Below are positions 1 to 64,000 of a stretch of DNA of 64,000 bases, one piece after another. Made by a program: the position numbers and the translations under genes. The stretch's first letter is position 1, and the number at the start of each line of letters is the position of its first letter. The stretch is from Desulfopila aestuarii DSM 18488 (GTDB lineage: Bacteria > Desulfobacterota > Desulfobulbia > Desulfobulbales > Desulfocapsaceae), in contig CAMBBS010000016.1 of assembly GCA_945863875.1 (NCBI GenBank), positions 1-64,000 on the forward strand. The letters are read 5' to 3'. The notes under the pieces were generated by a model, which searched no databases, was not told the DNA's origin, and was given only the letters and a program-made list of their open reading frames with translations.

Positions 1-41
1 TGACTCCGCTTATCAAGGTTCGAGCCCTTGTCCCCCAGCCA
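1..41 (+). tRNA. tRNA-Gln, 3' part
   Basis: The window opens inside a tRNA gene. Visible are the last two anticodon bases (TG), the 3' anticodon stem (TCCG), a T arm CAAGG-TTCGAGC-CCTTG, the 3' acceptor strand TCCCCCA, discriminator G and an encoded CCA. Anticodon NTG, a loop ending in AC and an acceptor that would start TGGGG fit tRNA-Gln. The 5' half lies outside, so the anticodon (TTG or CTG) cannot be read fully. Confidence 0.75.
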
Positions 42-51
42 TTCATAATAC

Positions 52-88
52 AGCACTTATTGACCAAATGTCGGTAGGTGCTTTTTTG
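52..88 (+). terminator. Rho-independent terminator after tRNA-Gln
   Basis: AGCACTTA (52-59) pairs with TAGGTGCT (75-82), allowing one G-T pair, and is followed by a run of T (82-87). It starts 10 bases after the CCA end of the tRNA and presumably ends the tRNA transcript. Confidence 0.7.
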
Positions 89-252
89 TTATTCTGATTT
101 TGTCCCCCCATATTGTCCCCGGACAATTATCACCCGCCATAAAAAAGACAGTCAAAACATTTTCCAGAATCACCCCACATACAATTAAGTTTCCGGTATC
201 AAAACTCAACAGCTTCACATCGAATGTCCATAGCCCAGCACCTTTAGATTGA

Positions 253-537
253 TTAAGTACGACAATTCATCCACTTAAGAGAAGCTGCAGGCGCATTATC
301 CACCTGCCGGCAATCAGCAATCAGAGCTGGGTCTTCGATATTTTCGGCAAGTTCTCTTTGCGTCAGGTCTTCTCGAGATCGATAGGCGCGGAGGGCAACA
401 ACCTTATCCTTGCTGACAAGATGCGGAAAAACTTCCGCGACGTTGCAGGCGCGTTCCTTGCCCTCTTCTATCGCCCGAACAAATTCCTTTACCTTGGCTG
501 CATTGTTCCGGTGAACCTTCAAGCGTAGGGTTATCAT
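253..537 (-). pseudogene. Truncated HTH antitoxin
   Basis: The reading frame starts MITLRLKVHRNNAAKVKEFV and runs into LRAYRSREDLTQRELAENI, the first helices of an XRE/HTH domain as found in antitoxins of type II toxin-antitoxin pairs. After AENI the sequence leaves the family: the second half of the HTH and the tail are replaced by about 30 unrelated residues. The ATG at 537 is preceded by GAGAG; a longer frame starting at 579 would overlap the toxin remnant. It lies a few bases after the toxin remnant on the same strand, the usual toxin-then-antitoxin order. I read it as a decayed operon beside a tRNA gene. The family call is from motif memory only. Confidence 0.6.
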
Positions 538-544
538 GTCACTC

Positions 545-670
545 TCAGTATGGTGCGTTTTCGTGGGTTCCTCCTGCATATGTCACGTCGATGAACCCCA
601 TCTTGCCTTTATTCTCGCGCCAGATTGCCACAGAACATGGTTTTCCTTTCTTCAGGTGGAATGGTGCCGA
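545..670 (-). pseudogene. C-terminal remnant of a RelE-like toxin
   Basis: The frame reads 41 residues ending in ...KPCSVAIWRENKGKMG...GGTHENAPY and stops at 545. The ending resembles the beta-strand and GTHE-AP-Y tail of RelE-type toxins encoded upstream of HTH antitoxins. Upstream in frame there is a TGA (671-673) and no recognisable toxin N-terminus, so the gene is broken. Its stop lies 7 bases before the antitoxin ATG. No start codon or product can be assigned. Confidence 0.5.
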
Positions 671-947
671 TCATCGGGCAGCTTTGAATAGTGGGCCAAT
701 TACCCCTGACCGGACCTGCTGCTCCAGGCTCCTGGACCAACTGAAACAGTATCCCGCGGACCTTGCCGTGAAGATTATCGGTCTGTTTCTTTGCTTTGCC
801 AGTAAACAGAACGGTCCCATTCGTTATATATAGCAAATATTAGTATCATTCATGCCGCTGCACAATGAAGGAAACAGGGAGACAGAAGACTGTTCGGTAA
901 TCATTGATCCATTTTGTAAAGTAACGACCGCCTGTGCGCACCCTTTT

Positions 948-2312
948 TCATTTTTTATCGAAAACAGAACGTATATATCCATCCACATCAAATTTACGCC
1001 GACAACCTGCTTCATTCATGTATCGAATCTTGCCGAATACAGCGCGTTCACGCCAGGCCCGGTCGTGCACGCCGCCGATTGACCAGGCGATGCCGGCATA
1101 GCCATTGGGATCACGGCCGTCCAGCGAGTAACGGTCATTAAGGGTTAAGGCATAGTGCAGGGCGGTTTCCGGATCAGACGTCCACTCGAGAATTTTTTTG
1201 GCCCAATACATTCTCAGATAGCCATGGAGCTTACCGCTCTGGAGAAGATCACGCTGGCAGGCATTCCAGAGCTTTTCATGGGTGCCTCCCGCCTCGAATT
1301 CAGACAATGAATAGAGGTGCTCTCTTGGGTCATACCGGTGCTGATCGAGGGTTTTTCGCGCCCATTCAGGAAAGCCGGCAAAACAATCATACGCCGGTTC
1401 GTAGTAACAAAAATTATCGGAAAGCTCCCGGCGGACAACGAGTTCCTCAAGATATGGTTCCTTTATATCCGCCGGCAGCTCGGATTGTGAGACCATCCAG
1501 GCCAGTCTCTGGGGAGAAAGCTGACCAAAATGGAGATAGGGCGAAAGCCCCGACTGGCCGTCCAGACATGGGTTATTCCGGCTGCTTGAATAATCCTGCA
1601 GTTTGTTATGCAAAAAATTTCTGGCCGCGCCTTCGGCTGCCGCCTCACCAGGCTGCAGCCGAGACTTTCCCGTCGGCGATTGCTTCAGCAACTTTTCGAT
1701 AAAATTGCCCGCATCGACCGCCGCAGGAGAGGCAGGATGCTCGAAGGGATGATATTGCACGGCGGGGATGTCTGACAAATAGTCCGCCAGGAGTCGATTT
1801 ACCTTCGGGCGAAGAGTATACGCGGCGTACTCTTTTTTATTAGAAATAGTCCAGGCGGGAATAATATTGTGCGTGTCAACCTCATAAAACGGCATGGGCA
1901 GGCTGCTGCCAAGCTGTTTTTTCCACTGCTGTTTAATTCGTAACGGATCGAAATCACTGACAAGAGCATGGGCGTCGAGCTGTTGCAGAAAACCGGGCAG
2001 TATTTCCTCCGGGCTCTGTTCGAGCAGGCGAAATCCGATATTTAACGGCCGGAGCTTTTCCTGCAACTCCAGCAGACCCTCAAGCATGAAACGGTAGTGT
2101 GGCCAGGTGGCACCCGGATAATCGGTAATCAGGCAGAAAACAACAAGCAAACCTTTCCGGCGCACCAAGGCTTCCTGTTGGGCCCATAAAAGAGCCCAGT
2201 TATCGGCAATTCGCTGATCACGGGACATCCAGTACACCACAGGGCCTTCACCACGCCGGCCTTCCACAAGCCTTCGGCTTCTTCGTTCAATATCAATGTT
2301 TCGTCTATTCAT
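948..2312 (-). CDS. phrB: Class II CPD photolyase
   Basis: 454 residues, normal for class II deoxyribodipyrimidine photolyases, which use FADH- and blue light to split cyclobutane pyrimidine dimers in DNA. The N-terminus has the antenna-domain start VVYWMSRDQRIADNWALLWA typical of class II. The C-terminal half carries the FAD-binding region (LDGQSGLSPYLHFGQLSP, about 255-270), WARKTLDQHRYDPREHLYS and the late motif LNDRYSLDGRDPNGYAGIAW (about 390-410). The start ATG follows a weak AGG. It faces away from the SDR gene at 2538 across a 225-base region with a perfect palindrome. Neighbouring operons (5.9-9.8 kb) are of the photolyase-associated type, so light or reactive-oxygen control is plausible but not shown. 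Confidence 0.93.
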   Translation of the reverse strand: MNRRNIDIERRSRRLVEGRRGEGPVVYWMSRDQRIADNWALLWAQQEALVRRKGLLVVFCLITDYPGATWPHYRFMLEGLLELQEKLRPLNIGFRLLEQSPEEILPGFLQQLDAHALVSDFDPLRIKQQWKKQLGSSLPMPFYEVDTHNIIPAWTISNKKEYAAYTLRPKVNRLLADYLSDIPAVQYHPFEHPASPAAVDAGNFIEKLLKQSPTGKSRLQPGEAAAEGAARNFLHNKLQDYSSSRNNPCLDGQSGLSPYLHFGQLSPQRLAWMVSQSELPADIKEPYLEELVVRRELSDNFCYYEPAYDCFAGFPEWARKTLDQHRYDPREHLYSLSEFEAGGTHEKLWNACQRDLLQSGKLHGYLRMYWAKKILEWTSDPETALHYALTLNDRYSLDGRDPNGYAGIAWSIGGVHDRAWRERAVFGKIRYMNEAGCRRKFDVDGYIRSVFDKK

Positions 2313-2401
2313 GAGTACCTGGAGAGTAAATAAGGATAAAATGGTTCGTCGCAGTAACTGCTCTTGTTTATTACACCTTGATGCTCCATCCTTCTATGCT
2401 T

Positions 2402-2415
2402 AACTAATATTAGTT
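2402..2415. promoter_or_regulatory. Perfect palindrome between phrB and SDR gene
   Basis: AACTAATATTAGTT is a perfect 14-base palindrome in the divergent intergenic region, 90 bases from the photolyase start and 123 from the SDR start. Its position suits an operator controlling both genes. No regulator gene is adjacent, so the binding protein is unknown. Confidence 0.4.
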
Positions 2416-2537
2416 GCATCTAAAGCACCAGAGCAGATGTACAATCTCTCTACAATATAGCGATGACTCTTCTGCGCGGATCTTTATTATCGGACCTCTT
2501 TCCAATACGTTGAACCTCTACAATTACGTCTAAGACT

Positions 2538-3980
2538 ATGAATGAAAAAACAGTCCTGGTGACCGGTGCAACCGGTTATATCGGTCGACGCTTGACCCAC
2601 CGTCTTCTTGAGACGTCTGCCTTTAAGGTACGATTATTAGTACGCAACAAAAACAAAGTTCAGGTTTCAATTGCCGACCAGGTTGATATCCGAGAGGGCT
2701 CGACCTTCGATAAAGAATCCCTAGCCGCAGCACTTGCCGGCATTGACACGGCGTTTTATCTGATCCATTCTATGGGCTCCACAGAGGATTACCAAAACCT
2801 GGATCGAGTCAGTGCCGAAAATTTCCGAGATGGTTGTATCGAGGCCGGCGTGGGGCGAATTATCTACCTCGGAGGTCTCGGCGTGCGCGAGAGTGCCAGT
2901 AAACATCTGTTGAGCCGCATCGAGACAGGGGAGATTCTTTCGGCTAAACCGGAACAAATTGAAACTATCTGGCTACGCGCGGGGGTGATTATCGGCTCCG
3001 GCAGTTCCAGTTTTGAAATCATTCGTAATCTTTGCCAGAAACTGCCGGCAATGATAACTCCCCGCTGGGTGCGCAGCCAGACCCAGGCCATCGGCATTGA
3101 AGATGTCCTTTCCTATCTGCAATCATCGGTTGAGCTTGCGCACCGCGGCAACCTGGTCGTCGATATCGGCGGCGAAAAGCTCAGCTTTCAGCAGATGATG
3201 CAGCAGGCCGCTGAAGTCATGGGACTAAAAAGATACCTTTTTCCGGTTCCCCTGCTCTCGCCTCGCCTGTCCTCCTACTGGCTCATTCTTTTCACTCCTA
3301 TCCCCTATAAGCTCGCTGCCGCTCTCGTTGAGGGGCTTAAGAGTGAAACAGTATTGCAAAATGATCATGCTGCGCGGTTTTATCCGGAGATACAGCCGCT
3401 ACGGTTCAAGCAGACGGTCGCCGACGCCATCCACGAACTTGAACAAAATCAAGTTATCAGCCGATGGTGCGACAGTACCGGGCAGCAGGCGTGCGACATC
3501 AAGGATTTTGACAATCCAGCCGGGGCAATCTTCAGAGATATCCGGATTGTCCCTTTTGAAAACGGCGAACGTCAGGAGGAAGTTTTTCAGGCAGCCTGCG
3601 CCGTGGGTGGCCCTAATGGTTGGTTTAAATACAATTATCTCTGGCGCCTTCGCGGGGTTATTGACAAAATAATGGGTGGCTATGGGCTTAATCGAGGCAG
3701 ACGGTCCAACCGGGAGCTACGCGTCGGCGATGCACTGGACTTCTGGAAAGTAGTCGACATTAAACCGGGCAAAAGACTGCTGCTCTATGCCCAAATGAAG
3801 GTACCGGGTGAGGCATGGCTGGAGTTCGATGTGCAGCCAGATCAGCTCGTTCAGACGGCCCACTTCCTCCCCCGGGGGGTCCTGGGCAGATTGTACTGGT
3901 ATATGGTTATTCCATTGCACCATTTTGTCTTCAACAATCTGGCCAAAACGGTTGTCAGCAGCTCCACCAAATCAGGCTGA
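2538..3980 (+). CDS. SDR-family NAD(P)-binding protein with DUF2867 domain (YbjT-like)
   Basis: 480 residues. The N-terminal half is an extended/atypical short-chain dehydrogenase Rossmann fold (VTGATGYIGRRL at about 7-18; further IYLGGLGV and ETIWLRAGVIIGSG segments) like NmrA/complex I NDUFA9-type proteins. From about 330 onward it carries a DUF2867/SRPBCC-like domain (FRDIRIVPFENGER, GGPNGWFKYNYLWRLRG, LDFWKVVDIKPGKRLLLYAQ, AWLEFDVQ). This is the domain order of E. coli YbjT. The substrate of the family is not known to me; a role with quinones, lipids or a sensor function would be guesswork. The ATG has only a weak upstream purine stretch. A hairpin (3992-4018) follows 11 bases after the stop. 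Confidence 0.85.
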   Translation: MNEKTVLVTGATGYIGRRLTHRLLETSAFKVRLLVRNKNKVQVSIADQVDIREGSTFDKESLAAALAGIDTAFYLIHSMGSTEDYQNLDRVSAENFRDGCIEAGVGRIIYLGGLGVRESASKHLLSRIETGEILSAKPEQIETIWLRAGVIIGSGSSSFEIIRNLCQKLPAMITPRWVRSQTQAIGIEDVLSYLQSSVELAHRGNLVVDIGGEKLSFQQMMQQAAEVMGLKRYLFPVPLLSPRLSSYWLILFTPIPYKLAAALVEGLKSETVLQNDHAARFYPEIQPLRFKQTVADAIHELEQNQVISRWCDSTGQQACDIKDFDNPAGAIFRDIRIVPFENGERQEEVFQAACAVGGPNGWFKYNYLWRLRGVIDKIMGGYGLNRGRRSNRELRVGDALDFWKVVDIKPGKRLLLYAQMKVPGEAWLEFDVQPDQLVQTAHFLPRGVLGRLYWYMVIPLHHFVFNNLAKTVVSSSTKSG

Positions 3981-3991
3981 CAAATAATCGG

Positions 3992-4018
3992 CAGGGTATT
4001 AACTTCAAAGATACCCTG
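3992..4018 (+). terminator. Hairpin after the SDR gene, no T run
   Basis: CAGGGTAT (3992-3999) pairs exactly with ATACCCTG (4011-4018). It starts 11 bases after the SDR stop codon but is followed by GCATTAAC, not a T tract. It may be an attenuator or mRNA-stabilising hairpin between this gene and the glutaredoxin-FTR gene. Confidence 0.3.
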
Positions 4019-4071
4019 GCATTAACAACCTCCCTCGTCAAACAATACTATTGATCACAAAAGAGACAGAT

Positions 4072-4662
4072 ATGACTACAAAAAAGGTAATTCTCTACAG
4101 TTTAAGCACCTGCGCCTACTGCCAGGCGATCAAGAAAATGTTCACCGACCTGAACCTCTCCTTTCAATGTGTTCAGGCTGACGATCTTGCCGACGCAGAA
4201 AGGAAAAAGGCTATAAAAAATCTCAGAAAAGTTAATCCACAATGTTCGTTTCCGACAGTTGTCGTTGATGATGAGGCTATCGTTGGATACAAAGTCCAGG
4301 AAATAAAAGAAAAATTAGGTATCCGCACGGAAGTTGATGAGCTTTACGACATGCTTAAAAAAGGCCACGAGCCCAAAGGCTATTACTTGAACGGCGACAA
4401 AGAAAAAGCCTTTGAGCTTCTTCGCGGCCTTCTCACCAATAAAAAGCGCTATGGCTATATGGCCTGTCCATGTCGTCTCGCCTCGGGGACGCGGGAAAAT
4501 GATCGAGATATTATTTGCCCCTGTGTTTATCGTGAAGCGGATGTGCGGGAATACGGCAGCTGCTTTTGTTCGCTCTATGTGTCGGCCGACTGGTACACCG
4601 GAAAGATTAAACGCGTGACAGTCCCTGAAAGAAGACCGCCTGAACTGTCTGATCCTCTATAG
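4072..4662 (+). CDS. Glutaredoxin fused to ferredoxin:thioredoxin reductase catalytic domain
   Basis: 196 residues in two domains. Residues about 3-80 are a glutaredoxin: VILYSLSTCAYCQAIKKM (redox pair CAYC) and FPTVVVDDEAIVGY (the cis-Pro and glutathione-binding region). Residues about 90-190 match the catalytic beta chain of ferredoxin:thioredoxin reductase, with the cysteine pattern CPCR...CPCV...CFC that holds a 4Fe-4S cluster and a redox disulfide. The fusion could pass electrons from ferredoxin to the glutaredoxin disulfide and on to protein or glutathione disulfides; this is inferred from the domains. No separate FTR variable chain is seen nearby. The ATG at 4072 was preferred to an in-frame TTG at 4051 because AGAGAC precedes it at a normal distance. 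Confidence 0.85.
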   Translation: MTTKKVILYSLSTCAYCQAIKKMFTDLNLSFQCVQADDLADAERKKAIKNLRKVNPQCSFPTVVVDDEAIVGYKVQEIKEKLGIRTEVDELYDMLKKGHEPKGYYLNGDKEKAFELLRGLLTNKKRYGYMACPCRLASGTRENDRDIICPCVYREADVREYGSCFCSLYVSADWYTGKIKRVTVPERRPPELSDPL

Positions 4663-4903
4663 CTGTCATTGCATCACTGCATATGTTATTTCCAGGTCAT
4701 TTTCAGAACAATTTCCTCCTGCATTGAAAGAACTCAACGAGAGGATTTTTTTCATCGAAGCCTTGCTTTTCACTGTCAGGTAACTATATTCAGAAGAACT
4801 TACAAAACGTGATTTAACAGGTAAATATTAATTTACTTCACGTTGTGTGGCGGTTATGTAAGAGATTTATCTTGAAGTTTAAATCCTAAATCGGGGGGAC
4901 ATT

Positions 4904-5083
4904 ATGAAAGGTGAAGTAATTTCAAAAGAATTTCAGAAAATGGTATGGATTAAGGACAAAGACGGCAAGGAGTATGCTTGTTATATCGATGATCTTAAGA
5001 ACATCAAAAGAAAAGAAGACCTGACCGAAGAAGAAAAAGCCAAATGCACGGATTTGAGTGTCGTTCTGGGTGATAGCTGGTAA
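4904..5083 (+). CDS. Small hypothetical protein (59 aa)
   Basis: The frame begins MKGEVISKEFQKMVWIKDKD and ends VVLGDSW. It is highly charged (many K, E, D), with two cysteines (YACYIDD, AKCTD) and no membrane segment. A strong GGGGGG ribosome site lies five bases before the ATG, and a strong terminator follows 28 bases after the stop, so it looks like a real one-gene transcript. The opening (a short KDKDGKEYACYIDDLKN beta-hairpin-like stretch) suggests a small folded domain, but I do not recognise the family. Confidence 0.7.
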   Translation: MKGEVISKEFQKMVWIKDKDGKEYACYIDDLKNIKRKEDLTEEEKAKCTDLSVVLGDSW

Positions 5084-5110
5084 GACCCCACCAATGCTGT
5101 TGGTTTTCAC

Positions 5111-5155
5111 AACGACCCTCTGTTACTACAAAGGTGAACAGAGGGTCGTTTTTTT
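5111..5155 (+). terminator. Strong Rho-independent terminator
   Basis: ACGACCCTCTGTT (5112-5124) pairs perfectly over 13 bases with AACAGAGGGTCGT (5137-5149), with a 12-base loop, followed by TTTTTT. It ends the 59-residue protein gene. The reverse strand lacks a comparable T run, so it acts mainly on the plus strand. Confidence 0.92.
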
Positions 5156-5175
5156 ACGCATCATGTCCTTTATAA

Positions 5176-5679
5176 TTAGTAGCTGAGGGGATCAACCTCG
5201 CCCTGTATATGGTACTCCATCACACTTTGAAAACGGGAGACCAGCAGATACTGAGAGACTCTTACTCTCAGCAAGGCGGTTGAGGGAGAGGCAAGAAAAC
5301 TCTCAAGAGAGGGATGCCTGCCCAGATACAGTTTCTCATATGCAGGCCGTTCGGCTTCTTCAATGCGTTGCGCTTTGCCAAGCACGGTAAGAGCCGTGGC
5401 CGCACTAAAATCGTCATCGCCGTTTGAACGATTATCAACAAGGAGAGAGACTCTTGATTCCTGCAGGATATTCTGATGCTTACGCGTCGATTTGCTGGTG
5501 GCAATGACGATATTTTTCAGGTCGGCAGTAAAGGCAAAGGCCATTAAACTGGAATACGGCTGCCCGTCTCTTTGTGTCGACAACACGGCCAGTCGCTGGC
5601 TGCCCAGCAAAGCATGTATTTTGTCCACCACTTCCTGTTCACCTGTAGTCATCTGATTTTCTGGTCCTCCGGCAGGCAT
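5176..5679 (-). CDS. Pyridoxamine 5'-phosphate oxidase-like (split-barrel flavin) protein
   Basis: 167 residues from the ATG at 5679. The core VDKIHALLGSQRLAVLSTQRDGQPYSSLMAFAF followed by IVIATSKSTRKHQNILQESRVSLLVDNRS is the typical start of the PNPOx-like FMN-binding split beta-barrel family (general stress/heme-utilisation and pyridoxamine oxidase relatives). Cofactor (FMN, F420 or heme) and substrate cannot be told from sequence. The start is uncertain: ATG at 5679 has GAGAGAG 11 bases upstream, ATG at 5652 has GGAGG 13 bases upstream, and the frame stays open to 5781. It is on the same strand as the DUF1365 operon but 260 bases downstream, so co-transcription is possible, not certain. 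Confidence 0.75.
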   Translation of the reverse strand: MPAGGPENQMTTGEQEVVDKIHALLGSQRLAVLSTQRDGQPYSSLMAFAFTADLKNIVIATSKSTRKHQNILQESRVSLLVDNRSNGDDDFSAATALTVLGKAQRIEEAERPAYEKLYLGRHPSLESFLASPSTALLRVRVSQYLLVSRFQSVMEYHIQGEVDPLSY

Positions 5680-5939
5680 AATTAAAACTACTCTCTCATT
5701 TTTTTTACCAGATGTTTTCTGGTCATATGGCCGGACAGTACAGCCCACTGCAAGCCCGACAGACTCTGGTGCTCGCCGCATATGCTCATCGTCTCGCTGA
5801 AAGGTTTCGGCAGCAGATCCTTCACCACCGGCTCCAGGATGTATTGCATCTCCTGTCCCTGATCGAAATATTCTCTGTCAACGCATGCCGGAGGAAGCGC
5901 ATTTTCGCCTCGCTTTTAAGCACTGCCATGTCCTTTTCG

Positions 5940-6701
5940 TCAGACCATCTCCTTTTTATAGGGCACGTAGGGTACGCCCTTTCGATAGAGTTTAAAGGCC
6001 TGCCAGTAGATTCCAGCGACTATAAAGGCGGTCATTACCGGCTTTTTGAGCAGCTCTTTTCGAACGGATCTTCTCGTCAAGGGATAGCGTTTCAATGAGA
6101 GCCATGCGTCAAAGATATGTCCCCGTTCATCGTCTACCGCGAGGTGCACGGCAACGGTCTCCCCGGGCGCCTTGAGCGCCCAGCTGTAGCGCTGGTCAAC
6201 CGAATTGAAAGGTGAAACGCGAAACTGTTTGGCATGGTTCGGCGTGAACTGCTTATCGCCGATATAGTGGGCGTACTGGTGCCGTTCATTCCAGGGAATA
6301 TTCGACACCTCGGCCAGGAAATGGGTAAAATTACCTTTGTCATCATAGCCGTAGTAAAAGTTTACCGGGCTAAAATAGAGGCCCAGGGTACGCATATTCA
6401 ACAATCCGCACACCTGCCCCGTTACCGGGTGACCGGTGAGTTCTCCCATCCTCCCTCGGATTGCATCGGCAAGCGGCAGCGCAGGATCACCGTAATAGTC
6501 AGGACGATGGAATCGACTGAGTGCCTTTTGCTTGGTGGAAAACCATCTTCCAAGCGACGGCAGCGCGTCCAACTCGTCAAGATTGAGAAACCACATAAAA
6601 AAATTATATTGAAAACGGTGCTCTGTCGGGATCTGTCTTCGGTGGGCGATGGTACCGACATAAAAGGACGGTTTCAGGGACGGCTTGAGGGACGGTTTCA
6701 T
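5940..6701 (-). CDS. DUF1365 family protein
   Basis: 253 residues, the usual size. The motifs FYVGTIAHRRQIPTEHRFQY, FLNLDELDALP and NMRTLGLYFSPVNFYYGYD are diagnostic of DUF1365. In other bacteria this family is found with an FAD-dependent amine-oxidase-like protein, an SDR and a cyclopropane-fatty-acid-synthase-like methyltransferase, in operons linked to photolyase and to singlet-oxygen or light responses and, in some cases, furan fatty acid formation. Its own biochemical role is not settled. The ATG overlaps the stop of the upstream FAD gene by 4 bases, showing translational coupling. The N-terminus holds a short KPSL repeat (MKPSLKPSLKPSF), possibly a replication-slippage expansion. Confidence 0.88.
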   Translation of the reverse strand: MKPSLKPSLKPSFYVGTIAHRRQIPTEHRFQYNFFMWFLNLDELDALPSLGRWFSTKQKALSRFHRPDYYGDPALPLADAIRGRMGELTGHPVTGQVCGLLNMRTLGLYFSPVNFYYGYDDKGNFTHFLAEVSNIPWNERHQYAHYIGDKQFTPNHAKQFRVSPFNSVDQRYSWALKAPGETVAVHLAVDDERGHIFDAWLSLKRYPLTRRSVRKELLKKPVMTAFIVAGIYWQAFKLYRKGVPYVPYKKEMV

Positions 6702-7939
6702 GACTGCGCCTCAATGGTCGAGCAGACGCGAAGAGCGCTCTTGACCCCGTCTTCGTGAAAGCCATTAAACCAGTATGCGCCGCAGAAGTGACTGTTGTTT
6801 TTACCTGAAATGTTTTCCCACTGCTGCTGTGCCTTGATCGAACCCAGGGTGAAAATCGGGTGATGGTAGGTAAACCTTTGCAGGATATATTCCGCGGCGA
6901 TATCCTGGTTGAGGGTTACCAGGTAGGTATGCTTCTTCTGTAAACGCTGCAGAATGTTCATGTTATAGGTGAGCGTCGTCTGTTTCTTTGCGGCATCAAC
7001 CAGGTTGTAATTCCAACTGGCCCAGCCCAGTTTGCGCCTGGGGAGAAAAGAGCTGTCGGTGTGCAGCACGACATCGTTACGAGACGTTTGAAACTCCTGC
7101 AAAACGGACCTTTCTTCCGCCGATGGTTGGGCAAGCAGGGCAAGGGCCTGATTGCCGTGGCAGGCCAAGATCACTTCGTCGAAATCGGTCGTCTCTGCGG
7201 CAGTGCGCACCTGCACCTTGTTGGCGGATCTCTCAACGTTGAGCACCGGGCTGTTCAAGCTGATACGGTCGTTAAATCCTGCGGTCAGGGGGTCGATATA
7301 GCTGCTGGAGCCACCTTCAATGGTATACCATTGCGGCCTGTTGGTTATGTCGAGCAGGCCGTGATTGTCAAAAAAGCGCACAAAGAACTGCAGGGGAAAG
7401 GCCATACAGCTGGCCAGACCCATTGACCAGATGGCTGAAATCATCGGCAGCAGGTAGTTCTCCTTAAACATCTCCGAGTATCCGGCGGTAGCAAGAAACT
7501 CGCCGATGGTGCGGGTATCACCGGCACTCGCCGCCCTGCCCACCTCCTTGTTAAACCGGGCAATTTCAAAAACCATGGACCAGAACCTCGGCCGCAGCAG
7601 GTTCCTGCGCTGGGCGAAGAGGCTATTGAGATTATTGCCGTTATATTCCAGATCAAGCGTATCATTTTTGACGGAAAAACTCATCTCAGTCGGCTGATAC
7701 TTGACGCCCAGCTCACCCATTAATTTGATAAAATTGGGATAGGTACGATCATTAAAAACGATGAAGCCCGTATCAATATCCGACACCTCGCCCTCTTTTT
7801 CCACCCTGACGGTGCGGGTATGGCCGCCTATGTAATCGGCAGCCTCAAAAACCCGGATATTGTGTTTTGGGGCAAGCGTGTACGCACAGGTCAGTCCTGA
7901 AATGCCGGAACCAATGATAGCTATGTCCTTTCTCGTCAT
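6698..7939 (-). CDS. FAD-dependent amine-oxidase-like protein (COG2907 type)
   Basis: 413 residues. It opens with the dinucleotide-binding motif IAIIGSGISGLTCAYTLAPK and VFEAADYIGGHTRTV, followed by DIDTGFIVFNDRTYPNF, the signature of the NAD/FAD-binding proteins that pair with DUF1365. The FAD-contacting EVILACHGNQALALL stretch and a C-terminal FCGAYWFNGFHEDGVKSAL segment are present. The expected role is oxidation or desaturation of a lipid-like substrate; the family resembles phytoene desaturase and amine oxidase, but the substrate is unknown. It overlaps both neighbours by 4 bases (DUF1365 downstream, SDR upstream). Confidence 0.9.
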   Translation of the reverse strand: MTRKDIAIIGSGISGLTCAYTLAPKHNIRVFEAADYIGGHTRTVRVEKEGEVSDIDTGFIVFNDRTYPNFIKLMGELGVKYQPTEMSFSVKNDTLDLEYNGNNLNSLFAQRRNLLRPRFWSMVFEIARFNKEVGRAASAGDTRTIGEFLATAGYSEMFKENYLLPMISAIWSMGLASCMAFPLQFFVRFFDNHGLLDITNRPQWYTIEGGSSSYIDPLTAGFNDRISLNSPVLNVERSANKVQVRTAAETTDFDEVILACHGNQALALLAQPSAEERSVLQEFQTSRNDVVLHTDSSFLPRRKLGWASWNYNLVDAAKKQTTLTYNMNILQRLQKKHTYLVTLNQDIAAEYILQRFTYHHPIFTLGSIKAQQQWENISGKNNSHFCGAYWFNGFHEDGVKSALRVCSTIEAQS

Positions 7940-8655
7940 CCTTTCACCATCTGTTCGGCAATTTTACGCCAAATGGGCCTTGGCAGGTAGGATAAGAACT
8001 TTAACATAGAGGTAAAACGTTTGGGAAAATGTATTTCCGCTTTTTTGCGGGCAAGACCTTTACGGATGTAGTCACTGGCCTGGTCAACGGTAATACGAAA
8101 GGGCATGGGGAAATCGTTGAGATCGGTGAGTGGGGTTTTGACAAAACCGGGACAGATGAGGCTCACGGCGATCTTTTCTTTCGCCAGGGCAATGCGCAGT
8201 GTCTCAACCATATAGGCAACCGCCGCTTTGGAACTGCCATACGCCTCCGCCCGGGGAAGCGGTACGTAGGCCGCCGAACTGCCGACAACCGCCAGATGCG
8301 GCGTACTGCTTTTACGCAGAAGAGGCAGAACGCCCTCGAGACAAATTGCCAGAGATTCAACGTTGGCCCGCATCACGCGTATGACAAGAGCACTGTCGAA
8401 TTTAGGCATATCCACATACTCGCAGGTTCCGGCATTGAGAATGGCAAGATCAATACTGTCAAGAGTCGAAAACCAGGCAAGGGTCGCCGCACTATCGGTA
8501 AGATCGACCTGCCCGGTCCGTAAACCAAGCGAGCTGAGTTCGTCCAGGGCCTGACCGTTTCTGCCCACCGCCCATACTTCGTGGCCCAGCTTGTGGTAAT
8601 CAACCGCTACTTGTCGGCCAATCCCCGAAGTTGCTCCGGTAATGAGAATTTTCAT
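7936..8655 (-). CDS. Short-chain dehydrogenase/reductase
   Basis: 239 residues of a classical SDR: TGATSGIGRQVAVDY (the TGxxxGIG cofactor motif, about 6-20), NAG at about 90 and the catalytic Ser, then YGSSK (about 150). The product is cytoplasmic. Substrate unknown; the operon (FAD oxidoreductase, DUF1365) suggests lipid modification. The frame extends to 8667, but ATG at 8655 is preferred because GGAG lies exactly 6 bases before it, inside the extension. The stop overlaps the FAD gene start. Confidence 0.9.
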   Translation of the reverse strand: MKILITGATSGIGRQVAVDYHKLGHEVWAVGRNGQALDELSSLGLRTGQVDLTDSAATLAWFSTLDSIDLAILNAGTCEYVDMPKFDSALVIRVMRANVESLAICLEGVLPLLRKSSTPHLAVVGSSAAYVPLPRAEAYGSSKAAVAYMVETLRIALAKEKIAVSLICPGFVKTPLTDLNDFPMPFRITVDQASDYIRKGLARKKAEIHFPKRFTSMLKFLSYLPRPIWRKIAEQMVKG

Positions 8656-8703
8656 TTTCTTCTCCATGCGTTTCGTTGCACTAATGCTATGTTCTACTCT
8701 AAT

Positions 8704-9249
8704 CTAGTTGTCTGAAATTCCAGCAAGCAGATTTTTCCTCAGCTTGTCATCGAGCGGCGCGGTCGCACCGAGCCAGATGCTGAAATATGTTTCGGCAAAA
8801 TAAGGAGAAGAAACGGCAACAACGACTTTGTCATTGAAAGCGAGACTGGTAGTTTCCGTTTTATCGGCATAGCAAAGGGTATAGCTGTCACCTTTCTCGA
8901 CATCCTGATAACCGTCATGCAGGATCTCCAGCTCCTTGGCAACCTTGCTGAGCTGTTCCGGCGTAAACTGCCGGGCGAGAACAGTATTTGCTGCAGTGAT
9001 GAAATCGTCTTTTTTTAACCCGACCACATACTGCAGATAAAGACATTTAGAGACACTTGGCCGGAGAATATCTTCAGGGGCGACGCGTTTAGCACTGTAC
9101 AATTCGGCATCATACACCTTTATAACCTTCAAATAATAGGCCGCCCCCTTACCGACCATTTGCATATTTTCCCGCCCGCCGGCCATGCTGCTGCTGGTGA
9201 TGAACAGGCACATAACCACTATCACAAAAATCGTCACTTTTTCCCTCAT
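8704..9249 (-). CDS. Chalcone-isomerase-like periplasmic protein
   Basis: 181 residues with a signal peptide (MREKVTIFVIVVMCLFITSSSMA). The mature part opens VGKGAAYYLKVIKVYDAELYSA and continues KCLYLQYVVGLKKDDFITAA, the pattern of the bacterial chalcone-isomerase-like (chalcone_3) family, whose members probably bind fatty acids and need not isomerise chalcones. The upstream DUF3833 stop lies at 9255-9257. A GTG at 9258 would overlap it; the ATG at 9249 with GAAGG nine bases upstream is preferred. Exported partner of the DUF3833 lipoprotein by context. Confidence 0.8.
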   Translation of the reverse strand: MREKVTIFVIVVMCLFITSSSMAGGRENMQMVGKGAAYYLKVIKVYDAELYSAKRVAPEDILRPSVSKCLYLQYVVGLKKDDFITAANTVLARQFTPEQLSKVAKELEILHDGYQDVEKGDSYTLCYADKTETTSLAFNDKVVVAVSSPYFAETYFSIWLGATAPLDDKLRKNLLAGISDN

Positions 9250-9254
9250 GACTG

Positions 9255-9794
9255 TCACCCTTCAGAACCATTGGTTTTTTGAAAGACAAGAGTAACCTCA
9301 CCGACTTTAAATCCGAACTTCGACATTATGGCTTTATTGAGCAGAAGATCTTCGCTCACGAGAAACATCCAGTCGTCAAATTTAATTTTCCAGTTCGTGT
9401 CGTCAACCTGCAGATTAAGTATATATTGCCAGTTGAGCACGTTGCCGTAAAGCGTGCCAATAGCACTGTCGATGACATCCTCTGCTTTCCCAGTATATTT
9501 GTGCGCGGCCAGCCGTGACAGGACCCAGGTCCTGGACGTTTTCTCACCATCGCTCCAATCAAAATTTTCCACCAGGGTTAAGTTGCCGTCGCTGTCTACC
9601 GTACCGTCAATATGCACGACGAATTGCCGGGTAAGGGCGCCTTTTCGATCCTGTACAATGCCCCACCCTGTGGTCTTGCCCTGAAAGTAACTGACAAGAT
9701 CAAGCGCCGGCTTGTTGGCACTGTATTCGGTCATGTCTATTGCCGAGCAACCGCCAAGCAGAAGCAGCAACACACTGGTTATAAGTAATCGCAT
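9255..9794 (-). CDS. DUF3833 lipoprotein
   Basis: 179 residues. A lipoprotein signal peptide ends in the lipobox LLGGCS (Cys at about 16). The rest, ALDLVSYFQGKTTGWGIVQD, QFVVHIDGTVDSDGNLTLVENFDWSDGE and RTWVL, is characteristic of DUF3833, which is recurrently encoded with DUF1365, FAD oxidoreductase and SDR genes. A calycin-like lipid-binding fold is plausible. GGAGG precedes the ATG. It is the first gene of the five-gene operon and has a likely sigma-70 promoter at 9860-9887. Confidence 0.87.
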   Translation of the reverse strand: MRLLITSVLLLLLGGCSAIDMTEYSANKPALDLVSYFQGKTTGWGIVQDRKGALTRQFVVHIDGTVDSDGNLTLVENFDWSDGEKTSRTWVLSRLAAHKYTGKAEDVIDSAIGTLYGNVLNWQYILNLQVDDTNWKIKFDDWMFLVSEDLLLNKAIMSKFGFKVGEVTLVFQKTNGSEG

Positions 9795-9859
9795 GGGGCC
9801 TCCATTCAGGTCTTATTGTCGAGTCCGTTCTTTACGAGAGCATGCACATCAGGACTAAA

Positions 9860-9887
9860 ATAATAAGACAGGCGACCACCACATCAA
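9860..9887 (-). promoter_or_regulatory. Probable promoter of the DUF3833-DUF1365 operon
   Basis: On the minus strand TTGATG (9882-9887) and TATTAT (9860-9865) are 16 bases apart, a good sigma-70 pair, about 65 bases upstream of the DUF3833 ATG. No clear ECF-type motif was seen. Confidence 0.4.
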
Positions 9888-9970
9888 CCATGGCTTAAAT
9901 GGGGTATATCCATAGTGGATACTACCGATAAATAGAGCTGCGAAATGCGCCGCAGGCAACTTCACCAAGA

Positions 9971-10090
9971 ACCGGTATGCAAAGAAAATCGACCCGGTAC
10001 ATTCCAGCAACTTTGTTGTTGAAGACGCGAATTTTTACTGAACGTAGGGGCAACGCAATGTACCGGTGCCTTGCATACATTGCGTTTTTT
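9971..10090 (+). repeat. Nested inverted repeats with embedded terminator
   Basis: The region holds two dyads in nested order: GTATGCAA (9975-9982) with TTGCATAC (10071-10078), and CCGGTACATT (9994-10003) with AATGTACCGG (10057-10066). The right arms also belong to a second hairpin, AACGCAATGTA (10052-10062) with TACATTGCGTT (10076-10086), followed by TTTT. The two folds exclude each other, as in attenuators. No plus-strand gene precedes it. It may be a small RNA, a MITE/REP-like element or a trxB 3' structure. ACCGGT occurs at both ends (9971-9976, 10062-10067). Confidence 0.6.
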
Positions 10091-10111
10091 CAGGACTTCT
10101 TCAAGCGGCAA

Positions 10112-11050
10112 TCAACTGCCTTGATGGGTTTCGATATAATGGGCTGCGGCCAAAGCGGCAGTGCAGCCGTCGGCCGCGGCGAGAACAATCTGATTGGCAT
10201 ATTTCTGGCGCAGGTCACCAACGGCAAAGATACCGGGAATAGTCGTCTCGCATTTTTCATCGGTGATGACATAACCACTGGTATTCATTTTGATCCCGGC
10301 AGGAACAATCTGGTTGTTTGGCCGGAAGCCGACAAAGATAAAAACCCCGTCCGTATCGATCGAGCGCTCTGCTCCGGTTATCGTGTCTTTTAGGGAGAGC
10401 CCGCACACGCCCTTATCGTTGGATTGTATTTCGGTAGCGACCGTGTTGTAGACAATCTCGATGAGTGGTTCGGCAAAAACACGCTGCTGGAGGATTCGGC
10501 TGCCGCGGAAGGCGTCCCGTCGATGGATGAGGTAAACCTTGCGAGTTATTTTCGCCAGATAAAGCGCATCTTCCAGGGCAGTGTCGCCGCCGCCGATAAC
10601 GGCAACCGTCTGGCCGCGAAAAAAGAATCCATCACAGGTGGCACAATAGGAAACACCCTTGCCGAAGTTTGCTTCCTCTCCCGGAATGTTCAGTTTATGT
10701 GCCGTGCCCCCCGCCGCAAGAATGACAACCTGACTGCGCAGAACAGTGCCGTCGACAAGATGGACGGAATGAAAGTCAATTCCAGGCGCTGTTTTCACCG
10801 CTTCTTTGTCGACAATTTCCAGGTTGTAATGTTTGGCATGCTGCAGAAATTTCTCACACAGCTCAAATCCGCCTATTTCGATAAACCCAGGGTAGTTCTC
10901 GACATCTTTGGTGATGGCTACCTGGCCACCGGGAAGACCTTTTTCTATCAGAACTGTCTTGAGAGCCGCCCGCATGGCATAAATCCCCGCCGTGAGACCG
11001 GCAGGCCCTCCACCCAGTATTATCACATCGTACAACTCATCTTCGGACAT
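10112..11050 (-). CDS. trxB: Thioredoxin-disulfide reductase
   Basis: 312 residues. FAD motif VIILGGGPAGLTAGIYAMRA (about 9-28), redox-active CATC (about 137-140, in SYCATCDGFFF), NADPH motif VIGGGDTALEDALYLAK and the late GIFAVGDLRQK are all present. The enzyme passes electrons from NADPH to thioredoxin in the cytoplasm. A clean AAGGAG lies before the ATG. It stands alone, with the cupin gene 44 bases upstream on the same strand. Confidence 0.96.
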   Translation of the reverse strand: MSEDELYDVIILGGGPAGLTAGIYAMRAALKTVLIEKGLPGGQVAITKDVENYPGFIEIGGFELCEKFLQHAKHYNLEIVDKEAVKTAPGIDFHSVHLVDGTVLRSQVVILAAGGTAHKLNIPGEEANFGKGVSYCATCDGFFFRGQTVAVIGGGDTALEDALYLAKITRKVYLIHRRDAFRGSRILQQRVFAEPLIEIVYNTVATEIQSNDKGVCGLSLKDTITGAERSIDTDGVFIFVGFRPNNQIVPAGIKMNTSGYVITDEKCETTIPGIFAVGDLRQKYANQIVLAAADGCTAALAAAHYIETHQGS

Positions 11051-11094
11051 CAGATTCTCCTTTTTGCATCAGTTGATTGGGAATAGAAAGATAA

Positions 11095-11415
11095 TCAAAT
11101 TGGTGGTGCAATAGTAACCACTATTCGCATATCCGTTGTCGCGCGAACGCCATGGGGTTCACGTATTTCGGAAATCAGTATATTACCTGTTTTGGCAGGA
11201 ATTTTAGCATTATTCTCTCCGAGGAAAAATCCTTCCCCTTCGATAACCTGAATGGACAGTTCGCCGTCAAGATCATGGGAATGGACCGGAAAGGTGACGC
11301 CGGCCTTCAAATTAAAGTTGATTATTTTAAAAAACTCCGAATCTTCCACCAGAAAAAAACGCTTCATCGCCCCCTCGGTAAATTCGCGGGTCGTGTTAAG
11401 ATCAAGTACTTTCAT
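11095..11415 (-). CDS. Small cupin-domain protein
   Basis: 106 residues forming a single cupin barrel: FNLKAGVTFPVHSHDLDGELSIQVIEGEG carries the HxH...E metal-ligand pattern of motif 1, and ISEIREPHGVRA carries the motif 2 His. It is probably a small metal-binding enzyme or sensor of unknown ligand. The ATG at 11415 has GGAGGAGCT directly upstream and is preferred to the longer frame from 11472. It lies 44 bases upstream of trxB on the same strand and may be co-transcribed with it. Confidence 0.82.
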   Translation of the reverse strand: MKVLDLNTTREFTEGAMKRFFLVEDSEFFKIINFNLKAGVTFPVHSHDLDGELSIQVIEGEGFFLGENNAKIPAKTGNILISEIREPHGVRATTDMRIVVTIAPPI

Positions 11416-11754
11416 AGCTCCTCCATTTTTTTTGTCGATTGAACATCCAATCCTAAAAGATGATAAGCACAATTTTATTTCTGTCGCTGTTTAGCAGAGT
11501 GTACCACCGGCCGGAAAATCGACCTTGACATTGGTCAATTGTCACGCGGCGGTTGGAGAATTTGACAATGCCTTTCTTTTTTCAACAGCCGTTGACAACA
11601 ATGCTGGAAAAAATCTTTTATTTACCGTATTACTTGCAGGTTGTAAGGATGGCCTGACCGGTTATTCTTCATCATATCGCCTCTGTCGCTTCTATGACGA
11701 ATTGGCCTTCTTCATGCGACGGAGGCGTATTTATTTACTTTAACAGGTGCTTTT
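11416..11754. other. Intergenic region between cupin and mpl operons
   Basis: No gene is supported here. It contains a small dyad TGACA/TGTCA near 11528-11547 and several TTGACA-like words. On the plus strand TTGACA (11592-11597) and TTTTAT (11616-11621) are 18 bases apart and could be the promoter of the 62-residue protein and mpl. Confidence 0.35.
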
Positions 11755-11943
11755 ATGGCTCTCTTAGAAAAAACTGCGCAGAAAAAAGACCACTCCGGCC
11801 TGGTAACAGATGAAACTGTCTTGAAAATTGCCAAAGAAATAGCGATAAAGTTTATAGAAGTGGGCCGGATAACACCGGCAACCTTTGAGCAGTCCTTTAA
11901 AAATATTTTCTCGGCAATAGATACAACAGTAAAAAAAGGCTAA
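11755..11943 (+). CDS. Small hypothetical protein upstream of mpl (62 aa)
   Basis: A charged, probably helical 62-residue protein (MALLEKTAQKKDHSGLVTDE...FIEVGRITPATFEQSFKNIF). It has no signal or membrane segment. It ends 6 bases before the mpl ATG, so the two are co-transcribed. The segment IKFIEVGRITPATFEQSFKNI resembles the helical conserved small proteins often left unannotated in Desulfobacterota. Function not recognised. Confidence 0.6.
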   Translation: MALLEKTAQKKDHSGLVTDETVLKIAKEIAIKFIEVGRITPATFEQSFKNIFSAIDTTVKKG

Positions 11944-11949
11944 CCAACG

Positions 11950-13410
11950 ATGCTCTCTCTCGCGACACCTCTGAACTCCGCCCCAGATAAAATAGACCAT
12001 ATCCACCTGATGGGCATCTGTGGCACCGGCATGGCCGCTCTTGCCGGAATGCTCCAGTCCTCCGGATACCGGGTTACCGGTAGCGATAGCCAGATTTATC
12101 CACCCATGTCGGTTTTTCTGGGTGAATTGAACATCCCGGTCTGCAGCGGTTATGCTGCCGGGAACCTGAACCCCACGCCGGATCTGGTTATTGTCGGCAA
12201 TGTCATTACCCGGAAAAACCCGGAAGCGATAGCACTTGCAGATCGTTTGATCCCGTACCTGTCATTTCCCCAGGCCCTGGCCCATTTTTTTATAAAAGAG
12301 CGCATGTCCCTGGTTATTTCAGGCACCCACGGCAAAACGACTACCTGCTCGCTGCTGGCAACCGCCCTCTATCATGCCGGTCTCGACCCGTCTTTTATGA
12401 TCGGCGGTATTGTCGGGGAGTTCGGGACGAATTTTCGCCTGGGCAAGGGAGAGCATTTTGTCGCGGAAGGGGATGAATATGACACGGCATTTTTTGACAA
12501 GGAATCAAAATTCCTCCACTATCGCCCCAAGGTAGCCGTCATCACCTCAATTGAATTTGATCACGCGGACATTTTCAGCGATATCGAGGCAATCAAGCGA
12601 TCGTTTAAAAAATTTGTCGCCCTTCTCCCCAGTGATGGCCTGCTCATTGCCAATCTTGATGACAAAAATGTTGCCGAGATAGCCGCAGATGCGCCCTGTA
12701 CGGTCCAGGGCTACGGCCTTGATCCTGGTTTCCCGTGGGCTCTCGGAAAAGTCAGGTTCGAAAGCAACTCCAGTCACTTCGAGGTGGTAAAAGATGGCCG
12801 TCCGTGGGCGACCATGACGGTTCGCCTGCCCGGCCGGCACAATTGTCTGAACAGCCTCGCTGTGTGCGCGGTGATGCACCATCTGGGCATTTTGCCGTCG
12901 ACTATCAACCGGGGATTGGTAAATTTTGCCGGTGTCAAGAGAAGACAGGAGGTCCGAGGCATCGAAAATGGCATTACCGTCATCGATGACTTTGCCCATC
13001 ACCCTACGGCGGTTCGGGAAACCCTGGCGGCACTGAAAGGCGCCTATCCGGATCGACGTCTGGTGGCGGTATTTGAACCGAGAACAAACTCCTCGAGGCG
13101 GGCCATTTTCCAGAAAGATTATGCCGGTGCCTTTGCCTCAGCCGATCTCGTCCTGCTCCGGGAACCGATGCCCATCGAAGGATTGCCTGAAGAGGAACTT
13201 TTCTCTGCAGCAGATCTGGCCGCAGATCTCAACACCGTGAGAAACCAGGTGGCCGCGTCTTTCGTGACAACGGACGATATCCTTGATCGGCTCAAAACGA
13301 CCCTGCAGACGGGGGATGTGGTGGCAATACTGTCCAATGGCGGATTCGACAACATCCATACGCGTCTGCTCGAGCAGATCAAGACAGATACGGGAGAAGG
13401 GCTTAGCTAA
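11950..13410 (+). CDS. mpl: UDP-MurNAc:L-Ala-D-Glu-meso-DAP ligase (murein peptide ligase)
   Basis: 486 residues. HIHLMGICGTGMAALAGML (Rossmann N-domain, about 17-35) and the ATP loop VISGTHGKTTTCSLLA (about 120) identify the Mur ligase superfamily; the very similar N-terminus and length point to Mpl and not MurC. VIDDFAHHPTAVRETL and the ADP-binding C-domain (VFEPRTNSSRR) are present. Mpl reattaches recycled tripeptide to UDP-MurNAc in the cytoplasm. With the AmgK/MurU-type and NamZ-type genes farther on, it supports an active murein recycling route. Confidence 0.92.
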   Translation: MLSLATPLNSAPDKIDHIHLMGICGTGMAALAGMLQSSGYRVTGSDSQIYPPMSVFLGELNIPVCSGYAAGNLNPTPDLVIVGNVITRKNPEAIALADRLIPYLSFPQALAHFFIKERMSLVISGTHGKTTTCSLLATALYHAGLDPSFMIGGIVGEFGTNFRLGKGEHFVAEGDEYDTAFFDKESKFLHYRPKVAVITSIEFDHADIFSDIEAIKRSFKKFVALLPSDGLLIANLDDKNVAEIAADAPCTVQGYGLDPGFPWALGKVRFESNSSHFEVVKDGRPWATMTVRLPGRHNCLNSLAVCAVMHHLGILPSTINRGLVNFAGVKRRQEVRGIENGITVIDDFAHHPTAVRETLAALKGAYPDRRLVAVFEPRTNSSRRAIFQKDYAGAFASADLVLLREPMPIEGLPEEELFSAADLAADLNTVRNQVAASFVTTDDILDRLKTTLQTGDVVAILSNGGFDNIHTRLLEQIKTDTGEGLS

Positions 13411-13418
13411 ATTGAATA

Positions 13419-13748
13419 TCACTCCAGGACTGGATTGATTTTTCGACGTAAATCCTCAAACAGCTGTTTATAATCAGCGGCATGATCGCCGGCCTTGCCC
13501 CTTTCTTCGATGCAATGGGCGATGTCGGCGCAATCCTCCAGGCCAAGGTTGAGGAATGCGCCTTTTATGGTATGGCCAACCTTGCCGATTGACGTCGGGT
13601 TGTTTTCATGCAGAGCACTCTCCAAATTCTGCATATGCATGCCCAGCGTCGCTATAAAACTCGGCAAGAGCATGTCGATCTGTTCACAGGGAAGATTGAA
13701 TTGCTCTTTGAGATAGGCCTTGATGTGTTGAATTCTCTTATGATGCAT
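13419..13748 (-). CDS. Histidine phosphotransfer (HPt) domain protein
   Basis: 109 residues consisting of one HPt domain. The phosphorylatable His lies in IGKVGHTIKGAFLNLGLEDC (about 57-60 region), with the neighbouring Lys-Gly typical of HPt. It follows the receiver-domain gene by 49 bases on the same strand, so the pair likely forms a phosphorelay segment whose kinase lies elsewhere. Stop is 8 bases from the convergent mpl stop. Confidence 0.85.
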   Translation of the reverse strand: MHHKRIQHIKAYLKEQFNLPCEQIDMLLPSFIATLGMHMQNLESALHENNPTSIGKVGHTIKGAFLNLGLEDCADIAHCIEERGKAGDHAADYKQLFEDLRRKINPVLE

Positions 13749-13797
13749 ACGTTCATACCTGAAAAAGGAGACCTGAGAAGGCCAGGGAGTACAAGAC

Positions 13798-14220
13798 CTA
13801 CGCGATGTTTTCGATCAACCGCAGATGGCGCAGCTGCTCCTCAAGCCTCGCCCTGCTGATCGGTTTTGTCAAATATGCCTCACATCGACCCTCAACCAGC
13901 GCCTGCATTATATTTTGCGCATCGTCAAGAGCCGTTACCATCAGAACCTTGGTTGCATCGGCTCCATACACACCATTCTCTTTTTCTATCCGGCGCATTT
14001 CCCGTAACACTTCATGACCGCTCATTTTCGGCATCATGATATCAAGGCAGACAAGATCATACCTGTTTTCCGGCGAACTGTATGACTTTTCAAGGACATC
14101 GACAGCCTCGCGGCCGTTCGTCACCGCCTCGCAGTCGCCAAAAGGAGACAGCATCTCCATGAGCAGGGTGCGACTGATAAATTCATCCTCAACAACGAGG
14201 ATTTTAATTTTATTTGCCAT
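13798..14220 (-). CDS. Stand-alone response regulator receiver
   Basis: 140 residues of a CheY-like receiver without an output domain: ILVVEDEFISRTLL (acidic pocket), LVCLDIMMPKMSGHEVL (phospho-acceptor Asp), VLMVTALDD (Thr/Ser) and YLTKPIS (Lys). The frame continues to 14394, but MANKIK at 14220 is the conserved beginning and the upstream part is poor. Works by protein contact; the HPt protein encoded next is its probable phosphoryl donor or acceptor. Confidence 0.88.
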   Translation of the reverse strand: MANKIKILVVEDEFISRTLLMEMLSPFGDCEAVTNGREAVDVLEKSYSSPENRYDLVCLDIMMPKMSGHEVLREMRRIEKENGVYGADATKVLMVTALDDAQNIMQALVEGRCEAYLTKPISRARLEEQLRHLRLIENIA

Positions 14221-14362
14221 ACTGTTGCGTCCCGGGGTATTCAGGGGTGCCGGATATTGCTTGCCATGGTAAAATGCCGCAGTGCCGGAGATGAAACTAA
14301 ATCGAAGTATTAAACTAAAACCACACCTTTTGCAAAAAAAAGTAGTAGCCAGGAAATCTTCC

Positions 14363-15805
14363 ATGCGCATCCTCGACCGGGTAGCATCCGTCATCCGTTC
14401 TCATAAACTGATAAACGAAAATGACCGTGTCGTCGTCGCCGTTTCCGGAGGTGCCGACTCCCTGGCCCTGCTGCATCTTCTCGCAGAAATCGACCTGCCG
14501 CTTCACCTGCTGGCGATCTATATCGATCACGGCCTGCGGCCACGGGAAACGCCGCAGGAGCAAAAGACCATAGAAGACAGCTGCCTGGCGCGTCATATTC
14601 CCTTTTCGGTCCGCAGGGTGAATGTCCATAAACTTGTCGCCCAGGGGAAAAAATCGATGGAAGAAGCGGCGAGAATACTCAGATACCAGGCATTGGAGGA
14701 GTTTCGCCAGGAATGCGGGGCAAAACTCATTGCCGTGGGCCATACCGCCGATGATCAGGTGGAAGAATTTTTTATCCGCCTGATCCGTGGCAGCGGCAGC
14801 AGAGGATTGTCCGGTATGCGGCTGCAAAGAGACACTATCATCCGTCCGCTGCTTTTCGAAAAGAAGGCACAGCTTGTCGAGTTCCTGGTTGACAGAGGTG
14901 TACACTGGTGCCTGGATTCGTCCAATCAGGATCGACAGTTCCTGCGCAACCGGGTGCGGCTCGACCTCCTGCCGCTGCTCGAAGAAAGTTTCAATCCCGC
15001 CCTTCGCACCACCGTTTTGCACCATATGGATGTCCTTGCCGAAGAAGACAAGTTTCTCCATGAACAGACCGAGACGGCCTCAGGCCGGTGTGTCAGCTTT
15101 TCCGCAACAGCAGCAGATGGCGATGGCAATGATGACCACCAGGCGCAACTGATCATCAAGAGGGAGAGGTTTCTGGCGAACCATCCGGCAATCCAGCGCA
15201 GGATCCTGGAAAAAAGCTGCTGGCAGATGGGTGTTCGCCCAACCTATGAACAGATCTGCACCCTGGCCGAATATCTGGAAAATGGTAAAAACGGCAGCGA
15301 ACTGCATCTTGAGAAAGGAGTGCGGGCTGAAAGAACGGCAAACGAACTGCTGCTGTCGCGGCCCCTGGAGAAAGGCGTACTGCGAGGATCGCGGCGACCA
15401 AGTCCTTCGATAAACCTCACCATCCCCGGCCCCGGCAGCTACCCCGTTCCCGAGGCAAACAGGGAGCTTGTTCTAAAAGAAATAACACCCACTGACGAAA
15501 ATGAAAAAAATGCGGGAGAACTCTGGGTTGACCGGGAAAAGCTCTCCTTTCCGCTGCTGCTCCGTTCTTTTCGGCCGGGTGAAAGATTTTCTCCCTGCGG
15601 CGGTCCGGGCAGAAAAAAGATATCCCGCTACTTCAACGAGCAAAAAATAGTGCCGAAAGAACGCCCCGCCTGGCCGGTTCTTCAGAGCGCCACCGGGATT
15701 GTCGCCCTGGTCGGCCTGCAGCTTGACGACAACGTCCGCATTTCGCCCACTACCCGCAAGATTCTCTCCATCCGGTGGCGAGATCGTCAAGAGGGCAAAA
15801 AATAG
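14363..15805 (+). CDS. tilS: tRNA(Ile)-lysidine synthase
   Basis: 480 residues. The PP-loop VVVAVSGGADSLALLHLL and IYIDHGLRPRE identify TilS, which adds lysine to C34 of tRNA-Ile(CAU) so that it reads AUA. HTADDQVEEFFIRLIRGSG and the C-terminal FRPGERFSPCG...GRKKISRYF domain complete the protein. The frame extends upstream to a GTG at 14282 (ATG at 14291); ATG at 14363 is preferred because AGGAAA lies at a normal distance and the conserved domain starts there. It diverges from the receiver gene. Confidence 0.92.
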   Translation: MRILDRVASVIRSHKLINENDRVVVAVSGGADSLALLHLLAEIDLPLHLLAIYIDHGLRPRETPQEQKTIEDSCLARHIPFSVRRVNVHKLVAQGKKSMEEAARILRYQALEEFRQECGAKLIAVGHTADDQVEEFFIRLIRGSGSRGLSGMRLQRDTIIRPLLFEKKAQLVEFLVDRGVHWCLDSSNQDRQFLRNRVRLDLLPLLEESFNPALRTTVLHHMDVLAEEDKFLHEQTETASGRCVSFSATAADGDGNDDHQAQLIIKRERFLANHPAIQRRILEKSCWQMGVRPTYEQICTLAEYLENGKNGSELHLEKGVRAERTANELLLSRPLEKGVLRGSRRPSPSINLTIPGPGSYPVPEANRELVLKEITPTDENEKNAGELWVDREKLSFPLLLRSFRPGERFSPCGGPGRKKISRYFNEQKIVPKERPAWPVLQSATGIVALVGLQLDDNVRISPTTRKILSIRWRDRQEGKK

Positions 15806-15815
15806 ATCGCCCCCT

Positions 15816-17747
15816 TCAGGATTTTTTTCTGAGAATCCGCTTGTCACCAATGCGCATGGTGACCTTTATTCGATCAAGATACTCCATGATCGGAATGGAG
15901 AACTTCCGGGTGAGTCCGGTCAATTCCTTGAATGCCGGGGCGTCGATTTCGCCGTTTTTTTCCATATAGGCGATAACCGAGGCAACGAGCGGCTCGAGCA
16001 TTTCCTTCTCATAATAGAGTGACTCGCTGATCTTCAACAATTTACCGTCGCGCAATTGAAGATCGAGAACATCTTTCACCAGGCGGTCCGGATATTCGGC
16101 AAATCGTTCCATGGTCTCTTTCAGTGTCGGCGTGGAAAGACCTTTTTCCCGATACCAGTCGCTCAGTTCCCGGCGCAGCTGTTCCTCGTCGGCCTTCAAG
16201 GCCACCTGATGCCCGGCCATGCGCACCGCTGACTCTTCCTGCACGACAATAGATTTTTTAATGAGGTCATTGATGCAGTAGTTAAATACTTTCAGATCGA
16301 CTTTTCGGCCAAGACTGGTGCGCAGTTCTTCCTTGGCCAGCCCTGCCTGCAGAGGATTTTTCTGGTGATAGGCCTGGAGATGGTCAACCAGCATCGCCTT
16401 GATCTTCTCGGCTATTTCGACCACCACATAGCGCTGGGTGGCGGAATCGACAACGACCATTTTCCTGGTGGAAAGAGGCTCGTTCAGGGCTTTTTTCAGA
16501 TGTTTGCCGAACAGCCCCAGGCGAATGCCGAGCTCATCGGCGGTCAGGCCGCGCTCCCTGCTCTCTCGAAGAAAGAACAGTGCCTTCTCTTCAATGGTAG
16601 CGTCCTGGAGGATTGCCAGCACTTCCCGATTATAGCGGCGATCACCTTCACCAAGTCGTTTTCGTTTGCGTGGAGAAACATTGCCAAGCACCATGCCCCC
16701 GCCGATGGTTGCCACCGGAGAATAGCTGCGGATAACATAACGGTCGCCAGGCCATACTGCGACCTTGTCTTCCAGCAATACCTGAATGACCGCCTCATCA
16801 CCCGGCTGCAGCTCATCACGGTCCAGGAGAGACACCCGGCCGATAATTTCCGCCGTACCCAGGTGGACTCGCACTCTGGCCCGGTGCTTCATCGGTTTGA
16901 CGTTCGATGCCAGGTAGAGAAACTGGCAGTCGAGCATGTAATTAGCCTGCAGGGTTTCCGGTGGCGCAAGGACCATCCCTCTTGCAATATCGGCGACATC
17001 AACACCCTGGAGATTAATCGCCGTTCGGTGTCCGGCCTCCACTTCGTTCACCGCTTCGGAATGGACCTGGATGCCCCGTATTTTGGCGATCTTTTCCGTC
17101 GGATAAATACGCAGATCATCTCCTACGGCGGTTCTGCCGGAAATCGACGTCCCGGTTACCACCGAGCCAAAACCCTTCATGGCAAATATGCGATCGACGG
17201 ATAGACGGAACGGCCCGAAAACTTCATGAAAATTAAAATTTCTGACTATCGTGTCCAGTTCCCCAAGGACAAGATCGATACCTTCCCCGGTGACGGACGA
17301 TACATTGATGATCGGCGCACCTTCGAGAAAGCTGCCTGCACAGAAATCCTCTATCTCATCGTTGACCATCTCCAGCCATTCCGGCTCGACCATATCCTTT
17401 TTGGTGACGATGATAATGCCCTGCTTAACGCCCATCAGACGGCATATCTCAAAATGTTCGATGGTCTGCGGCATGATACCCTCATCGGCAGCAACGATAA
17501 AGGCGAGAATATCGATGCCCGAAACACCGGAGACCATGGTCTTGATAAACTTTTCATGGCCCGGCACATCGACTATTCCGATCCGATGCCCGCAGGGAAG
17601 ATCGAGAAACGCGAAGCCCAGCTCTATAGTGATGCCCCGTTGTTTTTCCTCTTTGAGACGATCCGTCTCAAAACCGGTCAGGGCACGAATAAAGCTTGTT
17701 TTTCCATGGTCAACATGGCCGGCGGTACCAAGAACAATTTCACGCAT
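15816..17747 (-). CDS. selB: Selenocysteine-specific elongation factor
   Basis: 643 residues. The GTPase starts VLGTAGHVDHGKTSFIRALTG (G1) and continues DRLKEEKQRGITIELGFAFL (G2), DVPGHEKFIKTM (G3) and TKKDMV (G4). Three beta-barrel domains and C-terminal winged-helix repeats (FFLRESRERGLTADELG to the C-terminus) bind the SECIS hairpin. It delivers Sec-tRNA to UGA codons, so this genome makes selenoproteins. No selA, selC, selD or selenoprotein was found in this window. It converges on tilS. Confidence 0.95.
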   Translation of the reverse strand: MREIVLGTAGHVDHGKTSFIRALTGFETDRLKEEKQRGITIELGFAFLDLPCGHRIGIVDVPGHEKFIKTMVSGVSGIDILAFIVAADEGIMPQTIEHFEICRLMGVKQGIIIVTKKDMVEPEWLEMVNDEIEDFCAGSFLEGAPIINVSSVTGEGIDLVLGELDTIVRNFNFHEVFGPFRLSVDRIFAMKGFGSVVTGTSISGRTAVGDDLRIYPTEKIAKIRGIQVHSEAVNEVEAGHRTAINLQGVDVADIARGMVLAPPETLQANYMLDCQFLYLASNVKPMKHRARVRVHLGTAEIIGRVSLLDRDELQPGDEAVIQVLLEDKVAVWPGDRYVIRSYSPVATIGGGMVLGNVSPRKRKRLGEGDRRYNREVLAILQDATIEEKALFFLRESRERGLTADELGIRLGLFGKHLKKALNEPLSTRKMVVVDSATQRYVVVEIAEKIKAMLVDHLQAYHQKNPLQAGLAKEELRTSLGRKVDLKVFNYCINDLIKKSIVVQEESAVRMAGHQVALKADEEQLRRELSDWYREKGLSTPTLKETMERFAEYPDRLVKDVLDLQLRDGKLLKISESLYYEKEMLEPLVASVIAYMEKNGEIDAPAFKELTGLTRKFSIPIMEYLDRIKVTMRIGDKRILRKKS

Positions 17748-17855
17748 ATATTCGACAACAGGGGGAAAAAGGAAAAATTACTGGGTTGGCCGTTGACCAC
17801 CAATCGCCTGAACAGGATTTTGGTGATGCCTGACGGTCCCAAGACTATACAAACG

Positions 17856-18482
17856 CTATATAAACGGATTTACGCGTTTTTCTTCACCAAGTGTTGACTT
17901 GTGGCCTCCGTAGCCATGGCCGGGCCAGACTATCGTTTCGCCAGGCAACACCAGCAGTTTGGTGCGGATGGAAGTAAGCAGTGCTTCGTGTGAACCTCCT
18001 GGAAAATCAGTTCTGCCAAGTCCGCCGACAAAAAGGGTATCTCCGGTGATCAGGTCAGGTGCGTTGTACAGACACATCCCGCCTGGAGTATGCCCAGGGG
18101 TATGCAGCACCTTCAATTTTACTTCACCGATGGTGATTTCATCTCCCTCGGCAACTTTGAGGTCGGCAGGCGGCGATGGTTCAAGGCCGAGCATGGAAAA
18201 ATATTTTTCCACCTCCGGTCGACCAAAAAAGAGTGCATCGGCTTCATGCATGACAATTTTTGCGCCTGTGGCCTGCTGCATCCTCCGGTTGCCGCAGACG
18301 TGATCCGGATGCCCATGGGTGGCAATGATATATTCGACGCTTACCCCCATTTTTTTAACCTCGGAGAGGATTTTATCCTCATCCCCGCCAGGATCGATGA
18401 TCGCCGCTTTTTTGGTCTTCTCACATGCCACTATATAGCAGCACACAGCCATCGACCCAACGATAAGTTGTTTTATTATCAT
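17856..18482 (-). CDS. MBL-fold metallo-hydrolase (glyoxalase II-like)
   Basis: 208 residues with the complete zinc-ligand set of the glyoxalase II-like group: ATHGHPDHVCG (about 58-66), HTPGHTPGGMCLY, TGDTLFVGGLGRTDFPGG and WPGHGYGGHKS. It probably hydrolyses a thioester or similar small substrate. The start is uncertain: MIIKQLIVG at 18482 is the usual beginning, but no good ribosome site is visible; another ATG at 18503 and a frame open to 18635 would overlap the mrp gene. Confidence 0.85.
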   Translation of the reverse strand: MIIKQLIVGSMAVCCYIVACEKTKKAAIIDPGGDEDKILSEVKKMGVSVEYIIATHGHPDHVCGNRRMQQATGAKIVMHEADALFFGRPEVEKYFSMLGLEPSPPADLKVAEGDEITIGEVKLKVLHTPGHTPGGMCLYNAPDLITGDTLFVGGLGRTDFPGGSHEALLTSIRTKLLVLPGETIVWPGHGYGGHKSTLGEEKRVNPFI

Positions 18483-18592
18483 AGTATTTTCAGAAAAGTG
18501 CATGGTGAAAACAAGGTCGGCAACCACGATAGGTGATGCCGGCCTTGTTTTTATCCGGTTTTGAAAACCTTGTAGAAAAAGCGATTCGTCTT

Positions 18593-19531
18593 TTAGTTCT
18601 TGGCGTGCGAAGGACAGCTGCCGCCGCATGCACAACCGCTATCGACGGACGCCATTTTCAATGGGGCGGCAACGGCGACCGGGGGCAGGCGAATTTCGAT
18701 CGACTTCACTACTTCGGCAAAGGCATGGGTGGCCGGGCTATCGGCATCTGAAGATAAATAGGGCGTGCCATCATCTCCGGCCAGAACAACCTGGGGGTCC
18801 ATGGGAATCTTGCCGAGAAAGGGCAGGTCCAGCTCCCGGGCCAGACTTTCCCCGCCACCGGATTTGAAGATATCTACGGTCTTGCTGCAATGCGGACAGA
18901 CGAAACCGGACATATTTTCAATGACGCCGACTATTTCCACCTTAACGGTTTTACAAAAATTAATCGATTTACGGACATCGGCCAGAGCAACCTGCTGCGG
19001 CGTCGTCACCACTATCGCCTTGACGTTGGGAATAGTCTGGGCGACTGACAAAGGCTCATCCCCTGTACCGGGAGGGGCATCGATGATCAGATAATCGAGT
19101 TCGCCCCAATCCATATCCGAGATAAACTGCCGAATGGCCTGAATTTTCAGCGGGCCACGCCAGATTATCGCTTCATCTCGGTCCCGCATCATATATTCGA
19201 GGGAAACTACCTTCAGGTTGTCGTTATATTTAAGCGGTGGAACCAGTGCATTTTTCGTTGCAGGAGCCTCAATATTTCCTTTCATATTGAGCATACGAAC
19301 AACATCGGGCCCATGGATATCGACATCCATAAGACCGACCTGATATCCCTTATTGGCCAGACCAAGCGCCAGGTTGACGGAGACTGTCGATTTTCCGACA
19401 CCGCCTTTGCCGCTCATCACTAAAATCTTATTTTTAATCTTTCCAAGAGACATTTTTATCGCAACTTCCTGCTGTGCAGCAGCAGCTTGCTGTGATTCCT
19501 GTGAGCTACAGGATCCTCCACATTCAGCCAT
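18593..19531 (-). CDS. mrp: Mrp/NBP35-type iron-sulfur carrier ATPase
   Basis: 312 residues. The deviant Walker A ILVMSGKGGVGKSTVSVNLAL and GLMDVDIHGPDVVRML identify Mrp/ApbC. FVCPHCSKTVDIF supplies the CxxC that holds a bridging 4Fe-4S cluster between subunits. Unlike the minimal form it also has Cys in the N-terminus (ECGGSCSS) and a C-terminal CACGGSC. It probably assembles or carries clusters for apo-enzymes. GAGGAGG precedes the ATG. It diverges from ftsY. Confidence 0.92.
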   Translation of the reverse strand: MAECGGSCSSQESQQAAAAQQEVAIKMSLGKIKNKILVMSGKGGVGKSTVSVNLALGLANKGYQVGLMDVDIHGPDVVRMLNMKGNIEAPATKNALVPPLKYNDNLKVVSLEYMMRDRDEAIIWRGPLKIQAIRQFISDMDWGELDYLIIDAPPGTGDEPLSVAQTIPNVKAIVVTTPQQVALADVRKSINFCKTVKVEIVGVIENMSGFVCPHCSKTVDIFKSGGGESLARELDLPFLGKIPMDPQVVLAGDDGTPYLSSDADSPATHAFAEVVKSIEIRLPPVAVAAPLKMASVDSGCACGGSCPSHAKN

Positions 19532-19741
19532 TTTACATCCTCCTCAACGAGATCATAATAAACAATATTTCAACGAACTGACTGTTCCAGTCAGATAATG
19601 CCATTCAGAAAAAACAACACCCACTACAGTAATGCCGTTCACTTATAATGCAATCACTTTCCTGCGTGCGCAAAATGCACCAGATAGAATAAGCAGAGGA
19701 GCCAACACCGCAGATCGCATATTTCCACGACTTACTTTTTG

Positions 19742-19770
19742 TTGCTTTCTTTCACTTCTCTACGTAATAT
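19742..19770 (+). promoter_or_regulatory. Probable ftsY promoter
   Basis: TTGCTT (19742-19747) and TAATAT (19765-19770) are 17 bases apart, 60 bases before the ftsY ATG. The rest of the mrp-ftsY gap (19532-19829) holds a perfect dyad CTGACTG-TTC-CAGTCAG (19578-19594) near the mrp side and two AATGCC(A/G)TTCA direct repeats, but no gene. Confidence 0.35.
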
Positions 19771-19829
19771 GAGAAATTGTCCCTAAATAAATACTCACTT
19801 CTCCCGACAAACTATTCCAGGAATAAACA

Positions 19830-21116
19830 ATGCTAGGTTGGTTTAAGAAAAAATTCACAAAACAAGCGCCGGTCCCGCCCTTGGAAGAGACGCCTGTCGA
19901 TGACATCAGCACTGATACACCTTTTTCTGAACATGAGCAATCTGAAAGCGAAGCAGAACCAGCCCCCGACCTTCCACTTCCTCGGCTCGAGGCTCATGAC
20001 GTGGCCGCCCCCCCTGCTATCGCAGCCGCAACAACTGAACCGACCGTCGCGGCAGAAGCGGAGCCATCAGCGGCAGCCGAACCGGTGGTATCCGCGCCAT
20101 CCGGTGAACCGGAAGCAGAAAAGCCTCTAAAGATCGTTAAGGAATCTGCTGTTTTGAGCCCGGTCGGTAAACAGAAGTCCCTCTTCTCCCGACTCACCGA
20201 GAAACTCGGCAAGACAAGAGAGACCTTTACCTACCAGCTGGACGCGCTGTTTCTCGGCAAAAAAGAGATCGATGGTGCCATGCTCGATGACCTCGAAGAG
20301 ATCCTTATAACTGCCGACCTGGGGGTGGCCACCGCTCGGAACCTGCTCGAAAGTGCCCGGCGCAAGGTGAAGAGAAAAGAGCTGTACGACCCCAGCTCCC
20401 TCAAAGAAACCCTGAAGGTACAGATCAAAAACCTTATTGCGGAAAACGACCGGGACGCCTCGCTGGTCATGCCCGACGCAGGTCCCTTTGTTATTATGGT
20501 CATCGGCGTCAACGGGGTAGGCAAAACAACCACCATCGGGAAAATAGCCAAAAAATTTCAACAGACGGGCAATTCGGTCATGCTCGTTGCCGGCGACACC
20601 TTTCGCGCAGCGGCGGTCTCCCAGCTGAAAATCTGGGGCGAGCGAAGCAACGTACCGGTTATTGCCCACAAAGACGGCGCCGATCCCTCCTCGGTGGTCT
20701 TTGATGCACTGGGCATCGCCCAGGCGAAAAATATCGATGTTGTTCTCGTCGATACGGCCGGACGAATGCATACCAAAGATAATCTGATGGAAGAACTGAA
20801 AAAAATCAAACGGGTCATGGCCAAGAAACTGCCAGGCGCGCCACATGAAATCATGCTGGTCATCGACGCCACCACCGGCCAGAATGGCATATCCCAGGCC
20901 CGGCTCTTTGATGATGCGGTGGGCGTCACCGGCATTACCCTCACCAAGCTCGACGGCACCTCCAAGGGCGGCATCGTCGTCAACATCTGCAAAGAAATGA
21001 AGATTCCCATCCGCTTTATTGGTATCGGAGAAAAAATGAGCGATCTCAGAGACTTCGATGCCGATGAATTCGTCGATGCTCTTTTCCACAGCAATTCAAA
21101 CAAGTCAGACCAATAA
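19830..21116 (+). CDS. ftsY: Signal recognition particle receptor FtsY
   Basis: 428 residues. An acidic, Ala/Glu/Pro-rich A domain (about 15-105) precedes the NG domain: LDALFLGKKEIDGAMLDDLEEILITADLG (N domain), VNGVGKTTTIGKIAKKF (P-loop), GDTFRAAAVSQLKIW, DTAGRMHTKDNLM and TKLDGTSKGGIVVN. It docks ribosome-SRP complexes at the inner membrane for co-translational insertion. The long acidic A domain is normal for Gram-negative FtsY. The DjlA-like gene follows 20 bases later. Confidence 0.97.
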   Translation: MLGWFKKKFTKQAPVPPLEETPVDDISTDTPFSEHEQSESEAEPAPDLPLPRLEAHDVAAPPAIAAATTEPTVAAEAEPSAAAEPVVSAPSGEPEAEKPLKIVKESAVLSPVGKQKSLFSRLTEKLGKTRETFTYQLDALFLGKKEIDGAMLDDLEEILITADLGVATARNLLESARRKVKRKELYDPSSLKETLKVQIKNLIAENDRDASLVMPDAGPFVIMVIGVNGVGKTTTIGKIAKKFQQTGNSVMLVAGDTFRAAAVSQLKIWGERSNVPVIAHKDGADPSSVVFDALGIAQAKNIDVVLVDTAGRMHTKDNLMEELKKIKRVMAKKLPGAPHEIMLVIDATTGQNGISQARLFDDAVGVTGITLTKLDGTSKGGIVVNICKEMKIPIRFIGIGEKMSDLRDFDADEFVDALFHSNSNKSDQ

Positions 21117-21136
21117 AATAACCCCTCCAGCCTATC

Positions 21137-21967
21137 ATGCAATATCAACGACAGCAGCAACCCGGTTGCGGCGGATGTTTGCTCATAGCCCTCCTGATTG
21201 TTTTTATATCCGGAGGCGCTCCCGCCCTTATCTCCTTTCTCGGCACCCTTATCTATACCGGGCTGGCCGGAATATTGCTTTTTGTCGCCCTGTTCTTCGG
21301 GTTTTCCTTCTGGGTACGGAAAAAAGTTGCCACCTATGAGCAGTCCCAGTCGGAGAGCCATAACCGCTTCGTCTGGCTCCTCGTCCATATTCTTATCCAT
21401 ACGGCAAAAATAGATGGGCAGATCACCAGGGATGAAGTCCAGACCATTCATCGTTTTTTCCAATACAATCTGCGCTATAGTCAGACGCAGATGCACTGGG
21501 TCAAGGAACTGATAAAAGAGGCGACCAACTCGACCCAGTCCCTTGACGCGCTGCTGCAGGAGTTTCAATCTACCTTCGCCTACGAACCGAGACTTATCCT
21601 GCTCGAGCTCGTCTATCAGGTTCTCTTCACCAAGACGACTGTATCCGAAGACGAGCTGAAAGTTGCCCGTTATATCGCTTTCTACCTCAATGTTGCCGAA
21701 TACGACCAGCGCACCATCGAGGCGAAATACCGCTACCGGCAGCAGCACGGCACCGCCACCGGCGGCCGGGACATGGCTGGACAGCACTATGCCACCCTTG
21801 GCCTGGAAAATGGGGCGAGCAAGGAAGAAATCAAAAAGGCGTATCGCAAGCTCAGCATGCAGTATCATCCGGATAAGGTCAGGCATCTCGGCGATGAATT
21901 CAGGACCGTTGCCGAAGAAAAAATGAAGGAAATCAACGCTGCCTACGATTTTTTCAAAAAGCAGTAG
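21137..21967 (+). CDS. DjlA-like membrane protein, TerB plus DnaJ domain
   Basis: 276 residues. Two adjacent hydrophobic segments (about 12-60) anchor the protein. Residues about 70-190 resemble a TerB-like helical domain (LVHILIHTAKIDGQITRDEVQTIHRFF). The C-terminal J domain has the essential HPD (SMQYHPDKVRHLG, about 245) and the NAAYDFFKK ending. This is the layout of DjlA co-chaperones, which stimulate DnaK at the inner membrane. The position after ftsY suggests a link to membrane protein biogenesis, by inference. The start ATG has a weak ribosome site. Confidence 0.85.
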   Translation: MQYQRQQQPGCGGCLLIALLIVFISGGAPALISFLGTLIYTGLAGILLFVALFFGFSFWVRKKVATYEQSQSESHNRFVWLLVHILIHTAKIDGQITRDEVQTIHRFFQYNLRYSQTQMHWVKELIKEATNSTQSLDALLQEFQSTFAYEPRLILLELVYQVLFTKTTVSEDELKVARYIAFYLNVAEYDQRTIEAKYRYRQQHGTATGGRDMAGQHYATLGLENGASKEEIKKAYRKLSMQYHPDKVRHLGDEFRTVAEEKMKEINAAYDFFKKQ

Positions 21968-22046
21968 CTTCCGGCAGGGCTCGCTAGTATTTTTCTACAT
22001 TTCGCACAGACTGTGTTTAATAAAGCGTTTTTTAAGGAGATATAGA

Positions 22047-23234
22047 ATGGCCGTTGCAGATAAAATGAGAGTATTTGCCGAGAAATCCTCCTGGATACGG
22101 AAAATGTTTGAGGAAGGGGCGAAGATGAAGGCCACCCATGGCGCGGAGAACGTTTTCGACTTCAGTCTCGGCAATCCCGACGCCCCTCCGCCGCCGAAAT
22201 TTGACGAGGTTCTCCGGGAAATCGTCCAGAACACCAGCCCCGGCATGCATACCTACATGCCGAACGGCGGCTACCCCTGGGTGCGTCAGACCATTGCCGG
22301 CCGGATGTCCACCGAACAGGAGATGGCCATCACTGAGGGCGACATGCTTATGACCTGCGGCGCCGCCGGCGGTCTCAATGTCGTGCTGAAGGCAATCCTC
22401 AATCCGGGTGACGAGGTGCTCATTCTCGCGCCCTGTTTGGTCGAATACGGTATCTACATCGACAACCATGGCGGGATAAGCAAAACTGTCGCCACCGATG
22501 GTCACTTCAACCTTGATTTGTCGGCAATCGAAGCGGCACTTACCAGCAATACCAAAGCAATTATCATCAACTCCCCCAATAACCCCTGCGGGCAGATCTA
22601 TAGCAAAGAGTCGCTGGGGGCACTCGGCAGACTGCTTGAAGAGGCCTCGGTAAAATTGGCCACCTCCATTTACCTGATCGGGGATGAATCCTATCGGAAG
22701 ATTGTTTTTGACGGACATGTGGTACCGAGTATTTTTACTGCCTACGCCAACAGTATTGTCGTCTCCTCGTATTCAAAAGGCCTGTCCCTGCCGGGGGAAC
22801 GTATCGGCTACCTGGCTGTGCATCCGGAAATTGACGGGAAGACCGAGCTCCTCAATGCACTGACCCTGGCCAACCGGATTCTCGGTTTTGTCAATGCCCC
22901 GGCGCTTATGCAGCGGGTGGTCGCCGAACTGCAGGACGTCACGGTCGACACCTCGAGTTATGCCCGGAGAAAGGAAATCATCTGCACGATCCTAGGTGAT
23001 GCCGGCTTCAGCTTCACCGAACCCAAAGGCGCCTTCTACGTCTTCCCGAAGACACCTCTTGCCGACGATGTGGCCTTTGTCGCCCTCTTGCAGGAGGAGA
23101 AAATTCTCGCCGTCCCTGGCGTCGGCTTTGGGACACCGGGACATATGCGGATTGCCTTCTGTGTTCCCGACGATGTCATCAAGAGATCGGCGGCGGGCTT
23201 CAAACGGGCCGTTGCCAAAGCCCTTGCCCTGTAG
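22047..23234 (+). CDS. PLP-dependent class I/II aminotransferase
   Basis: 395 residues of fold type I: VFDFSLGNPDAPPP, YMPNGGYPWVRQTIA, IIINSPNNPCGQIYS and the Schiff-base lysine in VVSSYSKGLSLPGERIGYLA. C-terminal RIAFCVPDDVIKRSA is typical of aspartate/alanine-type aminotransferases. Substrate not predictable. A strong AAGGAG precedes the ATG. A perfect terminator follows. Confidence 0.9.
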   Translation: MAVADKMRVFAEKSSWIRKMFEEGAKMKATHGAENVFDFSLGNPDAPPPPKFDEVLREIVQNTSPGMHTYMPNGGYPWVRQTIAGRMSTEQEMAITEGDMLMTCGAAGGLNVVLKAILNPGDEVLILAPCLVEYGIYIDNHGGISKTVATDGHFNLDLSAIEAALTSNTKAIIINSPNNPCGQIYSKESLGALGRLLEEASVKLATSIYLIGDESYRKIVFDGHVVPSIFTAYANSIVVSSYSKGLSLPGERIGYLAVHPEIDGKTELLNALTLANRILGFVNAPALMQRVVAELQDVTVDTSSYARRKEIICTILGDAGFSFTEPKGAFYVFPKTPLADDVAFVALLQEEKILAVPGVGFGTPGHMRIAFCVPDDVIKRSAAGFKRAVAKALAL

Positions 23235-23267
23235 ATAAAACTGCCAGAACGAAGGTGCTAGAACGGG

Positions 23268-23311
23268 AGCGGGGCAGAGTCTGAACGACTCTGCCCCGCT
23301 GTTATTTTTTC
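23268..23311 (+). terminator. Strong Rho-independent terminator
   Basis: AGCGGGGCAGAGTC (23268-23281) pairs over 14 bases with GACTCTGCCCCGCT (23287-23300) around a 5-base loop, then GTTATTTTTT. It ends the aminotransferase gene and also sits directly behind the convergent der stop codon, where it lacks a T run. Confidence 0.92.
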
Positions 23312-24654
23312 TCCCCTCGCTGTTCGGATTTATCCTTGAAGAAAAGTTGGATAGGGACCTTGTCCAGGCCGAGCCCCTCGCGGAAACGGTTGGTCAGATA
23401 GCGCTCGTAGGAAAAATGCACCCCTTTGTAACTGTTAGTCATAACAACAAATTTAGGGGGGCACGTGCCGACCTGGGCGGTATAGTAGAATTTAAGCCGT
23501 TTGTTCTTATAAATCGGCGGCGAATGTTGCTCAACCGCCTCGCGCAGCAATCGGTTCAAGGCCGAAGTGGGAAACGTGGCCGAATATTGCCGGTACACGG
23601 AGCCGATGACGGGAAAAAGACGTTTTATGCCATAGCCGGTCACGGCAGAGACGTTCAAAATGGGGGCAAAGCCGACAAAGGGCAAGGCCCGGCCAACTTC
23701 CATCATGATCGCTTCCTGGCGCTTTTTATCGTTTTGCACCAGATCCCACTTATTCACCAGCACAATGAGCCCTCTTCCTTCGTCCAGGACGTAGCCGATG
23801 ACCTTGGTGTCCTGTTCGGTAATGCCCTCATCGGCGTCGATGAGTACCACCGCCACGTCACATCTGGCCATGGCGGCAAGGGATTTGAGGATACTGAATT
23901 TTTCCAGCTTCTCGGTGGTCTTGCCCTTCCGACGGATACCGGCGGTATCGATAAACAGATAGCTGTAGTTACCGTGGGTGACCAGGGTATCGACACTGTC
24001 TCTTGTGGTACCGGAAATTTCCGAGACGACCATCCGATTTTCGCCAAGAATCATATTGATCATCGACGATTTCCCGACGTTCGGTCGACCGAAAAAGGCC
24101 ACCTTGACCGTCCCCTCAGGAAGCTCGATGCCAGCATCGTCACTTGGAAGAGCGGCACACAGCCCATCCATCAGTGTCCTGAAACCGTAACTGTGTTCGG
24201 CGGAAACGGACCATAGGTGATCAATGCCCAGCTCATAAAACTGGGCGAGCAGTTCCACCTCAACCTCCGGGCCATCAATTTTATTGACCAGGTAGAAGAC
24301 GGGCTTTTCCGTGCGGCGCAGCATCTTCACCACATCCCAGTCGGCGGGCGTCAATCCCTGTTTGCCGTCCATGAGAAACATGACGATGTCCGCTTCCTCG
24401 ATTGCCAGCATAGCCTGATCCCGGATATGCTGGACCATGGCATCTTCCGGATTGTCATCAAGTCCTCCGGTATCCACGAGAATAAAGGCTTTGTGTTCCC
24501 AGACCACCCGCTCGTAGTGACGGTCCCGGGTCACCCCCGGTGTCGGGTCGACCAGGGCCTTGCGCGACTTGGTAATCCTGTTGAAAAGTGTAGATTTGCC
24601 CACATTTGGCCGCCCGACAAGGGCGACGATGGGCAGATTGCTGGTCGATGACAT
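23302..24654 (-). CDS. der: Ribosome-assembly GTPase Der (EngA)
   Basis: 450 residues with two tandem GTPase domains: GRPNVGKSTLFNRITKSRKA (about 13) with DTGGLDD and NKIDGPE, and GRPNVGKSSMINMILGENR (about 190) with DTAGIRRKGK and NKWDLV. The KH-like C-terminal domain (LNRLLREAVEQHSPP...KLKFYYTAQVG) follows. It is essential for 50S ribosomal subunit maturation. The stop overlaps the T run of the terminator above. Confidence 0.97.
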   Translation of the reverse strand: MSSTSNLPIVALVGRPNVGKSTLFNRITKSRKALVDPTPGVTRDRHYERVVWEHKAFILVDTGGLDDNPEDAMVQHIRDQAMLAIEEADIVMFLMDGKQGLTPADWDVVKMLRRTEKPVFYLVNKIDGPEVEVELLAQFYELGIDHLWSVSAEHSYGFRTLMDGLCAALPSDDAGIELPEGTVKVAFFGRPNVGKSSMINMILGENRMVVSEISGTTRDSVDTLVTHGNYSYLFIDTAGIRRKGKTTEKLEKFSILKSLAAMARCDVAVVLIDADEGITEQDTKVIGYVLDEGRGLIVLVNKWDLVQNDKKRQEAIMMEVGRALPFVGFAPILNVSAVTGYGIKRLFPVIGSVYRQYSATFPTSALNRLLREAVEQHSPPIYKNKRLKFYYTAQVGTCPPKFVVMTNSYKGVHFSYERYLTNRFREGLGLDKVPIQLFFKDKSEQRGEKK

Positions 24655-24761
24655 AGTGTATCCTGTGTATTCCTACGAAAGCTCCATACGCTCGAAACGT
24701 GACAAAGCTGGTTGTTAAATGAGGGTCGGCAAAGCAGTTCCGCCATGAATTGTCTACTGTT

Positions 24762-25868
24762 TCAAGCAGGTACCAATTCTTTCAGTCCCCTGTTGACCAT
24801 GGTGCGGAGCAGAGAATAGTCCTTAAAGAGCGGTTCCTCCAGTCGGTTTTGCAGAGACACCAGGGATGGTTGTATAAAATCTAAAAAAAATACTTTTTGC
24901 CGGACTTGAGAGAGAAACGAAAATGCGCCGACAATCTGCATGTTCCTCTGCAGGGCAAGCAGGCTATACTGTCTTCTGAATGCAGCTTCTTCTATCTTAA
25001 CATACCCATCTATCGCCTGCATATAGTAGCTGAGCAGCTCATCCTGTAACGAGAGAGGCAGCCTGCTGTAGGGATCGATAAGCAGTGACGCCAGGTCATA
25101 GCCGAGAGGGCCGAGTCGGCCGCCCTGAAAGTCAATAAACCGGACAGTGCCTTCTTTAATCATGATATTTCGTGATTGAAAATCCCGGTGCAGGAAAAAA
25201 TCGGCCGGCGCCCCGCCGGCACGTCGGGCGATGTCCTGCAGTTCTTCCTCCACCCCTTCACCGACCTCATGGCCGAGAAGCCCCTGCCAGAAGGCGCGCA
25301 GGAAATATCCCGATTCCTTTTCGATCATCAGCTGGTAATCGTATTGGCCATTATCCCAGCACCACGAAGGATCAAAACCCTCCGCCCCGCGGCATTGCAT
25401 AACGACAAGATGGTCCAGGGCTGAGCGGTAACAATCGATATCCGAATTCCCGGGTTCCGTCGGCATACGGTTCATTTTTGCCACGAGATCCTGCAGCCTG
25501 ATATCACCCAGATCCTCAAAAAGCAGCACGCCGGTATCGCTGTCCCAGCCGAACAGTTCCGGAACAGGCACGCCCTTTTGGCGCAGATGGCTGCCGATTT
25601 TCCAGGCGGAACGGGACTCGGCCAGCTCGGCAGGGCTGGTCGCGGCTGGGGCGGCGATAAGACAGCAGGGCGCCTCATTTGTCTGTACCCGCCAGAATCT
25701 TCTCGTCGAGCCGTCACTGTCGATCCTGCGGCAGCTCGCGGACGTTACGAATTGTTGCGCCTCCGACCTGCCCAGCAGCCCTTTTGCCGCAAGCATTTCC
25801 CCGGCGCACCGCAGAATGTCCCTGTCTGATAGTTGCTCTGTCTGCACGTGGCTCTCAGTTTTTTCCAT
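24762..25868 (-). CDS. Aminoglycoside-phosphotransferase-fold sugar kinase (AmgK type)
   Basis: 368 residues of the APH kinase fold. The N-lobe SDGSTRRFWRV region and the C-lobe catalytic loop FFLHRDFQSRNIM and metal-binding IDFQGGRLGPLGYDLASLL are complete. It overlaps the MurU-type gene by 14 bases, the arrangement of AmgK-MurU in Pseudomonas, where AmgK phosphorylates MurNAc/GlcNAc at the anomeric position. The pairing makes this the best function call, but a phosphocholine or other sugar kinase remains possible. Confidence 0.8.
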   Translation of the reverse strand: MEKTESHVQTEQLSDRDILRCAGEMLAAKGLLGRSEAQQFVTSASCRRIDSDGSTRRFWRVQTNEAPCCLIAAPAATSPAELAESRSAWKIGSHLRQKGVPVPELFGWDSDTGVLLFEDLGDIRLQDLVAKMNRMPTEPGNSDIDCYRSALDHLVVMQCRGAEGFDPSWCWDNGQYDYQLMIEKESGYFLRAFWQGLLGHEVGEGVEEELQDIARRAGGAPADFFLHRDFQSRNIMIKEGTVRFIDFQGGRLGPLGYDLASLLIDPYSRLPLSLQDELLSYYMQAIDGYVKIEEAAFRRQYSLLALQRNMQIVGAFSFLSQVRQKVFFLDFIQPSLVSLQNRLEEPLFKDYSLLRTMVNRGLKELVPA

Positions 25869-26751
25869 AGTCGGAAGAGACGATCATGTTCCGCAGCCTG
25901 CTGCCGCTGGGAATCGACACGTCGTCCCAGACCACGACTCGTTCAAGATGTGTTTGGTTTTCAATATGCGCCTCACCGATACAGACCCAGCCACTCAAGC
26001 AGATATGCGCCGGCAGCTTGGCTCTCTTGGCGATACAGTAGGGCTTTCTTGCCGGGCCAATCTCCTGCCAGCAGGGGATAGTATCGGTGAGCAGTCCCTG
26101 GTGCAGGGCAAGATAATCATCAACCGTGCCGATATCCGTCCAGAAACAGTCATCCGCCCGGTAACAGTCTATCTCCCGTCCCTCCTGGAGCATTTTTCGA
26201 TAGAGATCGATAATGCAGGAAAAGGTATTCGCTTGTATATCCTGGAGAACCGCCGGTTCGATGACATGCAGACCGGTAAAGGCCAGTTGCGCGTGTTCGA
26301 CCCGCTTGTTGAAGCCGACTACCTTACCGTTTTGCACCCTGACAGTATTGAATCGGTGATCATTGTGCATCGCCATGGTGACCTTGTTTTCGTGGGTCAG
26401 ATGATGGCGGTACAAGCTCAAAAAATCGACTGTATGGTAAATATCTCCATTAGTGACCAGCAGCGGTTCATCGCGCAGAAATTGCAGAGCCCGCCGCAGT
26501 CCGCCGCCGGTTCCCAGTATAACGTCCTCTTCTTGCACAATAACTCCCCGCAGGCCAGCCGTTGCCTCAACGATATGTTTACGAAGATGATGACAGTTGA
26601 CGACAATATGGTCAAAGCCCAGGGCCTGGAGCCTTTTGATGGTGAGCAGAAGAAGCGGTTGGTTGAGGATGGGGAAAAGAGGTTTTGGACGAATCAGCGT
26701 GTGCGGCACAAGCCTGGTACCTAAACCAGCGGCCAGAATCATAGCTTGCAT
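25855..26751 (-). CDS. Sugar-1-phosphate nucleotidyltransferase (MurU type)
   Basis: 298 residues. The N-terminus MILAAGLGTRLVPHTLIRPKPLF is the nucleotide-binding motif, with IVVNCHHLRKHI, EDVILGTGGGLRRALQFL and NGDIYHTVD further on. With the overlapping AmgK-type kinase gene it probably makes UDP-MurNAc from MurNAc-1-phosphate, bypassing de novo synthesis; this would feed recycled sugar to Mpl (11950-13410). GGAAGAGG precedes the ATG. The gap 26752-26815 to lpxI is empty. Confidence 0.8.
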   Translation of the reverse strand: MQAMILAAGLGTRLVPHTLIRPKPLFPILNQPLLLLTIKRLQALGFDHIVVNCHHLRKHIVEATAGLRGVIVQEEDVILGTGGGLRRALQFLRDEPLLVTNGDIYHTVDFLSLYRHHLTHENKVTMAMHNDHRFNTVRVQNGKVVGFNKRVEHAQLAFTGLHVIEPAVLQDIQANTFSCIIDLYRKMLQEGREIDCYRADDCFWTDIGTVDDYLALHQGLLTDTIPCWQEIGPARKPYCIAKRAKLPAHICLSGWVCIGEAHIENQTHLERVVVWDDVSIPSGSRLRNMIVSSDYGKN

Positions 26752-26815
26752 AGTACCTCTTCCGTTAAATTATTAAATCGACTTCACCGCGGTAAAGAGT
26801 GTACAACCTTAATTT

Positions 26816-27667
26816 TCACTCCATCTGGAGAGAACCATCCTCACGTTCAAAAACACCAACGATCACTATACCCGCTTTATTGGCCTCTTCAATCATTAAC
26901 TCTCTATCAAAGAGCAGCGTCTGCCCGGCCTCCACGGCCAGCACGGCACCTTGCACCTGCTGCAGGCTCCTGATTGTGGTGAGACCCGTTGCCGGCAGAT
27001 CAAAGCGGAAATCCTGCCCCGGCTTTTTTACCTTGACGACAACGGCCTGCTCTTTAGCCAGGGTCCCGCCACGCAAAATTGTCGCATCGGTACCTTCAAT
27101 AGCTTCGACGGCAAGAACCGTACAGTTTCTCACCACGACACACTGGCCTATATCAAGTTTACCAATGGCCCTGGCGTTCTGCCAGCCAAATTCAATATCC
27201 AGGCGTTGGTTTTTATTCGGTTTTTTCCTGGTTATGACACCAACGGGAAAGAGCAGATGCCGCAGATAGAGCGTCGACTCCAGTACGTTAATCCCTTCCT
27301 TTTCAAGCGTTCCAGCGATAGCGCGGAGAATGGCATCATCCTGTTTCCGGTCGATTTTATTCCACAGCGTCAGGCCCTTGAAATCAGGCAGCACATCGCG
27401 AAAAATCTGCGTCTTGGTGATAGTGCCAAGGAAAACCGTTTCCCCCACCCCCTCCTGTTTAAAAAAAGATATCACTTTGCCGAGTTGTCCGAGCTTGACC
27501 CAGCAGACCGCATCGGCCGCCTCCGAGACTTTCCCATCAGTTTCCCCCTTATGGGCGATAACCACCACCCGCCTGCCGGCCGCATGGGCCGCTTCGATGA
27601 ATAACAGGGGAAACTGCCCGCCACCGGCAATAATGCCGATGCTTTCTGGATCTATATCCTTGGTCAA
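26816..27667 (-). CDS. lpxI: UDP-2,3-diacylglucosamine pyrophosphatase LpxI
   Basis: 283 residues of the DUF1009/LpxI family: IGIIAGGGQFPLLFIEAAHAAG, FLGTITKTQIFRDV and the late TLAKEQAVVVKVKKPGQDFRFDLPA with GLTTI. It hydrolyses UDP-2,3-diacylglucosamine to lipid X, the step carried out by LpxH in E. coli. The start is a TTG at 27667 (no ATG is available); GAGGA lies about 12 bases upstream, inside the end of lpxA. It is the last gene of lpxD-fabZ-lpxA-lpxI. Confidence 0.92.
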   Translation of the reverse strand: MTKDIDPESIGIIAGGGQFPLLFIEAAHAAGRRVVVIAHKGETDGKVSEAADAVCWVKLGQLGKVISFFKQEGVGETVFLGTITKTQIFRDVLPDFKGLTLWNKIDRKQDDAILRAIAGTLEKEGINVLESTLYLRHLLFPVGVITRKKPNKNQRLDIEFGWQNARAIGKLDIGQCVVVRNCTVLAVEAIEGTDATILRGGTLAKEQAVVVKVKKPGQDFRFDLPATGLTTIRSLQQVQGAVLAVEAGQTLLFDRELMIEEANKAGIVIVGVFEREDGSLQME

Positions 27668-27675
27668 AACCGGCT

Positions 27676-28473
27676 TTAGTCCTCAACCGTCTGTTTGACG
27701 ACGCCACGCTTGGAATCCAGGAAAAATTTCACCAGCGTCTGCACCTCTTCACAGGTCGGAAACTCCTTCTGCGCCAGTTCGATGGCATCTTTCATGAGCA
27801 AATTCGGCGATCTAAAGATGATGCGATATGCCTTGTCGAGCATTTTGATCGTCTCGCGACTAAAACCGTTCCGCTTTAAGCCAACCTTATTGATCCCGGA
27901 AATTCTTGTTCTATTTCTCGTCCCGGCAATAATGACATACGGGGGAACATCAAGACCGATCCCCGAAACTCCGCCGATATAACTGTAGGTACCGATACGG
28001 CAGAACTGGTGCACGGCAACCAGCCCGCCGATGGAGGCCCTGTCCCCCACCTCTACATGTCCGGCCAGCGTGGCGACGTTGGCCATAATGACATGGTCAC
28101 CGATCGTGCAGTCGTGGGCGACATGGGTGTAGGCCATGAGCAGGTTGTGGTTGCCGATAACCGTTTTCGCGTGCCCATTCGGTGTTCCCCGGTGGATCGA
28201 AGCAAACTCGCGAATCTGGTTGTCGGAACCGATAATCAGTTCGGTTGGTTCCCCCTTATAGCCGAGATCCTGGGGGGCTCCGCCGACCACGGCAAAGGAG
28301 CCGATGAGGTTTCTCTCGCCGATGGTTGTCGGTCCCGAGACAACCGCATGGGGGAGTATTCTGGTGTCGGCGCCTACCCTCACTCCTGCTTCTATTACGG
28401 CATACGGCCCGACGGAGACGGAGGAGTCGAGCTCGGCTTTGGCATCTACTACGGCGGTGGGATGTATGGACAT
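27676..28473 (-). CDS. lpxA: UDP-N-acetylglucosamine acyltransferase
   Basis: 265 residues built of left-handed beta-helix hexapeptide repeats from the N-terminus (IHPTAVVDAKAELDSSVSVGPYAVIEAG), with HDCTIGDHVIMAN and the C-terminal helical part (VGLKRNGFSRETIKMLDKAYRII). It transfers a 3-hydroxyacyl chain from ACP to UDP-GlcNAc, the first step of lipid A. The 180-base gap upstream of it holds AT-rich sequence that could be a separate promoter. No strong ribosome site is visible before its ATG. Confidence 0.96.
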   Translation of the reverse strand: MSIHPTAVVDAKAELDSSVSVGPYAVIEAGVRVGADTRILPHAVVSGPTTIGERNLIGSFAVVGGAPQDLGYKGEPTELIIGSDNQIREFASIHRGTPNGHAKTVIGNHNLLMAYTHVAHDCTIGDHVIMANVATLAGHVEVGDRASIGGLVAVHQFCRIGTYSYIGGVSGIGLDVPPYVIIAGTRNRTRISGINKVGLKRNGFSRETIKMLDKAYRIIFRSPNLLMKDAIELAQKEFPTCEEVQTLVKFFLDSKRGVVKQTVED

Positions 28474-28635
28474 GGGATTCTATAGTGGTGTGGGTAGAAT
28501 TATTTATATATATTTTGTGTAAAGTAATTACTGCAAATCATAAAAAGTTGCTCTGCTTACCTGCTTCCGGTTACTATTGCAATATTTTTTGGCAATAGTC
28601 AATCGAAGGTGATGGGGGTAAACTGGTCGAAAACA

Positions 28636-28668
28636 GCTTCATTTCAAGCAATTTCATGTGAATGAAGC
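28636..28668 (-). terminator. Weak hairpin at the fabZ stop
   Basis: GCTTCATT (28636-28643) and AATGAAGC (28661-28668) form an 8-base stem that includes the fabZ stop codon; read from the minus strand the stem is followed by TGTTTTCG. It might slow or end transcription between fabZ and lpxA. A second dyad, ACTATTGC/GCAATAGT, lies between 28573 and 28600. Confidence 0.3.
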
Positions 28669-29106
28669 CATAAGTTCAGCTTCGGCAACCAGCTGATCAT
28701 CCACCGTGGCTTTTGCTGCCATGACCATAATCGATCGTTTCTGTTTTATAAGCTCGAGGGTGAAAATCAACTGATCCCCGGGGACAACCGGCCTTCTGAA
28801 CCTGGCCTTGTCGATGCCTGCAAAAAAAAGCAATTTCTTCCCAATCGTTTCGGGATTGGCATAATAGGCCATTATCCCGCCGACCTGGGCAAGTCCCTCC
28901 AGGATCAGCACCCCCGGCATGACCGGTCGTCCAGGAAAATGTCCCTGAAAGAACTGTTCATTTATGGTGACGTTTTTCAGCCCGACAATCTTTTTCCCGA
29001 TGTCGATGGAGAGGATACGGTCGACCATCACAAAGGGATATCGATGCGGCAGTACCTTCAGGATTTCCATGATATCTATGTTTTCCGGGACAACAACCTC
29101 ACTCAT
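28654..29106 (-). CDS. fabZ: (3R)-hydroxyacyl-ACP dehydratase
   Basis: 150 residues. [14 protein letters not shown] carries the catalytic His; [19 protein letters not shown] carries the second active-site region with its Glu; a hot-dog fold of normal size. It dehydrates 3-hydroxyacyl-ACP in fatty acid synthesis, competing with LpxA and LpxD for their substrate, which explains its place among lpx genes. AAGGAG precedes the ATG, 21 bases after the lpxD stop. Confidence 0.97.
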
Positions 29107-29127
29107 TTCTCCATCTCCTTAATTATT

Positions 29128-30174
29128 CTATTTTTCGGACGTACTGCCGAGCTCTGCAAGGGCCCTGCTATGTTTTCTTACTTCGGACTGTAATTGCGGC
29201 AGTTTGGCAAAAACAGCAGTGGCCTTGGCCCATTGACGCACCGGGATTGCTGGAGAGCCGCCTAATACGGCACCTTTTGGTTGATCGTTGTGCACCCCAC
29301 CCCGCGCCGCGACCATAACCTGGTCGCCCAGGGTAAGATGTCCAGCAACAGCCGCCTGTCCACCCAGGACGACGTTGCGGCCGAGGGTCGCCGAGCCGGC
29401 AATGCCGACCTGCGCCACCAGCAGACTGTTCTCGCCGACCACGACATTATGCGCCACCTGCACGAGATTGTCGATTTTCACGCCGGACTTGATCCAGGTA
29501 ACGCCGTAGGCGGCGCGGTCGATACATGTATTCGCCCCAATCTCGACATCATCGTCTATCCGGACGATACCGACCTGTGGGCGTTTGATATGCTCGCCAC
29601 GCTCATTGGCGGCGTAACCGTAGCCATCGCTGCCGATTACCGTGCCGGAATGGATGGTCACCCTTTTGCCGATAAGGCATTTTTCATAGACGGTAACGTT
29701 TGCATGAACAGTCGAATCGTCTCCAATGGCCACGTCATCACCGAGAACGGCGCCGGCCTCGACGGTAACCCTTTCCCCAAGTTTAACCCGGTTGCCGAGA
29801 ACGGCCAGCGGGCCAATGGAGATCTCTTTGCCAAGATGGCATTCTTCACCGACAAAGGCCCGTGGATGAATCCCCCTGGCCGTAAAAGGTGCCTGAACAA
29901 AAAAACCATGAATGAGCGCGACGGCCAGGTAGGGGTCTTTTACCTGGATAAGGGGGATATCTTTAACCGCCTCCACACCTGAGGGAACGATCACCGCGCC
30001 CGCCCCGGTCATTTCGAGCAGTTCGGCCATTTTTGCTTTCGCCAGAAAGGATATATCTTCAGGTCCGGCGGTGTCGAGGGGGGCAAATCGATGAACACGG
30101 ACATGCTTATCGCCGACAACCCGGCCACCGACCATTTCGGCCAGGAACTCAACGGATACTGTTTTTTCAGTCAT
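29128..30174 (-). CDS. lpxD: UDP-3-O-acylglucosamine N-acyltransferase
   Basis: 348 residues: an N-terminal uridine-binding domain (VSVEFLAEMVGGRVVGDKHV, DISFLAKAKM) and a left-handed beta-helix of hexapeptide repeats (PRAFVGEECHLGKEISIGPL and on), with the catalytic-His neighbourhood QVAHNVVVGENSLLVAQVG and the C-terminal helix. It adds the N-linked 3-hydroxyacyl chain in lipid A synthesis. It is the first gene of the lpxD-fabZ-lpxA-lpxI cluster. Confidence 0.96.
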   Translation of the reverse strand: MTEKTVSVEFLAEMVGGRVVGDKHVRVHRFAPLDTAGPEDISFLAKAKMAELLEMTGAGAVIVPSGVEAVKDIPLIQVKDPYLAVALIHGFFVQAPFTARGIHPRAFVGEECHLGKEISIGPLAVLGNRVKLGERVTVEAGAVLGDDVAIGDDSTVHANVTVYEKCLIGKRVTIHSGTVIGSDGYGYAANERGEHIKRPQVGIVRIDDDVEIGANTCIDRAAYGVTWIKSGVKIDNLVQVAHNVVVGENSLLVAQVGIAGSATLGRNVVLGGQAAVAGHLTLGDQVMVAARGGVHNDQPKGAVLGGSPAIPVRQWAKATAVFAKLPQLQSEVRKHSRALAELGSTSEK

Positions 30175-30187
30175 GATTCCACCAGTT

Positions 30188-31354
30188 TTAATAGAGAAAA
30201 TATTTTTTCCTCAGGCGATCAAAACCCTGCAGCTCAGCTCGCCAGCCCTCTTCGATCTCCCGTACCGGGACGCCCTCTTCCAGCTGTCTGCGTACCTGCT
30301 GGTCGCCGATGAGCAGATCCATGGGCAGACGTTCGTATTCATATTCATAGGGCGGCTGTTTATATTGATACTGTTCCGGATAGAGACGTATTGACGCCTG
30401 CAGCAGGGCCAGACTGGTTCTGTACGGCAGAAAGGTCCGCCTCTTCGTCACATGGATCTGAAAACCGCAACAGGCCTGTCCCGCCCACTTGCCGGAGGTC
30501 GGTTCAAAAACCACCGGCCGCAGGCAGCAGCCGGGCAATGGGGTTTTCGCCACGGCCTGGAACATGTCCGTGTGCCGCCAATAGGGTGCACCGACCAGTT
30601 CAAAGGGCATCGTCGTGCCCCGGCCCTCGGATACATTAGTCCCTTCCCAGAGCACCTGGCCCGGATACACCAGGGCCGTCTCGGGGGTCGGCATATTCGG
30701 CGATGGCCACACCCAGGGAAATCCGGTATCTCGCAAAAGCATCGATCGCCGCCACCCGGTGAGCTTCACCACCTCGAGCTCGGCGCCGATGGTAAATTCG
30801 TCGTTGATCAAGAGGGCCAGTTCGGCGAAGGTCAGGCCGTGCCGCATGGGCAAAGGAAACAAACCGACAAAGGAACTGCAGTCGGCCCTGAGCAGGTTCC
30901 CCTCGATCTGCTCGCCGCCGATCGGATTGGGCCGATCGAGCACCACGACCTTTTTACCGAGCTGCGCCGCCATCTCCAGGCAATAGGCCATGGTATACAA
31001 AAAGGTGTACACCCGGGTACCGACATCGAGCAGATCAATGAGCAGCACGTCGAGCTGTGCAAACATCTCGGCAGTCGGCCGACGATGCGTACCATAGAGG
31101 CTGTAGATGGGCAGGCCGGTAACGGCATCAAGGGTATGATCGGATTCGATCATATTGTCCTGTTTTTCTGAAAAAAAGCCGTGCTGGGGAGAAAACAGGC
31201 AGGTCAGCCGGTCACCATATTTCTGTTGCAGCAGCACCCTGCCATGGACAAAGTCCCGGTCCGTCGAGGCCTGATTCGATAAATATCCAATCCGTTGTCC
31301 CGCAAAGGACAGGGAATCATCGTGCACTACTCTTTCGAGGCCAACCTGCAGCAT
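30188..31354 (-). CDS. DUF1343 family protein, NamZ-type exo-beta-N-acetylmuramidase
   Basis: 388 residues. IGYLSNQASTDRDFVHG, LFSPQHGFFSEKQDNMIES, LPIYSLYGTHRRPT, VLLIDLLDVGTRVYTFLYTM and LDRPNPIGGEQIEGNLL are the family signature. Characterised members (NamZ) release MurNAc from the non-reducing end of glycan strands. No signal peptide is seen, whereas many relatives are exported, so it may act on imported fragments in the cytoplasm. With Mpl and AmgK/MurU in the same window it supports MurNAc salvage. Stop is 13 bases from the lpxD start, upstream on the same strand. Confidence 0.87.
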   Translation of the reverse strand: MLQVGLERVVHDDSLSFAGQRIGYLSNQASTDRDFVHGRVLLQQKYGDRLTCLFSPQHGFFSEKQDNMIESDHTLDAVTGLPIYSLYGTHRRPTAEMFAQLDVLLIDLLDVGTRVYTFLYTMAYCLEMAAQLGKKVVVLDRPNPIGGEQIEGNLLRADCSSFVGLFPLPMRHGLTFAELALLINDEFTIGAELEVVKLTGWRRSMLLRDTGFPWVWPSPNMPTPETALVYPGQVLWEGTNVSEGRGTTMPFELVGAPYWRHTDMFQAVAKTPLPGCCLRPVVFEPTSGKWAGQACCGFQIHVTKRRTFLPYRTSLALLQASIRLYPEQYQYKQPPYEYEYERLPMDLLIGDQQVRRQLEEGVPVREIEEGWRAELQGFDRLRKKYFLY

Positions 31355-31530
31355 AATTTCAAGATCAATGAAAAATTTAACGGATCACCTACAAGCGAAT
31401 CTGCTATCTTAATGGCGGGAAGGAGAAAAGTCAAAAAGTAGATTGCCACGTATGCGGGAAAGGAGAATATCTTCGGCGCCCAGACAGGAGACAATCAGTC
31501 AATGGGCGCCGGCAAGAGTTCAGTATCTGT

Positions 31531-32073
31531 TCAGGACGCAGTGTACCGATCATAGTGCACAAAATCACTCAGCGCCCTGCGCTTTGGCGGCGCGGGGGCG
31601 TGATCCGGGTAGCCGACCGGGAGAAGCGAGACCAGTTCACAACCGGCGGGGATGTGCAGCAGTTCTTCGGCAGCCTTATGGTCAAAAGAACCGACAATGA
31701 CCGAGCCCAGCCCAAGCGCACATGCCTTCAGGCAGATATTTTCACTGATGAGGCCCAGGTCATACATAAACCAGTGCTGATAACGGGTTACCTGCTGCTC
31801 CTTATAGTATCCCGATTTCAAGGGATTACCGCATACGGCAATGACCACGGGAGCGGACTCCATACATTTGGACGCCGGATTTTTCGCGGAAAGCAGCTCG
31901 GCCAGCTTTTTTTTATCGGCTGCGGCCTGCACTATGACCAGTTCCCAACACTGTAGATTCCCCCAGGACGGGGCCATCCTTGCCGCCTCGAGAACCTCCG
32001 ACAGGGTGTTCGGGTCAATTGGTCTGTCCTGAAATCGCCTGATACTTCTTCGATTGGTGAAAATGTCTTCCAT
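31531..32073 (-). CDS. Nitroreductase family flavoprotein
   Basis: 180 residues. FTNRRSIRRFQDRPID (FMN phosphate-binding Arg residues), AARMAPSWGNLQCWELVIV and ICLKACALGLGSVIVGSF identify the FMN-dependent nitroreductase family. The substrate could be a quinone, nitro compound or a CoA-linked intermediate. ATG at 32073 with GGGAGGAAG upstream is preferred to a longer frame from 32121. It follows the acyl-CoA dehydrogenase gene by 72 bases and is the last gene of the beta-oxidation operon. Confidence 0.87.
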   Translation of the reverse strand: MEDIFTNRRSIRRFQDRPIDPNTLSEVLEAARMAPSWGNLQCWELVIVQAAADKKKLAELLSAKNPASKCMESAPVVIAVCGNPLKSGYYKEQQVTRYQHWFMYDLGLISENICLKACALGLGSVIVGSFDHKAAEELLHIPAGCELVSLLPVGYPDHAPAPPKRRALSDFVHYDRYTAS

Positions 32074-32145
32074 ATGCTTCCTCCCCTTTTCCCATCCGTT
32101 GTGCGCCGGGCTTGACATCATCGATGGAGCAGGGCAACGTCCGGA

Positions 32146-33303
32146 TCAGGAAAATTCATTTAAAATTTCTCTGGCGATAATCAGTCGCTGAATCTCACTG
32201 GTTCCTTCATAAATCGTCGTGATTCTCGCATCCCGGGTATATCTCTCAATGGGAAAATCACTCGTATAGCCGTATCCGCCGAAGATCTGCATCGCCTCGT
32301 AACAGGCCTTATTGGCCGCCTCCGTGGCAAAGAGTTTGGCCATGGAGGCCTCCTTGGCAAAGGACCGGCCCTGTTCTTTTTTATAGGCGGCGTTCATGAG
32401 CAGCAGGCGCGAGGCCTCAAGAGCGGTGTACATGTCGGCAATCTTCCACTGAATCGCCTGAAACTCACTGATTTTCTTGCCGAACTGCGACCGCTCCAGA
32501 GAATATTGCGTCGCCATGTCCATGGCCGCGAGACCAATGCCCAGGGCCAGAGAGCCGATACCGATCCGTCCACCGGCAAGTTCGGCCACCGCCGCGCGAA
32601 AACCATCGTTCAGCTGCCCCATCAACGCATCGGCAGGGATACGGCAGTCTTGAAAAAGCAGCTCATTGGTCGGAGAACCATGCTGGCCCATCTTCTTTTC
32701 TTTTTTACCAATGATCAGCCCCTTGGTGCCTGCCTCTACCAGAAAGAGGCTGATCCCTTTGCCCTTGCGCGCCACGGGATCGGTCACCGCCCAGACGACA
32801 AAAACCCCGGCAAACGAGCCACTGGTGATAAATATTTTCGACCCGTTCAGCACCCAGCCATCCCCATCACGCACTGCAGTGGTGGTCATGGCGGCAGGGT
32901 CGGAACCGGCACCGGGCTCGGTCAAGGCGAAGGCCCCTGCTTGATATTCGCCACTGCAGATCCTGGCAATATAACGGGCCTTCTGCTCATCGCTGCCCAA
33001 GGCCTGGATCACTTCGTTGACCATATTATTCACGGAAACGGTCACGGCTGTGGCGGCACAGGCCCGGGCAATCTCCGTCATCGTTACGCTGAAGGCGACT
33101 ACACCGGCTTCCGTGCCGCCGAATTCATCCTTGACGTTAAGGCCCATAAAGCCAAGCTCGGCGAGCTTTTTCAGATTAGCATAGAAGCTGCTGTCATCAC
33201 CCCCCTGGTCAAGCGCAGCGGCCCCCGGGGCCAGTTCCGACCGGGCAAAATCCCGGGCCGTGTCCTGAATGAGTTTTTGTTCTTCGGTTAGATCGAGATT
33301 CAT
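32146..33303 (-). CDS. Acyl-CoA dehydrogenase
   Basis: 385 residues, full length. LTEEQKLIQDTARDFARSELAP, AFALTEPGAGSDPAAMTTTA and WVLNGSKIFITSG form the FAD and substrate site; the catalytic Glu lies in [16 protein letters not shown] near the C-terminus. It introduces the trans-2 double bond into acyl-CoA and passes electrons to ETF (no etf genes in the window). ATG at 33303 with GAGG upstream is preferred to TTG at 33309. Part of the thiolase operon. Confidence 0.95.
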   Translation of the reverse strand: MNLDLTEEQKLIQDTARDFARSELAPGAAALDQGGDDSSFYANLKKLAELGFMGLNVKDEFGGTEAGVVAFSVTMTEIARACAATAVTVSVNNMVNEVIQALGSDEQKARYIARICSGEYQAGAFALTEPGAGSDPAAMTTTAVRDGDGWVLNGSKIFITSGSFAGVFVVWAVTDPVARKGKGISLFLVEAGTKGLIIGKKEKKMGQHGSPTNELLFQDCRIPADALMGQLNDGFRAAVAELAGGRIGIGSLALGIGLAAMDMATQYSLERSQFGKKISEFQAIQWKIADMYTALEASRLLLMNAAYKKEQGRSFAKEASMAKLFATEAANKACYEAMQIFGGYGYTSDFPIERYTRDARITTIYEGTSEIQRLIIAREILNEFS

Positions 33304-33322
33304 GAGCAATCCTCAGCTTCTG

Positions 33323-34105
33323 TTAATTGGCCTGAAATTTGGGCGGACGTTTCTCGAGAAAGGCCATCATGCCCTCTTTCTGTTCTGCACCGGCAAAACA
33401 AAGGGCAAAGAGATCAGCCTCGTAGGAGCAGGCCCGGTGCAGATCCATCTCCATGCCATTATTGACAACTTCCTTGCAGAGTCGCACGGCGGCAGGACCA
33501 CGGGAGGCGATCAACACAGCCAACTCACGGCATTCGGCCATAAGTCGATCCTGAGCGACAACCCTGTTCACCAGCCCGACCCGGCAGGCCTCCAGCGCAT
33601 CAATTATCTTGCCGGAAAAGAGCAGTTCATTGGCAAGTCCTTTGCCGATCAACCTCGGCAATCTCTGCGTACCGCCAAAACCCGGGATAATCCCCAGGTT
33701 TACCTCGGGTTGGCCGAACCTGGCATTGTCGCTGGCCAGGCGGATATCACAGGCAAGGGACAGTTCGCAACCGCCGCCAAGAGCAAAGCCGTTGATCGCG
33801 GCAATCACCGGCTGGGGAAGATTTTCGATAGTGCGGGTAACCGCGTGGCCAAGTCGGCCGAAAACCTTTCCTTCGTCGGGTGTAAGACCTTGCATAAAGG
33901 AAATATCCGCCCCGGCGACAAAGGCTTTTTCTCCGGCCCCGGTAATGATCACGACCTGCACACTTCGGTCCTGAGCTAGTTCGTTAAAGCAAGTGAGCAT
34001 CTCCTCAAGTGTCTCCCGGTTCAGGGCATTCAGTGCTTTCGGCCGGTTGATGGTCACCGTGGCTATGGCGTCACTTGTTTCCAGCAGTATATTGTTATAG
34101 GTCAC
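33323..34105 (-). CDS. Enoyl-CoA hydratase (crotonase)
   Basis: 260 residues. ATVTINRPKALNALN, the oxyanion-hole GAGEKAFVAGADISFM and FALGGGCELSLACDIRLAS are present. Both catalytic glutamates of true hydratases are there (GGGCELSLA and GQPEVNLGIIPGFGG). It hydrates trans-2-enoyl-CoA. The start is GTG at 34105, backed by AAGGAGG seven bases upstream. Confidence 0.95.
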   Translation of the reverse strand: MTYNNILLETSDAIATVTINRPKALNALNRETLEEMLTCFNELAQDRSVQVVIITGAGEKAFVAGADISFMQGLTPDEGKVFGRLGHAVTRTIENLPQPVIAAINGFALGGGCELSLACDIRLASDNARFGQPEVNLGIIPGFGGTQRLPRLIGKGLANELLFSGKIIDALEACRVGLVNRVVAQDRLMAECRELAVLIASRGPAAVRLCKEVVNNGMEMDLHRACSYEADLFALCFAGAEQKEGMMAFLEKRPPKFQAN

Positions 34106-34150
34106 TTCGTCCCTCCTTTCATGTACTATAAGGTGATTTTTACTATTCCG

Positions 34151-34897
34151 TTACGATTCCAGGATAAATTTCCAGGCGCAGTACCACTCCTCGGGATGCT
34201 TGTCGGGAGGACAGCCCAGACACTCGGTGCGGATTCTCTTGTCGATCGCCTTGGCAAAATAGGTATACTCAACGAGTCCCGCCGATTTACAGGGGTAATC
34301 GTCAAGACCCTTGCGTTTTCGGGCATCCTGTACGCGACAGCGATTCATCTGAAACACAAAACTGCTCGCCGTTTCTTCGACAATCGACTGACTGTTGATG
34401 CTTTCGTAGATGCGAAAACCGAGAGCCTTCTTCAGACCCTCAAGCCCGGGATTCTCCGGCAAGCCCAGAAAATTGCTGATCGATTTCGCTTCAACAGGCG
34501 AGAATTGTGCCCAGCAGGAATCATTGCACCGTTTGGCATCATTCATTCCCAAGGCAAATTCGATGGTTTGAAACCAGACGCCATCATTGACCAGCCAGTT
34601 TTTGGCCAGACGATCCTTGAGTTCGTTGAGCCTTGCATCGTCCATCTCCAGCAGAAAAGAGGGAATACCCTCTTCCATGGTAAAACCAAGAAGCTTCGCC
34701 AGGTGTTTCATCTGAATGTCAAAACTCGTTTTCGAGGCACTCTGCAGCATCTCCAGCGCCTTCTCCATGCCGACCTGGTGTTTCGCCTCGGCAAACCAGA
34801 GACCATGATGAATTATAAGCCGATGAAAGAGATCGACAATAAAACGGGCGGTTTCCCGCGAATCCAACTCGCCTGCACTCTTGGCCTGGATGGACAT
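34151..34897 (-). CDS. Cysteine-rich conserved protein (DUF6125-like)
   Basis: 248 residues, soluble and mostly helical, starting RETARFIVDLFHRLIIHHGLWF. The C-terminal third has a Cys cluster: RCRVQDAR-KRKG, YPCKSAGLVEYTYFAKAIDKR and RTECLGCPPDKHPEEWYCAW. This arrangement resembles a DUF6125/ATC-hydrolase-like family seen beside beta-oxidation genes in sulfate reducers; I am not certain of the name. It lies between the M24 peptidase and enoyl-CoA hydratase genes with gaps of 14 and 45 bases, so it is co-expressed with the pathway. The cysteines could bind a metal or iron-sulfur cluster. Start supported by GGGGGGAG. Confidence 0.7.
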   Translation of the reverse strand: MSIQAKSAGELDSRETARFIVDLFHRLIIHHGLWFAEAKHQVGMEKALEMLQSASKTSFDIQMKHLAKLLGFTMEEGIPSFLLEMDDARLNELKDRLAKNWLVNDGVWFQTIEFALGMNDAKRCNDSCWAQFSPVEAKSISNFLGLPENPGLEGLKKALGFRIYESINSQSIVEETASSFVFQMNRCRVQDARKRKGLDDYPCKSAGLVEYTYFAKAIDKRIRTECLGCPPDKHPEEWYCAWKFILES

Positions 34898-34911
34898 ACT
34901 CCCCCCTTTTT

Positions 34912-36114
34912 CTAAGTTAGAATGGTTATTTTGTCTGGATAACTGTTGAGTTGTTCGAGACCGTATTTGGTAACCAGATGGGTGTTTTCGATACCGACAA
35001 CACCTCTGCCCGGAAAAATTGTCTTCGGCTCCAGGGCGATAATCATACCCTCTTCAAGGGCCAGTTGCTGGCCCTTGGCAATAAAAGGAAATTCATCCAG
35101 TTCCAGGCCAAGTCCATGACCGGTAAATCGAATTCTCCGGTCGCCGACGCCCATGAAATTTTCCGCATAGCCTTTTTTTTCCGCCAGCAAGACCATCCGT
35201 TCGTACAGCTCTCCGGTAAGCACTCCGGGCCTTGCCTGGGTCTTGATCTCGTCCTGGATCTCGAGCATAGCCCCATGGGCTGCCTCGAGATCGGCGGGAA
35301 GCCGGCCAATGGAGAAAATCCGCGCATGATCGGAAAGATACCCATCGAGGGCAAAGACATAGTCAACAAGGACGGGTTCATTGGCGCTGATTTTTCGGAA
35401 TCCGGCACCCTGACCGATAACAGCGCTCACGCCCGTACCTCCCGTGGGCGAGGCGAGGTAACTGGGCACCGCCGCGCCATCGCCGGACATGAGATGACCA
35501 TAAAAAAGTTCGGTACCCCACATGCGCATGCGGACAATGCCCTGATGACCGAGACTCCTGGCATATCCTTCCAATTGCCCACTCAGGGTAACCTCGGTTT
35601 TGCCGACCTGCAGCAGCTCCGGGACCATGGCGGCGACCTTATCCGATAACTTGGCCGCGGCCCTGATTTTTATGATTTCAAATTCTGATTTAACCGCCCT
35701 GATCCAGCGGATTTCATAAGAAATGTCTTCAATCTTCGCTTGTTGAAAAATGGCGCAGTATTGCAGGTAGAGATTTGCCGGCAATACATCGAGCTCCATG
35801 CCGAGTGTCAGGGGCAGCGGATACCCGTACCGCTGAAGAACGCCGGCTATCTGTTTTATGCCGACAAGCGAAACAATTTCCTCAAGAGGGGATTCCTGCC
35901 GCGCCCGGTCAAAATCCTTGAAAACCATGAGGATGGGCTTCCCGTCGACAGGCACATAGAGCCACCCCTGCTGCGAGGTGGCTCCGAAATAGAAGAGATC
36001 GGTCTTCTGGCAGATCAGGGCGCCATCTGCTTCCCGTGCAGCAAGGGCCTTCTGTAATTTTGCAATCCTCTCTGCCAGTTCACCCGCCGGAACAACCACA
36101 CTGTCGATTGGCAT
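34912..36114 (-). CDS. M24 family Xaa-Pro peptidase
   Basis: 400 residues: a creatinase/prolidase N-domain (about 1-165) and a pita-bread metallopeptidase domain. Metal ligands are VLVDYVFALDGYLSDHARIFS (two Asp), FTGHGLGLELDEFPFI (His) and ALEPKTIFPGRGVVGIENTHLV (two Glu). The second Asp is followed by HAR instead of the usual MTR. It should cleave X-Pro dipeptides or peptides in the cytoplasm. Its place inside a beta-oxidation operon (gaps 17 and 14 bases) is unexplained. Confidence 0.87.
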   Translation of the reverse strand: MPIDSVVVPAGELAERIAKLQKALAAREADGALICQKTDLFYFGATSQQGWLYVPVDGKPILMVFKDFDRARQESPLEEIVSLVGIKQIAGVLQRYGYPLPLTLGMELDVLPANLYLQYCAIFQQAKIEDISYEIRWIRAVKSEFEIIKIRAAAKLSDKVAAMVPELLQVGKTEVTLSGQLEGYARSLGHQGIVRMRMWGTELFYGHLMSGDGAAVPSYLASPTGGTGVSAVIGQGAGFRKISANEPVLVDYVFALDGYLSDHARIFSIGRLPADLEAAHGAMLEIQDEIKTQARPGVLTGELYERMVLLAEKKGYAENFMGVGDRRIRFTGHGLGLELDEFPFIAKGQQLALEEGMIIALEPKTIFPGRGVVGIENTHLVTKYGLEQLNSYPDKITILT

Positions 36115-36131
36115 ACACTCTCCTCACTTCC

Positions 36132-36980
36132 TTAATACTGGTAAAACCCCTTGCCGGACTTTCGGCCGAGCCAGCCGGCTTCAACATATTTTCTCAGTAA
36201 GGGACAGGGACGATACTTGGAATCCTTAAACCCATCGTAGAGGGTGTCCATAATGGCCAGGCAGGTATCAAGACCGATGAGATCCGCCAGGGCCAGCGGG
36301 CCCATCGGATGGTTCATGCCAAGCTTCATCACCGTATCGATGTCTGCTACCTTGCCAACTCCCTGATAAACACAAAAGACGGCCTCGTTGATCATCGGCA
36401 TAAGGATTCTGTTGGCAATAAATCCAGGGAAATCATTGGCTTCTGCGGCAGTTTTGCCGAATTTCCGGCAAAGGGCCCAGGTGGTATCGAAGGTCTCCTG
36501 GCTGGTCGCCAGACCCTTTATAACCTCGACCAGCTGCATGACCGGAACCGGATTCATAAAATGCATGCCGATGACTTTTTCCGGCCGCCTGGTCTGCGCG
36601 GCAATCCGGCCGATCGGAATAGACGAGGTGTTGCTGGCAAGAATCACATGGGCCGGGCAGGCGCTGTCAAGATCGCGAAAGATATTAAATTTCAGGTCTT
36701 CCCGTTCGACTGCCGCCTCGACAACGTAGTCAACCCCGGCCATATCCGCAAGATTTGTCGTAGTGGAGATTCGCCCAAGGATCGCCTCGCATTCGGCACC
36801 GGTCATTTTGCCTTTTTCCACACTCCGGCCTAGATTTTTCTTGATGTTCGCCATCCCCCTGGCGGTAAATTCTTCCTTGATGTCGCTCATCAGGACATCC
36901 AGGCCACTGGTCGCTGCAACCTGGACGATGCCATTGCCCATCTGGCCGGCCCCGACCACACCAAATTTTTTAATCTCCAT
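36132..36980 (-). CDS. 3-hydroxyacyl-CoA dehydrogenase (3-hydroxybutyryl-CoA type)
   Basis: 282 residues, the size of single-function 3-hydroxybutyryl-CoA dehydrogenases. FGVVGAGQMGNGIVQVAA binds NAD; HFMNPVPVMQLVEVI carries the catalytic His with Glu near GFIANRILMPMINEAVF. It oxidises L-3-hydroxyacyl-CoA. Second gene of the operon, 30 bases after thiolase; GGGAGGGG precedes the ATG. Confidence 0.96.
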   Translation of the reverse strand: MEIKKFGVVGAGQMGNGIVQVAATSGLDVLMSDIKEEFTARGMANIKKNLGRSVEKGKMTGAECEAILGRISTTTNLADMAGVDYVVEAAVEREDLKFNIFRDLDSACPAHVILASNTSSIPIGRIAAQTRRPEKVIGMHFMNPVPVMQLVEVIKGLATSQETFDTTWALCRKFGKTAAEANDFPGFIANRILMPMINEAVFCVYQGVGKVADIDTVMKLGMNHPMGPLALADLIGLDTCLAIMDTLYDGFKDSKYRPCPLLRKYVEAGWLGRKSGKGFYQY

Positions 36981-37010
36981 CTCTTCCCCTCCCGCAATAA
37001 GAACAAAAAA

Positions 37011-38186
37011 TTATCGAGTAACCACCATGGCCACCGCTTCACCACCGCCAAGACAAAGAGATATCAGTCCTCGTTTGGCGTCTCTTCGCGCCATTTCGTA
37101 CAAAATGCTCACCAGCAGTCGGCCTCCGCTGGCGCCGATCGGATGGCCCATGGCGACAGCGCCACCGTTGACATTGACAAGACGCGCATCGAGCTCGAGC
37201 ACCCTGTTGATGGCCACTGAAGTGCCGCTGAAGGCCTCATTGATCTCAAACAGGTCAATATCCGCCAGGGAGACACCTTCTTTTTTCAAGACCTTCGGAA
37301 TAGCGAGGATCGGAGCCATGAGCACGTGCTTCAGCTCTATGCCGGCCGAAGCCTGAGCACCTATTTCAGCCAAAATGGTACACCCGAGTTCTTCGGCCCT
37401 TTCGCGGCGCATCACCACCACCGCAGCAGCTCCATCGCTGATGACCGAGGCATTGCCGGCGGTCCCGACCCCGTCCTTTTTAAAGGCCGGCCGCATCTTC
37501 TGCAGGCTCGCAAAAGATGTCTCCTGGGGACATTCGTCGGTTGTAAAAAACGTTGTTTCCCCCCTTTTCTGCGGCAGAGGCACCGGCACTATTTCATCCT
37601 TGAAGACATCGTTTTTAACCGCAAGCAGCGCTTTTTTATACGATTCCTCAGCAAAACGATCCTGATCTTCTCGACTCACCTGCCATTTCTCGCAAATGAG
37701 TTCATTGGACATGCCCATATGAAAATCGTTGACCACGTCCCAGAGGCCATCATGGAGCATGTGATCCTCGATCTTGCCCGGGCCCATGCGGTGGCCCCAC
37801 CTGGCTTTTTCCAGATAATATGGAGCCGAACTCATACTTTCCATGCCGCCGGCAACAATGACCTCGGCGTCACCGCACTGGATGGCCTGGGCGGCGAGCA
37901 TCACCGCTTTCAGGGCGGACCCACACACTTTGTTGACGGTAATGGCCTCAACCTCCTGGGGCAGCTCAGCCTTGATGGCCGCCTGCTTGCCGGGGTTCTG
38001 GCCATAGCCGCAGGGCAGGACCATGCCCATGATACATTCGTCAACCAGTTTCTTGTCAATGCCCGAGCGAATCACCGCTTCTTTTATCACCAGAGCACCA
38101 AGATCCGTCGCGCCGATTTTACTCAACGATCCGCCAAAACTGCCAAAAGGTGTCCGTACCGCACTGACTATTACCGCCTTTCTCAT
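37011..38186 (-). CDS. Acetyl-CoA C-acyltransferase (thiolase)
   Basis: 391 residues. Catalytic Cys in NKVCGSALKAVMLAAQ (about 83), VAGGMESMSSAPY, the catalytic His in GGAVAMGHPIGASGGR and the C-terminal Cys in LISLCLGGGEAVAMV. It cleaves 3-ketoacyl-CoA to acetyl-CoA or condenses two acetyl-CoA units. ATG at 38186 is preferred because GAGG lies 6 bases upstream of it; the frame extends to 38210. First gene of the seven-gene beta-oxidation operon, downstream of operator A. Confidence 0.95.
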   Translation of the reverse strand: MRKAVIVSAVRTPFGSFGGSLSKIGATDLGALVIKEAVIRSGIDKKLVDECIMGMVLPCGYGQNPGKQAAIKAELPQEVEAITVNKVCGSALKAVMLAAQAIQCGDAEVIVAGGMESMSSAPYYLEKARWGHRMGPGKIEDHMLHDGLWDVVNDFHMGMSNELICEKWQVSREDQDRFAEESYKKALLAVKNDVFKDEIVPVPLPQKRGETTFFTTDECPQETSFASLQKMRPAFKKDGVGTAGNASVISDGAAAVVVMRRERAEELGCTILAEIGAQASAGIELKHVLMAPILAIPKVLKKEGVSLADIDLFEINEAFSGTSVAINRVLELDARLVNVNGGAVAMGHPIGASGGRLLVSILYEMARRDAKRGLISLCLGGGEAVAMVVTR

Positions 38187-38272
38187 AATCCGCCTCATAT
38201 TTAAGCTCAATCTTCAGAATTCCGGCTCTTGCTGTCGATCATTTTATGCCCCCATATTTTCCACGGCAAAAA

Positions 38273-38292
38273 ACCGACCAAGCGCTCAATCG
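38273..38292. promoter_or_regulatory. TetR-type operator A (thiolase operon)
   Basis: ACCGACCAAGCGCTCAATCG, a GCGC-centred imperfect palindrome, lies just downstream of the presumed -10 of the minus-strand promoter. It is identical over 20 bases to operator C (52446-52465) and closely matches operators B and D. The position at the start site fits a repressor. Confidence 0.7.
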
Positions 38293-38300
38293 TATTTTCA

Positions 38301-38328
38301 TGGTTATCGACAGGGCGCTGTTTGTCAA
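38301..38328 (-). promoter_or_regulatory. Promoter of the beta-oxidation operon
   Basis: On the minus strand TTGACA (38323-38328), read on as TTGACAAAC, and TAACCA (38301-38306) are 16 bases apart. The same TTGACAAAC block starts the other two operator-linked promoters. The -35 box is perfect, the -10 weak. Confidence 0.5.
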
Positions 38329-38479
38329 TGTTTTTTTAGTTGACAGCGTGGCAAAATACATCAAGCCCCTTCCCCTGTCTCTCTAGTATCCAGTGGGGTG
38401 CATCCGCCAAAAATTTTTACCAAAAGGAAGGCCCATTTTTTGCCCAAAAGTAATTCTTAACACAAAATAAAAAAATCCT

Positions 38480-38508
38480 TTGACAAACACTATTAATTAT
38501 TATTTAGT
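38480..38508 (+). promoter_or_regulatory. Promoter of the acyl-CoA synthetase operon
   Basis: TTGACA (38480-38485), again in TTGACAAAC, is followed 17 bases later by TTTAGT (38503-38508), with TATTTA two bases earlier as alternative. Operator B begins 11 bases downstream. The 38187-38614 gap holds no gene. Confidence 0.55.
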
Positions 38509-38519
38509 TCGACATGCGA

Positions 38520-38539
38520 ACCGACCGAGCGCTCAGTTG
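38520..38539. promoter_or_regulatory. TetR-type operator B (acyl-CoA synthetase operon)
   Basis: ACCGACCGAGCGCTCAGTTG matches operators A and C at 17 of 20 positions, and contains the near-perfect palindrome ACCGAGCGCTCAGT. It covers the presumed transcription start of the acyl-CoA synthetase gene. Confidence 0.7.
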
Positions 38540-38614
38540 TGGTTTCTCGGTCAAAGAAAAATATATCTTTCGCCTAGTTAATCATTTTCAAATCTGAAAT
38601 GTAAGGAGTCACCT

Positions 38615-40378
38615 ATGGGTATGGACAGTCTGTACAGAGAAGTAATGGATCTTAACATGATGGATGATAATGACCATAAAAAGGATGTCGCCCAAGCCTT
38701 TTTTGAAAAGCTCAACTTTATGGAACTCCCTGAGTATTTTAACTGGGCGTCGGAAATTTTTGAAGGAATGCATGTGAAGGAACGTGGAGATAAAACCGCC
38801 TTTATCTGGGCCGATATCGTCACCACGGAAAGCAAGAGCTACAGCTATCAGGATTTTTGCTTCCACGGCAATCAATGCCTCAATGGGCTGAGAAAAGCGG
38901 GGGTTGAGAAGGGCAACAATATGTACATGATGGTTCCGATCGTACCGGAAACCTGGTTTACCAGTTACGCCTGCATCAAAGGGGGGCTGGTTTCCGTACC
39001 GACCGCGACAACCATGACCCAGAGAGAGCTTGAATTCAGGTTTGAAACCTACCCGCCCGATTCTATTCTGGCCGAGGAAATCTATACCGACGTCATCGAC
39101 GCGGCCCTTGCAACAACGAAATCGACCCCGAAGATTAAACTCGTCAGGGGAAAAAAAACCGGCTGGACCAGCTATTCCGACCTTACCGGAGAGGCCGTTG
39201 CGGCAGAGCCTGCCAAAACACGATCCGACGACCTGCTCTTCTGTTTCTTCACCTCCGGCACCACCGGCCTGCCAAAACGCGTCGGCCATACCGCCGTTTC
39301 CTATCCCCTCGGCCATCTGTCCACTTCGGTCATGACCGGAATTCGCACCGACGACATCCACCATAACCTCGGCGCCCCCGGCTGGGCCAAATGGGCATGG
39401 TCCAGTTTTTTTGCCCCGCTGAATGTCGGGGCCACGGCGACCGGGTTCAACTTTACCGTACTCGATGGTGACAAGTATCTGAACATGATCACCACCCATA
39501 AAATTTCCACCTTCTGTGCCCCACCTACCGCCTGGCGGATGTTCATCAACCTCGACACTTCCAAATTTGATTTTTCCGCCCTTCGCCAGTCGATCGGCGC
39601 CGGCGAACCGCTCAACCCGGAAGTTATCACCCGCTGGAAAGCGCTCACCGGAACGGAAATCAGAGATTTCTACGGCCAGACCGAGTCAACCGCCATGATC
39701 GGCAACCATCCCTGGATGAACGGCAAAATGAAGAGCGGCTCCTTCGGTCACCCCTCATTTATGTACGATGTGGCCCTGGTCGACGATGACGGCAAGGAAC
39801 TCACCGTGGCCGATGAGCCCGGTCATATCGTGGTGAAACTGGACAAATGGCGGTCAATCGGCCTCTTTACCGAGTATATCGGCAGTCCGGAAAAAATGGC
39901 CGGGGTCTTTCGCAACAATTTATATTATACCGGCGACCGGGCCTCCATCGATGCCGACGGCTACTGGTGGTTTGTCGGCCGCAGCGACGATGTTATCAAG
40001 TCCTCCGATTTCCGCATTGGTCCCTTTGAGGTGGAGAGTGCGGTTCTCGAACATCCGGCCGTTGCCGAATCGGCCATCGTCGGTGTCCCGGATGAAAAAC
40101 GCCATCAGCTGGTCAAGGCGTTTATTATTCTCAAACAGAATCAGGAGCCTTCACGGGAACTGGCCCTGGATATTTTCAAACACACCATAAAAATCCTCGC
40201 GAAATTCAAGATTCCGCGAATCATCGAATTTGTCCCGCAGGTCCCTAAAACACTCAGCGGCAAGATTCGCCGGGTGGAATTGCGGCAGCAGGAAATTGAC
40301 CGGAAGGAAAAAGGCGGTCAGGCACAAAAACTTGAATTCTTCTATCAGGATTTTCCTGAGTTGAAGAGCAAAAAATAA
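38615..40378 (+). CDS. Acyl-CoA synthetase (AMP-forming, medium-chain type)
   Basis: 587 residues of the ANL superfamily. LLFCFFTSGTTGLPKRVGH is the P-loop, DFYGQTEST the adenylate site, YYTGDRASIDADGYWWFVGRSDDVIKSSDFRIGPFEVES the hinge and C-domain, and KTLSGKIRRVELR the catalytic Lys. The layout resembles medium-chain acyl-CoA synthetases. It activates a carboxylic acid entering beta-oxidation; chain length cannot be set from sequence. AAGGAG precedes the ATG. It is controlled from the operator B promoter. Confidence 0.92.
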   Translation: MGMDSLYREVMDLNMMDDNDHKKDVAQAFFEKLNFMELPEYFNWASEIFEGMHVKERGDKTAFIWADIVTTESKSYSYQDFCFHGNQCLNGLRKAGVEKGNNMYMMVPIVPETWFTSYACIKGGLVSVPTATTMTQRELEFRFETYPPDSILAEEIYTDVIDAALATTKSTPKIKLVRGKKTGWTSYSDLTGEAVAAEPAKTRSDDLLFCFFTSGTTGLPKRVGHTAVSYPLGHLSTSVMTGIRTDDIHHNLGAPGWAKWAWSSFFAPLNVGATATGFNFTVLDGDKYLNMITTHKISTFCAPPTAWRMFINLDTSKFDFSALRQSIGAGEPLNPEVITRWKALTGTEIRDFYGQTESTAMIGNHPWMNGKMKSGSFGHPSFMYDVALVDDDGKELTVADEPGHIVVKLDKWRSIGLFTEYIGSPEKMAGVFRNNLYYTGDRASIDADGYWWFVGRSDDVIKSSDFRIGPFEVESAVLEHPAVAESAIVGVPDEKRHQLVKAFIILKQNQEPSRELALDIFKHTIKILAKFKIPRIIEFVPQVPKTLSGKIRRVELRQQEIDRKEKGGQAQKLEFFYQDFPELKSKK

Positions 40379-40455
40379 CCGCTGCACCGTCCAGGGAGGA
40401 GCATGGGTTCTCTTCCCTGGATGCCCAGCAAACCACTTTTCCGGAGTAAAATTTC

Positions 40456-41601
40456 ATGATTTTCGAACTGACTGAAGAACAGAACCTCATCCGCGACATG
40501 GTTCGTGAATTCGCCGAAACGGAAGTGGCGCCGACAGCAAAAATTCGCGACGAGGAAGAGCGGTTTGACCGACCATTGATGTTTGGCAGGCTTGGGGAAC
40601 TTGGCCTGACCGGCATTGTCTTTCCCGAGCAATACGGCGGCGCCGGTGCCGACTATATCAGCTATGCCATCGCCGTGGAAGAACTCTCCCGGGTCTGTGC
40701 TTCGACCGGGGTAACCCTGTCCGCCCATCTTTCCCTCGGCGCCAATCCGATCTATCTTTTCGGCAGCGAAGAACAGAAGCTGCAGTTTCTTGTTCCCCTG
40801 GCCCAGGGTGAAAAAATGGGCGCCTTCGGCCTGACCGAACCATCGGCCGGCTCGGATGCCGGCGGTACCAAAACCACTGCGGTCCGGGAAGGCAACGGCT
40901 GGATTCTCAATGGGACGAAGATTTTTATCACCAATGGCGGCGAGGCGGAGACCTACGTTGTCTTTGCCCGGACCGACAAGGAGGCGAAAAAACACTACGG
41001 CATCAGCGCCTTTATAGTTGAGAAGAACACCCCGGGTTTTTCTTTCGGCAAAAAAGAACAGAAACTGGGTATACGCAGCTCCCCTACCCTGGAACTTGTT
41101 TTTGACAATTGCCGCATTCCGGCAGGCAATCTTCTTGGCGAAGAGGGTCAGGGCTTCAAGATTGCCATGAAGACCCTTGACGGCGGCCGAATCGGCATTG
41201 CCTCCCAGGCCCTGGGTATTGCCCAGGGAGCGCTCGACGCTGCGGTAAACTACGCCAAGGAACGAAAACAATTTGACAGCCCCATCGGTAAATTCCAGGG
41301 CGTACAGTTTCAACTCGCTGATATGGCGACCCAGACGGAGGCTGCCAGGCTCCTCGTCTACAATGCCGCCTACAGGGCCAGCAACGGACTCTCCTATTCC
41401 CAGGCCTCGGCCATGGCCAAACTGATGGCCAGTGAAACGGCGATGAAGGTCACCACCCAGGCGGTGCAGATCCTTGGCGGCTATGGCTACACGCGCGATT
41501 TTCCGGTTGAAAGAATGATGCGTGATGCGAAAATCACCGAGATCTATGAAGGCACCAGTGAGATTCAGCGCCTGGTCATCGGTGCGGCGTTAATACGATA
41601 A
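40456..41601 (+). CDS. Acyl-CoA dehydrogenase (short-chain type)
   Basis: 381 residues. [56 protein letters not shown], and the catalytic Glu in [17 protein letters not shown]. This is the second such enzyme in the window, probably with a different chain length from the one at 32146. It follows the synthetase gene by 77 bases and shares its promoter. Confidence 0.95.
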
Positions 41602-41681
41602 CCCGACAGAACACCTGTTATTTTGCCTTGCTGGAGGGGGAAGCTTTACCGGATAGTCAGCATATTTTCCTTTTGTTCTCC

Positions 41682-41731
41682 CGTTTTTTGTATACTTTTT
41701 CCCAGTAGATTCATGTTATACACAAAAAACG
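41682..41731. promoter_or_regulatory. Exact 10-base inverted repeat before the tetR gene
   Basis: CGTTTTTTGT (41682-41691) and ACAAAAAACG (41722-41731) are exact inverted copies 30 bases apart, with TATACT and TTATAC words beside the arms. The repeat lies 30 bases before the tetR-type ATG and does not resemble operators A-D. It may regulate the gene or be a hairpin end of the upstream transcript. Confidence 0.4.
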
Positions 41732-41760
41732 ATTAAAAGTTATCTTCGGGAGAAGAATAT

Positions 41761-42408
41761 ATGCAGGATAGTGAGACGCATTCGCAGGAAGTCGTCACCC
41801 ATATTAAAAACCAGGAGCTGGTAAAGGAACGCAGGCGACAGATCGTTGACGCGGCGGTGAAGCTCTTCATCAAACACGGCTATCACAAAACGACTACCCG
41901 TGCTCTGGCCAAGGCAACCGGGCTCTCCATCGGTTCGCTGTATGAATACGTATCAACCAAGGATGATGTGCTCTACCTGGTCTGCATTGCCATCCATACC
42001 GAAGTTGAACAAGGCGTGAAAGAGGCACTGGCCCGGCCGACGGTCGGAAAAGCCGCACTGGCCGAGGTCATCCGCGAGTTTTTCCTGGTCTGCAACCGGA
42101 TGAGCGACCACGTCCTGCTCATGTATCAGGTGACCCATTTCCTCCCGTTAAAATGGCAGGAAAAGGTTTTGCAGGCGGAACTGCGTATCACCAACCTCTT
42201 TATCGAGGCAATGCGCGAGCTGCGTGAGCTGGGAAAACTGCCACAGCTCGACGATGACACCATTAATCTTATCGGCCATAATATTTCGGTGATCGGCCAT
42301 ATCTGGGCCTTCAGACGCTGGTATTTCGCCAAACAGTTTACGATCGAACAGTATATTGAACAACAGACGGAATTTATCATGAGTTTTCTTGAGGAAAAAA
42401 ACAAATAA
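41761..42408 (+). CDS. TetR family regulator of acyl-CoA metabolism
   Basis: 215 residues. N-terminal helix-turn-helix: [48 protein letters not shown] (about 25-70). The remaining helical domain (about 80-210) should hold an acyl-CoA or related ligand, as in FadR/PsrA/AcuR-type members. It sits between the synthetase/dehydrogenase genes and the mutase, the usual place for a pathway-specific regulator, and is the best candidate to bind operators A-D. Its own promoter lacks that operator. GGGAGAAG precedes the ATG. Confidence 0.88.
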
Positions 42409-42547
42409 GTGCACTCTTCATCAATGGTTATGCACGATAATTAAATGCAACATCCGTCTGCACAACACCACAACACGACACACTATCATTCTGGGTGTCT
42501 GTCTGCGAACGGCATCCCAGTCACCTTGTAGGAACGAAGGAGTTATT

Positions 42548-45500
42548 ATGTACGCGGATGTTGAAATTTACCGGCCTGAAAACGTTGTTCGAGTCATCAC
42601 TGCCACCTCCCTCTTTGACGGCCACGATGCCTCGACAAATATCATGCGGCGGATCCTGCAGGATTCCGGAGTCGAGGTCATCCATCTGGCCCACAACAGA
42701 TCGGTCCAGGAACTCGTTGACACGGCGATACAGGAAGATGCCCAGGGGATAGCCATGTCCAGTTATCAGGGCGGACATATGGAAGCCTTCAAGTACATGA
42801 TCGATTTACTCAAAGAAAACGATGCCGCCCATATCAAGGTATTCGGCGGCGGCGGCGGGGTAATCGTCGCCGAGGAAATCAAGGAGCTCGAAAGCTACGG
42901 CGTGGCCAAGATCTACTCGCCTGAAGATGGTGCTTCCATGGGGTTGCAGGGCATGATCAATCATATGATTAAAATCCTCGATTTCCCGACGCTGCCTTTC
43001 CATGATCTTCAGCCGGAAAAGCTCAGCTACGCCAATCCGAAGACGATCGCCGGTTTCATCTCCGCCGCACAGCTGGCCAAGACAAACGGCAGCGGCAGGC
43101 TGCAGGAATTGACGGCAATGCTCACCCCGCTCACAAAAAAACACAACCCGCCGGTCATTGGCATCACCGGTACGGGTGGGGCCGGAAAATCATCACTCAC
43201 CGATGAAATCCTGGTGAGATTCCTCCATGACATCAAAGATATACGTATCGCCGTCATCAGCTGCGACCCATCGCGACGCAAGACCGGCGGCGCACTGCTC
43301 GGTGATCGGATCCGCATGAATTCCATCAGCAGCTCCGACAAGGTCTATATGCGCAGCCTGGCCACGCAAAATTCGGCAACGGAAATTTCCGAAGCATTAC
43401 CGGAAGCGATCCTCGTCGCCAAGGCGGCAGGCTTTGACCTAATCATCGTCGAGACGGCGGGCATAGGCCAGGGAGATTCAAAAATCACCGAACTGGCGGA
43501 TATATCGCTTTATGTCATGACCAGCGAATTCGGGGCGCCCTCCCAGCTGGAGAAAATCGACATGCTGGACTACGCCGATCTCATCGTCGTCAACAAATTC
43601 GAGAAGAAAGGCAGCGATGACGCCATCCGCGATATCAGGAAGCAGGTGCAGCGCAACCGTAAACAATGGACAACTGCCCCGGAAGACCTGCCGGTCTTCG
43701 GCACCATCGCCTCAAAATTCAATGATGACGGGGTCACGGCCCTCTATCATGGCATCATTGAGCAACTGGCCAAGAAAACAGCTCTTACCTTACAGCCAAA
43801 GCTGCCCAAGCCGGCACAAAAGATACCCTCTTCGAAATCGATTGTCATACCGTCGGAAAGGCTTCGCTATCTCTCGGAAATTTCTGCTGCCCTGCGCAGC
43901 TATCATGCAAAATCTGACCAGCAGGGCAAAGCGGTCCGACAAAACGATCATGTCCAGTCGACCATTACACTGCTCAGCAGTCAAAAAGGAAAGGACATCG
44001 ACACGGCTGTGGAAGTTCTCCGATCCGCCGCCGCGGCAACTGCCCAGACTATCGACCGCGAGACCTTGGACAGCCTGAACAGCTGGGCAAAAATACAAGA
44101 GGCCTATGCCGGCGACGACCTGGTCTATACGGTACGCGGACGGGAAATCCATGTCCCGCTCCATTCGCAATCCCTGTCCCACTCGAAGATCCCGAAAATT
44201 GCCCTGCCGAAATTCAGCGATCCGGGTGATATCTATCGCTGGATGCGCAAGGAACACCTCCCGGGATATTTCCCCTACACCGGAGGTGTCTTTCCCTTAA
44301 AACGCACCGGCGAAGATCCGACCCGCATGTTCGCCGGAGAAGGCGGGCCGGTGCAGACCAACCGACGCTTCAAACTGCTTTCCTCCAATTACGCCGCCAA
44401 AAGATTGTCCACCGCCTTTGACTCGGTGACCCTGTACGGCTGGGATCCCGCCAGACGGCCGGACATTTACGGCAAGATCGGCACCTCCGGGGTGAGCATT
44501 TGCACCCTCGACGACGTCAAACAGCTCTACGACGGCTTTGAACTCTGCTCCCCCACCACCTCGGTATCCATGACCATCAACGGCCCGGCACCGATCATTC
44601 TGGCGATGTTCATGAACACGGCCATCGACCAGCAGGTGGACCAGTTCGCGGCCGAAAAGAAAAGGCAGCCGGACAAAAGCGAATACGACGAGATGAAGGC
44701 CATGGTCCTGACCAATGTGCGCGGCACCGTCCAGGCGGATATCCTGAAAGAGGATCAGGGCCAGAACACCTGCATCTTCTCCATCGAATTCGCCCTGAAG
44801 ATGATGGGAGACATTCAGGAATATTTCATTGCCGAGAATGTGAAGAATTTCTATTCAGTCTCCGTCTCCGGCTACCATATCGCCGAGGCCGGGGCCAACC
44901 CGATTACCCAGCTGGCCCTCACCCTGTCCAACGGCTTCACCTATGTGGAATATTATCTATCGAGGGGCATGGCCATCGACCAGATCGCGCCAAACCTGTC
45001 CTTCTTTTTCTCCAACGGCATGGATCCGGAATATACCGTCATCGGCCGGGTGGCCAGACGCATCTGGGCGGTGGCAATGAAGGAAAAATACGGCGCATCC
45101 ACCTCGTCGCAGCGGTTGAAATACCATATCCAGACCTCCGGCCGCTCGCTGCACAGCCAGGAAATCCAGTTCAACGATATCAGAACCAGTCTGCAGGCGC
45201 TCTGTGCCATCTACGACAACTGCAACAGCCTGCACACCAACGCCTACGATGAGGCGATCACCACCCCCAGCTCGGAGTCGGTACGCCGAGCCCTGGCCAT
45301 CCAGCTCATTATTAATAATGAATGGGGCCTGGCCAAGAACGAGAACCCCAACCAGGGCAGCTTTATTGTCGAGGAACTGACCGACCTGGTCGAAGGGGCG
45401 GTTCTCGCCGAGTTTGACCGGATCACCGATCGGGGCGGCGTGCTCGGGGCCATGGAAACCGGCTACCAGCGGAGTAAAATCCAGGAAGAATCAATGTACT

Positions 45501-45826
45501 ACGAGCGGCTGAAGCATTCCGGTGAATATCCGATCATCGGCGTCAATACCTTCCGCAATCCGGACATTGATTTTGCTCAACAGGCGGCGACCCTTGAACT
45601 GGCCAGGTCGACCGACGAAGAAAAAGACGAACAGATTGCCCGTCTCGCTGATTTTCATAACCGGCACAAGGACGATTGTCCCGCAGCGCTAACGCACCTG
45701 CAGGAAGTGGCTCTCAGCGGCGGTAATATCTTTCACGAACTGCTCGAAACGGTCAAACACTGCAGTCTTGGCCAGATCACCAACGCCCTGTATGCCGTCG
45801 GCGGCCAGTACCGGAGAAATATGTAA
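42548..45826 (+). CDS. icmF: Fused B12-dependent isobutyryl-CoA mutase-type acyl-CoA mutase
   Basis: 1092 residues, the length of IcmF. Order: cobalamin-binding domain (DGHDAS at 24-29 with the Co-ligating His; SSYQGGH at 71), a MeaB-like G-protein chaperone (P-loop GTGGAGKSS at about 208-216; [15 protein letters not shown]), then the mutase TIM barrel ([63 protein letters not shown]). It interconverts isobutyryl-CoA and butyryl-CoA, or a related pair. The Phe in GGVF and absence of the methylmalonyl-CoA mutase Tyr/Arg set favour IcmF. The frame extends to 42389 inside tetR, but the ATG at 42548 with AAGGAG is the real start. Confidence 0.93.
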
Positions 45827-45869
45827 GGGAAGAGACCGGCGGCGGGGGAGACCTGAACGTAAGAACAGC

Positions 45870-45893
45870 CACCATTGTTCATGAAAAATGGTG
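45870..45893. terminator. Weak hairpin between icmF and Nudix genes
   Basis: CACCATT (45870-45876) pairs with AATGGTG (45887-45893) directly before the convergent Nudix stop codon. There is no clear T run on either strand, so termination is only possible. Confidence 0.25.
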
Positions 45894-46556
45894 TCAGCTC
45901 CAGGCGAAAAAGGGTTGCTCGAAATGGGCGACCCTGGTGTCCTGGCCAGAAAGAGCCACTTGACGAAATTGATAGAGTATCGCCGCGGTCGGCGTGGCGA
46001 TGCAGGTGTCGCCGACCGGCATAAAAAGGATCGGCCTCTCGCTTTCTTCAGTCTCTTGCAGCACAGGGGCGTCCCGGCGAAAGAGTTCCATGCAGGGAAT
46101 TCGGTGCACGGACGCCACTTCCTGCTCGTTTTTCGTCAACCGCTCTATGGTGCCGCCCCAGATGACGACCGGCGTGATATGAAAGCCCGAGCGGGTAACA
46201 AAATCATCGAGACAGCCAAGCAGCCGATGTGCCGGCAGGGTCAGTCCGACCTCTTCGCCCAGTTCCCGGAACGCGGCCTGTACTGGACTTTCTCCCGGAT
46301 CGATGGCGCCGCCGGGCAAGGCCCATTGTCCGGCATGATTTTTCAATCCTCCCGCGCGCCTGGTGAGAATGAGTGCCGCACTGCTCTGCGGCACATCGCC
46401 CAGGCAAGAGAGACCGCCCTCACCTCGGTAATCAACGATGGTCAGAGCGACGGCCGCCCGCCTGAGATTTACCGAATTCAAGGTTGATTTTTCAAACCCG
46501 GCCAGGTTGGCGGTGATAAGATTTCTACATTTGGTGTTACAGAGAAAGTTTTCCAT
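45894..46556 (-). CDS. Nudix hydrolase (CoA/nucleotide pyrophosphatase type)
   Basis: 220 residues. The Nudix box is complete: GGAIDPGESPVQAAFRELGEEVGL (about 103-126; here in two parts, GGAIDPGESP and FRELGEEVGL). AALILTRRAGGLKNHAGQWALPGG before it resembles the CoA-diphosphatase (YeaB/NUDT7) group. In this acyl-CoA-rich region, CoA or acyl-CoA turnover is a fair guess. Divergent from the dienoyl-CoA isomerase gene. Confidence 0.85.
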   Translation of the reverse strand: MENFLCNTKCRNLITANLAGFEKSTLNSVNLRRAAVALTIVDYRGEGGLSCLGDVPQSSAALILTRRAGGLKNHAGQWALPGGAIDPGESPVQAAFRELGEEVGLTLPAHRLLGCLDDFVTRSGFHITPVVIWGGTIERLTKNEQEVASVHRIPCMELFRRDAPVLQETEESERPILFMPVGDTCIATPTAAILYQFRQVALSGQDTRVAHFEQPFFAWS

Positions 46557-46778
46557 AGGAGTCCCGGCTTATTTGCCGTTGGGCGGGTTTATATTTCGCA
46601 CCGGCTGCTTTATGGCCTCTAACCGGACCATATACTGTAACATTGTCTTGCGCATTGGCAAGCCTTGCCCGCAACGCGCCAGTCCCTTGCTGATATTTTA
46701 TATAAATTTCCAAGATCCTTGCCAAGATGGCAAAATGTCCTACAGTTTTCGCCACAAACTTCAAACCAGGAAACCTGC

Positions 46779-47600
46779 ATGAGTGAATATCACTTTTATC
46801 TTGTCGAAAAAAAGCCGCCGCTGGCCTGGGTATTCTTAAATCATCCGGAAAAGAAAAACGCCATGGGCCCTGCCGCGTGGACCGAGCCGGTGCAGATCTT
46901 TGCCGAGCTTGATCGTGACCCGGAGATCAGGGTGGTCATAGTCGCCGGGAAAGGTGCCTGCTTTTCAGCCGGGATTGATCTTCTGGAAATGGTGCCACAG
47001 CTCCCCGAATTAATGGATAAGAACCAGACCGGCGGCACCAAATGGAAATTCCTGCCGAAAATCAAACAGCTCCAGGACACCATCTCGGCCATAGAACGGT
47101 GCCGCAAGCCGGTTATCGCCGCCATCCACGGCCACTGTATCGGCGCGGGTCTGGATATGGCGACCGCCTGCGACATCCGCATCTGCTCGGAAGATGCGCT
47201 GTTTTCCCTGAAAGAAGCGGCGGTCGGTTTTGTCGCCGATGTCGGTGTTCTCCAGAGGCTGCCGCTTATCGTCGGCCAGGGTCACGCCCGGGAACTCGCC
47301 TATACGGCGAGAAACATCAGCGCGGCACGGGCAAAAGAGATCCAGCTGGTCAGTGATGTCTACAGTGACATGGCAACGCTCATGGTCAAGGCCGAAGAAC
47401 TGGCCCGCGAGATAGCCGAAAACTCCCCCCTGGCCGTGCAGGCGTCAAAAGATGTCCTCAACTACTGTGTCGGCAAATCCATTGACGACGGCTTGAAATA
47501 TGTCGCTTCCGTGAGCGCAAACATCATTCCATCGAGCGATCTGCTTGAGGCGATCAACGCTTTCAGGGAAAAAAGAAAACCTCAATTTAGCGGAAACTGA
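46779..47600 (+). CDS. Delta3,5-delta2,4-dienoyl-CoA isomerase-like crotonase
   Basis: 273 residues of the crotonase fold: AWVFLNHPEKKNAMGP, GKGACFSAGIDLLEM (oxyanion hole), and HGHCIGAGLDMATACDIRIC. The hydratase glutamates are replaced by the pattern of mammalian ECH1: Asp in GAGLDMATA, Glu in FSLKEAAVGF and Asp in VADVGVLQRLPLIVGQ. This set points to isomerisation of 3,5-dienoyl-CoA, needed for odd-position unsaturated fatty acids. ATG at 46779 with CAGGA upstream. The transglutaminase-like gene starts 4 bases after its stop. Confidence 0.88.
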   Translation: MSEYHFYLVEKKPPLAWVFLNHPEKKNAMGPAAWTEPVQIFAELDRDPEIRVVIVAGKGACFSAGIDLLEMVPQLPELMDKNQTGGTKWKFLPKIKQLQDTISAIERCRKPVIAAIHGHCIGAGLDMATACDIRICSEDALFSLKEAAVGFVADVGVLQRLPLIVGQGHARELAYTARNISAARAKEIQLVSDVYSDMATLMVKAEELAREIAENSPLAVQASKDVLNYCVGKSIDDGLKYVASVSANIIPSSDLLEAINAFREKRKPQFSGN

Positions 47601-47604
47601 CAAC

Positions 47605-48279
47605 ATGCATGCAGATGTACAGCTCTACCTGCAACCAACATTTTTTCTCGATTATAACACGCAGGAAGTGGCCGACTTTGCCGCGGCTGTCTGCGCAGGC
47701 CATACAACAGCCGCGGCAAAGGCAACCGCTCTCTATTATGCGGTACGGGACCAGATAAAATATGACCCTTACGATTTGCACTATTCTCGAGCCGCCATGC
47801 GCGCCAGCTCGATCTTGCAGAAAAAAAGCGGCTACTGTGTCTCAAAGGCAGTACTGCTAGCCGCGATCGGCCGACAGCAGCAGATCCCCTGTCGTCTTGG
47901 TTTTGCCGATGTCACCAACCATCTGTCTACCGCCAGGTTGAGAAAAATGATGGGTACCGATCTGTTTATCTACCATGGCTATACCGAGATGTATCTGAAC
48001 AATCAATGGGTCAAGGCCACGCCGGCCTTCAATCTGTCACTGTGCACCCGGTTTAACGTACAACCGCTTGAGTTTGACGGCACAGAGGATTCCATCTTCC
48101 ACGAGAGCAACACTCTCGGGCAAAGACATATGGAATACGTCAGAGATCATGGCCATTTCGCCGATCTGCCGTTTGAGGAAATCTTTGCCGCCTACGGAAA
48201 GACCTACCCGAAATTTTTTGAGAATTTCGGGGGCAAGAAAACCCACGATTTCAGTGCGGAAGCGGCGGCTGAATCCTGA
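47605..48279 (+). CDS. Transglutaminase-like cysteine protein
   Basis: 224 residues. YAVRDQIKYDPYDLHYS, the catalytic Cys in KKSGYCVSKAVLLAAI and the His in YHGYTEMYLNNQWVKATPAFN match the transglutaminase-like core. The third active-site position, normally Asp in a VDPT motif, reads ATPAFN, so acid function must come from another residue or be lost. No signal peptide: cytoplasmic. It is coupled to the dienoyl-CoA isomerase gene (4-base gap). Possible peptidase, amidase or transacylase; the context points to CoA metabolism but proves nothing. Confidence 0.78.
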   Translation: MHADVQLYLQPTFFLDYNTQEVADFAAAVCAGHTTAAAKATALYYAVRDQIKYDPYDLHYSRAAMRASSILQKKSGYCVSKAVLLAAIGRQQQIPCRLGFADVTNHLSTARLRKMMGTDLFIYHGYTEMYLNNQWVKATPAFNLSLCTRFNVQPLEFDGTEDSIFHESNTLGQRHMEYVRDHGHFADLPFEEIFAAYGKTYPKFFENFGGKKTHDFSAEAAAES

Positions 48280-48360
48280 TCCGTATCTTGTCGCACCTTG
48301 TCCTTTTTCCGAACAGGATCGCAGCAATGCCGACAAGAGGAATGCCAGAATCCCCCGGCG

Positions 48361-49191
48361 TTAATAGTGTAAAGACAAGCCGACACCAACCTCTTTGCTC
48401 GCAACGACCCGGGCCAGGGCGATTTTCGATTCCAGGTCGGTGCAGTGGCAGGCATGCATCTGCACCACCTTTACTCCCTTGATATAGTCAAGGGTACCCT
48501 GCAGCTGCCGGGGGGATGGTTTTTGCAGGTGTAATCCGCCGAGGACATCAAAAATGCGGCTGTCATTGCAGACTTCCATGGCGTAGGCAATGATATTGCA
48601 GATTCCGGCATGGGAGCAGCCGGTGACAACGACCAGGCCATGGGCGGATTTATAGGCGAGCGCCGAATCTTCGATCACCCAGTCATCTTCATCCGAACCT
48701 TCCTTTCTGCCGAATCTCAGGCTCGATTCAAAATCATTCCTTCTCGGAATCTGCCCTAAAAAAACCAATCGATCCGTCAACCACAAGGGGGTATCAGTGA
48801 GGTGCATATGGAAATGTTTCGCCACCTTTTCTTCTGACAGCAAAGAGCCGAGTTCACCAACAGTGTCATCAATGACACTGACGAATGTCTGGCTGTGGGC
48901 GACCAGGGTCGGCTTGGCACAAGAGATCCCGGCAAATCGCATCTCGGTATAGTACCTGATGAGAGGATCGAGTCCCCAGGTATGATCCATATGGCTGTGC
49001 GACAGGGCCAGAAAATCGAGATGGCGTATATCCACCCCCATTTTCTGACTGTTTCGGATAAAAGCATCAGAATACCCGGTGTCGAACAAAATACGACAGC
49101 CCTCGTCTTCGATCAAAACAGAGAACCCCGGTTCGGCCAAAAAATATCTATCAATGAAGCTGTTATTGTCCACCAGCACATGCACATTCAT
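48361..49191 (-). CDS. MBL-fold metallo-hydrolase (COG1237 type)
   Basis: 276 residues. ILFDTGYSDAFIRN, LALSHSHMDHTWGLDPL (zinc motif HxHxDH), VVTGCSHAGICNI and MHACHCTDLESKIAL are the signature of the COG1237 group (methanopterin-type beta-RFAP synthase relatives). It differs from the glyoxalase-II type enzyme at 17856. Substrate unknown. GAGG precedes the ATG. Tail to tail with the transglutaminase-like gene. Confidence 0.87.
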   Translation of the reverse strand: MNVHVLVDNNSFIDRYFLAEPGFSVLIEDEGCRILFDTGYSDAFIRNSQKMGVDIRHLDFLALSHSHMDHTWGLDPLIRYYTEMRFAGISCAKPTLVAHSQTFVSVIDDTVGELGSLLSEEKVAKHFHMHLTDTPLWLTDRLVFLGQIPRRNDFESSLRFGRKEGSDEDDWVIEDSALAYKSAHGLVVVTGCSHAGICNIIAYAMEVCNDSRIFDVLGGLHLQKPSPRQLQGTLDYIKGVKVVQMHACHCTDLESKIALARVVASKEVGVGLSLHY

Positions 49192-49260
49192 CGCTTTTTT
49201 TCCTCAATTGAGTAGACGTCTGTGGCAAAAAGTTCCGGGGCTCTGCTGAAGCCACCGAAA

Positions 49261-50862
49261 TTAACCGATGCGTTTTTTACCCTCCCACTCCTTTTCTCTT
49301 AATTTGAATTTTTGAATTTTACCGGTAGCCGTTTTGGGCAGATCGCCGAATTCGATGTATTTAGGGGCCTTAAAACGGGCCAGATGCTCTTTGGTATAGG
49401 CAATTATATCCGCTGCCGAGGTAGTTTTTCCAGCTTTGAGTACAACATAGGCCTTGGGAACTTCGCCCCATTTCTCGTCCGGGACCGGAATAACCGCCAC
49501 CTCCTGTACATCGGGATGGCCGTAGATGACACTTTCCACTTCGACAGTGGAGATATTTTCTCCGCCGCTGATAATGATATCCTTTTTTCTGTCCATGATC
49601 TGCGCATAGCCGTCCGGATGCATGACCGCGAGATCGCCACTGTGGAACCAGCCACCTTCAAAGGCCTCGGCGGTGGCCTCCGGATCCTTGTAGTAGCCGG
49701 TCATGACATTGTTGCCACGCATGACAATTTCGCCAATTGTCTTGCCGTCCCGGGCAACCGGCTTCATGGTGACCGGATCGACCACATCCATGAAATGGGT
49801 AATAATGTACGGCACGCCCTGGCGCGATTTGGCGACGGCCTTTTCATCATCGGACATCGTCTCCCAGGCCGGCTGCCAGGCACAGACACTGTGGGGGCCA
49901 TACACCTCGGTGAGACCATAGGTGTGGGTAATATCCGCGCCGATTGCTTCCATATTGCGGATAATCGCCGGTGCAGGCGGCGCGCCCGCCGTCATGATCT
50001 TCAGTTTGCGCCTCATCTTCACTTCAGACGCCCCCGGCCAGGTGCTCATGGTGATAAGTATCGTCGGCGCGGCACAAAGGTGCGAGACATCTTCTTTTTC
50101 AATCAAACGGTAAATGTCTTCAGCAACCACTGCCCGGAGACAGACGTGGGTCGCGCCAACCGCGGTGACACCCCAGGTAAAGCACCAGCCGTTGCAATGG
50201 AACATGGGCAATGTCCAGAGATAGACGGAAGACGCAGTCAAGCCGGATTCCAGAACCTCGCCGATGGCGTTCAGATAAGCACCACGATGATGGTACATGA
50301 CGCCTTTTGGACGGCCGGTCGTGCCGCTGGTATAATTGATGGACAGCAGCTGGTCTTCAGAGTCGATGTTTGCCGCAACCGGCTCGGGAGATCCGGTCGC
50401 CAGAAATGCCTCATACTCCATGCCGTCAAGCGACAGGGTGTCGCTGACATCACAGACCGTCACATAGGTGGTGACCTTTGGCAAATCGCTCGGCTGCACC
50501 AGATGGGCAAATTCACTGTCGGCAACGACCAGTTTGGCATCCGAGTGATCGATGATATAGGAAACCTCGCCGGAGGAAAGTCGAATATTGACACTGACCA
50601 GCACCCCGCCAATAAGCGGTACGGCATAATGCGCTTCGAGCATGGCCGGGATGTTAGGACAGATAAAGGCTACCTTGTCATCCTTGCCGATACCTTTTTG
50701 CTGCAGTGCACTGGCCAGGCGATAAATCCTTTCGGAAAATTCCTTATAGGTAAAGCGTTTATCGCCATGGACGATCGCAGTCTTATTCGGGTAGACGAGG
50801 GCACTTCTGGTCAAAAATTCCACAGGCGTCAGGATACTTTTATTTACGCTTGGTGTTTGCAC
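49261..50862 (-). CDS. AMP-binding acyl-CoA ligase (long/medium-chain type)
   Basis: 533 residues of the ANL superfamily. INYTSGTTGRPKGVMYHH (P-loop), THTYGLTEVYGPHSVCAWQ, FHSGDLAVMHPDGYAQIMDRKKDIIISGGENISTVEVES and KTATGKIQKFKLREKE with the catalytic Lys. It resembles fatty-acid and dicarboxylate-type ligases (FadD3-like). The start is GTG at 50862 with AAGGAG. Single gene between the orphan membrane protein and the MBL hydrolase. Confidence 0.9.
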   Translation of the reverse strand: MQTPSVNKSILTPVEFLTRSALVYPNKTAIVHGDKRFTYKEFSERIYRLASALQQKGIGKDDKVAFICPNIPAMLEAHYAVPLIGGVLVSVNIRLSSGEVSYIIDHSDAKLVVADSEFAHLVQPSDLPKVTTYVTVCDVSDTLSLDGMEYEAFLATGSPEPVAANIDSEDQLLSINYTSGTTGRPKGVMYHHRGAYLNAIGEVLESGLTASSVYLWTLPMFHCNGWCFTWGVTAVGATHVCLRAVVAEDIYRLIEKEDVSHLCAAPTILITMSTWPGASEVKMRRKLKIMTAGAPPAPAIIRNMEAIGADITHTYGLTEVYGPHSVCAWQPAWETMSDDEKAVAKSRQGVPYIITHFMDVVDPVTMKPVARDGKTIGEIVMRGNNVMTGYYKDPEATAEAFEGGWFHSGDLAVMHPDGYAQIMDRKKDIIISGGENISTVEVESVIYGHPDVQEVAVIPVPDEKWGEVPKAYVVLKAGKTTSAADIIAYTKEHLARFKAPKYIEFGDLPKTATGKIQKFKLREKEWEGKKRIG

Positions 50863-50978
50863 TATAATTCTCCTTTCAGGCAGAGTGTCAGGGTATGACC
50901 GTTTCTCGAAACAGGGCAGAAACTGGCGGGGTAGAGGGGATTCCCGGAAACTATTTTTAGCGTTGGTATGTTAAGGAA

Positions 50979-51020
50979 GTGCTGGTGGGGGAATGCCGAA
51001 AACGCAATCCCCACCAGCAC
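50979..51020 (-). terminator. GC-rich hairpin downstream of the orphan membrane protein
   Basis: GTGCTGGTGGGG (50979-50990) and CCCCACCAGCAC (51009-51020) pair perfectly over 12 bases around an 18-base loop. It lies 22 bases after the membrane protein stop. Only a weak CTT follows on the minus strand, so it may stop transcription inefficiently or protect the mRNA. Confidence 0.55.
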
Positions 51021-51041
51021 CTGACAGCAATGACAGGTTAG

Positions 51042-52253
51042 TTATTTTTCGTGGACATAAAACGGCCATTTATGAAAAAACCACTCATTCCAGAGCAGGG
51101 GAATAATCCACCAGAAATTCCAGACCAGTGACTCACCGTGCGCAAACCGGTGTGAGAGCTCGGTCATGTGATGATTCCCCAGGGCCCAGTGACCAAAATT
51201 GCCGTAATAGAATACCCAGTAGCTCGCAGCGGCAAACAGTAACACCCCGACCGTTCGCACGAAAAAGGCCGACCAGGCGTCCTTGTCCAAACCAAAGGCG
51301 ATGTCATCGAAATAATGATGCCATATCAAAAACGGTATCAAGGTAAATCCGGCAATTTCTGCCGAGTGAATCCAGAAAAATCGTTGAACTTCGGCAAGTC
51401 CCTTGGCTTCTTCCAAAAGTTTGAACGTTTCCGCCGGGACCCACATGGGGATGATTGATTTACAGAAAAGAGCTAAGAGATAGGCGAGAATAAAGGAAAG
51501 AATGACGGAGACAATCCCTTTCCACGGCTGCGGAAGAGTAATGAGCGTCCAGGGCTTCATCCGCCAGACGTTAGGCGTCATAAAGAGAATGACAATTGCC
51601 CATTCCCACCAGCCAAAAACCCAGTGTACATGCGAAGTTCCGCCGATACCAACCCACCAGGACGGATTGAGCGCCGGTCCGGGCAAGACTGAACCAAAAA
51701 AAGGCACGATGAGCACCGCATAACAAAATACCGTTAACAAAGAGCCCCAGCCGAGCTCGGCAAAGCCGGCTGCAGGTTGCGGGATATTACTCGGCTGTAC
51801 AGGCCATTTGCCGAAAAAGATTGTCGAAACAGGATAGGTATAAAAGCCTATCAGGACAAAACAGACTACGGCGACCTGCCCTAATATTACCGGTTTGCCG
51901 ATGGCCTCAAGGCCATAATAGCTCATAAAATTGAGCCCTATCCCCAGAACGCGGTAAAAGAGCACATCTATGACGAACCAGACGAGGATTAAATTGACTA
52001 TGGTCATGATGATTCCGCGCTTGGGCTGCTCAATATTCTGAAAAGGCCAGTCGGCGAGAAACATATGTTGCCATATACCTACCAGGATCATCATCGCGAG
52101 ATACATGACGAAAGGATAGGGAAACCATTTGATCGGCCCTCGCGGATCACTGAAGATGAACCAGGTCACCAAGGCAATGGCCAAGAACACGCCAAACGAA
52201 ATAATTCCCGTGAGAGGTTGACCCCATCTCGGTTTTAAAGCACCTGCTGCCAT
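51042..52253 (-). CDS. His/Trp-rich polytopic membrane protein of unknown function
   Basis: 403 residues with nine or ten hydrophobic segments (about 14-34, 46-66, 81-103, 122-147, 166-190, 207-230, 246-268, 292-315, 327-349, 372-392). It is rich in Trp and has His in or beside the segments: WQHMFLADWPF, SHVHWVFGWWEW, IWHHYFDDIAF, GNHHMTELSHRFAHGES. Such His sets can bind metal, but no known oxidase or desaturase motif order is complete. I do not recognise the family. GGAGGAG precedes the ATG. It stands alone, with two copies of the TetR operator upstream, so it is probably made with the beta-oxidation enzymes and could move or oxidise an acid or hydrocarbon substrate (inference). Confidence 0.8.
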   Translation of the reverse strand: MAAGALKPRWGQPLTGIISFGVFLAIALVTWFIFSDPRGPIKWFPYPFVMYLAMMILVGIWQHMFLADWPFQNIEQPKRGIIMTIVNLILVWFVIDVLFYRVLGIGLNFMSYYGLEAIGKPVILGQVAVVCFVLIGFYTYPVSTIFFGKWPVQPSNIPQPAAGFAELGWGSLLTVFCYAVLIVPFFGSVLPGPALNPSWWVGIGGTSHVHWVFGWWEWAIVILFMTPNVWRMKPWTLITLPQPWKGIVSVILSFILAYLLALFCKSIIPMWVPAETFKLLEEAKGLAEVQRFFWIHSAEIAGFTLIPFLIWHHYFDDIAFGLDKDAWSAFFVRTVGVLLFAAASYWVFYYGNFGHWALGNHHMTELSHRFAHGESLVWNFWWIIPLLWNEWFFHKWPFYVHEK

Positions 52254-52379
52254 ACGCTCCTCCTATTCTATTCATGGTTGGAACAACATATAAGTTCCGG
52301 AGAATTTGCCGGAAAACACCTCTTCCGACCAACCGTCCAGACCGCCAATACTCGAATTCATCATTCAACCAGCACACTC

Positions 52380-52399
52380 CGACTGATCGTTCGGTCGTT
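52380..52399. promoter_or_regulatory. TetR-type operator D (orphan membrane protein, second site)
   Basis: CGACTGATCGTTCGGTCGTT matches the reverse complement of operator B at 16 of 20 positions and of A/C at 15 of 20. It lies between promoter and gene, downstream of operator C by 46 bases. Confidence 0.5.
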
Positions 52400-52445
52400 T
52401 TTTTTACCGTGCCCCCTCCATTCCGGGAAATACTCACAGCGCCAA

Positions 52446-52465
52446 ACCGACCAAGCGCTCAATCG
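52446..52465. promoter_or_regulatory. TetR-type operator C (orphan membrane protein)
   Basis: ACCGACCAAGCGCTCAATCG is identical to operator A, 14 kb away; two further A residues before it are also shared. It lies 9 bases downstream of the presumed -10 box, as at the thiolase promoter. Confidence 0.75.
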
Positions 52466-52474
52466 CATTGACGA

Positions 52475-52502
52475 TCTTTATTTAATACAGGCAGTTTGTC
52501 AA
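52475..52502 (-). promoter_or_regulatory. Promoter of the orphan membrane protein
   Basis: On the minus strand TTGACA (52497-52502), read on as TTGACAAAC, and TAAAGA (52475-52480) are 16 bases apart. The spacing to the operator is almost the same as in the thiolase promoter. Confidence 0.5.
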
Positions 52503-52792
52503 TATCTTTTCTTCTTTTCTTCAATACTTCCGAACTATTTTTCATCTTGGAATTTGCTAATAATTATCAGGAAGTCTCGAATAACCGAGAAGCGCTGAAA
52601 ACGACGTTCTTCTGGCAATTAAAGGCGGAAGGACAAAAAAAAGGCATCAGCTAAAGAAGCAGGTGTCATGCGCAGAACCGCACGCCGCAGACGAAGCGGG
52701 CAATTTTGCCTGCCCCGCCTGAGCACATTGAGCCCGTCCCCGCAACATCAGGCAATCGGAGTGTTAGGTGAAGACGATGCAACGGGCAGTCG

Positions 52793-53743
52793 TCAACTGA
52801 CCAGCACGACAGTCCTGTCCTTACAGCGATGGATAAAATCACTGCTCACCGAACCAAGAACAATTTCGGCAAGTTTCGATCTGTTTCGCCGGCCGACATA
52901 GCACATGGTCGCCGCGCAGGCCTGGGCATGTTTATGCAGCATCTCGCCTGGTTTGCCAAAAAGCACCGTGGCAACAATTTTCGATTTTTCCACGCCGTCC
53001 CGCACGAGAATATTCTCCGCCTCCAGCATGGCGTCATACCCGTTCTCAATCATCAGTTGACAATCCAGACCTTTTTTTTCCTGTAAACACGAGGGATCCA
53101 TGACGTTGACCAGCGACACTTCCTCTATTGCTTCAGTGTTCCTGGCCAGGAGCACACCCGCCTCCTCGACGGCGCGCAGACAGGTTGAAGATCCATCAAT
53201 GCCGATCATGATCCGAGCCACAGGAGAGATGCCGCCGGTAAAACCTTCTTCGCCGACTATATAAAAACCGGCACGAATATGGCGGCCTATTACCCCGTTA
53301 AGAACCGTGCCGAAAAAGACGCCCTCCTCCTCGCCTTTTCTGCGGCTCATAATCAACGTTGTATATCCTTCACTCTCGCAGATAGCGCTGATTTTTTTTA
53401 CCGGGTCACCATCTTCGACCCTGACCTTGGCCTTGAGAACAACACCGCTTTTTTGCAGCAGCTGCTGAATCTTCGCCAGCAGAGGATCGACTTTCTCCTG
53501 ATAGTGTTTGTCCCGTAGACGCCGCATGACATCAGACGAAAGCACATGACCGGCACGAAAATCTATATTGTTGAGATGGGTACTCAGAAAAGATCCGCCG
53601 ACAACGTGCAGCAGATCAACTTTTTTCAATTCACCGGCCATTGAACTGGATATCAGTTCAACAAGCGGCAGGATATTTTTCAAAAGCGCAGAATCTTTTA
53701 CCGGGAGAAGCAGACAGGTAAAAACCGGAATACTCTTGTCCAT
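52793..53743 (-). CDS. Universal stress protein with two Usp domains
   Basis: 316 residues: a diverged N-terminal Usp domain (about 5-160) with the IMSRRKGEEEGVFFGTVLNGVI stretch, and a second one (about 172-315) with IMIGIDGSSTCLRAVEEAG and the late IVLGSVSSDFIHRCKDRTVVLVS, which resembles the ATP-type GX9GS motif. It follows the transporter gene by 29 bases, and Usp domains are often paired with transporters as regulators. AAGGAG precedes the ATG. Confidence 0.88.
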   Translation of the reverse strand: MDKSIPVFTCLLLPVKDSALLKNILPLVELISSSMAGELKKVDLLHVVGGSFLSTHLNNIDFRAGHVLSSDVMRRLRDKHYQEKVDPLLAKIQQLLQKSGVVLKAKVRVEDGDPVKKISAICESEGYTTLIMSRRKGEEEGVFFGTVLNGVIGRHIRAGFYIVGEEGFTGGISPVARIMIGIDGSSTCLRAVEEAGVLLARNTEAIEEVSLVNVMDPSCLQEKKGLDCQLMIENGYDAMLEAENILVRDGVEKSKIVATVLFGKPGEMLHKHAQACAATMCYVGRRNRSKLAEIVLGSVSSDFIHRCKDRTVVLVS

Positions 53744-53772
53744 GGCAAAACTCCTTTATTAGCCAACACCAG

Positions 53773-55572
53773 TTAATAGGCGAGCAGCAGCCACACATTG
53801 GCGACACCAACGCTGAGCAGCATAAAGGGAAAGGCCGCCTTCATAAATTGAAAGAAGCGAATCGGATATCCGGCCGATTCGGCGATGCCCAGGGTAACCA
53901 CATTGGCGCTGGCGCCGATCATCGTCCCATTACCGCCGAAGCAGGCACCAAAGGCCAGGGCCCACCACAACACGCCGGATTCCGCCCCGGGAATAACCTG
54001 GGTCAGGTAGGCAACAATCGGCAGCATGGTTGCGGTAAACGGAATATTGTCGACAAAGGCACTCATGATTGCCGACACCCAGAGAATCAGGCAAATGGAG
54101 GCCACCAGATTGCCGTGGGCCAGGTAGAGAACCCAGTCGGCGACGATATCGAGCATTCCGGTCTCTTCAACCCCGCCGACAAGGATAAACAGAAACATGA
54201 AAAACAACAGCGTCGTCCATTCGATGTCTTTTTCGATCAACTCAAGCATATCGATTTTTTTGGTCAACAGGCCAAAACTGAACAGTAGCGCGGCACCGAA
54301 CAGCGCCGCGATACTGACCTCCATATGCCAGAAACCATGGGTGAGGAAGAGCGCAACAACAATGGCCATGATCACTATACCAACCCCAAGGAGGGTGGCA
54401 TCGGTGATTTTATATTCCGCACGCAACTCGATGATAAACTGCTGGATATCGTCCACCTTGGCTTTGTTGAATTCCTTACCGAAAAGGTATTTGGAAAAAA
54501 CGAACAGGAGCACCATGACTATTGCACAGGTCGGCGCGAGATTTTGCACAAATTCGACGAAGGTGAGGTTTGCGTAGGAACCGATCATGATATTGGGCGG
54601 ATCACCGATAAGGGTCGCCGTGCCGCCGATATTAGAGGCGAGAATCTCAGGAATAAGCAGGGCCAGCGGTGTGATCCCCAACGAGACGGCAATCTGAATA
54701 GTCACCGGGGTGAGCAAAAGCATGGTGGTGACATTATCGAGAAAGGACGAGGCGATAGCGGTAAAAGCCATGAGGATGACGGCCAGCAGCGAGATATTGC
54801 CGCGGGCCAGCTGATAACACTTATAGGCGCACCATTGAAAGATCCCGGTATGTTTAAGAATACCGACGATGATCATCATGCCCATCAACAAAAAAATGAC
54901 ATTCATATCGATGGCTTTGATGGCGCTTTCGTAGGAAAGGATATGGTATTCCGGATTCAGCGTCCCCAAGGTATAAGAAATAACCAACATGGTCGAGGCG
55001 CCGAGCATGGCCGCCATTGTTCGGTGCAGCAGCTCGAAGGAAATGAGTATATAGGCCAGAACAAAAACGATCGTGGCAATCCAGAAGGCGGGCCCGGCGG
55101 TACGCTGAATCTGAATTTCTGCCAGGCCGATGAGGTTTCCGCCATCCTTGGTCAGTTCATAACCTTTTATTTGATAACTTTTCTTTATAAAACTGGGCTT
55201 GTAAGCGGTTATCTCCAGTGTACTGTCATCGGTCACCAGGCCCGCCTGCAACCATAACCGAACCTGATAACTCCCGTCACTCTCGGTTGTGAGGGAATCG
55301 TCCGGCTGACCGTTGCCATTGGCACGAGATATTTTCAGCGGCGTTCCGTCCAGCAATACCTGAATGTGCGCGGCACCGACGCCGCTGTGGTGCGAGTCGA
55401 GAACCTTGCCAAAGAGGTCCACCCGGACTTGTCCCCCAGGATCAACTTTTTTTTCCGCAGCGACACTCTGCGAACCCAGCAAAGAAAAGAGCATGACCAA
55501 AAGAACCAAGACTCGCACCAAAACTCCAGGTGTCACGCGCCGTCGCCGGCCTCTCATAACCTGCAAAACCAT
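53773..55572 (-). CDS. NhaD/ArsB-fold ion transporter with exported N-terminal domain
   Basis: 599 residues. A signal-like segment (about 15-40) is followed by an extracytoplasmic beta-sandwich (about 45-165; VRVDLFGKVLDSHHSGVGAA and SDGSYQVRLWLQAGLV) like carboxypeptidase-regulatory domains. Then come about 11-12 hydrophobic segments of the ion-transporter superfamily: AIDMNVIFLLMGMMIIVGIL, FLDNVTTMLLLTPVTI, LASNIGGTATLIGDPPNIMIGSYA and a late repeat FVDNIPFTATMLPIV with GNGTMIGASANVVTLGIAE. Likely Na+/H+ antiport or anion transport. Pairs with the Usp gene. Confidence 0.85.
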   Translation of the reverse strand: MVLQVMRGRRRRVTPGVLVRVLVLLVMLFSLLGSQSVAAEKKVDPGGQVRVDLFGKVLDSHHSGVGAAHIQVLLDGTPLKISRANGNGQPDDSLTTESDGSYQVRLWLQAGLVTDDSTLEITAYKPSFIKKSYQIKGYELTKDGGNLIGLAEIQIQRTAGPAFWIATIVFVLAYILISFELLHRTMAAMLGASTMLVISYTLGTLNPEYHILSYESAIKAIDMNVIFLLMGMMIIVGILKHTGIFQWCAYKCYQLARGNISLLAVILMAFTAIASSFLDNVTTMLLLTPVTIQIAVSLGITPLALLIPEILASNIGGTATLIGDPPNIMIGSYANLTFVEFVQNLAPTCAIVMVLLFVFSKYLFGKEFNKAKVDDIQQFIIELRAEYKITDATLLGVGIVIMAIVVALFLTHGFWHMEVSIAALFGAALLFSFGLLTKKIDMLELIEKDIEWTTLLFFMFLFILVGGVEETGMLDIVADWVLYLAHGNLVASICLILWVSAIMSAFVDNIPFTATMLPIVAYLTQVIPGAESGVLWWALAFGACFGGNGTMIGASANVVTLGIAESAGYPIRFFQFMKAAFPFMLLSVGVANVWLLLAY

Positions 55573-55617
55573 ACCGCCCCCCCGGGCATAAAGATCTGCC
55601 CAACAACTCGATAGTCC

Positions 55618-56361
55618 CTACAGATGAACAAGAAATTTCTTTGCTACATCGGCAATTTCATGCGCCTTGTCGTTGCCGTTGATACATCGCCTGGCACCTA
55701 CGAAATCGGTTTTCGTTTCATCGAGATAGTCGGTAATCCTGCGACCGGTAAATGTTCCGGTTTTGAAGCCATGGACAAGGACAAACAACGCCACATTGGG
55801 CCGCATGGCAATATCCGGTTCATTGACCAGATCAAGGTCGAGCATACTGGAATATTGCTCGTAGTTGTTCTTCCAGGTCAACTGCACGTAGCCGCGACCA
55901 TAAAAAGGGTAGTAAGGGAAATGACTCCTGCGCCAGTCCTCGTCCAGCCAATAGGCTTCCCGTACCGGCTCAAAGGTCTGATTCGTTTCCCATTGCGTTG
56001 TCGCCAGGACATAGGCTATCTGGCTATTCATCCCGATGCCCATTGCCCGGCACGCAGACTTGATTGCCTCAATTGTCCCTTCCTTGCTGGAAAAATCATG
56101 ATCTTTTCTATCTACGATACCATCAAGTTTTTCCTGCAGTGCCACGACGGACTGCTTCCCCACAAATTCAGGGTTACCCGAGTAGACGTCGGTTTTGAAC
56201 TCCGACCAGGAACTCCGCGTCTTCGGGCCGATTAAGCCATCTATTTTCCCCACCGGGTAGCCAAGAAGGCTCAAGGCTCTTTGCATCTCCTTGAGTTGCT
56301 CTTTTGATAATTGCCGAAGCGGTATAGGTCCTGCGATGGACAGCAGTTCTGCCAGTTTCAT
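55618..56361 (-). CDS. GH19-type muramidase/chitinase with peptidoglycan-binding domain
   Basis: 247 residues. Residues about 18-52 form a PG-binding-1 repeat (LKEMQRALSLLGYPVGKIDGLIGPKTR). The C-terminal part (about 75-240) is a GH19/endolysin fold: YVLATTQWETNQTFEPVREAYW carries the two catalytic-type Glu, and YGRGYVQLTWKNNYEQYS the substrate loop. There is no signal peptide or transmembrane segment, so release requires lysis or a dedicated export route. ATG at 56361 has GGAGG. It follows the protease-hydrolase gene by 67 bases. Confidence 0.85.
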   Translation of the reverse strand: MKLAELLSIAGPIPLRQLSKEQLKEMQRALSLLGYPVGKIDGLIGPKTRSSWSEFKTDVYSGNPEFVGKQSVVALQEKLDGIVDRKDHDFSSKEGTIEAIKSACRAMGIGMNSQIAYVLATTQWETNQTFEPVREAYWLDEDWRRSHFPYYPFYGRGYVQLTWKNNYEQYSSMLDLDLVNEPDIAMRPNVALFVLVHGFKTGTFTGRRITDYLDETKTDFVGARRCINGNDKAHEIADVAKKFLVHL

Positions 56362-56428
56362 GGGTTTGCCTCCTGTCAAAAATTTCCCGGTTGATTGTAC
56401 CTGGCGATATTTTCCAGGTGACAAGACA

Positions 56429-58321
56429 TCAATAGCCCTTCATCTCATCCTTGGTGAACGGATGTGGCGGATCTGCCTTCAATATCTGCGCCATGATCGT
56501 GTTCATTGTCTTGACATCATTGTCGAATCCACCATGCGAAGTACTGGTGGTTACGCCTTTTTTGCCGTCCGAGTAATGCATCGACAAACCTGGATGCTTG
56601 GATAATTTTTTCGCATAGCGCTGCATCCCTAAAAGCGGCATGTCGGTTTTTCGCTCAAGAGCCCGGGACACCAGATAAAGCAACGATTTTCGGTAGACAA
56701 GCGCAACATTGTCATCCAGTTCCAGCTGTTCCGTCAGGTTGAAAATGGACAGGGCCGGCAGTTTCACCCTGGTTGTGCCGCTCTTCTCCGCCTGCAGCCG
56801 CGGTTCGTAGTGCTCCCGATAAAAATCAATCGAGCAGGCGGGCGCCATCAAAGAACAACTCTCGATGAGATCGGGACTATCCAGGATATCAAGGGCATTA
56901 AGCAGGTGACCAAGCAAAACGGCCCCCGTGCTATGCCCCGCCAGATGGATCTTCAAGGGGGTATTCTTCAATACCTCGACAAAGGTCTCGATGACGAAGA
57001 GGCCGTCGCTTATTGTATTCTTCTTTTTTTCTGCAAACGGCAGAAAGGCATCGCTTTTCATCTCTTCCCAGATGGGTGTAACCGGCTTGCGGGCAAAATC
57101 TTCTATCAACAGGTCACTTCGTTCGATCAAGGCGTCCTGCAAATCTCGGAAAAACCCCCTTGTCCGCACACCACGGAAAGCACGGACAACGGCATCCTTG
57201 AGTTCTTCAACCAGGCCGGTGTCATACATGATATGAAAGGGATAGATGCCGTTACGCTTGAAGCCTTCTTTTAAGGCTCGGATACGTTTTGCCGATGCGG
57301 CGGGGTTATTCAAACCACCGTGGGCATAGATGAGCAGGTGGTCATATTTTTTTTTCTCGGCGTATTCTCTTATAAGCTCAGCAGTTTTCACAATGTCATC
57401 GGCCGTACTCCAGTAATCCCCCCGCTGCTTGAATTTGCCGTCATCGAAATGGACGAAATGACCGGCTATTTCCAGCCTTTGCGGCGCAGCCTTGGCCGAT
57501 TCCGCGTCAAAGGTGATCTGACTGCGGGCGGAAAGCCCAAAGATATCCGGCGTCGGAATGGCCAGCCGAAAGACCCAGCCGTCACTGATGTTTTGCAGCC
57601 AGTCTTCATAGAGCCAGATGGCGTACCCCTGTTGACCCCATTTCGGGCCCCAGGAATTCTGCACGATGAACCCCTGCCTGTTGTAGCCGACAAGAGCGAA
57701 GGCGTGACCTCCTTCAATAGTACTCGAAGGGCTTATGACCGCCGGCTCATTGCTCTTTGCCGCCTTCGGGCTGAACCAGCCGGAATGAACATCGGCTGAA
57801 ACAAAGATAGCACCGACCTCATTGAGCGCCGTGTGGTAGTCGTTGATTTCCGGCCGAAGACGGTAATAGGCGCCAACGGTGCAGTACCTCGCCGCCTTGG
57901 CCCGCTCAATGGTCAAGTTTCCCGGGTCGTCGGCGGCATAACGCCAGTCGCTCTCGCTGCAGACGCCCATATTTTTCCAACCGCGTATTGCACCGCGGCA
58001 GCTGGAACCCGCATAATCCTCCCCCGGCCACTCGTCATGCTTTTTGGCCATTTCATAGAGCATCCGCGGGCTGGCCTTAAAGTGCAGATCCCTTTTATTG
58101 ACATTTAAATAATTAATGACCGCTGCCAGACCGAAACCGGTACAGGCGCCTTCCGTACCCTGGTTGAGAATATCCGTCCCTCCGCGGTTATCGATTTCCG
58201 GCTGCAGTTGAATGAGGGCCGGCTCGTACATCCGGTCACGAATATCCGGGGTATCTTTCCGGGCGTTGAGAATACGTTTTTCACCGGCCACCTTTACACT
58301 TGGAAATGAATTTCCTGCCAT
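56429..58321 (-). CDS. Papain-like (C1) protease fused to an alpha/beta hydrolase
   Basis: 630 residues. N-terminal C1-type protease: Gln54 and Cys60 in NQGTEGACTGFGLA, His206 in IEGGHAFALVGYN, Asn222 in FIVQNSWGPKWGQQGYAIW, a complete papain triad plus oxyanion Gln. From about 320 a second domain follows: LLIYAHGGLNNPAAS (about 329-343) and the nucleophile elbow HLAGHSTGAVLLGHLL (Ser464), a lipase-like alpha/beta hydrolase. It starts at ATG 58321 with AGGAGG upstream. No signal peptide, propeptide or membrane segment is seen. The gene precedes the GH19 gene. This protease-esterase fusion is unusual; target unknown. Confidence 0.82.
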   Translation of the reverse strand: MAGNSFPSVKVAGEKRILNARKDTPDIRDRMYEPALIQLQPEIDNRGGTDILNQGTEGACTGFGLAAVINYLNVNKRDLHFKASPRMLYEMAKKHDEWPGEDYAGSSCRGAIRGWKNMGVCSESDWRYAADDPGNLTIERAKAARYCTVGAYYRLRPEINDYHTALNEVGAIFVSADVHSGWFSPKAAKSNEPAVISPSSTIEGGHAFALVGYNRQGFIVQNSWGPKWGQQGYAIWLYEDWLQNISDGWVFRLAIPTPDIFGLSARSQITFDAESAKAAPQRLEIAGHFVHFDDGKFKQRGDYWSTADDIVKTAELIREYAEKKKYDHLLIYAHGGLNNPAASAKRIRALKEGFKRNGIYPFHIMYDTGLVEELKDAVVRAFRGVRTRGFFRDLQDALIERSDLLIEDFARKPVTPIWEEMKSDAFLPFAEKKKNTISDGLFVIETFVEVLKNTPLKIHLAGHSTGAVLLGHLLNALDILDSPDLIESCSLMAPACSIDFYREHYEPRLQAEKSGTTRVKLPALSIFNLTEQLELDDNVALVYRKSLLYLVSRALERKTDMPLLGMQRYAKKLSKHPGLSMHYSDGKKGVTTSTSHGGFDNDVKTMNTIMAQILKADPPHPFTKDEMKGY

Positions 58322-58559
58322 ACCCGCCTCCTTTTTTTGATTTTCCAACCAAAGCATCAACAGTACGGGGCATTATTGCCATTTTCTATGCGGTCGTTTT
58401 TTTAAGTATACTGGAGAGTACCGAAAAAGATTTCTGTTTAACTATCAATAGAGGTTATTGTTACAACGAGTTGCAGAAAAATCAAGGAGATGATCAGTAA
58501 ACGGTCATCAGAACCACATCTGCTTTATTATTGACCTTTACCGAGGGAAAAATTCGGCC

Positions 58560-59477
58560 TTACAAAGCAGAAAGCCACCGGCTGACAGCTTCACTCACCC
58601 CGCCGTTATCGTTTGACGCGACACTCTGAAAAAGTGCTTTTAAAGACGGCGGACCGTTGGCCACAAGAAAGCCTTGTCCGGCCCAATGGAGCAGGTCTTC
58701 GTCATTATAATCGTTGCCGACGGCGCAGACCACCTTCCGCTGCAGGCCAAGGTTGTCGATGAGCCATTCGACCGCCTGACTTTTGGAAACGGTTGGCGGG
58801 AAGATCTCGATCCACATCGACTGACCGTCCAGCGGTGAAGTGGCCTTGATGACATTGCACTGTCTGCAGGCAGCGGCAATCGCCGCGGCAACCTCATGGC
58901 CGTTATTGCCGTTACGGCTATTCAGGTCGTTATGGCCGGGTACGATACAGATGATTTCGGTGGCGTCGCCAAAATTAAGCAGGGTTTCAGGGGTTAAAAG
59001 TGTGGCGAAATCATTGTAAATTTCCAGTCTCCGGTAAAAATCGGGGTTATCGCTGCCATTGTGGCTGTAGTGAAAGTACCGCGTGTCCGGCACCGGTCTG
59101 TGGATCATGAAATCGAGTCCGGCATTCTCCAGATAGGCAGCCGCACTGCGAACGTCGCTGGAACCGAGGGAATTTTTTTTCAAGAGTCTGTTGCCACGGT
59201 AATCGAGTATTCCAGCTCCGGTGGAGAAAATAACGTAATCGACGGGAAACAAGGTATCGCCCTCCCCATAGCCGAGTTCTTCCATGAGCAGCGCAAAGGA
59301 ATGGTTCGATCTGCCCGTGGCTGCGGCTACGAGAAAACCCTTCTGCCGCAGGCGGAAAAGTGCAGCCAGGTCAATCGGCGCAACCCTCTTCTCCGAGGTC
59401 AGCAGCGTCCCATCCAGGTCGACGACAAACAACCCCTGGTAACTCTTCAGGTCATCTCTTTTATTCAACTCGCTCAA
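58560..59477 (-). CDS. HAD-IIB sugar-phosphatase-like hydrolase
   Basis: 305 residues. Motif I VVDLDGTLLTSEKRVA (nucleophile Asp), motif II VAAATGRSN, and the late VVCAVGNDYNDEDLL (motif IV Asp residues) with a C2-type cap of the Cof/MPGP group. It dephosphorylates a small phospho-sugar or related metabolite. The start is TTG at 59477, with GGAGGAG 8 bases upstream. It follows recD by 24 bases and may be in the recBD transcript. Confidence 0.87.
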   Translation of the reverse strand: MSELNKRDDLKSYQGLFVVDLDGTLLTSEKRVAPIDLAALFRLRQKGFLVAAATGRSNHSFALLMEELGYGEGDTLFPVDYVIFSTGAGILDYRGNRLLKKNSLGSSDVRSAAAYLENAGLDFMIHRPVPDTRYFHYSHNGSDNPDFYRRLEIYNDFATLLTPETLLNFGDATEIICIVPGHNDLNSRNGNNGHEVAAAIAAACRQCNVIKATSPLDGQSMWIEIFPPTVSKSQAVEWLIDNLGLQRKVVCAVGNDYNDEDLLHWAGQGFLVANGPPSLKALFQSVASNDNGGVSEAVSRWLSAL

Positions 59478-59501
59478 AAATGCTCCTCCGGTGTAACTTG
59501 T

Positions 59502-61175
59502 TTACTCGTTCAATCGAACCGACTTCCCGTACTTTTGTGTCTGTTCCTGCAGCAAATCGGCCAGGCCACTGCAACGCTCAATTTTCCTCGACAGCGCCTG
59601 GGCAAAGACCTGCCGTCCGGCGACGAGCTTGACCATCTTTCTCGCCCGGGTGAAGGCGGTATAGAGCAGCTCCCGGCTAAGAATTCGATTGTCTTCTTCG
59701 GGCAGGACGACAACCACTTCGTCAAATTCCGAACCCTGACTTTTGTGGATGGTCATGGCAAAAACCGTCTCGCAGCCGGGCAAACGATACGGTGAATAGC
59801 TGCGCAGACTGCCGTCCGACCGCTCGAACCAGACTCTGCTTGTGCCATCGGCAAAGTCCGGCAGACAGATGCCGATATCGCCGTTAAAAAGGTCCAGGCT
59901 GTACTCATTTCTGGTGATCAGCACCGGCCGTCCCGGATACCAGCTATCCGGCCGGCAGTCAAATCCCCGCCGGGCAAGAAACGTTTCAACCCCGCGGTTA
60001 ATCCCGGCAACACCTCGATTGCCATAATGGATGGCGCAAAGAACCTGAAAACGATGAAATGCGGCGAAGATCTCCCTGACGCCCGTCTGTGGATAGCGAT
60101 ACACAGAGGCCATATACCCGGTGTATTGCCGGCCGATAAAGTCAAGCAGTTCTGTCTGCAAAACCGTGACGTTTACCCTGTTCGGATCGGACAGGCAGGC
60201 CCAGGCCCCGTCACTGTCACCGGCATTGACACTTTCCGCGAGAAACTTGATATTATCATCAAAACGATAGGTTTTTTTCAATTCAATGGTATTGTCCGGC
60301 AGGCTTTGGATAAAATCCCCGAGCACCGCTCCCGATTCCACCGAGGCCAACTGGTCCTTGTCACCAAGCAGCAGCAGCCTGGCACCGGGTTTGAGCGCAT
60401 CGACGAGCTTGCTCATCATGGCCAGATCGACCATCGAGGCCTCATCGACCACCACGACATCCCAGCCCATCGGCTGTTGCCGGTTATGGCGAAACTGCGG
60501 GGAATGGCGGATAAAGCCCAGCAGGCGATGCAGGGTCTTCGCCTCGGTGGGTATGGCCGCTTTCACTTCTACCGGAAGCGGCAGCCGGTCGAGGCTGCCG
60601 CCGATGGATTGACTGAGGCGCCTGGCCGCCTTGCCGGTGGGTGCGGCCAGCGCCACATCGAGTTTACGATCCGTCGTCATAAACAGCAGGGCGAGAATGT
60701 GCACCACCGTCGTCGTTTTTCCGGTCCCGGGCCCGCCGCAGATGATCGTCAAGGCTTTTTGCAAGGCACTCCCTGCCGCCTCTTTCTGCCGGTTCAATCC
60801 TGGCAATCCTGGTTCATCATCATCGAAAAAGGCATCCAGCAGCTTTTCGTGCCCTTTTCCCGGAAAGCACACCGCCGCTAAGGTACGAATCTGTTCAGCC
60901 AGCCGGGTTTCGTAATGGAAATAGCGGTGCAGATACAGCTTGTCATCATGCAGCACAAGCGGCGTCTGCCCGCCGTCCGAGACGAGATGGAGCGTTCGCA
61001 GGAAACGTGACTCCATCTCCGGTACCGGCAGACAACTATGTCCGGCCTCATGGGCAGCGGTCAGTTTTTTCACCAGCTGGCGAAATCTTTCTTTCTCGAC
61101 ACCGGACAGGCCGGACCGTTCAGCCAGGAACCTTGAAAAATAGCTGTCAAGGAAGGGCGCGCCCTGCTCAGTCAT
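59502..61175 (-). CDS. recD: Exodeoxyribonuclease V alpha subunit
   Basis: 557 residues. Walker A IICGGPGTGKTTTVVHILALL (about 165-185), VVVVDEASMVDLAMMSKLVDAL (Walker B), LLLGDKDQLASVESGAVLGD and the C-terminal AMTIHKSQGSEFDEVVVVLP with LLYTAFTRARKMVKL: a superfamily 1B helicase. RecD is the fast 5'-3' motor of RecBCD in double-strand-break repair and restricts phage DNA. ATG at 61175 overlaps the recB end by 8 bases; a much longer frame (to 61433) inside recB is a shadow. Confidence 0.95.
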   Translation of the reverse strand: MTEQGAPFLDSYFSRFLAERSGLSGVEKERFRQLVKKLTAAHEAGHSCLPVPEMESRFLRTLHLVSDGGQTPLVLHDDKLYLHRYFHYETRLAEQIRTLAAVCFPGKGHEKLLDAFFDDDEPGLPGLNRQKEAAGSALQKALTIICGGPGTGKTTTVVHILALLFMTTDRKLDVALAAPTGKAARRLSQSIGGSLDRLPLPVEVKAAIPTEAKTLHRLLGFIRHSPQFRHNRQQPMGWDVVVVDEASMVDLAMMSKLVDALKPGARLLLLGDKDQLASVESGAVLGDFIQSLPDNTIELKKTYRFDDNIKFLAESVNAGDSDGAWACLSDPNRVNVTVLQTELLDFIGRQYTGYMASVYRYPQTGVREIFAAFHRFQVLCAIHYGNRGVAGINRGVETFLARRGFDCRPDSWYPGRPVLITRNEYSLDLFNGDIGICLPDFADGTSRVWFERSDGSLRSYSPYRLPGCETVFAMTIHKSQGSEFDEVVVVLPEEDNRILSRELLYTAFTRARKMVKLVAGRQVFAQALSRKIERCSGLADLLQEQTQKYGKSVRLNE

Positions 61176-64000
61176 TTTCGCCTCCGCCTCCGCCGAGAAC
61201 CAGGTCCAGCCGCAGCACTGTATCGTACTCAGGCAAGGCGGCATAGACGCCGCTGCCGGGAATGCCCGGGTCCATGCCGCGCACAAAAAGATAGCGTACG
61301 CCGCCGAAATGGTGCGCATAGCTATAATCAGGCACGCTGTTCTGCAGGTGACGATGCAGCACCAGGGTGTAAATCCAGTACTGCAGGCCATAATTGTGCG
61401 ACTGCATGGCCGCAACCAGCTGGCCCGGCGCATAGTCGCCCATCAATTCGCCAAGAAAATTGGTTTTATAATCGAGAATATAATATTTCCCGGCGTAGGC
61501 ACAAATAAGATCGACAAAGCCGGTCAAATAACCGCACATCACTTTATGGCCAAGAGGAACAAAGGTCGGTTCCTCCGCCAGAAGGTCATTGATCCGGTCG
61601 GTTGCCAGGCGACTGAGATGGAAGTAAAAGCCCATTTCCTTCAGACACAGCTCGTCGGCCAGCATGGCAAGGGCATAGCTTCCAGCCGTCAAGGGGGTGG
61701 CCACCACCAGCTCGAGCATCTTTTTTATCTCCTCGGCCGCTGCCTGCACCCCGTGACGTGCACACTTCTGTCTGACCAAGTCAAGCACCTCCGCGTCATC
61801 CTCCTGCCGGGCAATGGCGGAAAACGACAGGCTTTCAAGCAGGTCATGGATAACATTACCGAAGTGCGGCCCTGCCGGCAGGCCGGTCACGGGAATCCGT
61901 TGCCGCCCATCGCCCATCCGATCCTCCAGAACAACAGATTCATGTGCATAATCACTGAGCCCAGCCATGGCCGAATAACTCGACATCTGCCACTCGGTCT
62001 GCAGAGACCGACCGGACGCCTGCCGGGGCTGCAGCGCGGTTTCCCCATGATCGTTCCGGTAATCGACACCAGGTTCATCTGCAGAAACAATCAGGTGCTG
62101 CACCGATTTTTCCAGCGCCAGCTGATGAAATTTTTCCTGCTGCACCTGATACTCGACATTGGCGCCGGCAAAGAGCAAATAGCCGAGGGCGGATTGAAAG
62201 GAATCACCGACACTGCCGCCCGGCTTCACATCCGCCCAGCCGGTGTAACAGCGGATTTGCGCCCGGGTCACGGCGACATAGAGCAGTCGCAGGTCTTCGG
62301 CCATCTCTTCCTGTGCGGCCTGTTCCCGGCGGGCGGCAAAGAGGTCGGAACCCAGATCGAGGAGCGACCGGTGCTCCTCGTCATGGCAGCTTATCTGATA
62401 TTTTTCTCCTTTGCTCCGGTTGCCGGCATACCAGAGGTAGGGGCAGAACACCACCGGATATTCCAAGCCCTTGGCGCTGTGCATGGTGACTATGCGCACC
62501 GCTTCTTCGTCGCTCTCCAAAAGCAGCTCGGCATTTTCCGCACTCTGGCTGCCCTGCATCATCTTGCGCAGCCACTGGAGGAGCTGGCCGATGCCAAGCT
62601 TTTCTTCGTTTTCCTGTTCGCCAAGGAGCCCGGTCAGATGTGAAATATTGGCAATGGCCCGCTCGGCCAGCTGCCCGGAGGCTAAGGTGGGCAGGACCTC
62701 TTCGGCTACCAGCAGCCCCATCATCATGGGCAGCACCCCCTGCTCCTGCCAGCGTTGATTGTACTGCAGGAAACGGCTATGGTAGCGGCTCAACTGTTCC
62801 TCATCCTGCCACAGCTCGTGGAGGCGGTTCCCGGTGAAGCCGAACCAGGATATGGTCATGGCCGTTTTCAGATGTCCGGTATCGCCCGGTGCGGCGATGG
62901 CCTGAAGCAGAAGAAACAACTCCCGACACTCACGGGTCTGGTAGACGGACTGCCTGCTCCCCACCACCGCTGGAATTGCCGCCTCGGCCAGGGCCTGGCG
63001 ATATTCCTCCGCCTGCCTGTTGCTGCGCACGAGGATGGCGATATCATGGGTTGCCAGCGGCCGCTGCTGAGGGACCTGGCCGGCCGTCTGCAGGAAAACT
63101 GGACTTGTCGGATCAAGAAGGCGGCCCAGCTCGGAGGCGACAAACCGGCGGAACTGCTCGGCCGCTTTGCCGGAGGTCCAGCGGCCGTTTTTATCTTCCG
63201 GCTCGCTGTCCAGGGTACAATAGACCATCCCAGCCAGTGACCGGCCGCCTTGTATTAGGTCTATATCGCCAGCCTTTTTGGCCGCCAGCACCGGCCGATA
63301 CTGCAAAGTGCTTTCATCAAAAAAGAAGGGCCTGCTTCTTGAACTAAACAGCCGGTTCACCTCCTCGACTAAAAAAGGATGGGACCGATAATTTTTCTCC
63401 AGCGTCAGCAACCGGCCCGCCGATTCCCTGGCCAGAAAATAGGAGTGGATATCAGCGCCGCGAAATTTATAGATCGCCTGTTTCGGGTCGCCGATCAGAT
63501 AGAGATAATGGCTGCCGCCGCCAAAAAGTGTCGAAAAAATATGCCATTGGCTGTTGTCGGTATCCTGAAACTCATCAATCAGGGCGACGCTGAACCGCTC
63601 GGCTAAAGTCTGCCGCAGGCCATGGCCCGGTTCGCCCATGTCCCTCTTCAAGGCCGCGGACAACCCCAGGATCAGATCATGAAAGCCCATGGTCCCCTGC
63701 TCAAGAAGACGACGGCTCACTTCACTGTATAATTCCTCGGCAAGCTTGACACGAAAGGTCAGGAGCAAACCGGCAACCGCCTCAAGCAGCTGATCAATTT
63801 TACTCTCCGGCAGCGGCCAGTCGGCGAGAAAAAGGTTTTTTTTCGCATCACCACGGATTTTTGTGCCATGCAGTTGACCAACAAGCGACTGCCGCTGCAG
63901 CAGGCCGATATTGTCCGGAACAGACAGGCTCGTTCCGCTGAAAAACCCTCCCAGAGCGGCATACCAACACTCGAAATCAGCACGAAACGTTTTTTTGAAG
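61168..64000 (-). CDS. recB: Exodeoxyribonuclease V beta subunit (N-terminus outside window)
   Basis: About 944 residues are visible; the frame is open to the window edge, so a TTG near 63768 is not the true start. Helicase motifs are complete from motif II on: VALIDEFQDTDNSQWHIFS, YLIGDPKQAIYKFRGADIHSYF, IVTMHSAKGLEYPVVFCPYL and LLYVAVTRAQIRCY. The C-terminal nuclease domain has GFVDLICAYAGKYYILDYKTNFLG with the catalytic D-Y-K. The N-terminal Walker A and probably recC lie beyond 64000. It forms RecBCD with RecD. Confidence 0.95.
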   Translation of the reverse strand, partial: FKKTFRADFECWYAALGGFFSGTSLSVPDNIGLLQRQSLVGQLHGTKIRGDAKKNLFLADWPLPESKIDQLLEAVAGLLLTFRVKLAEELYSEVSRRLLEQGTMGFHDLILGLSAALKRDMGEPGHGLRQTLAERFSVALIDEFQDTDNSQWHIFSTLFGGGSHYLYLIGDPKQAIYKFRGADIHSYFLARESAGRLLTLEKNYRSHPFLVEEVNRLFSSRSRPFFFDESTLQYRPVLAAKKAGDIDLIQGGRSLAGMVYCTLDSEPEDKNGRWTSGKAAEQFRRFVASELGRLLDPTSPVFLQTAGQVPQQRPLATHDIAILVRSNRQAEEYRQALAEAAIPAVVGSRQSVYQTRECRELFLLLQAIAAPGDTGHLKTAMTISWFGFTGNRLHELWQDEEQLSRYHSRFLQYNQRWQEQGVLPMMMGLLVAEEVLPTLASGQLAERAIANISHLTGLLGEQENEEKLGIGQLLQWLRKMMQGSQSAENAELLLESDEEAVRIVTMHSAKGLEYPVVFCPYLWYAGNRSKGEKYQISCHDEEHRSLLDLGSDLFAARREQAAQEEMAEDLRLLYVAVTRAQIRCYTGWADVKPGGSVGDSFQSALGYLLFAGANVEYQVQQEKFHQLALEKSVQHLIVSADEPGVDYRNDHGETALQPRQASGRSLQTEWQMSSYSAMAGLSDYAHESVVLEDRMGDGRQRIPVTGLPAGPHFGNVIHDLLESLSFSAIARQEDDAEVLDLVRQKCARHGVQAAAEEIKKMLELVVATPLTAGSYALAMLADELCLKEMGFYFHLSRLATDRINDLLAEEPTFVPLGHKVMCGYLTGFVDLICAYAGKYYILDYKTNFLGELMGDYAPGQLVAAMQSHNYGLQYWIYTLVLHRHLQNSVPDYSYAHHFGGVRYLFVRGMDPGIPGSGVYAALPEYDTVLRLDLVLGGGGGEND

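What the first reader, a model, noticed from the sequence alone, without database searches (positions are those of the whole stretch)
55618..58321. Papain-like protease/alpha-beta hydrolase fusion with a GH19 endolysin
A single protein unites a complete C1 protease triad with a GHSTG hydrolase, and the next gene encodes a peptidoglycan-binding GH19 enzyme. Neither has an export signal. Protease, esterase and wall hydrolase together suggest a lytic, predatory or suicide (defence) module, not previously described to my knowledge.
Basis: partly seen in the sequence, partly recalled or inferred. Interest (0 to 1): 0.7.

Follow-up and report, generated by a model that had tools for sequence, protein, structure and literature searches.

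The report
Protease-lipase protein with wall-cutting partner
A bacterial protein that joins a papain-like protease to a lipase-like enzyme sits next to a wall-cutting enzyme, and some relatives in other bacteria keep the same combination while swapping the wall-cutting part, which suggests a built-in cell-demolition kit, though what it does is untested.

Summary
On the minus strand, 56429-58321 encodes a 630-aa protein: a xylellain-type papain protease (Q54/C60/H206/N222) joined to a lipase-like alpha/beta-hydrolase (G462-H-S464-T-G). The next gene, 55618-56361, encodes a peptidoglycan-binding/GH19 endolysin-like enzyme. No hydrophobic N-terminus was seen in either.

The fusion protein is a real, patchily distributed family: 54 loci in one genome scan; 16 of 93 genomes of the window's bacterial family have both halves. 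Its tree is not clustered by phylum. The exact GH19 neighbour is not conserved, but its class recurs: in 15 of 91 loci a wall hydrolase of one of five kinds (GH19, GH108, Amidase_2, Amidase_3, CHAP) was recognised next door or in the same chain. In four rhizobial loci the hydrolase serine is lost and a GDSL-lipase-like/caspase protein follows at once.

Best reading: a three-target (protein, lipid, wall) demolition module, akin in logic to caspase/alpha-beta-hydrolase pairs of predicted conflict systems. Activity, trigger and target are untested. The genome also has an injection-system cluster, so delivery to other cells is a serious rival. The 'lytic/suicide' idea is partly supported; in 76 of 91 loci no wall enzyme was recognised.

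The parts
56429..58321 (-). Gene for the 630-aa protease-hydrolase fusion (ATG start 58321, stop included)
   Evidence: ORF, sequence; Pfam; conservation; AF2 model pLDDT 84.9, pTM 0.82
57557..58321 (-). Xylellain-type C1A papain-like protease domain, about residues 1-255, with Q54, C60, H206, N222
   Evidence: Top PDB match xylellain 3ois: Foldseek E 1.1e-16; VIA-align Z 28.7, rmsd 2.8, 239 aligned; phmmer 8.4e-18
56429..57490 (-). Lipase-like alpha/beta-hydrolase domain, about residues 278-630, G-H-S464-T-G, H596 and D537 invariant in close relatives
   Evidence: Separate AF2 model pLDDT 86.2; VIA-align Z 10.4-12.3, mostly lipases and esterases; conservation
55618..56361 (-). Gene for the 247-aa PG-binding + GH19 endolysin-like enzyme (ATG start 56361, 67 bases after the upstream stop)

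Best explanation
A cytoplasmic, normally silent cell-demolition module. SHOWN by sequence and model: a papain-type protease with complete catalytic residues, an alpha/beta-hydrolase with lipase/esterase-like fold and GxSxG, and a neighbouring endolysin-like wall hydrolase, with no hydrophobic N-terminal segment in either protein. SHOWN by comparison: in some relatives the wall hydrolase is replaced by one of four other non-homologous kinds or is fused in, the protease can be replaced by a caspase, and in four loci where the hydrolase has lost its catalytic serine a GDSL-lipase-like/caspase protein follows. INFERRED: selection keeps the set 'protease + lipid hydrolase + wall hydrolase' rather than particular enzymes. 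On a trigger (unknown; possibly relief of an autoinhibited protease) the protease cuts cell proteins and the lipase-like domain damages the inner membrane. That opens the way for the signal-less wall hydrolase to reach peptidoglycan, and the cell lyses, much as a phage lysis cassette works but with a lipase in place of a holin. In loci without a recognised wall enzyme the fusion protein would act alone or with unlinked partners.
For: Swappable wall enzymes next to or fused with the family in 15 of 91 loci: GH19 in the window, L129, L133 and fused in L102, L158, L160; GH108 in L065, L067, L068; Amidase_3 in L045; Amidase_2 in L126 and fused in L109; CHAP in L122, L134 and divergently in L119. 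Of 57 closely spaced same-strand neighbours (56 called plus the annotated L126 amidase), 5 are pieces of the gene itself and 10 of the other 52 are wall hydrolases; none of 32 others scanned later with Pfam is one, and no other gene class that I recognised reaches more than 3. L109 is one 940-aa ORF Amidase_2-hydrolase-caspase (hydrolase aligned). The four members that lost S464 (L122, L129, L133, L134) are each followed by a GDSL-like/caspase protein, 69-95% identical. Stand-alone C1 genes in L011, L022 and L027 have a caspase-coding stretch directly upstream on the same strand. Xylellain-type fold; lipase-like fold. Patchy presence (16 of 93) and a tree not clustered by phylum (12 changes, shuffled mean 12.8) fit a mobile accessory function. 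VMAP conflict systems are said always to pair caspases with an alpha/beta-hydrolase gene (PMC7159879, passages).
Against: In 76 of 91 loci no wall hydrolase was recognised, though 13 of 83 loci show only one neighbour and 2 none. Most same-strand neighbours scanned are unrelated housekeeping genes; no immunity gene, sensor or NTPase core was seen among the window neighbours scanned. No PADLOC match. No activity, toxicity or phage data. Hydrolase substrate unknown; Foldseek gives no PDB match under 1e-3 for that domain; catalytic acid not assigned. GH19 in the fused L102 is under Pfam's cut-off (19.4 vs 25.5) and in L158 and L160 is seen only by a home-made profile that included L102. The GDSL part is under Pfam's cut-off (30.5 and 30.7 vs 32.9). 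Several loci are close relatives (L067/L068, L129/L133), so independent events are fewer, by my estimate about nine or ten.
Confidence: 0.42

Rival explanations
1. Effector set delivered into other cells by a contractile injection system (eCIS, or T6SS elsewhere), as an antibacterial or predatory cargo; lack of a signal peptide is normal for such cargo (general knowledge).
For: The window's genome has an eCIS-like cluster at G000:C4 about 73-81 kb (Pvc16_N, AAA, sub-cut-off CIS_tube, Phage_base_V, gp25). In the bacterial family, Pvc16_N is found in 5 of 16 genomes with the protein against 5 of 77 without (Fisher p 0.012); in the phylum sample 2 of 8 against 15 of 387 (p 0.042). eCIS or T6SS marker: 8 of 16 against 12 of 77 (p 0.005; 0.020 with genome size in the model).
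Against: The eCIS association alone falls to p 0.079 with genome size, and no correction for kinship was made. 11 of 16 carriers lack Pvc16_N, 8 of 16 lack both markers, and the own genome lacks T6SS VipA. No stretch similar to the own eCIS proteins was found in the fetched loci or the window, but that test also missed a known gp25 in L165, so it is insensitive. No linked immunity gene was recognised.
Confidence: 0.25
2. An ordinary intracellular or secreted degradative enzyme (protein/ester turnover, scavenging) whose wall-hydrolase neighbours reflect cell-wall recycling rather than killing.
For: Usually a lone gene among housekeeping genes. Xylellain-like peptidases have been proposed to target plant proteins, with the substrate of xylellain unknown (PMC12090721, abstract and passages).
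Against: The window GH19 is phage-endolysin-like, and the partners checked lack a hydrophobic N-terminus, unlike recycling enzymes working in the periplasm (general knowledge). Caspases, GDSL-like/caspase proteins, subtilases and animal-type haem peroxidases occur near some members. Patchy distribution.
Confidence: 0.2
3. The GH19 gene is an independent phage-derived endolysin that happens to lie next to the fusion gene here.
For: Its best phage matches are endolysins or glycosyl hydrolases (47-49% identity over 53-60% of the protein); no other stand-alone gene was found in 57 relatives.
Against: A GH19-like part is fused to the same protease-hydrolase in three other genomes of the family (L102, L158, L160), and GH19 genes lie next to it in S. 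terangae and S. chiapasense and in S. mexicanum on the same strand of one record (GH19 1200750-1201160, C1 1201627-1203087).
Confidence: 0.1

Closest known systems
Caspase plus alpha/beta-hydrolase pairs of VMAP/GAP1-N1 predicted conflict systems (Kaur et al. 2020, PMC7159879; passages seen)
   Same: Thiol protease coupled to an alpha/beta-hydrolase; caspases or GDSL-like/caspase proteins occur beside some members of this family, and L109 joins hydrolase and caspase in one chain.
   Different: Here the protease is papain-type and fused to the hydrolase; no MoxR/vWA/GTPase core was seen in the neighbours scanned; a wall hydrolase is a recurrent partner. Homology of the two hydrolases was not tested.
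Xylellain (PDB 3ois), C1A papain-like peptidase of Xylella
   Same: Best structural and sequence match of the protease domain.
   Different: 3ois is a chain of 291 residues, too short to hold the C-terminal hydrolase.
Phage GH19 endolysins (phrog_181)
   Same: GH19 catalytic part, PG-binding part, no hydrophobic N-terminus.
   Different: Lies beside a protease-lipase gene between a HAD hydrolase and a CitMHS transporter gene, not in a recognised prophage.
Phage lysis cassette (holin + endolysin)
   Same: Proposed logic: membrane breach, then signal-less wall enzyme.
   Different: No holin was recognised; no phage record of 50,697 covers 80% of the fusion protein, though 30 match it in part; no pattern match in IMG/VR.
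eCIS/T6SS cargo
   Same: Signal-less proteases, lipases and wall enzymes can be cargo (general knowledge; polymorphic-toxin survey PMC3482391, passages seen).
   Different: No linkage to injection genes seen, by an insensitive test.

Membership tests
C1A papain family, xylellain type | Gln/Cys/His/Asn catalytic residues | tested here: met
   Q54, C60, H206, N222 invariant in 42 of 42 (A2) and 29 of 29 (A3) rows
C1A papain family, xylellain type | Family profile above curated cut-off | tested here: met
   PF00112 47.1 bits vs 20.7
C1A papain family, xylellain type | Xylellain is the nearest solved fold | tested here: met
   Z 28.7 vs 24.5 for the next entry, among 1000 chains aligned
C1A papain family, xylellain type | Peptidase activity | not testable with these tools
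   needs enzyme assay
Alpha/beta-hydrolase superfamily (lipase/esterase-like) | alpha/beta-hydrolase fold | tested here: met
   Z 10.4-12.3 in the 50 rows shown, mostly lipases/esterases, 167-220 residues aligned
Alpha/beta-hydrolase superfamily (lipase/esterase-like) | Nucleophile elbow GxSxG and catalytic His | tested here: met
   GHSTG in the window protein; S464 and H596 in 42 of 42 rows of A2; both lost in 4 of 29 rows of A3
Alpha/beta-hydrolase superfamily (lipase/esterase-like) | Catalytic acid in place | tested here: inconclusive
   D537 and E534 are candidates invariant in A2; geometry not measured
Pfam Abhydrolase_6 / DUF900 | Score above curated cut-off | tested here: not met
   14.4 vs 26.3 and 12.5 vs 20.5; not filed as a member
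GH19 endolysin | Pfam GH19 cut-off | tested here: not met
   25.3 vs 25.5 bits, a near miss; the L129 relative reaches 30.1
GH19 endolysin | Match to phage endolysin families and conserved acidic residues | tested here: met
   phrog_181 1.7e-26; E125 and E135 invariant in 4 of 4; their catalytic role is recalled, not tested
Kaur et al. caspase/alpha-beta-hydrolase conflict systems | Caspase or trypsin protease | tested here: not met
   The five window proteins scanned have none; some relatives do
Kaur et al. caspase/alpha-beta-hydrolase conflict systems | MoxR-vWA, GTPase or STAND core nearby | tested here: not met
   Pfam of three window neighbours: CitMHS, Usp, HAD hydrolase; the rest of the window was not scanned
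Known anti-phage systems | PADLOC model | tested here: not met
   0 families at E <= 0.1 for both proteins
Phage lysis cassette | Occurs in phage genomes with holin | tested here: not met
   No record covering 80% of the fusion protein, no viral contig by exact patterns
eCIS cargo | Genomic linkage to or packaging by eCIS | tested here: inconclusive
   eCIS in the same genome on another contig; weak co-occurrence; packaging untested

The most novel reading that the evidence does not exclude
A mobile bacterial self-destruction system that attacks protein, membrane lipid and cell wall at once, built as an exchangeable kit (papain or caspase; alpha/beta-hydrolase or GDSL-like lipase; GH19, GH108, two amidase types or CHAP), in which a lipase takes the place of the phage holin to let a signal-less endolysin out.
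Probability: 0.3. Interest if true: 0.78.

Novelty: new variant of a known kind. Interest (0 to 1): 0.52.

Why it matters
If true, bacteria own an executioner kit that parallels lysosome-like or apoptotic multi-enzyme demolition, with interchangeable parts that make its logic readable from genomes. It would link papain- and caspase-type proteases, lipases and phage-like endolysins in one pathway, and give a clear test of whether a lipase can replace a holin.

Tried and rejected
Considered and set aside: a strictly conserved C1-GH19 pair (57 relatives searched, no other stand-alone GH19 gene; four weaker hits, three of them to the PG-binding part and one to the fused L033/L102 protein). A prophage origin of the fusion gene (negative for full length; the viral scan is by exact peptide patterns and finds close relatives only). 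T6SS cargo (own genome no VipA; 3 of 16 carriers vs 8 of 77 others, p 0.39). Promoter/terminator and inverted-repeat scans gave nothing beyond chance. Structure search with the full model was filled by C1 proteases, so the hydrolase was folded alone. Foldseek against PDB then gave no match under 1e-3; the VIA rows shown span about 2 Z units, so no closest lipase family is claimed. The own eCIS proteins gave no tblastn match in the fetched loci, though a gp25 gene is known in L165, so this says little.

Limits of counts: the 91 loci are 83 (20 of them not full-length by the test) plus 8. Gene calls are a simple codon-usage heuristic: it missed the annotated L126 amidase (added from the record) and two GDSL-like/caspase genes (found by tblastn). 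Of the 56 same-strand neighbours, 47 were scanned with Pfam, 3 were assigned by similarity to scanned ones (L067, L068, L133), 5 are pieces of the gene itself, and one (L078 upstream, masked letters) was not scanned. Opposite-strand and more distant genes were scanned only in part. The profiles were built from the very wall enzymes found, so 'none elsewhere among 2852 ORFs' is a weak control. The hypergeometric 3e-7 ignores kinship and is not relied on. The phylum sample counts G200 as a carrier although it matches only residues 18-226, and counts G161 (hydrolase part only; Pvc16_N present) as a non-carrier.
Full report
WHAT IS THERE. The upstream gene (56429-58321, 630 aa) has a papain-family domain well over Pfam's cut-off, and a C-terminal half that no Pfam hydrolase model claims. 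The downstream gene (55618-56361, 247 aa) starts 67 bases after the first stop. It matches PG_binding_1 and GH19 just under their cut-offs, and PHROG families strongly, one of them endolysins. Sequence searches against solved structures give xylellain first for the fusion protein, and a phage protein followed by GH19 chitinases for the partner.

STRUCTURE AND RESIDUES. An AlphaFold2 model made with 42 sequences (mean pLDDT 84.9, pTM 0.82) gives xylellain as best match (Foldseek 1.1e-16; VIA-align Z 28.7, rmsd 2.8 over 239 residues, next entry Z 24.5). The C-terminal half folded alone (pLDDT 86.2) has an alpha/beta-hydrolase fold: Z 12.3 to dienelactone hydrolase, 11.9 to hornet phospholipase A1, 11.8 to A. 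fulgidus lipase, 11.4 to monoglyceride lipase. Foldseek itself gives no PDB match under 1e-3, so the subfamily looks distant from solved ones. Q54, C60, H206 and N222 are invariant in 42 of 42 rows and in 29 of 29 rows of a more diverse set; S464 and H596 in 42 of 42 but only 25 of 29 (six rows are shared). Among viral predicted structures, C1-fold matches include proteins named 'Peptidoglycan binding-like' and 'N acetylmuramidase'.

DISTRIBUTION. One scan of 84,980 species genomes by back-translated peptide patterns gave 54 loci at 46-81% identity, in records named as Thermodesulfobacteriota, Deltaproteobacteria, Gamma- and Alphaproteobacteria, Nitrospirales, Nitrospinae, Krumholzibacteriota, Opitutaceae and others, most of them MAGs. 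In the window's own bacterial family 19 of 93 genomes match at E <= 1e-15, of which 16 have both halves. A contig of a same-genus genome has the same length as a Desulforhopalus singaporensis contig, so the genus is probably Desulforhopalus (inference). A tree of 43 full-length members needs 12 changes of phylum label against a shuffled mean of 12.8 (as low in 37 of 200 shuffles). That fits frequent transfer, with the caveat that labels follow record titles and bins may be contaminated. Plasmids carry it in 27 of 72,556 records (Sinorhizobium 7, Rhizobium 5; 11 with 80% coverage); no phage record covers 80% of it, while 30 match in part.

PARTNERS. I examined neighbours in 91 loci (83, 8; 68 of the 83 have both immediate neighbours called, 13 one, 2 none). 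In fifteen a peptidoglycan hydrolase was recognised directly beside the gene or in the same polypeptide. GH19: the window, S. terangae and S. chiapasense plasmids, and three fusions PG_binding-GH19-C1-hydrolase of 957-964 aa (L102, L158, L160). Pfam confirms PG_binding and C1 in all three; GH19 is under the cut-off in L102 (19.4 vs 25.5) and in L158 and L160 rests on a home-made profile that included L102. GH108: L065, L067, L068. Amidase_3: L045. Amidase_2: R. etli L126 and the 940-aa Amidase_2-hydrolase-caspase protein L109 (which lacks the papain part). CHAP: S. meliloti L122, L134, and the divergent neighbour in S. fredii L119, the last under the cut-off (22.6 vs 26). In the other 76 none was recognised. 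Profiles of the five kinds found no other member in 2852 ORFs of 83 loci; they came from the hits themselves, so this control is weak. The GH19 enzymes of the window and of S. terangae are 40% identical and share the ATT..ET.....PV.EAYWL and YGRGYVQLTW stretches. A further GH19-C1 pair lies in S. mexicanum, outside the 91.

SWAPPING OF PARTS. In L122, L129, L133 and L134 the hydrolase motif GHSxG has become CDGAG and H596 is lost, while the protease residues stay. Each of the four is followed at once by a GDSL-like/caspase protein (Pfam for L122 and L129: caspase 4.5e-21 and 7.2e-21; GDSL 30.5 and 30.7 bits against a cut-off of 32.9; all four 69-95% alike). L109 has a caspase in place of the papain domain and another caspase gene upstream. 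Stand-alone C1 genes L011, L022 and L027 have a caspase-coding stretch directly upstream. Further company: trypsin (L066 next door; fused in L124 and L131), subtilase and animal-type haem peroxidase (L123), subtilase-VWA (L163), haem peroxidase three genes away (L058), caspase (L083, L125), cytochrome P450 (L126 by annotation, L130), SNase (L159), SLATT-like protein under cut-off (L079). The simplest reading is selection for a set of activities.

HOW IT MIGHT WORK. None of the 16 proteins checked (the fusion protein, 11 partners, 4 longer fusions) has an N-terminal segment as hydrophobic as the control membrane protein (at most 1.03 against 2.74); two long fusions have internal stretches up to 1.96. 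A wall hydrolase made in the cytoplasm therefore needs a breach of the inner membrane. The lipase-like domain, or the GDSL-like protein that seems to replace it, is the natural candidate; the protease would act on cell proteins or on activation of the set. This sequence of steps is inference. The alternative is delivery: the genome has an eCIS-like cluster on another contig. Pvc16_N is somewhat more frequent in carriers (5 of 16 vs 5 of 77, p 0.012), but this weakens with genome size (p 0.079), and 11 of 16 carriers lack it; either eCIS or T6SS marker gives 8 of 16 vs 12 of 77 (p 0.005; 0.020 with size). T6SS alone shows no association (p 0.39). None of these tests corrects for kinship.

COMPARISON WITH KNOWN SYSTEMS. 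Kaur et al. 2020 (PMC7159879; passages seen) state that caspases of VMAP conflict systems always have a neighbouring alpha/beta-hydrolase gene, and mention lysozyme- and papain-like peptidoglycan peptidase domains attached to EAD1. A 2021 paper of the same group (PMC8195603; passages seen) lists alpha/beta-hydrolases as effectors on membrane lipids. The present module resembles these pairs in logic but is not filed as a member: no caspase and no NTPase core was seen among the window proteins scanned, and homology of the hydrolases was not tested. The papers listed by searches included none on a papain/alpha-beta-hydrolase fusion with wall hydrolases; several lists were capped (20 of 51,836, 12 of 15, 8 of 14), and subscription journals and preprints are largely outside that library. 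PMC12090721 (abstract and passages) says the xylellain substrate is unknown. PMC10380794 (passages) notes xylellain-type C1A genes in phages and wide transfer.

VERDICT. I rate it a new variant of a known kind, interest 0.52.

Noticed in passing
G000:C4 about 73,000-81,000 (locus L164, 3266-9484): The window's genome carries an extracellular contractile injection system-like cluster (Pvc16_N, AAA ATPase, sub-cut-off CIS_tube, Phage_base_V, gp25).
   Followed up: partly
L109:5221-8043 and L109:4331-5149 (G399:C2): A same-genus genome has a single ORF Amidase_2 - alpha/beta-hydrolase - caspase, with a second caspase gene just upstream.
   Followed up: partly
L123:3025-4908; L058:9590-10828; L126:7765-10667; L130:6934-8214: Animal-type haem peroxidases and cytochrome P450 genes lie near the protease-hydrolase gene in several genomes; role unknown.
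   Followed up: no
L163:8440-11874: Gene after the protease-hydrolase gene encodes a 1144-aa subtilase with a VWA domain.
   Followed up: no
L049:5090-5728; L081:5249-5830: In two genomes of different phyla the gene just upstream encodes a CHRD-domain protein.
   Followed up: no
L079:5938-7879; L047, L075, L085: In four loci the parts of the protein lie in different reading frames; sequencing error, decay or programmed frameshift not distinguished.
   Followed up: no
window 53773-55572 (-): CitMHS-family transporter directly downstream of the GH19 gene; best NCBIfam match is the magnetosome transporter MamN (180 bits, below its cut-off of 500).
   Followed up: no
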